Positions 1 to 33,469 of a stretch of DNA of 33,469 nucleotides are shown here, one piece after another; positions within the stretch are counted from its first letter, which is position 1, and each line of letters begins with the position of its first letter. The notes under the pieces were generated by a model. That model ran no database searches and was not told the DNA's origin. It saw only the letters and a program-made list of their open reading frames with translations. This DNA comes from Candidatus Liptonbacteria bacterium (GTDB lineage Bacteria > Patescibacteriota > Minisyncoccia > UBA6257 > JACOXY01), in NCBI GenBank assembly GCA_016182095.1, contig JACOXY010000016.1, positions 1-33,469 of the forward strand. Direction: 5' to 3'. A program made the translations under genes and the position numbers.

Positions 1-1604
1 GCGGTGAGCATATTGTTTACAAGTTCTCCGGTCTCGGTCGGATGGAATCGCCCGGCAATTTTTTCAACATAATTTCTGCCCAAAATAGTGGCGATAGTCG
101 GCGCGTAAGTTGAGGGCCTGCCTATGCCGTTTTTTTCCAAAGTTTTTATAAGACTTGCTTCATTGAATCGCGGCGGCGGTTCAGTTTCATGTCTCTCGCT
201 TTTAATATCGGCCGTGCTTAAGCTTTCGCCCTCTTTTAAATCAGGCAATTCTTTCTCCACAAATTGTGTCGGCCAAATCTTCAAGAAACCGTCAAATTTC
301 AATGTATTGCCATTTGCCGTAAAAATATACGCGTCGCCGCTTTTGCCAAGAGCATTAAATTCAACGTGTTTGGCATAAAAGCTGGCTCTGGGCATTTGAG
401 ACGCTATAAATCTTCTCCAGATAAGTTCGTAGAGCTTATTTTCATCTTTACTCTCAAAACTTGCTTGCCCCCCAAGAATTTGCGGGACAAAAGCCGGGCT
501 AGTTGGCCTCACCGCTTCGTGGGCTTCTTGAGCCAGACGCGATTTTTTCTTAAATACCCTGCCGGCTTCCGTCGCGTACTTTTCACCAAAAGTTTGGTAG
601 AGCCACTCCTTGGCGGCCGCTAAAGCCTCGGATGAAATATTCACCGAGTCTGTCCTCATGTACGTTATAAACCCGTTTTCATACAATCTTTGAGCAAGCA
701 TCATCGTCTTTTTTGACGAAAAGCCGAGACGATTGGCCGCCGCTTGCTGTAGGGTACTGGTGATAAATGGCGGCAGAGGATTTTTGAAAACTTCTTTTTC
801 CTGTAAAAGAGAAATCTGCATGCTCCCGCCGCGCAAGTCGTGAACTATTTTATTAGCGCCTTCTTCGGTCTTTATCCCAAGCTTCGGGATCACCTCGCCG
901 TTTATTTTATATAATTCAGCATCTACAACATTTAAGATTTCAGATTTAAGATTTGAGCTTTTATGCAGGGTTGCAGAAATTGAATAGTATGTTTCCGGCT
1001 TAAAAGCCCTTATTTCACCTTCTCTGTCCGCGATAAGCCGCAAAGCCACAGACTGCACCCGACCAGCCGATAGGCCGCCCATAATTTTTTTCCATAGGAA
1101 TGGCGACAGCTTGTAGCCAACTAGCCGGTCTAAAACGCGCCTCGCCTGCTGGGCGTGAACCAAATTCATGTCTATCGCCCTCGGATTCGCAAGCGCCTCT
1201 TTGATGGCTTTTTCGGTTATCTCATGAAAAACGATACGCTTGAAATTAACGGCTGGCGTGATTGGCTGTTCGGCGTATTTCTTTTTGGTTTTTTGTTTTT
1301 TATTTTTGGTTTCACTCAATACTTGAGCGAGATGCCACGCGATCGCCTCTCCTTCACGATCTTCGTCGGTAGCCAGTATTATTTCGCTGGCTTTACTCGC
1401 CTCTTTTTTTAGTTCTTTAACACGCGGGCTTGCCTTCCTGGGAATTAAATACTGGACCTCAAAGTCTTTCTCCGGTTCCACGCCCAATTTGCTTCTCGGC
1501 AAATCCCGCACGTGTCCATATGAAGACGTGACTAAATAATCCTTACCTAAGAATTTGGAGATGGTTTTTGATTTAGTGGGGCTTTCAACTACAACAAGTT
1601 TCAT
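1..1604 (-). CDS. topA: DNA topoisomerase I (3' end truncated by window edge)
   Basis: Minus-strand translation starts MKLVVVESPTKSKTISKFLGKDYLVTSSYGHVRDLP and contains ATDEDREGEAIAWH, SAGRVQSVALRLI, ITYMRTDS and GIGRPSTYAPT motifs; start codon at 1604, frame open to window start. Confidence 0.95.
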   Translation of the reverse strand, partial: MKLVVVESPTKSKTISKFLGKDYLVTSSYGHVRDLPRSKLGVEPEKDFEVQYLIPRKASPRVKELKKEASKASEIILATDEDREGEAIAWHLAQVLSETKNKKQKTKKKYAEQPITPAVNFKRIVFHEITEKAIKEALANPRAIDMNLVHAQQARRVLDRLVGYKLSPFLWKKIMGGLSAGRVQSVALRLIADREGEIRAFKPETYYSISATLHKSSNLKSEILNVVDAELYKINGEVIPKLGIKTEEGANKIVHDLRGGSMQISLLQEKEVFKNPLPPFITSTLQQAAANRLGFSSKKTMMLAQRLYENGFITYMRTDSVNISSEALAAAKEWLYQTFGEKYATEAGRVFKKKSRLAQEAHEAVRPTSPAFVPQILGGQASFESKDENKLYELIWRRFIASQMPRASFYAKHVEFNALGKSGDAYIFTANGNTLKFDGFLKIWPTQFVEKELPDLKEGESLSTADIKSERHETEPPPRFNEASLIKTLEKNGIGRPSTYAPTIATILGRNYVEKIAGRFHPTETGELVNNMLT

Positions 1605-1643
1605 ATATAAAATTATTCATTAACGAATTAGCGGATTAACGGA

Positions 1644-2033
1644 TTACTTTTTAAAAAATTGTTTATTAGCTCGTTTATTTTCCAGATAAACAATAAATCC
1701 TCCAATTTGCCTAGACAAATCTTCTAACTCCGAATTAACAGCGCGAAATTCATCTTCGGTAATATAACAAACAATTAACGCGAGGAGTTGGTTCCTGACC
1801 TCTCCAACAGATCCTTTAGAAATTTTAAGAAATCTAATAAATTCATTATTATTATTTTTTTCAAAACCCTCAACTATATTTGAACTCACAGATATAATTG
1901 CTCCCCTGACTTGGTCTCGCAACCCAAAATCTACGGAAAAGTCCTTTTTAGAAGTTAAGTTGTAAACTTTTTTAGTAATGCTTAGTGACAGATTCCAAAT
2001 TGGTAAATCCTCAAATTTTGTTATTTTCATCAA
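1644..2033 (-). CDS. four-helix bundle protein (S23/IVS-encoded family)
   Basis: ORF 129 aa; F.DLPIW..S......VY.LT......FGLRDQ.R.A..S..SNI.EGF pattern typical of this family. Confidence 0.8.
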   Translation of the reverse strand: MMKITKFEDLPIWNLSLSITKKVYNLTSKKDFSVDFGLRDQVRGAIISVSSNIVEGFEKNNNNEFIRFLKISKGSVGEVRNQLLALIVCYITEDEFRAVNSELEDLSRQIGGFIVYLENKRANKQFFKK

Positions 2034-2061
2034 TCCGTTAATGCGCTAATCCGTTAATTCT

Positions 2062-3087
2062 TTAATTCTTTAATCGGTACCCTAATGATGTTTCCTCCAC
2101 TATACCACAAATGGTTAAATCTGTAAGAATTTGGTTTACCTCTTGAGGCGTAAGTTTAGTTATTTCTAATATTTTGTCAATGGAAAGAGGGGTTTTGGAA
2201 TCTGCAAGCGCATCAAGCACGAACCCTGCCTTTGTTTCACGAAAAGACGGGGTCTTGCTCTCCCAGCCGTTCGCTCGCCCACTTGGCTCTTGGCCTCGCT
2301 CTTTTGGCTTCGCCAAAAACCATGCTCGCTCGGCCTCCGAGACACTTTTCTTAGAAACAAAGGCGGGGCTCTCCGCAAGCTCGGCACCAGAACATCCGTC
2401 CATAAGATCCTCCAAAATATCCTGCGTAGAGCTTACGAGGCGGGCGCCGTCACGAATTAAGGCGTGCGACCCCTTATAGTTCGGATGCCCGGCTGGACCA
2501 GAAAAGATAAAAACTTCTCTGCCAAATTCCGCGGCCAAACGCGCGGTCACAAGCGCCCCTGACCTTTCCGGCGCTTCAATTACAACTGTAGCAACACATA
2601 AACCGGCCACAATGCGATTCCGCTCTAAAAACTGCCACTTAAAACCTGGGGCATTTGTTTCATATTCAGATATGATGGCTCCGCCAGCTAAAAGAATTCT
2701 ACCAGCTAAATTTTCATTTTGTGCCGGATAAATTTTGTCAATTCCAGTCCCCAGAACAGCCACGGTTCGGCCGCCGCCTTTTAAAGCTCCTTCGTGCGCG
2801 GCAGTATCCATTCCCATGGCCAAGCCGCTCACAATAACAAAACCTTTTTCGGCAAGCTCTTTGGCGATTTTTTTAGCGAGTAATCTTCCGCCCTCCGTCG
2901 CTTTCCTGGTACCCACAATCGCGATAAAAGGCAAATTGTAATTCGGCAACTCTCCTCTTACAAAAATTTGCTCCGGAGGATTCGTAATTTCCCTTAAAAG
3001 CGGCGGATAGCTATTATCCTCTAGCTCTATTGCTGTTGCATTTGATTGCATTACACCTTTATAGTATTTCCCCTGCATTATTGTCAA
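2062..3087 (-). CDS. dprA: DNA processing protein DprA with in-frame palindromic insertion
   Basis: GTRKATEGGRLLAKKIAKELAEKGFVIVSGLAMGMDTAAHEGAL...GGRTVAVLGTGIDKIYPAQN; C-terminal winged-helix-like end. Confidence 0.93.
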   Translation of the reverse strand: MTIMQGKYYKGVMQSNATAIELEDNSYPPLLREITNPPEQIFVRGELPNYNLPFIAIVGTRKATEGGRLLAKKIAKELAEKGFVIVSGLAMGMDTAAHEGALKGGGRTVAVLGTGIDKIYPAQNENLAGRILLAGGAIISEYETNAPGFKWQFLERNRIVAGLCVATVVIEAPERSGALVTARLAAEFGREVFIFSGPAGHPNYKGSHALIRDGARLVSSTQDILEDLMDGCSGAELAESPAFVSKKSVSEAERAWFLAKPKERGQEPSGRANGWESKTPSFRETKAGFVLDALADSKTPLSIDKILEITKLTPQEVNQILTDLTICGIVEETSLGYRLKN

Positions 3088-3130
3088 ACCAATAAATATC
3101 TGCTAATATAGGAAAATTAAGCTGATATCA

Positions 3131-3397
3131 ATGAAACACAAAATACATCCACAATATTATAAAAGCGCCAAAGTCCGCTGCGCCTGCGGGGCAGAGCATG
3201 AATTCGGCGCGCCTTACGAAAAAATGAGCGTGGAAATCTGCTCCAAGTGCCACCCCTTTTATACCGGCGAGGAAAAATTGCTTGACATTGCGGGACGCGT
3301 AGAAAAGTTTAAAGCAAGACGCGTTAAGGCCGCGACTGCGACTACAAGGAAAAAGAGTGAAAAGAAGGCGGCAAAAAAGGCGAGAAAGGCGAAGTAA
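3131..3397 (+). CDS. rpmE: 50S ribosomal protein L31
   Basis: MKHKIHPQYYKSAKVRCACGAEHEF...VEICSKCHPFYTG; L31 signature with CxC/CxxC, basic tail. Confidence 0.9.
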   Translation: MKHKIHPQYYKSAKVRCACGAEHEFGAPYEKMSVEICSKCHPFYTGEEKLLDIAGRVEKFKARRVKAATATTRKKSEKKAAKKARKAK

Positions 3398-3462
3398 AAC
3401 AAGTATCACGTGTCAGGTATCAAGTATCAAATTAAAAGTGAGCCTCGCCCCAATCAATTTTT

Positions 3463-4194
3463 ATGAATAACAAAGTTATTATAGAAATAAGAGCGGGGGC
3501 GGGCGGCGATGAAGCCGCCCTTTTTGCCGGTGATTTAGTAAGGATGTATCAGAAATACGCCGCAAAGCAGGGATGGAAATTTTCCACAATTGATGCCAAT
3601 CAACATGATCTTGGAGGTTATAAAACTTTTGTCGGGAAAATTGAGGGCGCGGGAAGTTACGAAGAATTGAAGCAGGAATCGGGAGTGCATCGCGTGCAAC
3701 GGGTTCCGAAAACCGAAAAATCGGGACGCGTACACACCTCAACCGCGACCGTTGCCATTCTACCCGAAGTAGAACCGAAAGAGGTTACCATCAATCCCAA
3801 TGACTTGGAGGTAACTTTTTCGCGCGCCGGAGGCCCCGGAGGACAAAATGTAAATAAGGTGGAAACGGCTGTGCGCGTCTTGCACAAGCCATCAGGCATT
3901 GTAATAAGTTCCCGCGTTGAACGCTCGCAACACGCGAACCGTGAATTAGCGATGAGTATTTTGCGCGCCAAACTTTACGAAATCCAAAAATCAAAGGAGT
4001 TCGGAAATATAGATGAGGCGCGTCGGGAACAAGTTGGTTCCGCTGACCGAAGCGAAAAAATAAGAACCTATAATTTCCCCGACGATCGAATTACCGATCA
4101 TCGCATTGGAAAGAAATTTCATAATATTGAAGGTATCCTTGAAGGAAATCTGGAGCCCATTGTGAGGGCATTTTCCAACAAGGCAAGTCACTGA
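3463..4194 (+). CDS. prfA: peptide chain release factor 1-type protein lacking N-terminal domain 1
   Basis: Begins at the PCRF domain ([18 protein letters not shown]), RVPKT (PxT class motif of RF1), [16 protein letters not shown]; 243 aa rather than ~355. Confidence 0.88.
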
Positions 4195-4196
4195 TA

Positions 4197-4219
4197 AAAA
4201 GCCCTAAAAACGGGCTTTC
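4197..4219 (+). terminator. rho-independent-like terminator after prfA
   Basis: AAAAGCCC-taaaaac-GGGCTTTct hairpin just after the prfA TGA. Confidence 0.6.
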
Positions 4220-4413
4220 TGCGAAGAAAGAAACAAGAGAAAGAAAAGCGTGGTTATGAGAGTAAAAATTAAATAGAAAGTGATGCTTTGGAAATACAGT
4301 GCGGAGATAAACGATAGTATTAAAACCGGCAAGGAAACAAACCAGAATTTTTTCACCAAAAAACAGAAAAGGACAATAAACCCCGTCCATCGGGGAATAA
4401 AATGCTTTATCAT
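4204..4413 (-). CDS. small hydrophobic membrane protein
   Basis: 69-aa ORF with two hydrophobic segments; overlaps the terminator at its 3' end. Confidence 0.35.
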   Translation of the reverse strand: MIKHFIPRWTGFIVLFCFLVKKFWFVSLPVLILSFISALYFQSITFYLIFTLITTLFFLLFLSSQKARF

Positions 4414-4482
4414 GATGCTTTCCCCTTAAATAACTTGCTTAATTATACAATAAAAAAACAAAACGTGGTAATTTAAAAACCT

Positions 4483-6045
4483 TTAGCCATTTAGCACTTC
4501 TATGTCCTCCTCAAAGCTTGCCGAGCGCTCGGCCACCCTATAGCCATACCGCCCCAGAGCAGTATAAGCACGCCAGTTGCCGCCAGCATAGTATTTCGCC
4601 GCGGCACAGTTTTCCTGCGAAAAAATAGTTGAATAAATAGTTTTGCATCCCTTCAGGCCATCGCTCAAATAAACAGCCGTCGCCGTAAAAGCATCAAGAT
4701 TATTAAAGGGTGATGGCGGATTGCCGCCGGTTATATCACCCACTTTTTCTTGGTAGAGCTCCCATGTCAAAGGCATAAATTGCGCCGGGCCCATAGCGCC
4801 GCCATAAGCTCCATCTGAAGCAATGGGGCAAGAAACCGGGGTTGTATCCGGATTTAAACCAAGCTCCGCGATAAGCGCAATAAATGCCGGCTTTTGGGCA
4901 TTGCTCATTACCGTGCCGCTGGGATTATCTCGCGGAGTATTATAATAGCACTTGCCTAAATTCCGGCCGATAACTCCATCAAGAGAAGATTCCTGGGTTA
5001 AGACCGAGAGGATTAAGGACGCCCGAACGCCAGTTGCCCGTTCCGCGACCTGCGCCAATTTTACCGCCTCGCCAAAAGGCAGTTCTCCTCCGCCAAGAAG
5101 CCTGAAGATCCTGTTTCTAATTTCAGCGGCTGTCGCCCTGGTCTGCTTAACAAGTTCCTGATATTTCATCTCCTGCCCTTTGGTAACCGCCAAAAGTTCG
5201 TCTTTCTGCGTTTTAGTGGACTGAATAGCTGTTTTTTGCGAATTTTGATATTTCTTGATCGCCTCCGCGTCGTTCCTTTGCAGAGCTAATTTTTCTTTCT
5301 GGCCCAAAAGATCGGTCCGCAGGGAGGTTACTTTGGCAAGTTCTATCCTTAAATTATCCTCAATCAAAAGAATGTTGTTGATGTTGCCAAAGAAATCGGA
5401 AAGCTTTGGGTTTGCAAGAAGTATTTCAATAATAGAGGCGGTCTCGTTTTCATTGATATTCCTAATAAGCTTAGTTATAGCGCTTTTATGTAAATCTATC
5501 TCGTCTTCGGTAACGGATATTTCTTTGGAGGTTTTAGAGATATTTTTATCAAGCTGGGTGATGCTTAAGTTAACAGCCTTTATTTGTAAATTAAGCTTGG
5601 AGATGTTGGCGCTTAGCCGATCAATTTCGGATTTTAAGGTTTTGCCTTGGCTTTTGTAACTAACAAGTGTCGCTTCATACTTCGCAATTTGCTCCTCCAA
5701 GTCCCTTAATTCCGCCTCAAGTTCTGCTCGCTCTTCATTATTTTGAGCGGCCAATATGGAATTATTGGTTGGCGCAAAAAGAGAAAAAGAGTTAAAAAAC
5801 ACCGAACTTAGCGTAAAGTATAAAACAGCCGTAATAGTTATCGCGGGTTTAAATATCTTCTTTAGGTTTATGTGGCGGGGCCTTAATTTATACAGATTAA
5901 CTATTTTGGGCCTGTGCTCAAAGGCCTGCCCCCTTGCCGCCATTATGTCAACAAGATTCTTTGGCTTATTCAGCATCTCCTTTATTATAACGGAAAAGAC
6001 GGAAAATTGTAACTCTTGACCGCCGGCTTTCCAAAAAGTTAACAA
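4483..6045 (-). CDS. coiled-coil peptidoglycan hydrolase with C-terminal lytic transglycosylase domain
   Basis: Long N-terminal coiled coil (EELEAEL.DLEEQI...), then LILSVLTQESSLDGVIGRNLG...GAMGPAQFMPLTWELY...AYYYAGGNW-like transglycosylase region. Likely start at internal M (5976, MLNKPKNL). Confidence 0.8.
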   Translation of the reverse strand: MLTFWKAGGQELQFSVFSVIIKEMLNKPKNLVDIMAARGQAFEHRPKIVNLYKLRPRHINLKKIFKPAITITAVLYFTLSSVFFNSFSLFAPTNNSILAAQNNEERAELEAELRDLEEQIAKYEATLVSYKSQGKTLKSEIDRLSANISKLNLQIKAVNLSITQLDKNISKTSKEISVTEDEIDLHKSAITKLIRNINENETASIIEILLANPKLSDFFGNINNILLIEDNLRIELAKVTSLRTDLLGQKEKLALQRNDAEAIKKYQNSQKTAIQSTKTQKDELLAVTKGQEMKYQELVKQTRATAAEIRNRIFRLLGGGELPFGEAVKLAQVAERATGVRASLILSVLTQESSLDGVIGRNLGKCYYNTPRDNPSGTVMSNAQKPAFIALIAELGLNPDTTPVSCPIASDGAYGGAMGPAQFMPLTWELYQEKVGDITGGNPPSPFNNLDAFTATAVYLSDGLKGCKTIYSTIFSQENCAAAKYYAGGNWRAYTALGRYGYRVAERSASFEEDIEVLNG

Positions 6046-6096
6046 AAAAAGAAGTCCCTTTGGAATTCTTTTTTGTTTAGCATCAAATCAGACCTG

Positions 6097-6354
6097 TTAT
6101 GAAAGATGCTTTGACACCAACTTTGTCATTTCAAACATGTTGACAGTGCTTTTGCCTCCGAAAACTTTTTTAAGATTTTCGTCGGCATTAATATTGCGCT
6201 TATTATTTGGGTCTTGCAGGTTATTTTTCTTAATATACACCCAAAGACCTTTAACAACTTCCGACCTTGGCATTGGACCCTTGCCGACTATGACCGCCAA
6301 CTCGGAGCTGACGTTCATCGGCTTCATAAAAGCCGAATTGGATTTTTTATCCAT
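6097..6354 (-). CDS. SWIB/MDM2-domain small protein
   Basis: 85 aa; MKPMNVSSELAVIVGKGPMPRSEVVKGLWVYIKKNNLQDPNNKRNINADENLKKVFGGKSTVNMFEMTKLVSKHL matches the SWIB consensus. Confidence 0.88.
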   Translation of the reverse strand: MDKKSNSAFMKPMNVSSELAVIVGKGPMPRSEVVKGLWVYIKKNNLQDPNNKRNINADENLKKVFGGKSTVNMFEMTKLVSKHLS

Positions 6355-6534
6355 ATTTTTTAATTTTAATAATTATACTTATATTATACACGCATCGGTG
6401 TTTTAATGCCAGTAGGGGCAAGTACCGCTGGATTTTGGTGAAATTTTGGACAAAAAAGCCAGTTGTGGGTGATAGTTGGCAACCTCCTGTTTTAACCATC
6501 GCGACAATACTACATTTTTGCGGTACTTGCAAGT

Positions 6535-6609
6535 TGGCGGGGGCACTAGGATTTGAACCTAGAAGTCGGGATTTGGAGTCCCGCAGTTTGCCGTTGAGCT
6601 TATACCCCC
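6535..6609 (-). tRNA. tRNA-Trp(CCA)
   Basis: GGGGGTA...CGGGA-CTCCAAA-TCCCG...CTAGG-TTCAAAT-CCTAG-TGCCCCC-G-CCA; 3' CCA encoded. Confidence 0.9.
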
Positions 6610-7259
6610 TTATTAAAAAACGCTTTCCCAACAGCCAAAAGCTGTCGAGCTAAATCATTGGAATGATACCTGATATTGATACATCCGGGATAATTTTCGC
6701 GAATTCGTTTGCCAGTATTTTGCTTTATATAAGGTCTGATAAATTGACTCTTATTAATATGAGTCACTTTTGACCAAAAATCAATCTGCTTTTGTATGTG
6801 GTGATATTGGTGAAGATGTAAACAGGGGCGAAATTTTTTCTCGTCTAAAATAAAAGTTGATCTCAATAATTCTAAAAATTTACGAATCACATCAGGATCA
6901 GAATTGATAAATGATATGCCGCCTCTGGGATTTTTAATACCCTCGCACCAATACATAATTCCACACAATAGCGCATGGGCACCCAATATATCAATATTTT
7001 TTAAATTCATGAGAGCGTTTTGCAAATACCTCTTTTCTAATAAATCTGTTTTGCGCTTTTTATTTTCAGAAGATACCAGTTGCCCCTTCGTAATTTTTTT
7101 AAGAAGTCGCTCTCTCGCAACATCTGAAAGTTCAACATCTCTTAACCAGCCCGACAAATTACCCTTGGATACGCCAAATTTCGCGCTCAATTCATTTAAT
7201 GAATGGCCCTTCTTTCGATAAAGAACAACTTTTTCCTTGAATTCAACAGTATATGCCAT
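6600..7259 (-). CDS. HTH + 'YWxEG/FWSxxTxI' domain protein A (uncharacterised family, possibly degenerate LAGLIDADG-like)
   Basis: N-terminal HTH (LNELSAKFGVSKGNLSGWLRD), GIMYWCEGIK...FINSDPDVIRKFLELLRS...FWSKVTHINKSQF; stop codon lies inside the tRNA-Trp 5' end. Confidence 0.8.
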   Translation of the reverse strand: MAYTVEFKEKVVLYRKKGHSLNELSAKFGVSKGNLSGWLRDVELSDVARERLLKKITKGQLVSSENKKRKTDLLEKRYLQNALMNLKNIDILGAHALLCGIMYWCEGIKNPRGGISFINSDPDVIRKFLELLRSTFILDEKKFRPCLHLHQYHHIQKQIDFWSKVTHINKSQFIRPYIKQNTGKRIRENYPGCINIRYHSNDLARQLLAVGKAFFNKGV

Positions 7260-7401
7260 AATGTGTTATATAACAACAATAATCTGTTCAAATATATTCT
7301 GCAAGTCAGTCAGAATTTTCACAATTAAAAATCCACCTTTTTAAAGAGCGGATTTTGTTCCTGTTTTTCCTGATTCCTATTTATCAATTACTGGTTACTA
7401 A

Positions 7402-7677
7402 TTATTCACTGCCTTTCATCCACTCAAAAAATTCCTGTCTTCTTTTGCTTGCCTGACGAACAGTTAGTTCATAACCTTTTTCTGCACAAAACTTTTTAAA
7501 CTGTTCCATGGACAAAACCTCAGCGTTAGTCATGTCCTCAAAACCTATTGGCGGCCTATTCGCGTATTCTTTGCGCTGTCGATCCAAAATTTCCCGTTGT
7601 TTTTCCGGAGAAAAACTATTCCACGTTTCAAGATTTTTTCGGAGTTTCTCTTCTTCTTTTTGAAATCCTTTTTCCAT
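7402..7677 (-). CDS. hypothetical protein
   Basis: 91-aa charged ORF with plausible amino-acid composition; followed by terminator-like context. Confidence 0.45.
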   Translation of the reverse strand: MEKGFQKEEEKLRKNLETWNSFSPEKQREILDRQRKEYANRPPIGFEDMTNAEVLSMEQFKKFCAEKGYELTVRQASKRRQEFFEWMKGSE

Positions 7678-7699
7678 ATATTAGGTAATTTATCATATA

Positions 7700-7731
7700 A
7701 AAAAGACCCTGCCAAGCGGAGTCTTTTTTAT
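7700..7731. terminator. bidirectional terminator-like hairpin
   Basis: AAAAAAGAC...GTCTTTTTT inverted repeat between ORF 7402-7677 and the rpmG tail. Confidence 0.5.
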
Positions 7732-7734
7732 GAT

Positions 7735-7779
7735 TTAGCGCTTTGCTTCTTTGTGCGTGGTGTGTTTCCTGAACCGATT
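7735..7779 (-). pseudogene. duplicated C-terminal fragment of ribosomal protein L33
   Basis: Minus-strand NRFRKHTTHKEAKR* versus rpmG C-terminus NWCRKHTKHKEAKK*. Confidence 0.7.
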
Positions 7780-7834
7780 ACCCTTCAGCAAAGTTTACAC
7801 TGAACGTAGTTAAGGTGTTCAGGATAGTTGGTGT

Positions 7835-8005
7835 CTACTTTTTAGCTTCCTTGTGCTTGGTATGCTTCCTGCACCAATTGCAAAATTTACTGTATTCAAG
7901 CTTCCGCTCAACAAGCTTTTTATTCTTTCTAGTCCAATAATTATTGCGCTTGCAGGATCCGCAGCGCAACTTAATCAGATTTTTTGAAAACTTGGATTCT
8001 GCCAT
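7835..8005 (-). CDS. rpmG: 50S ribosomal protein L33
   Basis: Minus-strand translation MAESKFSKNLIKLRCGSCKRNNYWTRKNKKLVERKLEYSKFCNWCRKHTKHKEAKK* (56 aa, below ORF-track cutoff). Confidence 0.9.
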   Translation of the reverse strand: MAESKFSKNLIKLRCGSCKRNNYWTRKNKKLVERKLEYSKFCNWCRKHTKHKEAKK

Positions 8006-8062
8006 ATTTTATTTAAACTTAATTAAACTTATAATAATTCAAGGAGACAAAAAAAGCAAATT

Positions 8063-8092
8063 TTGCCGGTCAATATAGAAATTTGCTACAAT
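8063..8092 (+). promoter_or_regulatory. sigma70-like promoter of candidate ncRNA
   Basis: TTGCCG - 18 nt - TACAAT. Confidence 0.55.
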
Positions 8093-8097
8093 ATTCA

Positions 8098-8358
8098 AAC
8101 CCACTAAAATCATCTTGGCCCCAACTTCCCCGCAGCGAAAAGAGGAAAGATGTAAAAATCTTCCCATGTAAAACCTGGCGAGATGTGTATGAAAAAGTGA
8201 AGCGCTCCACAGCCTAAAAGCCGCGGCTTCTATACTTAGGAGCGCGGAACCCCGCACCAAGCCCCGGCCAAACATGGTGAATATTGCCCGATACAAATAT
8301 TATATCTTGATTCTGCTTCATCCCTCGTACTGAAGCGCGGAGCTTGGGTGCGTGGGTT
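8098..8358 (+). ncRNA. candidate structured ncRNA (~261 nt), family not recognised
   Basis: 5' AACCCAC pairs with 3' GTGGGTT; second stem CCCAA-C-TTCC/GGAG-C-TTGGG; internal GCGCTCC/GGAGCGC stem; starts ~6 nt after the -10 box; no convincing ORF. Confidence 0.5.
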
Positions 8359-8382
8359 AAGAAATATAAATTTTAAGACCGA

Positions 8383-8724
8383 CTACTCTTTTTTTGCCCA
8401 AGCACGTTTCTTATTTACTTTCTCTTTTTTTCTAATTGCTTTTTCCAGATCAATTTCAAATTTGTTGGCAAGACTTACCAAATAAATAAGGACATCATTA
8501 AACTCCTCTTCTAATTCAAATTTAGCGTGCTCCTTACCGCTCTTTCCAACTTCTTTGTATAGTTTTGTTTCATTTCTAATGGCTTTCGCCAGTTCTCCCA
8601 CTTCTTCAGAAAACAATAAAAATTCTTCCAGATGAGAATTTTTATCAAAACCTCTTTCTTTGCAAATTTCTGCTACAAACTTTTGCAAATCTTTTAGCGT
8701 TGGGTTTTCTTTGAGATTAGCCAT
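8383..8724 (-). CDS. MazG-like nucleotide pyrophosphohydrolase
   Basis: FSEEVGELAKAIR...ELEEEFNDVLIYLVSLAN, the EExxEL / ExxxD arrangement of MazG-like enzymes. Confidence 0.8.
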   Translation of the reverse strand: MANLKENPTLKDLQKFVAEICKERGFDKNSHLEEFLLFSEEVGELAKAIRNETKLYKEVGKSGKEHAKFELEEEFNDVLIYLVSLANKFEIDLEKAIRKKEKVNKKRAWAKKE

Positions 8725-8728
8725 GAAA

Positions 8729-8762
8729 TGGAGCCACCTCCCAGATTTGAACTGGGGACCTT
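8729..8762 (-). pseudogene. orphan 3' half of a tRNA (T-arm, acceptor, CCA)
   Basis: Minus strand GGTC-CCCAG-TTCAAAT-CTGGG-AGGTGGC-T-CCA; no matching 5' acceptor GCCACCT seen just upstream on that strand. Confidence 0.65.
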
Positions 8763-8794
8763 CTCTTTATCCCATACAAAATATGCCTTCTCGG

Positions 8795-8866
8795 AGCCGA
8801 TGGAGGGATTTGAACCCACAACCTACGCATTACAAATGCGTTGCTCTGCCATTGAGCTACATCGGC
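8795..8866 (-). tRNA. tRNA-Thr(TGT)
   Basis: GCCGATG...ACGCA-TTTGTAA-TGCGT...GTGGG-TTCAAAT-CCCTC-CATCGGC-T; CCA not encoded (CCG). Confidence 0.9.
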
Positions 8867-8872
8867 GGAACA

Positions 8873-9487
8873 TCAATGTGTTAACTTTATCCTATATTCT
8901 TCTATCCACGCAAGTATTTGCTTCAATAGCAATTTGTCACAATAACTAATAGCTAATGTCCCATAAATTGATTTATTCTTGTAAGTTCCTCCTTTGCCAC
9001 CGTGTACGAACGATTTATAAAAATTTGTTTTGGGTATTTTTGTAACCTTAGACCAAAATTCTAAAAGTTTCTCTTCATTAAGATCTGGATACATATGAAT
9101 AAGCGCTTTCATCCTTCTTTCAGAAATACCACAAATAGTTCTTAAAAATTTTAGGAAAACTTTTATCATTGCCGGATCGCTGTTCGCGAATTTTACGCTG
9201 TTATTGGTTTTGGAGCCCTCTCCCCAATACAACATTATACCCGCCACTTTAAGCCTTTCGTCGTTCCTGCTCAAGTGATTTTTTAATATAAATTGTTTCT
9301 TCCCAAATTTATTGGTATATAAAATATTAATTGCCTCACTAATGGATCTGCTTTTTATGCCAGCCTTATCCAACCAATATCTAACTCCTGATGGTCCCAT
9401 ACCCAAACGTTTGGCAATTTGATCCATTGAGAGATGTTCCCCAGTATACATCCCCACAATTAAGTCCTGTTTTATTTTATGTGACAT
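8873..9487 (-). CDS. HTH + 'YWxEG/FWSxxTxI' domain protein B
   Basis: MSHKIKQDLIVGMYTGEHLSMDQIAKRLGMGPSGVRYWLDKAGI...AGIMLYWGEGSK...FANSDPAMIKVFLKFLR...FWSKVTKIPKTNF; start set at 9487, 7 nt after TATAAT; stop 6 nt before tRNA-Thr. Confidence 0.8.
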   Translation of the reverse strand: MSHKIKQDLIVGMYTGEHLSMDQIAKRLGMGPSGVRYWLDKAGIKSRSISEAINILYTNKFGKKQFILKNHLSRNDERLKVAGIMLYWGEGSKTNNSVKFANSDPAMIKVFLKFLRTICGISERRMKALIHMYPDLNEEKLLEFWSKVTKIPKTNFYKSFVHGGKGGTYKNKSIYGTLAISYCDKLLLKQILAWIEEYRIKLTH

Positions 9488-9494
9488 TGTACTA

Positions 9495-9531
9495 ATTATA
9501 ACAAACCAGTTGTTAGATAACAACTGGTTTG
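9495..9531 (-). promoter_or_regulatory. -10 box (TATAAT 9495-9500) abutting a 14-bp-arm perfect palindrome (9502-9531)
   Basis: CAAACCAGTTGTTA-GA-TAACAACTGGTTTG followed on the minus strand by TATAAT and the ORF B start. Confidence 0.6.
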
Positions 9532-9540
9532 AGTTGTGGG

Positions 9541-9694
9541 ATGAGCCAATGGCCGGAAATTGAACAATATTCGCCTATCTAGCGAATATTTTGAAACCCA
9601 TCGGTTTCAATGCTTCCGCCACGGGGAAACTACCGTTTCCCCGACCCCCTTCCCGGTTCAAATCCGGCGCATGAGCCAATGGCCGGATTTGAAC
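9541..9694. repeat. direct repeat of tRNA-Thr(GGT) 3' end (9541-9565 and 9671-9694) enclosing hairpins
   Basis: atgagccaatggccggaaattgaac vs atgagccaatggccgga-tttgaac. Confidence 0.75.
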
Positions 9695-9943
9695 CGGCGA
9701 CCTACTCCTTCATTTGCACCTCCTTTTTATTAAACCTATTGAGAAGGATTAGACTGTATCTTTGTCCCTACAGGACACCCTTGTCAGTCGTTCGGGCTAA
9801 AACAGCTTGTGCTGATTCGCCACGGTCTCTGCCTAGTCTGGGCCTTTAACCGTTATTCGGGATTCACCAAAGCGTTGCCACTTTGGTGGGCATGAGTTTT
9901 TCGCTCTACCATGGAGTTGCTCTACCAGCTGAGCTACATTGGC
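9674..9943 (-). tRNA. tRNA-Thr(GGT) interrupted by a group I intron
   Basis: Exons GCCAATGTAGCTCAGCTGGTAGAGCAACTCCATGGT / AAGGAGTAGGTCGCCGGTTCAAATCCGGCCATTGGCT give a full cloverleaf; anticodon loop ATGGTAA. Confidence 0.88.
9711..9907 (-). other. group I intron (197 nt) in tRNA-Thr(GGT), inserted after U36
   Basis: 5' exon ends in T, intron ends in G; P1 GGT|A-GAG...CTC-A-TGCC with U.G at the splice site; P7 CAGACTAGG / AAAGATACAGTCT; P8 TGTCC-TGTA-GGGACA. Confidence 0.85.
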
Positions 9944-9974
9944 AATTATTCTTATTTTAAATAACCGCTGCTCT

Positions 9975-10061
9975 TCCGGTGCGCCTCAAATTATTAGACA
10001 TTTTGGTAGGCGCCCGTTAAGAATGCCATCGGGCATTCTTAACCCAACTGAGCTACATTGG
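9975..10061 (-). pseudogene. truncated tRNA 5' end (CCAATGTAGCTCAGTTGG, 10044-10061) followed by two hairpins
   Basis: Hairpins GTTAAGAATGCC-ATCG-GGCATTCTTAAC (10016-10043) and GCGCCT...AGGCGC (9981-10013), then GGAAGAGCAGCGG resembling a D-arm continuation. Confidence 0.6.
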
Positions 10062-10196
10062 ATTATATTTTATTTTCAAATACTTATAGATAGTAACTAA
10101 AAAAACAAAATAATTCAAATTTGTGTGTATCGGCATATACGTACAAACAAATGGGGACTGCTTGTACAGTCTATTGCGTTATGGTATGCTGATTAA

Positions 10197-10814
10197 ATGT
10201 ATGTTATCAAAGATCATCAATTAAAGTTAGTAAAAGAATTGTATTATGATAAATTACTGCCGGCTTATGAAATTGCGAAAATACTTAGGGTGTCCGTTGA
10301 TGCGGTTTATGGTTTTATGAATCGCCATAATCTAAAAAGACGCACATTGGCAGAGAACAATAAAATACAATTTGCAAATAAAAAACCGTCTTTTAAACTT
10401 AAGGGCAATCTAAATGAGTACGAGAAAGAGTTGAAAGCTTCGGGAACGATGTTATATTGGGGTGAGGGCTTTCAATCAGAAAAGGCTATTGGTGTGGATT
10501 TTGCCAATTGTAAACCTGAGATGATAAAATTATTTCTTGAATTTTTAAGAAAAATTTGTGGAATAGATGAATCTAGATTGCGAGTCTATTTATACTGCTA
10601 TGCCAATCAGAACATAAATAATATTATTAACTTCTGGAGCGCTCTAACCAAAATTCCCAAAAGTCAGTTTACTAAGCCATACATAAGAACTGATTTTGAT
10701 ATCAAAAAAATAGATAAGATGAGATATGGCTTGATTCATATTAGATATCATGATAAAAAGTTGTTAAACTTAATACGAGGATGGATAAGTGAATACAGTG
10801 AAAAGTTTAGTTAA
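10197..10814 (+). CDS. HTH + 'YWxEG/FWSxxTxI' domain protein C
   Basis: LPAYEIAKILRVSVDAVYGFMNRHNLKRRT...GTMLYWGEGFQ...FANCKPEMIKLFLEFLRKICGID...FWSALTKIPKSQF; stop 4 nt before tRNA-Tyr. Confidence 0.8.
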   Translation: MYVIKDHQLKLVKELYYDKLLPAYEIAKILRVSVDAVYGFMNRHNLKRRTLAENNKIQFANKKPSFKLKGNLNEYEKELKASGTMLYWGEGFQSEKAIGVDFANCKPEMIKLFLEFLRKICGIDESRLRVYLYCYANQNINNIINFWSALTKIPKSQFTKPYIRTDFDIKKIDKMRYGLIHIRYHDKKLLNLIRGWISEYSEKFS

Positions 10815-10818
10815 AAAC

Positions 10819-11122
10819 GCGCAGGTGGCGGAGCGGCCAATCGCACGAGACTGTGTTAACGCAGCTCTTATAGGAAACTGTAAGATAAACTTTCCGGGAT
10901 AACGGTGAACCCTTCGACAAACTCACAGCAAATGCTCTGGTTAGTAAAGGTAATACCGTGGGAACCCTGCAAAAGCGGGGGCTCCGTAGAGACTAGATAC
11001 CGGAATACCTAAAGCCATTATGGCTATGGTAAAGATATAGTCCACACCTTAAGGAAACTTGGGGGTAAGTGAAATCTCGCGCCCAATGGGCTACGCAGGT
11101 TCGAATCCTGCCCTGCGCACCA
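10819..11122 (+). tRNA. tRNA-Tyr(GTA) interrupted by a group I intron
   Basis: GCGCAGG...GCGGAGCGGCCAATCGC-A-CGAGA-CTGT|AAA-TCTCG-long variable arm (GCCC-AAT-GGGC)-GCAGG-TTCGAAT-CCTGC-CCTGCGC-A-CCA; class II, matches bacterial tRNA-Tyr. Confidence 0.92.
10855..11071 (+). other. group I intron (217 nt) in tRNA-Tyr(GTA), between U35 and A36
   Basis: P1 CTGT/GCAG with U.G at splice site; GAGACTAGATACCGG ... AAAGATATAGTCC P7 elements; intron ends in G. Confidence 0.9.
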
Positions 11123-11289
11123 TTTAGGAAATTGCAAGTTTGAGACAGCCGCCTCGCTTCCTAGAGCGTCCGTGCGGACGCAAGGAGTAGCTCGCTCGGC
11201 GACTAATTCGTATTCAATTTTGGGGGTAAAAACGAATTCACGATTCCGCATTTTGGGGGAAGAAAATTTTTTAATCCAATACTGAAACC

Positions 11290-11321
11290 CAGAAAAAGCC
11301 TCTATTTTAAGGCTTTTTCTG
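11290..11321 (+). terminator. strong hairpin terminator downstream of tRNA-Tyr
   Basis: CAGAAAAAGCC-tctattttaa-GGCTTTTTCTG. Confidence 0.7.
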
Positions 11322-11327
11322 TTGGGC

Positions 11328-11356
11328 TTGACTTCCAAGCCCATATATGCTATATT
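11328..11356 (+). promoter_or_regulatory. sigma70-like promoter
   Basis: TTGACT - 17 nt - TATATT upstream of ORF 11441-11719. Confidence 0.6.
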
Positions 11357-11440
11357 AGTAATGTTATCGGAATCGCAAGAAACTGATAATCTCTGCGGTA
11401 GTAGTGCCATAGAGAACTGTACCTAAAAGGAGAAAAGGCG

Positions 11441-11719
11441 GTGGGAGAGCACGACAACATCATCAATATTGATGTGATCAAGCTGGTTGCTATGTTGCTG
11501 ACGCTGGTGGGCTGCGCGCTCATCCTCGTCGGCCTGACGGACCTCGCACAGTGCAAGATGTTCCGCTTCGTCCTCGGCGAGATGGCAATGGTTACAGCCA
11601 TTGCTTACAGCTTCCAGATGGCGCGCGAGGCAAGCAAGTTCGCCGCTTTTGGAATTGCCATCTTCTTCATTGTCGCCTCGATGAACTTCGCGCAGGCCAC
11701 TTGGCTTGTTGCGTGGTAA
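11441..11719 (+). CDS. small multi-TM membrane protein, GC-rich codon usage
   Basis: GTG start preceded by AAAGGAGAAAAGG; own promoter; hydrophobic segments; GAGCCCC...GGGGCTC hairpin plus T-run downstream (~11740-11790). Confidence 0.6.
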   Translation: MGEHDNIINIDVIKLVAMLLTLVGCALILVGLTDLAQCKMFRFVLGEMAMVTAIAYSFQMAREASKFAAFGIAIFFIVASMNFAQATWLVAW

Positions 11720-11901
11720 CTCGGACGACCCGGACCATCCCACGAGCCCCCGGTAGAATACAAATCTGCTTGGGGCTCTCACTTTTTCTAAAATTGAAAT
11801 TTTCATAAAAATGTCTTATTCTTTAGGTATTCGCTTTGCGAATTCTGAATTGAATGCCGCCAACCTTCGACAGGCTCAGGTCAAGAAGAAAAACTTGCTT
11901 G

Positions 11902-11930
11902 TCCGCCGTAGCTCAAAGAGCGTAGGCGGA
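11902..11930. repeat. palindromic intergenic repeat
   Basis: TCCGCC-gta-GCTC-aaa-GAGC-gta-GGCGGA. Confidence 0.6.
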
Positions 11931-12056
11931 AAATTGTCCGGTTCGCAACGAAGCCGCCATCTCATGGGGCGAAATGCGTTCGGCTTGTATTGGGCTTGCC
12001 GAAGTGACTAATTCAAGAATACTGCACCAAATCTAAAATCCCGCGTACGCGGGATT

Positions 12057-12458
12057 TTAGATTTCTACTTCTTTGTTTTCTGCATTGCCACTACTGCCGT
12101 TTCCGTTAAACAAGCTTTTCTGCTTATCGTGGCCATTGCCATTTGATTTAACCCTTCCCAAATAACCCATTAAGCTATTATCAATTCTTAAGACCGCCAC
12201 TCTTGCTTTGCGAAGTGTTTTCTCAAGAAAAGACGCGAGGGCCAGATCAAGTTTGTGGGTAGGAATATAGGCCATAAAACTTTTGACAAATTTGATGTCT
12301 TGGTTCTCGCCATCATCCAAGCGCGGTATGGCGCGCGCCACAATATAAGCGATAACGCCCAATGATCCAAAAAGAATAAGTTGAAGAATAAAATCCTGCA
12401 CTTCGTGACATATGACATCCAACATCTGACACATGACCTGCAAAATCTTTTTGGTCAA
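12057..12458 (-). CDS. hypothetical membrane protein
   Basis: 133 aa, one TM segment (FILQLILFGSLGVIAYIVARAI); perfect hairpin AAATCCCGCGTACGCGGGATTT at its 3' end. Confidence 0.55.
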   Translation of the reverse strand: MTKKILQVMCQMLDVICHEVQDFILQLILFGSLGVIAYIVARAIPRLDDGENQDIKFVKSFMAYIPTHKLDLALASFLEKTLRKARVAVLRIDNSLMGYLGRVKSNGNGHDKQKSLFNGNGSSGNAENKEVEI

Positions 12459-12488
12459 TTGTCAGTTGTCAATTGTCAATTGTTTTAA

Positions 12489-12920
12489 CTATACTTCTAT
12501 CCTATAAAACTGCCCGATCTCAATATTTTCACCGACCTTAGCTATTAGTTCATTAACCAAATCTTTTATGTTTTTCGTCTGATCTTTCTGGGCAAGCAAT
12601 TCATGGGTATCCTTGGGGTCCATAGCCGCAACATGCATCGCAAGATCATGGATAAGCTCGCGGAACGGCTCGGACCTCGCGACAAAGTCCGTTTCGGCGC
12701 GCATCTCAATTATAACGCCCACTCTTTCGTTGTGCACATAAGTATGGACAAGTCCGGCGCCGGTTTTTCTCCCGGCTCTTTTCTGAACCTTGGTCAACCC
12801 TTTTTCGTGAATTATTTTAAGAGCCCTATCAAAATCACCCCCAGCCTCTTCCAGAGCTTTTTTGCAGTCCATTACTCCGGCACTCGTGGCTTCTCTTAAT
12901 TTTTGGACATTGGAAGTCAT
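12489..12920 (-). CDS. tsf: elongation factor Ts (short form)
   Basis: VQKLREATSAGVMDCKKALEEAGGDFDRALKIIHEKG...VIIEMRAETDFVARSEPFRELIHDLAMHVAAM. Confidence 0.95.
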   Translation of the reverse strand: MTSNVQKLREATSAGVMDCKKALEEAGGDFDRALKIIHEKGLTKVQKRAGRKTGAGLVHTYVHNERVGVIIEMRAETDFVARSEPFRELIHDLAMHVAAMDPKDTHELLAQKDQTKNIKDLVNELIAKVGENIEIGQFYRIEV

Positions 12921-12978
12921 GCAAAATTATTCTAATTTCTCTAATTAACCTGATTATTCTAAAAAAGTATTCGGGTAA

Positions 12979-13077
12979 GGGTTAAGATGCCTGTTTGGTA
13001 AAAAGTTTTGGGGTTAAGTGTTTTTAAGACTAATAACCAGAGTCCACTAAACCAAACTGGCTTCCTAACCTTAACCC
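12979..13077. repeat. long imperfect stem-loop in the rpsB-tsf intergenic region
   Basis: GGGTTAAG..GCC-T-GTTTGGT ... ACCAAAC-T-GGC...CTTAACCC. Confidence 0.6.
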
Positions 13078-13091
13078 ATAGACACTGGCAT

Positions 13092-13970
13092 TTATGTCAA
13101 ATTGTCGGAATTGGCTGTGTTTGGTTTTGCCGGTATCGGCGCTACTCCCGGCTTGACATTCTTCAATGACTCATGAACTTTAGCCAATACCCACTTAATG
13201 CTCATCGGAGCGGAATCGTTTCCGGGAATCGGGTAGTCTATACCATCAGGATTTTGGTCGGTACTCATAAGCGCTACGACGGGTATTTTAACGCGCTTTG
13301 CTTCTCTAACCGCTGTATCCTGCAATTTGGAGTTAATAACGAGCAGGGCATCCGGCAGTTGATTCATTGATTCAAGCCCCGAAAAAAGCAGCGTGAGTTT
13401 TGATATTTCTCTGTTAAAATCGACTCGCTCTTTCTTGGTATATTTATCCAGGGCGCCAGACTTTTGATCTTCCTTAAGCTTCTTAAAATAGGCGATCCTC
13501 TTGCTAATAGTGCCAAAATTGGTAAGCGTTCCTCCAAGCCAGCGGGTTGAAACATAAAGCTGGTTTAAATTTTTAGCGGTTTCTACGATACTTGCTTTAG
13601 CGGCAGGTTGAGTTCCCACAAAAAGAATCTGTCCGCCCTTTGCGGCAACGCCATTCAGAAAATCCAGGGCTTTCCGCAAGTATTCCACGGTTTTCACCAA
13701 ATCTATAATCTCAATATAATTTCTGGTAGTAAAAACAAACTGCTTCGCGCGCGGATGTGTTTTGCTCTTGGCCTTGCCATAAAGCAAACCAGCCCTGATC
13801 ATTTCCTGAATTAGAGCTTCGTCTTCCTGGTTTATGGCCGGGAAAGACACGGGAGTAGTACCAGCGCTATTTTCGCTATCTTCGACTAACTGTGCTGAAT
13901 TTGTTTTTTCTATTATTGGATCATTAGGCATTAGATTATTCTGGAAAATATCACTTAAAATACCAAGCAA
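13092..13970 (-). CDS. rpsB: 30S ribosomal protein S2
   Basis: GLLYGKAKSKTHPRAKQFVFTTRNYIEIIDL...GGQILFVGTQPAAK...RWLGGTLTNF...VPVVAL-like IPVVALMSTDQNPDGIDYPIPGND. Confidence 0.95.
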   Translation of the reverse strand: MLGILSDIFQNNLMPNDPIIEKTNSAQLVEDSENSAGTTPVSFPAINQEDEALIQEMIRAGLLYGKAKSKTHPRAKQFVFTTRNYIEIIDLVKTVEYLRKALDFLNGVAAKGGQILFVGTQPAAKASIVETAKNLNQLYVSTRWLGGTLTNFGTISKRIAYFKKLKEDQKSGALDKYTKKERVDFNREISKLTLLFSGLESMNQLPDALLVINSKLQDTAVREAKRVKIPVVALMSTDQNPDGIDYPIPGNDSAPMSIKWVLAKVHESLKNVKPGVAPIPAKPNTANSDNLT

Positions 13971-14029
13971 TCTGCTTAGCGTTTGAAGAGAATCTTAATA
14001 TATACAGAGAAGAGAGTCAAGCACAAGGA

Positions 14030-14935
14030 CTATATTCCAATGTCCGCTTCGCCGGAAACATCCACCCCCTTGTCACTAGAATTTACACGTAGAGTGCCGC
14101 TGGCATTTGGCTCTTTAGAATTGTTATCCGGCCTGTCTTTATCCTCCAGCCCAATTTTAGCGCTCAATAAAGCTTGTGCCTCCGAGGCAACGCGAATTGA
14201 TTTTTGGAAATATTGGAATGCCTCTCCATATTGAGCCGCGTTTAGCTTAACCTTCCCGGCCTCCAGGGTATTTTTAGCAACTTGCAGGCGGGCTTCGGCA
14301 TCAAGTGTTGTTTCCGGTTTTGACTTGGCCTTGCTTTTTGCTATAAAGCTTTCCACTTCCTTAATTTTACTCTCGGTAGCTTTAAGTTTCCCTTTGGCGG
14401 CAGATTCAATTTCCGGTCCGCCCGCGGCAACAAGCTTCGCCTCCACTCCAATACTCGCGGAGTTAGCGGTACTGATATTATTTCTGACCAGTTCTAAAAG
14501 AGCGCTCACCTCTCCTTGAAGCTCGGGGTCTGTGACCCTAAACTCCGCCAAAACTCTTTCATGGGCTCTCAATCTGGCTTCAAACTCGGAGTTCACTTCG
14601 CCGACCGACTCCAATTTGTTTTTCGCTTCAAGATCGCTGCTAATTTTGACAATTTTATCGGCATGTTTTTTGAAATTGGTTTTAATTTTAAGGGCAAGTT
14701 CGGCGTTTAGGCGAGACTCCGCTATTAATTGCTCCGCCTCGGCAAGGCGCCTATCTGCCAATTTCCCGCTAAGTGTGCCCCGAGACTCTTCGCTTATAGC
14801 AAGCGCAAGCCGCACATTTTCATTTACTCCTACCTTGACACCATAAAGCGCGTCCCCAGGCAGAGAATTATCGGCCACAATCGAAACCCCCGTCCCGCCA
14901 GCAAACAGAATCAGAACAATAAGTATAATGGGCAT
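14030..14935 (-). CDS. DUF5667-like secreted protein
   Basis: TM then VADNSLPGDALYGVKVGVNENVRLALA...ADRRLAEAEQLI, pattern of DUF5667 proteins. Confidence 0.65.
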   Translation of the reverse strand: MPIILIVLILFAGGTGVSIVADNSLPGDALYGVKVGVNENVRLALAISEESRGTLSGKLADRRLAEAEQLIAESRLNAELALKIKTNFKKHADKIVKISSDLEAKNKLESVGEVNSEFEARLRAHERVLAEFRVTDPELQGEVSALLELVRNNISTANSASIGVEAKLVAAGGPEIESAAKGKLKATESKIKEVESFIAKSKAKSKPETTLDAEARLQVAKNTLEAGKVKLNAAQYGEAFQYFQKSIRVASEAQALLSAKIGLEDKDRPDNNSKEPNASGTLRVNSSDKGVDVSGEADIGI

Positions 14936-15190
14936 ATTTAAAAAATAATTTTAATATATATTAGACCTTTTTCATAATTCATTTTCTACTGCAATTTCCA
15001 TATTTTGCCTGCCTGCGCAGGCAGGGCTACGGCTTTCCTAAAAATTTCTTGAAATATACCGGTGTTTATTACTTCAAAATTTTTATTTCGCCTCGCCTAA
15101 AATCTGGGAATTTCGTTACGAAAACAATTATGCAAAAGGTCTATTTATTATACATCAATATTGTTTTTGGCGCAAAATCAGCGAGGGGCC

Positions 15191-17254
15191 CTAACCGTGC
15201 CCATGCCCCTTAAACTCCAGCTCAACATCCGCAATTTCTTTGCCTATATGCTCTTTGATAATTTTAAGATCTTCCAGAATTTTCTCTTCTTCCTCTACTC
15301 TTTCTTTGCTAGATTTTGTTTTTCTCAAATGTTCCAACTCCTTTAAAACATCACGGTATAGAACCTCAAACCCCTCTTGCAATGAACGCTCCGCTCCTTC
15401 AATCTCCCTCGCAAGCGCGCCTTTCTTTCTCCGGCCGTGAGCATAATGATAAACGATAAACACCGCGAGCCCGAACGCGACAGAACCCATTAAAAGCGCG
15501 AGGATGAGATAGATTGATTCAAAACTTAATCTTCGGGCCCCAAGCGAAACAGCGGTTCGCGTAACCGTAATTTCATTCTGGGGACTGGGTGGGCTTAAAC
15601 TATCTCCGATTTTGGTTTGCGCCCAAACAAGATAGCGGCCACTGGGCAAAGCTTTATTGTGTGAATAGAACCAATCTCCGCGCTTTGATGTATATATGAC
15701 CTCCGAAAAAGTTTCGCTAGTTTGCGTATTTTGGAAATAAATCACTATCGCGCTATCCTCCACGTCACTTTTGCCGCCAACATAAAACATTTCTTCATTG
15801 GAAATTCTTTCCGAAATAACGGTAATGATTGGTGGCGTAAGCCGTACCTCCTCGGCTTTCACGGAACCAAACATGGCCGTAAGCGCGATCCCGATCGCAA
15901 ACAAAATAACCAAGCTTTTCGGCAAACCTGTCGGATACTCCATCCTTTTCCCCTTTAGCTGTTCCAGCCGTTTCGAGATAACCGGATCGTTTAAGGCGCC
16001 CTCCAATAATTTGCTGTGGACCCTACTGTGCCAGCTCCATGTCCGCCACGCGGCGTATGCTAAAACTGCTATTAAAATTGAGGACAAAATAAAAAGCCAT
16101 AATAGCGGTATTACAAAAAATTCTCCCACACGAAGCTTGATGCCGGAAACAATTTCAAAAAATTGCCTGACGATCTCCAGCTTTGTTTTGGCTTCTGTAA
16201 AATTACCGGCATTATCATATGCTCTCACCGTTACTTCATAATTCCCTAGTTCCAGAGTGGTGACGAATGGGCTGGATGCCTCTATAAAAAATGACTCTTC
16301 ATCTTCGGCCTCGTGAGTGTCGTTTAATTTCACAATTTTAATTTCATAGTGCTCTATGCCAGAATCTCTATCTGTCGTGGAAAATGATATAACCACATTT
16401 TTTCTGGAAGATCTCGTCCCGGGCACAACCTCAATGGGAAAACCGGCCGGAGGCGCGGCATCAATGTTCAGCGCAAAATGAGTAACCCCGCCCCACGAAC
16501 TCTCGCGCAAAGCCTTAATGTGAAAATAGTGAATGCCGCTCGGCAAGTTCCTATAAATAACCTCATTCTTAGTTCCCTCTGAAATATCGTCCGGCAAATC
16601 AATCGGAGAGGTATTAAGCACGTAACTGTACCCTTCAAGATTCTGATCGGCCGTCCAGTTCAAAATGGCCGACGCGGAATTATACCAGCTCGACTGATTT
16701 GGATGAGACGGGGAGGCAACTATCGGACCTGCCGGCGGCGGCAGAACCAAATCATATATGGCTTGTTTTGCCTCGCCCAGAACATTAGTGCCAAGCCCAT
16801 CATTTAAGAAAACTTTGGTTTCGTCGCCAAATCTTATAACTGCCTTGCCGGTAGATTTAACACGAAAAGTTATAGTAGAAATAACAGCATTTTCTGTCTT
16901 TATGCCGGGGCTAGGTATCCCTCCCTGAAAATGAATCCTCCCGTTCTGGTTATCATAACTTGGTTGAGCGGTCCAGATTTCAATAATGGATTTCCCAGCG
17001 GACGGAGAAACTACCTGAAGCTTATCAGGCGGAAATAAAATATAGGTATCTACGGCATTTATTGACTCTCCGGCAGTCTCCAGAAAAACAGAAACATTAA
17101 AAGTGCCGCCGACCGTAAAAGCGCCTGATGACGGACCAATTCTCAAAGATGAGAGGTTCGCGCCATGCGCTCCGTTTACGAAAATAAAAAATGCGGCAGC
17201 CGCAAAAAAACTTGCCGCGAAGTAAAAAGCGAAATTCTTAAACTTTGAAATCAC
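15191..17254 (-). CDS. cohesin-domain surface protein with Ig-like repeats and two C-terminal TM segments
   Basis: LRIGPSSGAFTVGGTFNVSVFLETAGESINAVDTYILFPPDKLQVVSPSAGKSII... cohesin-like; GTG start 8 nt from TGGTATAAT. Confidence 0.75.
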   Translation of the reverse strand: MISKFKNFAFYFAASFFAAAAFFIFVNGAHGANLSSLRIGPSSGAFTVGGTFNVSVFLETAGESINAVDTYILFPPDKLQVVSPSAGKSIIEIWTAQPSYDNQNGRIHFQGGIPSPGIKTENAVISTITFRVKSTGKAVIRFGDETKVFLNDGLGTNVLGEAKQAIYDLVLPPPAGPIVASPSHPNQSSWYNSASAILNWTADQNLEGYSYVLNTSPIDLPDDISEGTKNEVIYRNLPSGIHYFHIKALRESSWGGVTHFALNIDAAPPAGFPIEVVPGTRSSRKNVVISFSTTDRDSGIEHYEIKIVKLNDTHEAEDEESFFIEASSPFVTTLELGNYEVTVRAYDNAGNFTEAKTKLEIVRQFFEIVSGIKLRVGEFFVIPLLWLFILSSILIAVLAYAAWRTWSWHSRVHSKLLEGALNDPVISKRLEQLKGKRMEYPTGLPKSLVILFAIGIALTAMFGSVKAEEVRLTPPIITVISERISNEEMFYVGGKSDVEDSAIVIYFQNTQTSETFSEVIYTSKRGDWFYSHNKALPSGRYLVWAQTKIGDSLSPPSPQNEITVTRTAVSLGARRLSFESIYLILALLMGSVAFGLAVFIVYHYAHGRRKKGALAREIEGAERSLQEGFEVLYRDVLKELEHLRKTKSSKERVEEEEKILEDLKIIKEHIGKEIADVELEFKGHGHG

Positions 17255-17266
17255 TATTTTATTATA

Positions 17267-17385
17267 CCAGGTAGTGAAAATGCGAGTAATGTTTATAAAT
17301 CACAAGGTCATATAGCGAACAAAGCAGGATAAATTGGGATGAAATAATATTCGGAATAAAGCCCGCTCGCATTTCTACTACCTGG
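17267..17385 (+). repeat. TIR element R1 (119 bp)
   Basis: CCAGGTAGTGAAAATGCGAG...CTCGCATTTCTACTACCTGG. Confidence 0.85.
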
Positions 17386-17407
17386 CTATACCAGGTAAAA
17401 AAATATT

Positions 17408-17481
17408 TAAAAAATTAATCCATTCGGCAAGCTCAGGATTAATGCTGAGCCAAGCCGAAGCATTAAAAATCAAAATGCAAA
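17408..17481 (+). repeat. 74-bp inverted repeat S, left copy
   Basis: Perfect inverse of 18663-18736; internal hairpin TTCGGC-aa-GCTCAG...CTGAGC-caa-GCCGAA. Confidence 0.9.
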
Positions 17482-17553
17482 ATTTTTGATTGTCCCGCTT
17501 GGCGGGACTCCATAATTTTAATCTTTGATATTTACATTTTACATTTGGCGAAG

Positions 17554-18669
17554 CTACAGTCTTTTTCTTAAAATTAACCCGATAAGACCAGAAACAGCAA
17601 GGGCAAGCAGAATATAAATATACTTTTTACCGCTTGTTTTTGGACTTAACTCAATTATCTTGGCGGTTTCGTTGCCAGCCCTGTCAATCGCTTTTAAGAC
17701 TGCAATTTCCGCGTCTTCATCAACTAAAACGTGCGGGGATTCCACCGGCTTAAATCCAGAACTATCAACTGAAATCTCGTAGCGATTTACTCCCGAGATA
17801 TTATCATTGGCGATAAAGCTCACAAATTTCTGCGATTCGGTTTCTGGAATTCCCTCGCTTACGTGAGCGGAGATCCAGACCGGTGCCGTCAAATCTATCA
17901 TCGCCCTAAACCTGGATACGGTGCCACAGGCGCTCTCTCCAGTTTCATTTTTATGAAGTTCGCAAATAGTAAAATAATATATCCCATCTTCCAGGCCTTC
18001 AAACTTAATATCTCCAGCCGGAAGATCGGGGGTCGCGTCCGGCGCGTCAGCGGGAGACTTGGATAATCGGTATGAGTACTCCTTCTCTTGCTTCGCATCC
18101 CATGCAATATAGAGAGTTTGGTGCGTATCCCACTTATCCTCACTGTGCGATTTTGAAGAAAGAGCGATATAATCGGCGGCTTTTGGAGCCATTAAAAGTT
18201 TTGCCGATCCAAACTTGGGAATAATTTCTTCCGGATTTTCTGAATTCAAGAACAGGCGCGCTCCGGCAAAACTCAATTCGGAGGCGCCCTCTCCCCTTGC
18301 CCTCACAATCAATCTCCCTATTATGCCATCCCCGACAAAACCATTGGGAACGCCTCCGACAAAGCGGAAATTGCCATCTTTAAATTCCGGTTTTTCCACA
18401 ACTACCGGCAAAAACGACCCGGAGAACTCCGCTTCTAAAAATTCCAGAGGATCCATAGCCACCCCGGAAACTTCAACCGCATTTATTGATTTACCCTCGG
18501 TATTTAGCCGAACTTCCACTATCGCAGTCTCTCCGGTAACCAAAGTTTGCTCCGCCGGGTAGAAATAAAGCTCGGCGGCGCCGACAAAAGTGGGTGACGC
18601 GAATAACTCAAACAACGCCAGAGCAAAAACAAGAAGTTTAATTTTAATATTGAAATATTTGATTTGCAT
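17554..18669 (-). CDS. cohesin-domain surface protein, smaller
   Basis: LYFYPAEQTLVTGETAIVEVRLNTEGKSINAVEVSGVAMDPLEFLEAEFSGSFLP...; C-terminal TM + RKRL. Track ORF extends to 18801, but MQIKYFNIKIKLLVFALALFELFA (start 18669) gives a signal peptide. Confidence 0.75.
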   Translation of the reverse strand: MQIKYFNIKIKLLVFALALFELFASPTFVGAAELYFYPAEQTLVTGETAIVEVRLNTEGKSINAVEVSGVAMDPLEFLEAEFSGSFLPVVVEKPEFKDGNFRFVGGVPNGFVGDGIIGRLIVRARGEGASELSFAGARLFLNSENPEEIIPKFGSAKLLMAPKAADYIALSSKSHSEDKWDTHQTLYIAWDAKQEKEYSYRLSKSPADAPDATPDLPAGDIKFEGLEDGIYYFTICELHKNETGESACGTVSRFRAMIDLTAPVWISAHVSEGIPETESQKFVSFIANDNISGVNRYEISVDSSGFKPVESPHVLVDEDAEIAVLKAIDRAGNETAKIIELSPKTSGKKYIYILLALAVSGLIGLILRKRL

Positions 18670-18736
18670 TTTGATTTTTAATGCTTCGGCTTGGCTCAGC
18701 ATTAATCCTGAGCTTGCCGAATGGATTAATTTTTTA
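18663..18736 (-). repeat. 74-bp inverted repeat S, right copy
   Basis: Perfect reverse complement of 17408-17481. Confidence 0.9.
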
Positions 18737-18764
18737 TTTTTGATATAAATTACTATCCGGTCCA

Positions 18765-18886
18765 CCGGGTAGTAGAAATGCGAGTATTTCTTTCCCGCCA
18801 ATAATCACTTGATAATATTCCTATGTATTTTATTGATAGCGTTGCCATATTTTTTAAAAAACCCCACTCACATTTTCACTACCCGG
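18765..18886 (-). repeat. TIR element R2 (122 bp), inverted relative to R1 and R3
   Basis: Reverse complement CCGGGTAGTGAAAATGTGAG...CTCGCATTTCTACTACCCGG. Confidence 0.8.
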
Positions 18887-19781
18887 TCCATAAATACATT
18901 AGGATTGATATATCCGCAATATCAACCGTCGCGTCAAAATTTAAGTCAGAACACGAATTTTCCGGATTCTGCCGATGCCAATAGAAAAGAATAATAGAGA
19001 GATCCGTGACACTGACCTTTCCGTCAGCATTGCAATCGCCCCTCTTTGGCATCTTTTGTAAATTTATTGAAATTTCTTCGGAAAGCGGCGATAATAAACC
19101 GCGATCTGGCAGGCGCCCCCGCACTTTAATTTTATATAATCCCTCGTTTAAGGATTTTGTCAGTAAAACATGTTCCCAGTTGCCGTTGCTGTCGGTTTTA
19201 ATTAGACCATTTTGTTCGTCATCAACTATAAAGTAAATATCTGCTCCTGGGAAAGAAGAGCCTGCAAAGCGTTGCGGGATTCCCCTATAAGACGCCGTAT
19301 TTAAAAGCTTAATGGTGGGACTTATAAAAATATCTTTAACCGTTGTAGTGGCTCTGCCGGGTAAGGTTAGAGAAAAATTAGAGGTTTGGGAAATAAGAAA
19401 TGAAGAATCGCGCGCCCATACGGCAAAAACAGCATTCCCAGACTCCGTTTTGATTGTTTTCACAAATTTTCCGCCATTATCCGAAAGTCCGGTCCCCATA
19501 ATTGATCCGTTCCTTAAAAAAGACAAGAAAGAGTTTGGCGAGGTAAATCCTTCCATCACTATAGTCGCCTCATCCCTTAGCGGAATAATGACCTCATCTC
19601 CGCTCCCCTGGCCGGGAGATGGAGTCGGGCTTGGCGCTGGAGAAACATCTCCAATTTGAACCGATATACCGACGGTTGTGGTAACAGTTTCGGCAACAGC
19701 AAGCACTTTTAAAGCCGCGCCCAAAAAAAGAGCCGATGAAACCAAACAGGCCAAAACAGCAAATTTGCGCCATGCTATCAT
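18879..19781 (-). CDS. dockerin-domain secreted protein
   Basis: C-terminus KRGDCNADGKVSVTDLSIILFYWHRQ...SDLNFDATVDIADISILMYLWTG, two Ca-binding dockerin-type repeats. Confidence 0.88.
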   Translation of the reverse strand: MIAWRKFAVLACLVSSALFLGAALKVLAVAETVTTTVGISVQIGDVSPAPSPTPSPGQGSGDEVIIPLRDEATIVMEGFTSPNSFLSFLRNGSIMGTGLSDNGGKFVKTIKTESGNAVFAVWARDSSFLISQTSNFSLTLPGRATTTVKDIFISPTIKLLNTASYRGIPQRFAGSSFPGADIYFIVDDEQNGLIKTDSNGNWEHVLLTKSLNEGLYKIKVRGRLPDRGLLSPLSEEISINLQKMPKRGDCNADGKVSVTDLSIILFYWHRQNPENSCSDLNFDATVDIADISILMYLWTG

Positions 19782-19794
19782 GCATTTAATTATA

Positions 19795-19913
19795 CCAGGT
19801 AGTGAAAATGCGAGTAATGTTTATAAATCACGAAGCCGCATACCACACAAAACAGGATATATTTGGATAAAATAATATTTGGGATGAAACCGGCTCGCAT
19901 TTCTACTACCTGG
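19795..19913 (+). repeat. TIR element R3 (119 bp)
   Basis: Same ends as R1; first 37 bp identical to R1. Confidence 0.85.
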
Positions 19914-19984
19914 CATACCAAATGGGAGGATACAGAAAGCGCCCCATTATCTGGAGCGCTATTAATCGCAACTTGTTTTTATTA

Positions 19985-20866
19985 CTATTCCCCCCTAAAC
20001 AATACTTTAAACGCCATCCCTACCCTGCCCTTAGCTTTAAATAAGAAACCAAATAACAGAAGCAAAACCAGTGACGCTAATCCGACAATCTTCCAGGGAA
20101 TAACCCAGAAGCTAACGCTCGCAGAGAGCGGCTCATTGGCGCTGCCGTATATTCCCAGGGCCAATTTTTCAACTTCATTGCCGCGCCAATCCTGAAAAAA
20201 CACATATCCCGCAGGTTTTAAATGAACGGTCCCCCTATTCTCCAAGCGCAGGACGAAGCTAACCGGCCCATTTTCCAAAAATTCCGGGGATTCGAAAGAC
20301 CTAACAGCCAGGGATTCCTGAACAACTCCGGTTACCTTAATCAGTAGCAAGCTGGCTATCTTTTGAGCTATGGCTGGGCCGCCCCCACCAACACCAGGGG
20401 TTGAAGAAAACACTACCGAAGTGTACTTACCGCCCGGATCGGCATCTAATGGAACCTGTAGAGTAAACTGGATAGTCGCGGATTTCCCGGGCTCAACAAC
20501 AAAACTGTTTGGAGAGAAAGTAAGCCAGTTTTTAGCCGACAGCTCTGGCGATACGCTGTCAGAGAGCGCAACTCCGCCACTTTCGCCCACGGCCGTAAAA
20601 TCTTCAGCTTCCACATTAAAGCCAATAGGAGTTCCTTCGGTGTTAAAAATTGTTATGTAATTGGAGACAACCTGCCCTGGATCAACCGTAACATCAAAAG
20701 TTAGCGGAGAAACTGTCGCAGCGCTAACGGCGCGAAACATGAACATTGAAAACAAAGCCATAAATACCAGGGCAATAAAACCAATTGCTGTTATATTCGT
20801 AATTTTCAATCTGAAATCTGAAATCATAAATCTTAAATTTATTAAAATGACGGGCTCGCAACCCAA
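19985..20866 (-). CDS. DUF916/WxLIP-like surface protein with C-terminal TM
   Basis: TVSPLTFDVTVDPGQVVSNYITIFNTEGTPIGFNVEAEDF...FVVEPGKSATIQFTLQVPLDADPGGKYTSVVF. Confidence 0.6.
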   Translation of the reverse strand: MGCEPVILINLRFMISDFRLKITNITAIGFIALVFMALFSMFMFRAVSAATVSPLTFDVTVDPGQVVSNYITIFNTEGTPIGFNVEAEDFTAVGESGGVALSDSVSPELSAKNWLTFSPNSFVVEPGKSATIQFTLQVPLDADPGGKYTSVVFSSTPGVGGGGPAIAQKIASLLLIKVTGVVQESLAVRSFESPEFLENGPVSFVLRLENRGTVHLKPAGYVFFQDWRGNEVEKLALGIYGSANEPLSASVSFWVIPWKIVGLASLVLLLLFGFLFKAKGRVGMAFKVLFRGE

Positions 20867-22044
20867 GTAACTACGGTATTGTAAGATCCCGCTTGTTGAG
20901 CCGAATCCACCGCTACCCTATACAAAATTCTTTGTGTATCACCAGCCACCGCCGTAGCGCTTGTGGTTGACGCAACCGACACTGCCGTTGAAGAAGAGAA
21001 CGGCCTAAAAACAGTGCTGGTAGAAAACGTAGAGTTACAAGCGTCAGTGGTGCCACCGGGATCACACGAATAACCAAAACCTGAATCAGTAGCGGTAGTC
21101 CATGTTGTCGCAACAGCAGTAGTACAATCCTCGCTGTCACAGTCCGTGTCCGGAATTGAATTATTGTTGGCGTTAATTAAGGAAGAGCTAGTGCGCGTTG
21201 TTAAATTAAAGCCGCTTGGCGCGTTGGTTTTTACCAATATGTCTTGGCACCCCTGTGTAAACGTATCTGCGGTCAGTTGGCCGAATGGCACGGTTGATGA
21301 CGTAGTGGATGTCGCGGTATATCCGTTCCCACCCTTGCCCTGAACACAATTTCCCGAAGTAACTCCGGTAATGGTAAAGGTCAATGACTCTGCGACTGTT
21401 GCCGATACTGTTACACCTTCAATAATAGCAACCAACGTATTGCCAGAGTCTCCAGAGGTGCCGGCAATTGCCATTGTATAAACATCAGACGTGCCGACTC
21501 CGGCTGATTTCGCTGGATTAGTAATGTTATTGGCGCCGGTTGTTCTAAATGTCGCATTGCCGCCAATTTCAATCTTCACACACCTATTGGCAGTAATAGT
21601 AGTTGTGGAGTTCGAGGGGTAAATAAATGTTATTACATCAGTTGTCAAATTAATGCCAATGCCCCAAGCACCCGAACTGGTAGCGACTGCAACATCATAG
21701 TCAGTATATGAAGCAGTGTCACAGTTAGAACTGTCGCCAACCGCAAAATCAATGTCAGTGGATGTGACATTAGAAAGATCGAAGGCCGTTCCTGAAGTAT
21801 CAAACTCAATTGTTATAGTTTTATCCCCGTTGGCTTGAGCAATGCCAGTAGTGTGAACGAAAGTAATTTGATGAGTAGAGGTGGCGCTGGGCTGTGAAGA
21901 AGACAAAATATCCCTAACACTTGTTAGGGCCGCTGCCTTGGTATCACTCAAGGAAAAATAAACGCCAGCCGACATCGCCAAAAGCGCGATAATTAAAACC
22001 GAACTAATCTGCAATTTACCGATCTTATAAAAGTTTCTAATCAT
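20842..22044 (-). CDS. Ser/Thr-rich secreted surface protein, possible major envelope/appendage subunit
   Basis: N-terminal signal segment; beta-rich T/S-rich body; ends AGSYNTVVTWVASPSF. Confidence 0.6.
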   Translation of the reverse strand: MIRNFYKIGKLQISSVLIIALLAMSAGVYFSLSDTKAAALTSVRDILSSSQPSATSTHQITFVHTTGIAQANGDKTITIEFDTSGTAFDLSNVTSTDIDFAVGDSSNCDTASYTDYDVAVATSSGAWGIGINLTTDVITFIYPSNSTTTITANRCVKIEIGGNATFRTTGANNITNPAKSAGVGTSDVYTMAIAGTSGDSGNTLVAIIEGVTVSATVAESLTFTITGVTSGNCVQGKGGNGYTATSTTSSTVPFGQLTADTFTQGCQDILVKTNAPSGFNLTTRTSSSLINANNNSIPDTDCDSEDCTTAVATTWTTATDSGFGYSCDPGGTTDACNSTFSTSTVFRPFSSSTAVSVASTTSATAVAGDTQRILYRVAVDSAQQAGSYNTVVTWVASPSF

Positions 22045-22117
22045 GCCGTTTTAGTTTTATTCATTTATTATATTGCGAATGTTGGCAGACGTAAAATTCC
22101 AACCTGTGGATAACTCC

Positions 22118-22280
22118 CATCGCTCTATGCGTCTATGCGAGTGTGGCCGAGCATCTAGAGCGATGAGGACCCCGCACTAATTCAATCGGTAACTGCTGTT
22201 TAGAAACAAATAAAGCCATAGGCGATAATGCAGTATAGATTTAATTTGAGCGCAAACTACAAGAGGAATTAGTGCGGGGT
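22118..22280. repeat. two stem-loops upstream of the surface protein gene
   Basis: CATCGCTCTA (22118-22127)/TAGAGCGATG (22156-22165) and ACCCCGCACTAATTC (22169-22183)/GAATTAGTGCGGGGT (22266-22280). Confidence 0.8.
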
Positions 22281-22364
22281 GCGGAGTACAGGGAAATATG
22301 CTTTGCTATAACCCGTGACACTCATCGGGAACCGTCATAAAAAAACCGGAATATTTTGGGTATA

Positions 22365-23495
22365 TCATGCCGACTTTCCTGTTAAAACTTTAAATACAGT
22401 TCTTAATCTGTTTCGTTTTCGCCAAACAAAATGCAAAAGTAGAAAGACGATTAAAATAGGAATAAGCCAAAATTTCCAGGGAATAATCCAGAAAGAAACC
22501 GTCTGTTCAATAAGAACGGCTTTATTATCGGGCGCCGATCCAATATACAGCGTATCGTTATCCGAAGATACGCTAATGGGATTCTGCAAAACCAAAGTAG
22601 CCGTGTAAGGACCAAAATAAGAGTTGGCGTACAGCAAATCGCGAATCACAAATGGCGCGCGTCTAAAAAGAGAAGTTGATTCCGGCAGCGAGGATTCCGG
22701 AATAATTTCAATCTCTATTTTTCGATCGTGCTTTGGTAAAATATATCTTGACGGCAAGTCTTTTCTCGCAACCAATCCGCCATACCAGTTTCTAATTTCA
22801 ATGTATCCACTCGCGGCAAAATGATAGAGCCCCTTATTAGATATGGAGGCAACTATCTTCCGCACTGCGTCATCAAATACTCCGGCATTTGCCGTCGGCA
22901 AAATAAAATCTCTAATTAAAGAGCGCTTGTCGCCGAACGAAATCAATTCCAGTTCCAAAAGATCGGCTTTATATAGCGATACCGTTTCATTAAGCGACAA
23001 ATCATTGACGCGCAAAAAGAAAAGCGACGCTATTTCGGGAATAACCCTGGAACTGCCCTGCTCAAAGTAAGATGGCGGCAAAACCGGCTGAAACCTCATG
23101 GTAACGAGATATGTTCCGGGGGAAACATCGCGCGGCGGAGTAATTGAAAATTGAATTTTTTTCTCTTCACCGGGAGCAAGAATGTAGTTATTAGAATTCA
23201 AGGTAAACCAACGAGTGGCATTCAGCGTGGGCTCCACGAGCACGAATTCAATATCTTCGGAGCCTTCCTTTAAATCCCAAAGGTTTAGGACAATATTTAC
23301 GGGCAGTGGCAATTCCCGGCTGCGATTCACAATAATAACGTTATCGGAATGCCTACTGCCGGGCAAGAGCGTAATGTCAAAAATAGACTTAGAAATTCCG
23401 AGTCCAATCTCCTCGGCATTAACCGGGATTAAACTGAAAGCCAGAAACAAAAAACAAGGTATTAAAACTCGCAAAAAAAGACGCTTCTTATTCAT
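22365..23495 (-). CDS. DUF916/WxLIP-like surface protein, paralog
   Basis: ISKSIFDITLLPGSRHSDNVIIVNRSRELPLPVNIVLNL...YILAPGEEKKIQFSITPPRDVSPGTYLVTMRFQP; C-terminal VSFWIIPWKFWLIP.. TM resembles VSFWVIPWKIVG.. of 19985-20866. Confidence 0.6.
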   Translation of the reverse strand: MNKKRLFLRVLIPCFLFLAFSLIPVNAEEIGLGISKSIFDITLLPGSRHSDNVIIVNRSRELPLPVNIVLNLWDLKEGSEDIEFVLVEPTLNATRWFTLNSNNYILAPGEEKKIQFSITPPRDVSPGTYLVTMRFQPVLPPSYFEQGSSRVIPEIASLFFLRVNDLSLNETVSLYKADLLELELISFGDKRSLIRDFILPTANAGVFDDAVRKIVASISNKGLYHFAASGYIEIRNWYGGLVARKDLPSRYILPKHDRKIEIEIIPESSLPESTSLFRRAPFVIRDLLYANSYFGPYTATLVLQNPISVSSDNDTLYIGSAPDNKAVLIEQTVSFWIIPWKFWLIPILIVFLLLHFVWRKRNRLRTVFKVLTGKSA

Positions 23496-23558
23496 TTAAT
23501 TAGTATAACAGTTACATGTTCTGCGTTCTACATAATCATCTGCCACTTGTCGCTTATA

Positions 23559-24272
23559 TTATCTTCCGTGTCCCCGCCACTCTTTTATGTATTTATGATG
23601 GCCGCGAAGCAAGACCTTGGGAACATCCCAAGATTTTTGTTTTTTGTTTTTAAGAGAGCTCGACCGTCTAAATTTTTCGTAAAAAAATTTAGACGGTCGA
23701 GTATAGACAGGATATGAACCCTTTATATCCTCTAAAGAAGCGAGTTTGCCTAAAAATCCAGGAATGTAACGGCTCACTGCTTCAATTAATATGGCAGCCG
23801 GCAGTTCTCCCCCGGATAAGACATAATCACCTATTGATATTTCCTCGTCCGCGACGTATTTTGCCACGCGCTCGTCAACGCCCTCGTATCTCCCGCAAAT
23901 CAAAATCAGCTCATCATATTTAGACAAGCGCTTAGCTGTTTTTTGGTCAAACTTTTTTCCTCGAGTGCTGAAAAGAATAACCCTAGTTTTAAGTTTATAA
24001 GTTTTTAAGTTTTTAAGTTTTCTATCCGAACTTACCAACTTAGAACTTAACAACTTATTAACTGCTTTAAAAATTGGCTCAATTTTAAACACCATTCCCG
24101 GTCCTCCGCCAAACGGCCTGTCGTCAACTTTGTGGTGCTTGTCGGCCGTGTAGTCACGCAAGTTATGAACATGAATTTCCAAAATTTTATTTTTCCTGGC
24201 GCGATTAAAAAGCGATTCGGCAAAATAAGAATCAAGAATTTTCGGAAATATAGTAATGACGTGAAAACGCAA
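23559..24272 (-). CDS. trmD: tRNA (guanine-N1)-methyltransferase with lineage-specific insertions
   Basis: [26 protein letters not shown]...[14 protein letters not shown]...[13 protein letters not shown]...[29 protein letters not shown]. Confidence 0.95.
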
Positions 24273-24385
24273 GTTAGGGTTTAGAGTTTAGAGTTTAGGG
24301 TTTAGGGTTTAGAGTTTAGGGTTTAGGCTAAAGCCCGATGGGCTCGCCCATTTAGGGGTTTTAACTATACCCAATACCCAAGACC

Positions 24386-25828
24386 CTATACCCCTTTAGT
24401 TTTTTCATCGTCATCTGAAAATGGCGGCCTTGGAATCTTCGGCAAAGGGGGTTCTCGTTTTGCGGTTCGTTCGCTCAAAAATTTCCGCAGATCCGGTAAG
24501 TTTGTTTTTGAGTTCTCTCCTCCCTGGTTCGGACGTGGGGGCCGATTATTTCTCTCCGGCCATATTTCTTCGCGCCTTCGGGGCAATAGCCTATTGGTTT
24601 GGTCCCCGCCGACCTGGTTGTAATCTCGTATAAATGGTGATCGTTTAATGGGTTCGCTCTGCCCCCCTAACACGCTTCGCAAAGGCCTTTCGTTTCTTCG
24701 CACAACTTTATCCATAAGTTTTATATAAACGCTCCACTTCGGTAAATTCACCAAGTCGCTTGCGGTAAATTCCGGCATAAATTCCTTTTCCAAAAACTCC
24801 GCGTCAAACGCTCCAACCCTGAAAACAGCAAGGGTCCCGACGTTCCCGAATACAGCCGGCCTTACCTTCTCATCAAGCTGTTCAATATATTGATGCCCCA
24901 AAGTAAGACTTAAGCGATATTTTCTTGCCTCTGATAAAATGCTCGCGAAGGAATCGGTCGCGAAGTTTTGGAACTCATCGACATAAAGATAAAAATCGTT
25001 GCGCTCGCCCTCGGGTATATCAACCCTGGACATAGCCGCGAGTTGCAGACGGGTAATAAGCATGGCGCCCAAAAGCCGCGAATTGTCCTCGCCGATCTTC
25101 CCCTTTGATAGATTGGCTATGAAAATCTTTTTCTCGTCCATTATCTTCCGCATATTTATGGACGAATGATGCTGGCCAACGATGTTCCTGATTAGCGGGT
25201 TTGAAATAAACTGGCCGATTTTATTTTGGATCGCGCCCAAAGCTTCGGTTTCATAACGCTCCGAGTAGCGCCCGAACTCATTAACCCAAAAGGCCTTGAT
25301 AACAGGATCCTTTAGGCTATCCACAATTTTTTTACGGTAATCTTTTTCCGCCATCATACGCATAACGCCCAAAATAGTCGCGCCCGGATATTCAAGAAGC
25401 GCCAAAAGCGTGTTATTCAAAATGTATTCCATCCTCGCCGACCAGGCATCAACCCAGATTTTTTTGAAAACTCCCATAAGCCCGGAGGCAATAAGATGCC
25501 TGAAGTCGGAGGAAACCTGCTCCATGGGATTAAAAGCAACCGGGTATTCGGTATCGGACGGATTAAAATAAATCGTGTCCTGTACTCTCTCTTCCGGCAC
25601 AAACTTCAGCATTTTTTCCGCGAATTCTCCGTGAGGGTCAACAACGGCAACTCCATGACCCGCGCGGATATCGTTTATAGCCATAACCTCCATGAGATTG
25701 GTTTTGCCGGAGCCGGTTTTCCCGATAACATAAACATGCCGGCGCCTGTCGTCGGTTTTAATGCCAAACTTAACATTCTCTCCGCGAAAATTAGAAGTGG
25801 CAAATATATTATCAGCAGTGTTATTCAT
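24386..25828 (-). CDS. TraG/VirD4/TraM-like DNA-binding ATPase
   Basis: HVYVIGKTGSGKTNLMEVMAINDI (Walker A), GVAVVDPHGEFAEKML, DFYLYVDEFQNFATDSFASILSEARKY (Walker B). Confidence 0.85.
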   Translation of the reverse strand: MNNTADNIFATSNFRGENVKFGIKTDDRRRHVYVIGKTGSGKTNLMEVMAINDIRAGHGVAVVDPHGEFAEKMLKFVPEERVQDTIYFNPSDTEYPVAFNPMEQVSSDFRHLIASGLMGVFKKIWVDAWSARMEYILNNTLLALLEYPGATILGVMRMMAEKDYRKKIVDSLKDPVIKAFWVNEFGRYSERYETEALGAIQNKIGQFISNPLIRNIVGQHHSSINMRKIMDEKKIFIANLSKGKIGEDNSRLLGAMLITRLQLAAMSRVDIPEGERNDFYLYVDEFQNFATDSFASILSEARKYRLSLTLGHQYIEQLDEKVRPAVFGNVGTLAVFRVGAFDAEFLEKEFMPEFTASDLVNLPKWSVYIKLMDKVVRRNERPLRSVLGGQSEPIKRSPFIRDYNQVGGDQTNRLLPRRREEIWPERNNRPPRPNQGGENSKTNLPDLRKFLSERTAKREPPLPKIPRPPFSDDDEKTKGV

Positions 25829-25951
25829 CCCTCACTCAAGAAGGAGCATTTTCCGCTTCTTCTCAAAATTAATTATATCTTAATAATTTATTGTTGGTAA
25901 TTAATGTTACGATTTCCAGAACCAACCCAAACTCCTTCTTGAGTGAGGGAT
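25827..25951. repeat. 125-bp element with 20-bp perfect terminal inverted repeats
   Basis: ATCCCTCACTCAAGAAGGAG (25827-25846) / CTCCTTCTTGAGTGAGGGAT (25932-25951). Confidence 0.9.
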
Positions 25952-26020
25952 TTTTTATTTTTGGTTTTTGGTTTTTTATTTATTTTGGGGTTTAGAGTTT
26001 AGAATTTAGAGTTTGCTAAT

Positions 26021-27259
26021 TTACCCAAGAGGTAAATTAGCTGGCGGTGTTCCTTTTTTGGCCTCAATCCGCTCCAGGCGCGGAGCCGCGACTACTGATG
26101 CCGGAAAGTGGTAGAGAGTCGCTAATTCTTCCGTGTTAACAAGAAATCCCCGCGACCAAGCGTTAACACGAGCCCTATCATCCGCAAACCACCTTTTTTT
26201 ATAAGCATTCCAAAGCCTCCTTTTTTTCAAAAATAATCTTTGTTGCTTGAAAAATGGCCACTTGGCAATTGTAAGCGTCTTCTTTAATGGCTTAAGCCCA
26301 TTCATGTTTCTCGTGTTAAACTGCTGAAAAGCTCCGGCTATTGCCGACGCGTTAGACCGCGTAAAATTGGCGCGATGGTCAACATAGATAAACCGGAGAT
26401 TGGCTTCCAGTAAAATTTTTGAAAGCTTTTCTTCAATGCCCTTTACCACATCCCGCTGTCCGGGGGTTACGGAAATTATGCTGGCCATTGCGCCCTCAAC
26501 ATCAGCGCCGATCTTTTTTTTGCCCATCATCTCCTCAATAATTTTTTTTGCTTCTTCTTTAAGATTGCGCACTGTGGGACGAACGAGAAGTTGTATCAAA
26601 ACCACTTCCCCCTCGCGCAAACGAGACATGACTTCGGTAATCGCGGCAAGTGGATCAAGCCGCCGCTCCTCTTCAATGTCTTCAAAATAAGGATAGGTCC
26701 GTATCGGATATGGCTCCTCTTTGGATAGTTTTAAGTTAAGGCCAAAAAGGTCATATGTTTGGTTGGGAAGATTTTCCGGCAGGATATTTAGATAGTCGTC
26801 CGGAGATTCTTTTATTTCCGCTCCCGGATATTGCGCGTAAATCGCCGCCTCAATAAGGTTCCGATATTTAGTGGGAACGCGGATAAAAAAGTGGACACTG
26901 CGAGCGATACCCACCATCTCAAAACTTATCCAATCCACAATTAAACCCTTCCACCATTTTTCTGTAAGTGTGATCGTAGGATCTATGCCGTTTACCGCCG
27001 CAAAAACTTGCTCCATGGCTTTGGGCGTGCGGAGTATTTCGCGAGGAACACTAACCTCTAATAAGGTCCAAGTGAATTTTTGAAGATACTGAAGTTTTAA
27101 ATAAAAGACCCACAAATCTCTAAAGATTAAAAACAAAACAATGGGCAGTAATAACCACCAAACCTGCAAGAGCATGTTCCAGGCAAAACCAAAAGTGGTG
27201 AATAAAGTTTCAATCGGCGACATGCTTATATTGTACAATTGACAATTGACAATTGACAA
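26021..27259 (-). CDS. membrane protein, partner of the preceding ATPase
   Basis: Two N-terminal TM segments then a long soluble domain; lies directly upstream of the ATPase gene on the same strand. Confidence 0.6.
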   Translation of the reverse strand: MSIVNCQLYNISMSPIETLFTTFGFAWNMLLQVWWLLLPIVLFLIFRDLWVFYLKLQYLQKFTWTLLEVSVPREILRTPKAMEQVFAAVNGIDPTITLTEKWWKGLIVDWISFEMVGIARSVHFFIRVPTKYRNLIEAAIYAQYPGAEIKESPDDYLNILPENLPNQTYDLFGLNLKLSKEEPYPIRTYPYFEDIEEERRLDPLAAITEVMSRLREGEVVLIQLLVRPTVRNLKEEAKKIIEEMMGKKKIGADVEGAMASIISVTPGQRDVVKGIEEKLSKILLEANLRFIYVDHRANFTRSNASAIAGAFQQFNTRNMNGLKPLKKTLTIAKWPFFKQQRLFLKKRRLWNAYKKRWFADDRARVNAWSRGFLVNTEELATLYHFPASVVAAPRLERIEAKKGTPPANLPLG

Positions 27260-27339
27260 TTGACCTTAAAAACAAAGGCCTCAAAAATTTTCGGGGCGTT
27301 ACTTGTCAAAGGTCAAATGTTAAATGTTATTAAATGAAG

Positions 27340-28341
27340 CTATGCTTCATTTAATTTGTACCTGCCATCAGAAGCCCTGGTAAAGTGCTTTTTATTCTGC
27401 AAATTCAAAAGAATGGTGTTTTCTTTAAACTGCCTTTCGGAGCGGACTAGCTTTACGATTTCGCCGGAGTTAAGCGCGCCATTGTTTTTCAAAATACGCT
27501 CAATGACTTCTTTGGTTGTGCCGGGTTCAAAACCCTGATCAGTAAGGGCGTAAACTCCGCGGCCGACCAGCACAAACCTTGCGTCCTTAATAAGCTCGTT
27601 ATGCACGGTTGAGGCGTGAACTTTTTTCTCGTCAAATTTTTTCTGCTGAATAAGAGTCGCTATCTCCTTGAAATGAACGGGTTTGCCGAATTTTTTAAGC
27701 ACCAAATATGCCCTGTCGCGCACTGTTTTGGGATTCACCTCCGGCCAGTCATTTAATCCAAAATCCCCATACGCGTTAAAGCCGAATTTCTTGGAAATCA
27801 CAAGGTGGTTTTTATCCTGCGAAGAAAGCTCATCGTAAGAATTTTTTTCTAAAACATTTTCCTTGGCCAAAGAGAAAGATTTATAAGTATTACTTATGGC
27901 CGCTTTGGCATTTTGTAGCGACATGTCGTCAACATACCAGAAACTGTGAAATTCCTTATCGTCGGGATAAAATGAAAGCTTGCGCTCCGCTTCCAATATG
28001 AAGTGAAGTTGATCGGCGTTTAGTGTGAACCCAAAGCTTTCTTTAAGCAGAGAGATTATGGAGGATTCAGCGGATAATCCGCCGTCCTTCTCAACCTTCT
28101 TATGGACTGCCGCTAAAATTGATTTGACCGGCTCGGAACCAATTCTTTTTCTCACGTCTTGAAGAGCCGCGGCTTCAATCTGCCGTATTCTTTCCCTTGT
28201 AACCCCATATTTCCCGCCCAACGCCGCGAGCGTTAAACTGCCTCCTTTGCCGTCCAGGCAAAAGCGCTTATTTAAAACCTCTTTTTGCCGATCACTTAAG
28301 CCATCCGTTAAAACCTTGATAATAGCGCTTAGATTGAGCAT
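27340..28341 (-). CDS. sigma-70 region 4-like HTH + HARE-HTH domain regulator
   Basis: LSDRQKEVLNKRFCLDGKGGSLTLAALGGKYGVTRERIRQIEAAALQDVRKRI; then KTVRDRAYLVLKKFGKPVHFKEIATLIQQKKF....STVHNELIKDARFVLVGRGVYAL. Confidence 0.8.
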   Translation of the reverse strand: MLNLSAIIKVLTDGLSDRQKEVLNKRFCLDGKGGSLTLAALGGKYGVTRERIRQIEAAALQDVRKRIGSEPVKSILAAVHKKVEKDGGLSAESSIISLLKESFGFTLNADQLHFILEAERKLSFYPDDKEFHSFWYVDDMSLQNAKAAISNTYKSFSLAKENVLEKNSYDELSSQDKNHLVISKKFGFNAYGDFGLNDWPEVNPKTVRDRAYLVLKKFGKPVHFKEIATLIQQKKFDEKKVHASTVHNELIKDARFVLVGRGVYALTDQGFEPGTTKEVIERILKNNGALNSGEIVKLVRSERQFKENTILLNLQNKKHFTRASDGRYKLNEA

Positions 28342-28503
28342 ATTTATTGCTTAATTCTTATATTGATACAGTATAATATAACACGCTATACCTTGTCAAG
28401 TCAACGGGCGCTCCTGCCCCCCCCTTTGTCCCAGTCACGCTAAACTGTAAGAAGCGGGCTCGCCACCTTTCGGCGGGTTCTACAAACTCACTGCGGGCAG
28501 GAT

Positions 28504-29427
28504 TCAGTGTCGCTTCGCTACATCATGCCACACTGTTAAAAGAGGCGAAGCGACAAAAATTGAGGAGTAGGTGCCGGCGACAACTCCCAAAAGAAGCGCC
28601 AGTATAAAATAAGTGAGCGTATCCGGACCAAGTATTAGGAGGGTCAGTAAAACGATGATAAGAGTGAGCGATGTATTGATTGACCGGAACATGGTGTCGT
28701 TTACACTCATATTCACGATTCTTGTGAGCTCATCTTTGTTTCTTTCATGCATCAAATTTTCCCTGATCCTGTCAAAAACAACAATGGTGTCGTGAACGGA
28801 AAATCCTAAAATAACTAAAATCGCCACCATAAAATTAGTGTCAATCTCCGCTCCATAAAATTTACCAAACACCGCCATCATGCCAGTGGGGAGAGCAATG
28901 TCATGAAATAAAGTGACAAGCGTAACAACTCCATATTTCCAGGAAGCAACCGGCTTTGATGCTTTCCGAAACGCGAAAGCGATATAAAGCGAGATGCCGA
29001 CTAAAACCAAAAGCACGGCCGTTATGGCCCTCTCGCGCAATTCATGGCCAATCGTCGGACCAATAGACTGGAACGACAACTCGTGAAGATCTCCATATTT
29101 AGTTTTTAGTTTCACCAAATAATCTTGGTGTTCTGCTTCACTAATGCTGGGAGCGCGTATTATAAAATCTCCCGCGGAACCCAAAACCGCGAGCGTCTTA
29201 AGTCCCAATTCGCGATCCATAAAATTCTGAAGCCCAGAGACAGATGGGACATTATCTTCGGATGGATTCGAAGCGCTCACAACAGGCAAAAATTTAATCT
29301 GCCAAAAAGTCCCACCCTTAAAATCAATCCCTTGGTTGAAGCCGAAAATAGCGATGGCTAAAATGCTCGCCGCGACCAACAAGCCGGAAATAGTCAAAAA
29401 GATTTTGCGTTTAGCTATAATGTTCAT
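28504..29427 (-). CDS. secF: protein translocase subunit SecF
   Basis: GFNQGIDFKGGTFWQI...ALPTGMMAVFG...ILGFSVHDTIVVFDRIREN...SINTSLTLIIVLLTLLILG. Confidence 0.95.
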   Translation of the reverse strand: MNIIAKRKIFLTISGLLVAASILAIAIFGFNQGIDFKGGTFWQIKFLPVVSASNPSEDNVPSVSGLQNFMDRELGLKTLAVLGSAGDFIIRAPSISEAEHQDYLVKLKTKYGDLHELSFQSIGPTIGHELRERAITAVLLVLVGISLYIAFAFRKASKPVASWKYGVVTLVTLFHDIALPTGMMAVFGKFYGAEIDTNFMVAILVILGFSVHDTIVVFDRIRENLMHERNKDELTRIVNMSVNDTMFRSINTSLTLIIVLLTLLILGPDTLTYFILALLLGVVAGTYSSIFVASPLLTVWHDVAKRH

Positions 29428-30722
29428 TTGTTCTTTATAAATAATCTCAACATTGTGCGGGTCACAATAATCGCGCTAAACATGCTGGTTAAAACACCAA
29501 TAAATAAAGTCAGGGCAAATCCACGCACAAAGCTTGAAGTATAGAAATATAAGATAATTGTTGAAATTATGGTTGTAATATTCGAGTCGCGTATGGAAGG
29601 CCACGCTCTCCTAAAACCCTCTTCTATCGCCGAAAGGCGCGATAAGCCCCGCCTAAGTTCTTCTTTGGTCCTCTCAAAAATCAGAATGTTTGCGTCAACA
29701 GCCATGCCAATAGATAGGATAAAACCAGCCACGCCGGCAAGCGTCATGGTTATAGGAACAAACTTAAAAACAGCAAGCGTCACAGTAAGATATATGAGTA
29801 GTGCCAATCCCGCGAAAGCTCCAAATTGACGATAATAAATAACCATGAAAAGCAAAATCAAGAGAGAGCCGATAAAGCCGGCATAAATCGCCCTACTTAA
29901 AGAGTTTATGCCCAGTGTGGCATTCACGGTTTGCTGGCTTATTAAGTTAATGGGGGCCGGGAGCGCGCCCGCGCTAAGAAGTCCGGCCAACGCCTTTGTT
30001 TCGGGGAGAGTAAATTGTCCGGTTATGACAGCGTTTCCTCCAACTATTTTTTGGTTTACCACCGGGGCGGATATCAACGCTTCGTCTAAAAAGATGGCTA
30101 GGGGGCGGCCGACATTTTTATCCGTTATCTCCTCAAACAGGGCCGCGCCTTCGCTATTAAATGAAATGGCAATTTGCGGTTTGCCGAGCTGATCAAAATC
30201 AACTCTCGCGGTTTTAAGAAATCTGCCGGTTAAACCGGTTTCTTTATATTCAAATTTGGGGGTTGGGACGCTTCCCACATCAAGCGAAGATGTTCCGGAG
30301 GTTTCCGTCTCGGGATGCGTTGAAGTTCCCACTTCAACCACTTCCCGAAAATCCAAAAAGGCGGTGCGGCCGATTTGCCGAATCGCCTCGGCTGAATCTT
30401 TAATACCGGCAATTTCGGCTATAATTCTGTACGAGTCCCCCTCTTTTGCCGTATAGACAAGCGGTTCAGAAACACCAAAGGTATTAACACGACGCTCGAT
30501 CACATCGCGCAAGCCATCATGTACTGGAGATCTATCGCCACTCTCCACTTTTGACATATCAACCTCAAAAATAAGATGGCTGCCGCCTACCAAGTCCAAG
30601 CCCAATTTCCACGGCTTATAGGAAGCGCCGTATCCGGTAGGATAGACAAAAACACCGGCCGCGACAGCCAAAATTACTATTCCTATAAAGACCAATAAAT
30701 ATTTTTGACGCGCTTCGGACAT
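29424..30722 (-). CDS. secD: protein translocase subunit SecD
   Basis: WKLGLDLVGGSHLIFEVD...PLAIFLDEALISAPVVNQKIVGGNAVITG...SIGMAVDANILIFERTKEELRRG; 4-nt overlap with secF. Confidence 0.95.
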   Translation of the reverse strand: MSEARQKYLLVFIGIVILAVAAGVFVYPTGYGASYKPWKLGLDLVGGSHLIFEVDMSKVESGDRSPVHDGLRDVIERRVNTFGVSEPLVYTAKEGDSYRIIAEIAGIKDSAEAIRQIGRTAFLDFREVVEVGTSTHPETETSGTSSLDVGSVPTPKFEYKETGLTGRFLKTARVDFDQLGKPQIAISFNSEGAALFEEITDKNVGRPLAIFLDEALISAPVVNQKIVGGNAVITGQFTLPETKALAGLLSAGALPAPINLISQQTVNATLGINSLSRAIYAGFIGSLLILLFMVIYYRQFGAFAGLALLIYLTVTLAVFKFVPITMTLAGVAGFILSIGMAVDANILIFERTKEELRRGLSRLSAIEEGFRRAWPSIRDSNITTIISTIILYFYTSSFVRGFALTLFIGVLTSMFSAIIVTRTMLRLFIKNK

Positions 30723-30815
30723 GATGGCAAATCGCTTAGCGCTAATAAACTAATGAGTAAAATGGTAGCAGGATTTGCCAAGATCGGCAAATGCAGCAAA
30801 ACTACTTCAAAAAAT

Positions 30816-30844
30816 TTGCGCTTTGGGTTAAAATAAGATATATT
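30816..30844 (+). promoter_or_regulatory. sigma70-like promoter upstream of tRNA-Lys locus
   Basis: TTGCGC - 17 nt - TATATT. Confidence 0.5.
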
Positions 30845-30859
30845 AAGTAATCAAAAATC

Positions 30860-30965
30860 GCGCCCATAGCTCCCTCCTTCGCATTACCAAATCGTAATGC
30901 TTCGGAAGGGCAAGCAGTATCATTTACACGCTTGCTCATCCGAAGCTTTGTGATTAAAACAAAGC
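30860..30965 (+). repeat. partial copy of tRNA-Lys 5' end plus three consecutive hairpins
   Basis: gcgcccatagctc vs tRNA gcacccatagctc; hairpins GCATTAC/GTAATGC, TTCGG-GCAAGC/GCTTGC-CCGAA, GCTTTGT/ACAAAGC. Confidence 0.65.
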
Positions 30966-30973
30966 GCAGGAGA

Positions 30974-31047
30974 GCACCCATAGCTCAGTCCGGTAGAGCA
31001 GCTCCCTTTTAAGGAGATGGTCCCAGGTTCAAATCCTGGTGGGTGCA
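30974..31047 (+). tRNA. tRNA-Lys(TTT)
   Basis: GCACCCA-TAGCTCAGTCCGGTAGAGCA-GCTCC-CTTTTAA-GGAGA-TGGTC-CCAGG-TTCAAAT-CCTGG-TGGGTGC-A. Confidence 0.93.
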
Positions 31048-31097
31048 CAGTTGGATAAAGTCGCCGTCCCAAGCCTTTTGCAGTCTCCTCCAAGGGC

Positions 31098-32012
31098 GTG
31101 TTATCATTTGATCATATGCTATTCGTTCGCCATCGTGTTCTGACACTCTCTGCGCTGCTTGCGGCGTCACTCGTCGTCCTGGCAATGGCCCTCGTTTGGC
31201 CGCCCCAGGCGGCGCCGGGAACGACCACGCCGCCGATCAGCTGGACGCCGAATCACCTTGTCGTCACCCTCACGCCGGGCGACTCGGAGAGCATCCAGGC
31301 AACAGCCTCCTTCCTAAGGCCGGTCCCCGCTATGACTGCAGGCGTGGTCCCAGCACTCACGCCCTACATCTCCGTTAGTCCTGCGGCCATCACTCCCATG
31401 AGCGCCGGGTCGTCGCAGGTCTTCGACCTCTCGTTTACAATACCCGAGGGGACTCCCTTTCAGACGATCGAGGGAACCCTTCACCTTCGGTCTGAAGCCG
31501 ACACGGTCGCGCGACCGCTACCGATCACTCTGAACATCTGGCCTGAATTTTCCGATGCCACTACTGGAGTTTCCATCGGTTTTCCCCCCGATCTCCTTCC
31601 TGAAGAGATGGCCGTTCCTCCGGCACCTCTCGGGCCAGGCCAGGCTTACACCATTGCGGTATTCGGTCCCGCTCAAGCCACGGGCGCCTCTCCGGACGAA
31701 GCCCCCCAGACTGGCTGTCATTTGTCCCTCGGCCTCGAAGATAACTCGATGCAGATGGCGCTTGACCAATGGCTTCTGCTGCACAATCCTCCATCAACCA
31801 GTGAGATAGACGTTCTGTCTACACTAGCGAATCGACCAGCGATCCGCCGCCACGGTGTGGATGCTCTATTCGCCGCCCCTTACGAAATGGCCTTCGTGCC
31901 CGATACGGGCGTTGTGTACGTACTGTCAGCCGTAGCTTATGGCGATCCTATAGATCAGCAATCGTGCCTTACAGAGTTCCACGACAGCTTAGCAACCTTC
32001 GCAATACCTTAA
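31098..32012 (+). CDS. secreted/anchored hypothetical protein with GC-rich codon usage
   Basis: N-terminal signal/TM (VLTLSALLAASLVVLAMALVW); ATG start likely at 31116; much higher G+C than neighbours. Confidence 0.65.
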   Translation: MLSFDHMLFVRHRVLTLSALLAASLVVLAMALVWPPQAAPGTTTPPISWTPNHLVVTLTPGDSESIQATASFLRPVPAMTAGVVPALTPYISVSPAAITPMSAGSSQVFDLSFTIPEGTPFQTIEGTLHLRSEADTVARPLPITLNIWPEFSDATTGVSIGFPPDLLPEEMAVPPAPLGPGQAYTIAVFGPAQATGASPDEAPQTGCHLSLGLEDNSMQMALDQWLLLHNPPSTSEIDVLSTLANRPAIRRHGVDALFAAPYEMAFVPDTGVVYVLSAVAYGDPIDQQSCLTEFHDSLATFAIP

Positions 32013-32025
32013 GATGATGAGGTAA

Positions 32026-32208
32026 ATTAGTGGCGCTTGGCTATACCCGGTAACCTTATCAGAGCTTGGCAAGACATACGAAGTAAGCGCAACGGTTGAT
32101 TCAGATTCAGAAATTCGCGAATCAGACGAGTCCAACAACGTCCTAACAAAGCATTTCGAACTTTACCAGGATCTCGGCGGAGTTCTTAACGCTCGGGCCA
32201 TTGATTAG
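32026..32208 (+). pseudogene. C-terminal fragment of a CARDB-like domain protein
   Basis: Frame reads YPVTLSELGKTYEVSATVDSDSEIRESDESNNVLTKHFELYQDLGGVLNARAID*, no start codon; VDxxxxIxESDExNN is CARDB-like. Confidence 0.65.
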
Positions 32209-32240
32209 GCAAAGAACATGGGCAGTGTTTTTGAGCTATT

Positions 32241-33371
32241 TTATCTCATCTCATCCAGCAATTTTTTCAATTTAGGATCCATCTTGGACGGCTTCAAAAC
32301 ATTAAATGACAAAAATAAATCCCCTCGCTTGCCTTCCGTAGAGCCGAAGGAGTCGTGGCCGCCGAAGCGAGGCATGCCTTCTCCGGCAATTTTTACGGAT
32401 TCAGCGAAGTTAAATCCGGGGGTAAGACTGACCTTTATCTTATTGCCGCGAAGACCGGTTATCAAGATTTCATCCTTAAGCAGGGCTTGAACCAAGTCTA
32501 TGTCATGCCTAAGTAGTAAATTTTGTCCCTCTCTCTTAAATAGGTGGTGCGGCTTAATCACAATTCTTACATAAAGATCTCCCTGGCTCGCGCCTCTCTC
32601 TCCAGACTCTCCGGCCCCCTGAACCTGGATCAATTGGCCGCTGCTTACCCCCGGCAAAATATTTATGGTAACTTCTTTCTCGCCCTTAACGCGCCCCACG
32701 CCTCCGCAAGATCTGCAAATTTTATTCGGAATTTTGCCGGTAGCATAACACTGGCCACAGGTTTTTACCTGCGAAAAACTGCCGAAAAATGTTTTGCGGC
32801 TTTCCTTGACTTCTCCCTGCCCGCCGCATTTTTCGCAAATTTTCGTGCCAGCCGAAAGTTCAGCGCCCTCTCCCCCGCAAGTCTCGCATTTAATAAAAGT
32901 TTTGAATTGAATTTTTTTGGTTACGCCATGGAGAGCGTCTTCAAGCGTGATCACCTCGCTAATTTCCAAATCTGCGCCGCGGCTGTAACTCTTACGTCGG
33001 GGTTTTACGCCCAGCCCTTCAAAAAAAGCGTCAAAAATATCGCCGATATCTCCCGCATCTCCGGGAAAACCGAACCCAAATGATTCACCTTGAGCGGAGC
33101 CAAAAGGTTCGTTCCCGTGAAAAGGAAAACCGCCCCAACCATAAGCCGGGCCGCCTCCGCCGGGAAAATCAGCCGTCCCAAAACGGTCATAATTAGCGCG
33201 CTTCTCCTTGTTTGATAAAACCTGATAGGCCTCGTTTACTTCCTTGAATCTTTTCTCGTCGCCGCCCTTCTTGTCTGGATGGTATTCGTGAGCCATTTTC
33301 CTGTAAGCTTTTTTTATCTCCTCTTCGGTAGCTCCCTTATGTAGCCCTAAAATTTTGTAGAAATCCTTCAT
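32241..33371 (-). CDS. dnaJ: chaperone protein DnaJ
   Basis: DFYKILGLHKGATEEEIKKAYRKMAHEYHPDKK; four CxxCxGxG-type zinc motifs; C-terminal DnaJ domain. Confidence 0.96.
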   Translation of the reverse strand: MKDFYKILGLHKGATEEEIKKAYRKMAHEYHPDKKGGDEKRFKEVNEAYQVLSNKEKRANYDRFGTADFPGGGGPAYGWGGFPFHGNEPFGSAQGESFGFGFPGDAGDIGDIFDAFFEGLGVKPRRKSYSRGADLEISEVITLEDALHGVTKKIQFKTFIKCETCGGEGAELSAGTKICEKCGGQGEVKESRKTFFGSFSQVKTCGQCYATGKIPNKICRSCGGVGRVKGEKEVTINILPGVSSGQLIQVQGAGESGERGASQGDLYVRIVIKPHHLFKREGQNLLLRHDIDLVQALLKDEILITGLRGNKIKVSLTPGFNFAESVKIAGEGMPRFGGHDSFGSTEGKRGDLFLSFNVLKPSKMDPKLKKLLDEMR

Positions 33372-33469
33372 ACTGCGAACTTTTATTCAAATTCTACAAA
33401 TCGCTACAAATAAAAGACTGGGTTATTCGTAGCCATTGGTAGAAAATTTGTAGTTATTTTAGTAGTACT

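Follow-up and report, generated by a model that had tools for sequence, protein, structure and literature searches.

A cluster of tRNA genes, two of them interrupted by introns and three of them adjoined by genes for related HTH proteins, lies in the 33,469-nt stretch of Candidatus Liptonbacteria contig JACOXY010000016.1 analyzed here (the window). At 10819-11122 of the forward strand is a tRNA-Tyr(GUA) gene that is interrupted between U35 and A36 (U35/A36), inside the anticodon, by a group I intron of 217 nt. The tRNA genes, introns and open reading frames discussed below are listed with their coordinates in the table.

Table. Features of the interrupted tRNA-Tyr gene and of the surrounding tRNA cluster (positions in the window)
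Feature	Position	Strand	Basis or remark
tRNA-Trp(CCA), uninterrupted	6535-6609	-	
ORF A, 219 aa, paralogue, Trp subfamily	6600-7259	-	stop codon is nt 8-10 of tRNA-Trp
tRNA-Thr(UGU), uninterrupted	8793-8866	-	
ORF B, 216 aa, ORF C paralogue, Thr subfamily	8873-9523	-	ends just before tRNA-Thr(UGU)
tRNA-Thr(GGU), interrupted at U36/A37	9673-9943	-	ARAGORN intron mode; contiguous exons of relatives
Group-I-like intron, second family, 197 nt	9711-9907	-	alignment of 12 members
ORF C, 205 aa, HTH and C-terminal domain, Tyr subfamily	10197-10814	+	stop 4 nt before tRNA-Tyr
tRNA-Tyr(GUA) 5' exon	10819-10854	+	ends C32-U33-G34-U35; ARAGORN on spliced sequence
Group I intron, 217 nt, ends in G	10855-11071	+	RF00028; family alignment with covariation
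Internal guide sequence GCAG	10861-10864	+	invariant in ten aligned short introns (tRNA-Tyr, -Asn, -Asp)
P7 5' strand GACUA, guanosine-binding helix	10991-10995	+	invariant in ten introns
P7 3' strand UAGUC	11038-11042	+	invariant in ten introns
tRNA-Tyr 3' exon	11072-11122	+	variable arm, T arm, A73, encoded CCA

The tRNA-Tyr gene is not reported in the window by ARAGORN with default settings or by the Rfam tRNA model. Following removal of bases 10855-11071, an 87-nt class II tRNA with A73 and an encoded CCA remains, which ARAGORN identifies as tRNA-Tyr(gta). This agrees with an earlier note on this DNA, which had named tRNA-Tyr(GUA), class II after intron removal, as the host gene and had given its sequence and coordinates exactly. 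The same note placed the insertion at U35/A36, and intron-free relatives are contiguous at precisely this point: the two query segments 1-36 and 254-304 abut in the intact tRNA-Tyr genes of many genomes of the same order (for example, G057:C10:198181-198232 / 198233-198268), and the junction is therefore 10854/11072. When ARAGORN is run in intron mode, the unspliced gene is labelled tRNA-Ser(uga), because two split points satisfy the loop rules. This reading, a tRNA-Ser(UGA) with an intron at U33/U34 that would likewise end in G and leave a 7-base loop, is almost certainly wrong, as base 73 is the A typical of Tyr whereas tRNA-Ser has G73, the guide GCAG complements CUGU and not GACU, a separate tRNA-Ser(UGA) gene is present elsewhere in the genome and, decisively, the intact relatives with adjacent exons are tRNA-Tyr genes.

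The intervening sequence is matched by the Rfam group I intron model RF00028 at 10845-11064 of the forward strand, over model positions 1-253 of 253, with a score of 49.1 bits and, for a search of 381 bases, an E-value of 1.1e-11. The match is strong by E-value and 0.9 bit under the curated gathering score of 50. In P1, the guide pairs with the exon bases CUGU, the pair at the 5' splice site being U-G; the 3' end of the intron reads GUG; and the longest internal reading frame is 35 aa, with no HNH ORF present. In an alignment of ten short introns of the same family, GCAGCU (the guide and its flank), GUAGAGACUA and GAUAUAGUCC are invariant, while compensatory double changes are found in 31 of 41 predicted pairs and back the P3-P8 and P4-P6 helices. 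As P7 is itself invariant, it contributes no covariation evidence, and P10 is short and uncertain. The earlier identification of a group I intron, with P1 formed by CTGT and GCAG, a terminal G, P7-type blocks and no ORF, is upheld in each of these particulars by the model match and the family alignment.

Sixteen introns of this family were examined. All of them follow exon CUGU, end in G and reside in tRNA-Asn(GUU), tRNA-Asp(GUC) or tRNA-Tyr(GUA), and once ambiguous ARAGORN splits had been corrected the insertion site in all 16 was U35/N36 (hence the CUGU/N36 family). The corrected cases include ARAGORN calls of Thr(tgt) and His in L060, L064, L080, L085, L062 and L113, each of which was rejected in favor of a tRNA-Asn(GUU) split after CUGU. 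Among 380 genomes sampled across the phylum, the core pattern of the family occurs in 12, at 13 loci: three in tRNA-Tyr, seven in tRNA-Asn (one of these assigned from ARAGORN's split alone), two in tRNA-Asp and one without an assigned host. The tRNA-Tyr gene is interrupted at U35/A36 in four genomes, L098 included; L098, L275 and L279 each share the site of the window copy. At L098 (4900-5905), the HTH gene upstream of the interrupted tRNA-Tyr is broken.

Five of the 16 introns first examined contain a reading frame of about 90-114 aa that has an HNH-like motif, and one of the two frames scanned gave a weak match to Pfam HNH (E = 5e-4). In the tRNA-Asn introns of L062, L063, L064, L065 and L077, an HNH-type ORF precedes the internal guide sequence. 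We infer that the four shared bases, together with HNH homing in some members, explain how introns of one family came to occupy the same position in different tRNAs.

The host genome, an assembly of 893 kb in 23 contigs with a completeness of 97.5%, was inventoried for tRNAs with a tRNA-model search, and ARAGORN was run on the sequence surrounding the matches. At this completeness, which leaves some chance of a further copy in the missing 2.5%, neither method found a second tRNA-Tyr gene, the finding that the earlier note had named as the mark of a pseudogene, or a second tRNA-Thr(GGU) gene. With no further tRNA-Tyr gene detected, the cell would need splicing to read Tyr codons. It is quite improbable that the intron has lost its ability to splice and that the locus is a dead gene: the RF00028 score just below the gathering cut-off is compatible with this, but every family-invariant element of the core is intact, as is the spliced tRNA-Tyr sequence, and translation needs a tRNA-Tyr.

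Group I introns are also found in the 16S and 23S rRNA genes of the host. The 23S rRNA gene (L055/L056, corresponding to G000:C18 and G000:C3) contains two group I intron matches, one with a LAGLIDADG-like frame beside it, and the 16S rRNA gene (L055/L056) contains one match and long inserts. A compact array of five tRNA genes, Ile(UAU), Glu, Thr, Arg and Leu (G000:C10:104306-104961), is atypical of the genome and is possibly of phage origin. No tRNA-Met, tRNA-Asp or tRNA-Ile(GAU) was recognized in the stretches of the host genome that were scanned, and further intron-split tRNAs may be present in it.

A second interrupted tRNA gene, tRNA-Thr(GGU), overlooked in the earlier note, carries its intron 0.9 kb from that of tRNA-Tyr, and its U36/A37 junction is confirmed by intron-free relatives. 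This intron is found in about 19 of 150 genomes of the order, and a 30-base signature of it in 12 of the 380 genomes of the phylum. In 12 aligned copies, double changes occur in 21 of 39 pairs, and the covariation score of the family, calculated with P7 placed one column off, is 0.523, compared with 0.149 ± 0.017 for shuffles. Helices P2, P4, P5, P6, P8 and P9 are present in group I order and most of them covary; the P7-type strands GACUG and CAGUC are invariant in all 12 copies, and P3, which would form the P3/P7 pseudoknot, has only three pairs and is nearly invariant. RF00028 matched none of the 12 (the window copy at E ≤ 10 and the 11 relatives at E ≤ 1), so the intron is classed as group-I-like only. 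In L279, where the genes are ordered Thr(UGU)-Tyr[intron]-Thr(GGU)[intron]-Trp, the two tRNA genes interrupted are those that are interrupted in the window.

The three HTH proteins of the cluster are encoded by ORFs A, B and C, and a fourth copy of the family in the host genome adjoins tRNA-Ile(UAU). A profile built from 61 relatives detected the family in 109 of the 380 Patescibacteria genomes sampled. When 90 members were chosen by profile score, regardless of tRNAs, 81 had a tRNA on the same strand whose first base fell in the interval from 40 nt upstream to 70 nt downstream of the stop codon, compared with 6 of 107 control ORFs from the same stretches (Fisher p = 4e-37). The commonest arrangement places the stop codon of the HTH gene at nt 8-10 of the tRNA; a few members lie on the other side of their tRNA or on the opposite strand. 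Subfamilies track tRNA isotype: on a tree of 150 family proteins, 17 tRNA-identity labels require 23 changes, compared with 85-97 in 200 shuffles. As the shuffling ignores relatedness, this result speaks to lasting linkage with the tRNA and not to mobility. In L217, L254, L258 and L269, family members adjoin tRNA-Phe(GAA) genes for which ARAGORN predicts introns of 208-270 nt.

The earlier note had drawn attention to HTH protein C, 4 nt upstream of the tRNA, in connection with the intron. The spacing is correct, but the connection does not hold: tRNA-Tyr genes with an HTH neighbor are mostly intron-free, which excludes the protein as the intron's partner. The note had not recognized that the family of this protein is linked to tRNA genes.

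Most members of the family have an HTH that is recognized by Pfam. Their C-terminal domain has no match in Pfam, NCBIfam, PHROGs or the sequences of the PDB, and among the Pfam matches listed for 61 members and the NCBIfam matches of four there is no LAGLIDADG family, only matches of HTH type. An AlphaFold2 model of ORF C (mean pLDDT 95.9) gave no significant match to the PDB with Foldseek, the weak ones being to OmpA-like domains. Its best viral structural match is a phage LAGLIDADG protein (E 2.5e-3, TM-score < 0.3), and several further weak viral matches are LAGLIDADG or endonuclease proteins. Five residues of ORF C (Y87, E90, G91, W147 and G178) do not vary across 61 sequences.

Two views of these proteins were weighed. 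According to the first, they serve the host as tRNA-specific regulators or processing factors, co-transcribed with the tRNA and controlling it or its splicing. The same-strand order with close spacing or overlap, the isotype specificity of the subfamilies and the single high-confidence fold predicted are all in line with such a role, yet we consider it unlikely for five reasons. First, presence of the gene within genus g290 is patchy: the family was found in G317, G356, G392 and G449 but not in G434, G442 or G508 (an empty-site comparison within the genus gave DNA similarity too low to align). Second, some members are on the strand opposite to their tRNA or 3' of it. Third, the copy in L098 is broken. 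Fourth, eight relatives encoded by large viral contigs (L288-L295, 129-497 kb) all lie among phage tRNA genes (8/8), within tRNA arrays. Fifth, the partner tRNAs are mostly intron-free. The first four of these observations suggest that the HTH genes are mobile. Like free-standing homing genes, ORFs A-C are found beside a conserved target and are patchy in their spread, and they are probably free-standing selfish genes of homing type; a putative homing-type nuclease is the best reading of their products. We put at about even odds the fuller proposal that ORFs A-C represent an undescribed selfish family of Patescibacteria and large phages, in which each subfamily would cleave one particular tRNA gene at its 5' edge and home there by means of a new C-terminal nuclease domain.

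The explanation that we favor for the locus as a whole, with a probability of roughly 93%, is a self-splicing group I intron of the CUGU/N36 family in a tRNA cluster that has been invaded by selfish elements. The intron would leave the tRNA-Tyr precursor by two guanosine-dependent transesterifications: the guide GCAG, paired with exon CUGU, would direct 5' cleavage to the bond after U35, the terminal G would define the 3' cut before A36, and ligation would restore the GUA anticodon. The family enters tRNAs that have the CUGU anticodon loop in common (Asn, Asp and Tyr) at U35/N36. Its ancestors or relatives probably spread by means of an intron-borne HNH endonuclease, which is absent here, by reverse splicing via the four shared bases, or by both. 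The cluster would also have been invaded by the tRNA-Thr(GGU) intron family and by the three free-standing HTH genes, probably of homing type and each tied to one tRNA gene. Whether the cluster is a recurrent target of selfish elements, counting the ORF A-C family and the two intron families, is a proposition that we regard as evenly balanced.

Bacterial group I introns in tRNA genes are known from the tRNA-Leu(UAA) and tRNA-fMet genes of cyanobacteria, tRNA-Ile(CAU) of Azoarcus and tRNA-Arg(CCU) of Agrobacterium (PMC8450103, PMC3984707). The introns of the CUGU/N36 family resemble these in their small size, their location in the anticodon loop, the 5' U-G pair, the terminal G and the general lack of an ORF. 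They differ in their hosts (tRNA-Tyr, -Asn and -Asp), in the U35/N36 site, in being found in Patescibacteria and in the HNH ORF of some relatives. Some tRNAs of circularised genomes, nearly all of them CPR, have been reported in a single sentence to contain group I introns (PMC8172020); the passages concerned name no tRNA, site or family. The group I introns of CPR rRNA genes have been studied well, and they and their LAGLIDADG enzymes were surveyed in PMC11270868, which does not mention tRNA. As group I introns of CPR have thus been reported in both rRNA and tRNA, the tRNA-Tyr intron by itself joins a known kind.

ORFs A-C are similar to phage homing genes of the T4 seg/mob type in that they are single genes beside conserved targets, patchy in distribution, found in the tRNA arrays of large phages and equipped with an N-terminal DNA-binding domain. 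In contrast to that type, they carry a C-terminal domain without a counterpart in Pfam, NCBIfam or PHROGs, each subfamily has a single tRNA isotype as its target, at the 5' edge, and the genes are common in bacterial chromosomes. No description of the CUGU/N36 family, the tRNA-Thr(GGU) family or the tRNA-linked protein family was found in the open-access literature; within the literature searched, the set of hosts and the site of the first, the second as a family missed by RF00028, and the third appear to be undescribed.

ARAGORN without intron mode misses both tRNA-Tyr and tRNA-Thr(GGU), and RF00028 misses the Thr intron, with the result that tRNAs of this sort will be counted as absent. In this minimal-genome bacterium, an essential and apparently single-copy tRNA would depend on a working ribozyme. 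The CUGU/N36 family offers a direct test of the shortest shared target that suffices for a group I intron to move between tRNAs, and the tRNA-linked proteins form a tractable lineage, with one tRNA gene per subfamily, that may hold a new nuclease domain.

Follow-up and report, generated by a model that had tools for sequence, protein, structure and literature searches.

Three short stretches of DNA with matching inverted ends lie among a cohesin-domain gene, a dockerin-domain gene and a third gene on a contig of Candidatus Liptonbacteria, and the question is whether they belong to these genes, as an operator or a leader RNA would, or are mobile DNA that has come to rest beside them. The window, i.e., the whole stretch of 33,469 nucleotides that was analysed, is part of contig C15 of a genome of 893 kb in 23 contigs (97.5% complete). 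The features at issue are:

17267..17385, + strand: R1, putative non-autonomous element of 119 bp (L end 17267-17286, R end 17366-17385)
18765..18886, - strand: R2, putative non-autonomous element of 122 bp, target duplication TGGA (TCCA on the + strand)
19795..19913, + strand: R3, putative non-autonomous element of 119 bp, R1 subfamily
15191..17254, - strand: cohesin-domain gene (PF00963, E 7.9e-8), downstream of R1
18879..19781, - strand: dockerin-domain gene (PF00404, E 7.9e-6), downstream of R3
17554..18669, - strand: gene past R2, without Pfam match, its ATG about 95 bp from R2

Elements R1 to R3 and their neighbouring genes

An earlier note on this DNA had described three elements with inverted ends at these positions, and all three are present there. 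Among R1-R3 the L end has the consensus CCrGGTAGTGAAAATGyGAG and the R end, in reverse complement, CCrGGTAGTAGAAATGCGAG. Across 119 bp the identity between R1 and R3 is 86%. The interior of R2 shares 76-80% identity over 112-123 bp with two other copies of the same genome and is, compared with related copies, turned round with respect to its L and R ends. Folded as single strands, R1, R2 and R3 have their ends paired (z -4.1, -3.4 and -5.5, respectively).

The claim that one element precedes each cohesin/dockerin gene holds true for R1 and R3, which lie 12 nt from the start of the cohesin gene and 13 nt from that of the dockerin gene, respectively. R2, on the other hand, sits at the 3' end of the dockerin gene, which enters the element and takes its TAG stop from the L end, and it precedes the gene without Pfam match, which is similar to a cohesin-like gene located after a GIY-YIG element in genome G065. 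Of the extended -10 proposed at R1 and R3, the TATAAT is real and the preceding TGG is part of the element end. Next to R1 this TATAAT is placed only 6 nt upstream of the GTG of the cohesin gene, which may therefore be leaderless. The flanks of R1 (TTATA/CTATA) constitute an imperfect target duplication, and those of R3 (TTATA/CATAC) contain no exact one. The sequence CTATACCAGGTA directly after R1 is possibly the remnant of a tandem neighbour element.

Dispersal, insertion and landing sites

When the whole genome was searched for the end, as the earlier note had proposed, on both strands and with up to three mismatches, 29 matches were obtained vs. none in the reversed control, which excludes a chance resemblance. 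The genome (0.89 Mb) contains 13 paired elements of 63-205 bp, R1-R3 being three of them, and genome G001 of the same family contains 23. An origin by local tandem duplication, the one finding that the earlier note had named as speaking against its reading, is ruled out by copies elsewhere in the genome, on many contigs. Within the order, 32 of 121 genomes have a match to a looser end pattern, with 15-45 matches in the richest; single matches include chance ones, since the reversed control for this pattern also yields scattered matches across the 121 genomes. The L end had no exact match in viral contigs. From the stretches around pattern matches, 116 elements were paired in 17 genomes (genomes lacking such stretches, e.g., G088, are absent), mostly of 56-78 bp or 110-145 bp with a few longer ones. 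Two copies of the R1-R3 genome, G000 C10:92393 and C23:6182, stand outside this set because their L ends have AA instead of GA, and three doubtful pairings (G075 C8:60222, G048 C13:28754, G075 C11:4873) were dropped before counting, leaving 113 elements.

The ends match within each copy, in agreement with the covariation noticed earlier, apart from a fixed difference at positions 10-11. Outside these positions, the base is the same in both ends of a copy at 1832 of 1890 positions, counted over 105 of the 113 pairs (rows with a shifted G075 end, CAGGTTAG, are left out), as compared with 1670 +/- 12 agreements and a maximum of 1712 upon shuffling of the ends within genomes. Even the most variable end positions (1, 3, 4, 6, 14-16 and 20) match within each copy. 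As the original pairing rule favoured GA in the L and AG in the R end, the search was repeated with all purine combinations allowed at positions 10-11, and 92 of 93 pairs exhibited GA vs. AG; the single exception is a doubtful pairing. By eye, no hairpin was seen inside a single end, a feature that characterizes REP/RAYT systems along with a Y1 (HUH) transposase.

Exact 4-bp target duplications were found in 73 of the 113 elements with usable flanks, R1 and R3 not being among them. The duplicated sequences are TATG (32), TTGA (5), ATAA (5), CATA (4) and others. Shuffling of left and right flanks within genomes, a strict control because TATG is a common target, resulted in a mean of 33.4 and a maximum of 45 duplications (2000 trials, 113 elements). 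Exact paralogous empty sites exist for the element at G001 C30:12602, which is inserted in a short dispersed repeat: an intact version of these 32 bases, with one ATGA instead of two, is present at two further sites of G001. Furthermore, copies with 97% identical interiors occupy different flanks, adjacent tandem insertions are spaced one duplication apart, and elements are nested in repeats and tRNA relics. At the sequence level, the family displays dispersal, asymmetric inverted ends, 4-bp duplications, empty sites, nesting and tandem insertion; the duplications together with the empty sites indicate insertion into DNA. Being short, ORF-less, bounded by terminal inverted repeats and present in dispersed copies, the elements formally qualify as MITEs. 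The dispersed repeat GATTGCTTCGGGATRACCCTCGCAAWGAC occurs on G001 C30, C32, C12, C73, C8 and C20, where elements interrupt two copies, and longer G001 elements (C43, C48) contain another repeat resembling the GATTGCTTCGGGATRACCCTCGCAAWGAC type.

With regard to the options of an operator, a MITE or a recombination site, raised when R1-R3 were first noticed, the MITE is supported by dispersal, target duplications, empty sites, nesting and similar copies in unrelated flanks. The operator is not, because the adjacency of R1 and R3 to promoters is accounted for by insertion at targets such as TATA(AT), TTGA and TATG, which are located next to unrelated genes in many genomes. The further suggestion that the elements act as DNA rather than as leader RNA may hold, but the covarying ends are compatible with a folded strand, too.

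The R end is located at a start codon in 41 of the 113 elements, usually at the ATG of a TATG duplication, when an ATG among the first few flank bases and an ORF of at least 70 codons are required (examples are found in G053 and G040; L214-L232, L262-L269). With both ends counted, a start within 3 bases is found at 42 R ends vs. 6 L ends. A Shine-Dalgarno-like motif was found on either side in none of the 41 start-codon elements, which speaks against an RNA loop-out bringing a ribosome-binding site to the start codon. Other copies lie, as judged by eye, at TTGACA or TATAAT, the latter group including R1 and R3. In G065, a member of another family, a related element occupies the place of R2, with a dockerin gene on one side and a cohesin-like gene on the other, and the order of its ends relative to the genes is opposite to that of R2, which suggests a separate insertion. 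This element (G065 C4 21814-22131, L233) encodes a GIY-YIG protein and matches the position of R2 at the end of a related dockerin gene.

A complete tRNA-Gly(CCC) was observed inside or beside element ends, within relics of another tRNA-Gly that is interrupted in the anticodon loop, at one site in each of the two genomes of the family:

G000 C13 88280-88406 (L038): tRNA-Gly(CCC)
G001 C8 ~4790-5115 (L117): tRNA-Gly(CCC)

On G001 C8, half-tRNA relics are repeated and nested more than once, and a pair with ends of a different family (CCCCAGCACTAATTC...GAATTGGTGCGGGG) is inserted in one of them. The G000 C13 site was also considered as a tRNA-Gly with a real intron. This was rejected: the complete inner tRNA-Gly(ccc) is all that ARAGORN gives, also with its intron option, and by eye no matching acceptor stem can be formed from the two outer halves.

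GIY-YIG genes between inverted repeats

Two results go beyond the earlier note, namely the preferential location of the R end at start codons and a link to GIY-YIG nucleases. Three long copies of 310, 318 and 323 bp (G060 C4, G065 C4 and G075 C6) contain one GIY-YIG ORF each and nothing else, the ORF taking up the interval from end to end; the encoded proteins comprise 87-91 aa as aligned (PF01541, E 6e-16 to 7e-19), and the ORF in G065 continues through its element end to 105 aa. A profile built from these three proteins detected relatives in 95 of the 121 genomes of the order. Fifty GIY-YIG loci were inspected, the 30 best and 20 hand-picked ones favouring the R1-R3 genome and high-copy genomes. 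Flanking inverted repeats scoring at least 20 are present at 39 of these 50, the corresponding shares being 2.2% among 2691 random positions and 6.4% among 2450 pairs of mismatched left and right sides; narrower windows had given 22 of 50 and were widened after repeats had been seen to overlap the ORF end, with the controls recomputed alike. Tight inverted repeats (score of at least 18, the unconvincing L329 and L333 dropped) occur at 38 of the 50 loci and convincing repeats are absent at 12. These 38 elements span 265-328 bp with the repeats on or near the ORF, too short to accommodate a second gene beside an ORF of 85-105 aa. For proteins ending in SLTG*, and for most of those ending in YLTG*, the C-terminal codons lie in the repeat. 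A 4-bp duplication was found at 14 of the 38 loci (shuffle mean 1.9, maximum 7 in 2000 trials), while the other 24 lack an exact one.

The repeats around GIY-YIG genes constitute several families, mostly beginning with CCC or CCnGG. Among the profile matches listed, the top six are precisely the six of the 50 with GTAGTGA/GTAGTAGA-type ends; three of them are the profile seeds, and L297, L298 and L324 were found through the protein only. When end classes, assigned after viewing the sequences, were placed on a tree of the 50 proteins, which has few columns and many open forks, 13 changes were counted vs. 32 for shuffled classes, and none of 200 shuffles was as low. In the genomes compared, repeat class appears to follow nuclease phylogeny, with several end families each having its own GIY-YIG clade. 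For three other end families (in G019, G060 and G001), ORF-less pairs occur alongside their GIY-YIG element in the same genome, the pair in G019 measuring 124 bp with TATA on both sides. GIY-YIG-encoding elements with the same ends as R1-R3 were detected in G036, G060, G065, G075 and G117. None was found in the R1-R3 genome, where two of five GIY-YIG matches were read for GTAGT ends, and tblastn revealed no GIY-YIG gene of the element type within the window. A single relative was found on a viral contig, the 42-kb IMG/VR viral-classed contig with L344, where imperfect ACCCCGT repeats were seen by eye.

The window contains three further inverted pairs, all of which begin with CCC:

25828..25950, no strand assigned: ORF-less inverted pair of another end family (TCCCTCACTC...GAGTGAGGGA), no exact 4-bp duplication
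22170..22279, no strand assigned: inverted pair CCCCGCACTAATTC...GAATTAGTGCGGGG, candidate element, similar to a pair in the G001 C8 tRNA-Gly relic
2221-2371: inverted pair, the weakest candidate

Ten end bases of the pair at 25828-25950 are identical to those around a GIY-YIG gene at C18:50225 of the same genome.

Proposed movement, rival explanations and known systems

From these comparisons we infer a class of minimal transposons built of inverted repeat, GIY-YIG gene and inverted repeat, of which R1-R3 would be ORF-less derivatives, and the GIY-YIG nuclease probably moves the elements, i.e., acts as their transposase. The nuclease, in cis or in trans, would recognise both ends, perhaps in the form of an extruded hairpin containing two mismatches, G.T and A.C; that a folded end is recognised is plausible given that the weak sequence matches include the structure-specific GIY-YIG nuclease SLX1. 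It would cut the donor and then open a target such as TATG with a stagger of 4 bp, the repair of which would give rise to the 4-bp duplication. ORF-less copies such as R1-R3 would be moved by a nuclease encoded elsewhere. Copies would persist where the duplication rebuilds the broken signal, be it a -10 TATAAT (R1, R3), a -35 TTGACA, a TATG start codon or, for R2, the end of a gene. Several points count against this model: GIY-YIG enzymes act as nucleases and are not known to join strands, a GIY-YIG gene with GTAGT ends did not turn up among the two of five matches read in the R1-R3 genome, 12 of the 50 loci lack convincing repeats and 24 of the other 38 an exact duplication, and exact duplications are missing at R1 and R3 as well. 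That R1-R3 are non-autonomous, MITE-like copies of a very small hairpin transposon family spread across the order and moved by a GIY-YIG nuclease is, taken as a whole, a reading that we consider likely.

A more conventional explanation, to which we assign a rather low probability, would have ordinary MITEs moved by a conventional transposase (e.g., DDE) encoded elsewhere, with the GIY-YIG protein as a passenger or selfish nuclease between the ends. It draws on the facts that R1-R3 show every formal feature of MITEs, that most copies lack an ORF and that a nuclease with matching ends was not found in the R1-R3 genome among the two of five matches read; against this, GIY-YIG is the sole protein gene recognised in copies whose interior was read, and a separate GIY-YIG clade belongs to each of several end families. 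An IS1380-type partner (PF13701, DDE_Tnp_1_4), the transposase family searched, is absent from both genomes of the family and was discarded. Far less probable are features acting at the RNA level, i.e., hairpins tolerated in or cut from transcripts, as with the intervening sequences of 23S rRNA or with degenerate introns, and with pairing kept for the RNA. Ends that covary and fold, and the 41 of 113 R ends at start codons, most of which would place a hairpin directly before the coding sequence, are what such features would lead one to expect, and short as well as GIY-YIG insertions are reported for CPR rRNA genes (PMC11270868). However, duplications and empty sites point to DNA insertion, many copies lie, by eye, between a terminator-like stretch and a -35 box and are thus probably untranscribed, no element in the window exceeds an Rfam threshold, and none of the 41 start-codon copies brings a ribosome-binding motif near.

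Least probable of all appears an operator or promoter element shared by cohesin and dockerin genes and spread along with them. The TATAAT beside both R1 and R3, the similar spacing to the start codons and the related G065 element in the place of R2 would fit, but many genomes have copies beside genes unrelated to these, target duplications border the copies, nested ones occur within repeats and tRNA relics, and the reversed end order in G065 suggests a separate insertion. Returning to transposition by the GIY-YIG nuclease, we would give about even chances to its most far-reaching form: that these are the smallest self-moving DNA elements (~300 bp), whose sole enzyme, a single-domain GIY-YIG nuclease, reads the folded, mismatch-marked hairpin of its own ends; that insertion at TATG-like sites often rebuilds start codons, -10 or -35 boxes; that the elements spread through the order and spawned R1-R3, one family carrying a whole tRNA-Gly inside a disrupted tRNA-Gly; and that they could also explain the CPR rRNA insertions. 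DNA transposition is known to employ DDE, HUH, serine, tyrosine and Cas1 enzymes. If the model is true, GIY-YIG would be added to these chemistries, in elements of ~300 bp, the small GIY-YIG genes in 95 of the 121 genomes of the order would gain a role, and it would become apparent how insertions land on start codons and promoters and persist.

Among known bacterial MITEs are the Correia (CREE/NEMIS), RUP and BOX elements, the known partners of which are conventional insertion sequences. They resemble the present elements in being short and ORF-less, with inverted ends, a target duplication and many copies often near genes, and differ in that here long relatives with a GIY-YIG nuclease and a fixed GA/AG end asymmetry occur. 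Our proteins share the catalytic domain PF01541 with GIY-YIG homing endonucleases, which are encoded in group I introns or by free-standing genes of phages, and they match the group I intron endonuclease model of NCBIfam weakly, below its cut-off. Unlike homing endonucleases, they consist of a single domain of ~90 aa and are associated with inverted ends, 4-bp duplications and many different targets; no intron was found, and the window contains no group I or II intron RNA family, only three tRNAs passing the Rfam thresholds. The closest solved relatives by sequence are UPF0213/SLX1 GIY-YIG proteins (1zg2, 1ywl; SLX1 6seh, 7cq2), which by their entry names are not described as genes between inverted repeats, SLX1 being a larger protein, a subunit of a structure-specific nuclease. 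Penelope-like retroelements are mobile and combine a GIY-YIG endonuclease with a reverse transcriptase; they likewise have GIY-YIG in a mobile element, but a reverse transcriptase gene is absent inside the elements studied here. Such GIY-YIG-containing retroelements are mentioned in PMC5718144.

Among titles and abstract openings, preprints excluded, the literature search yielded no prokaryotic transposon with GIY-YIG as the sole enzyme. The closest published observation found is that of GIY-YIG-encoding, non-intron insertions with short ORF-less companions in CPR rRNA genes (PMC11270868). Likened by description, these agree with the present elements in the kind of host, the GIY-YIG protein, the non-intron nature and the short ORF-less companions; they differ in being described for rRNA genes only, with inverted ends and target duplication unmentioned in the passages concerned. 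If true, the proposed movement by a GIY-YIG nuclease would offer an explanation for these insertions as well.
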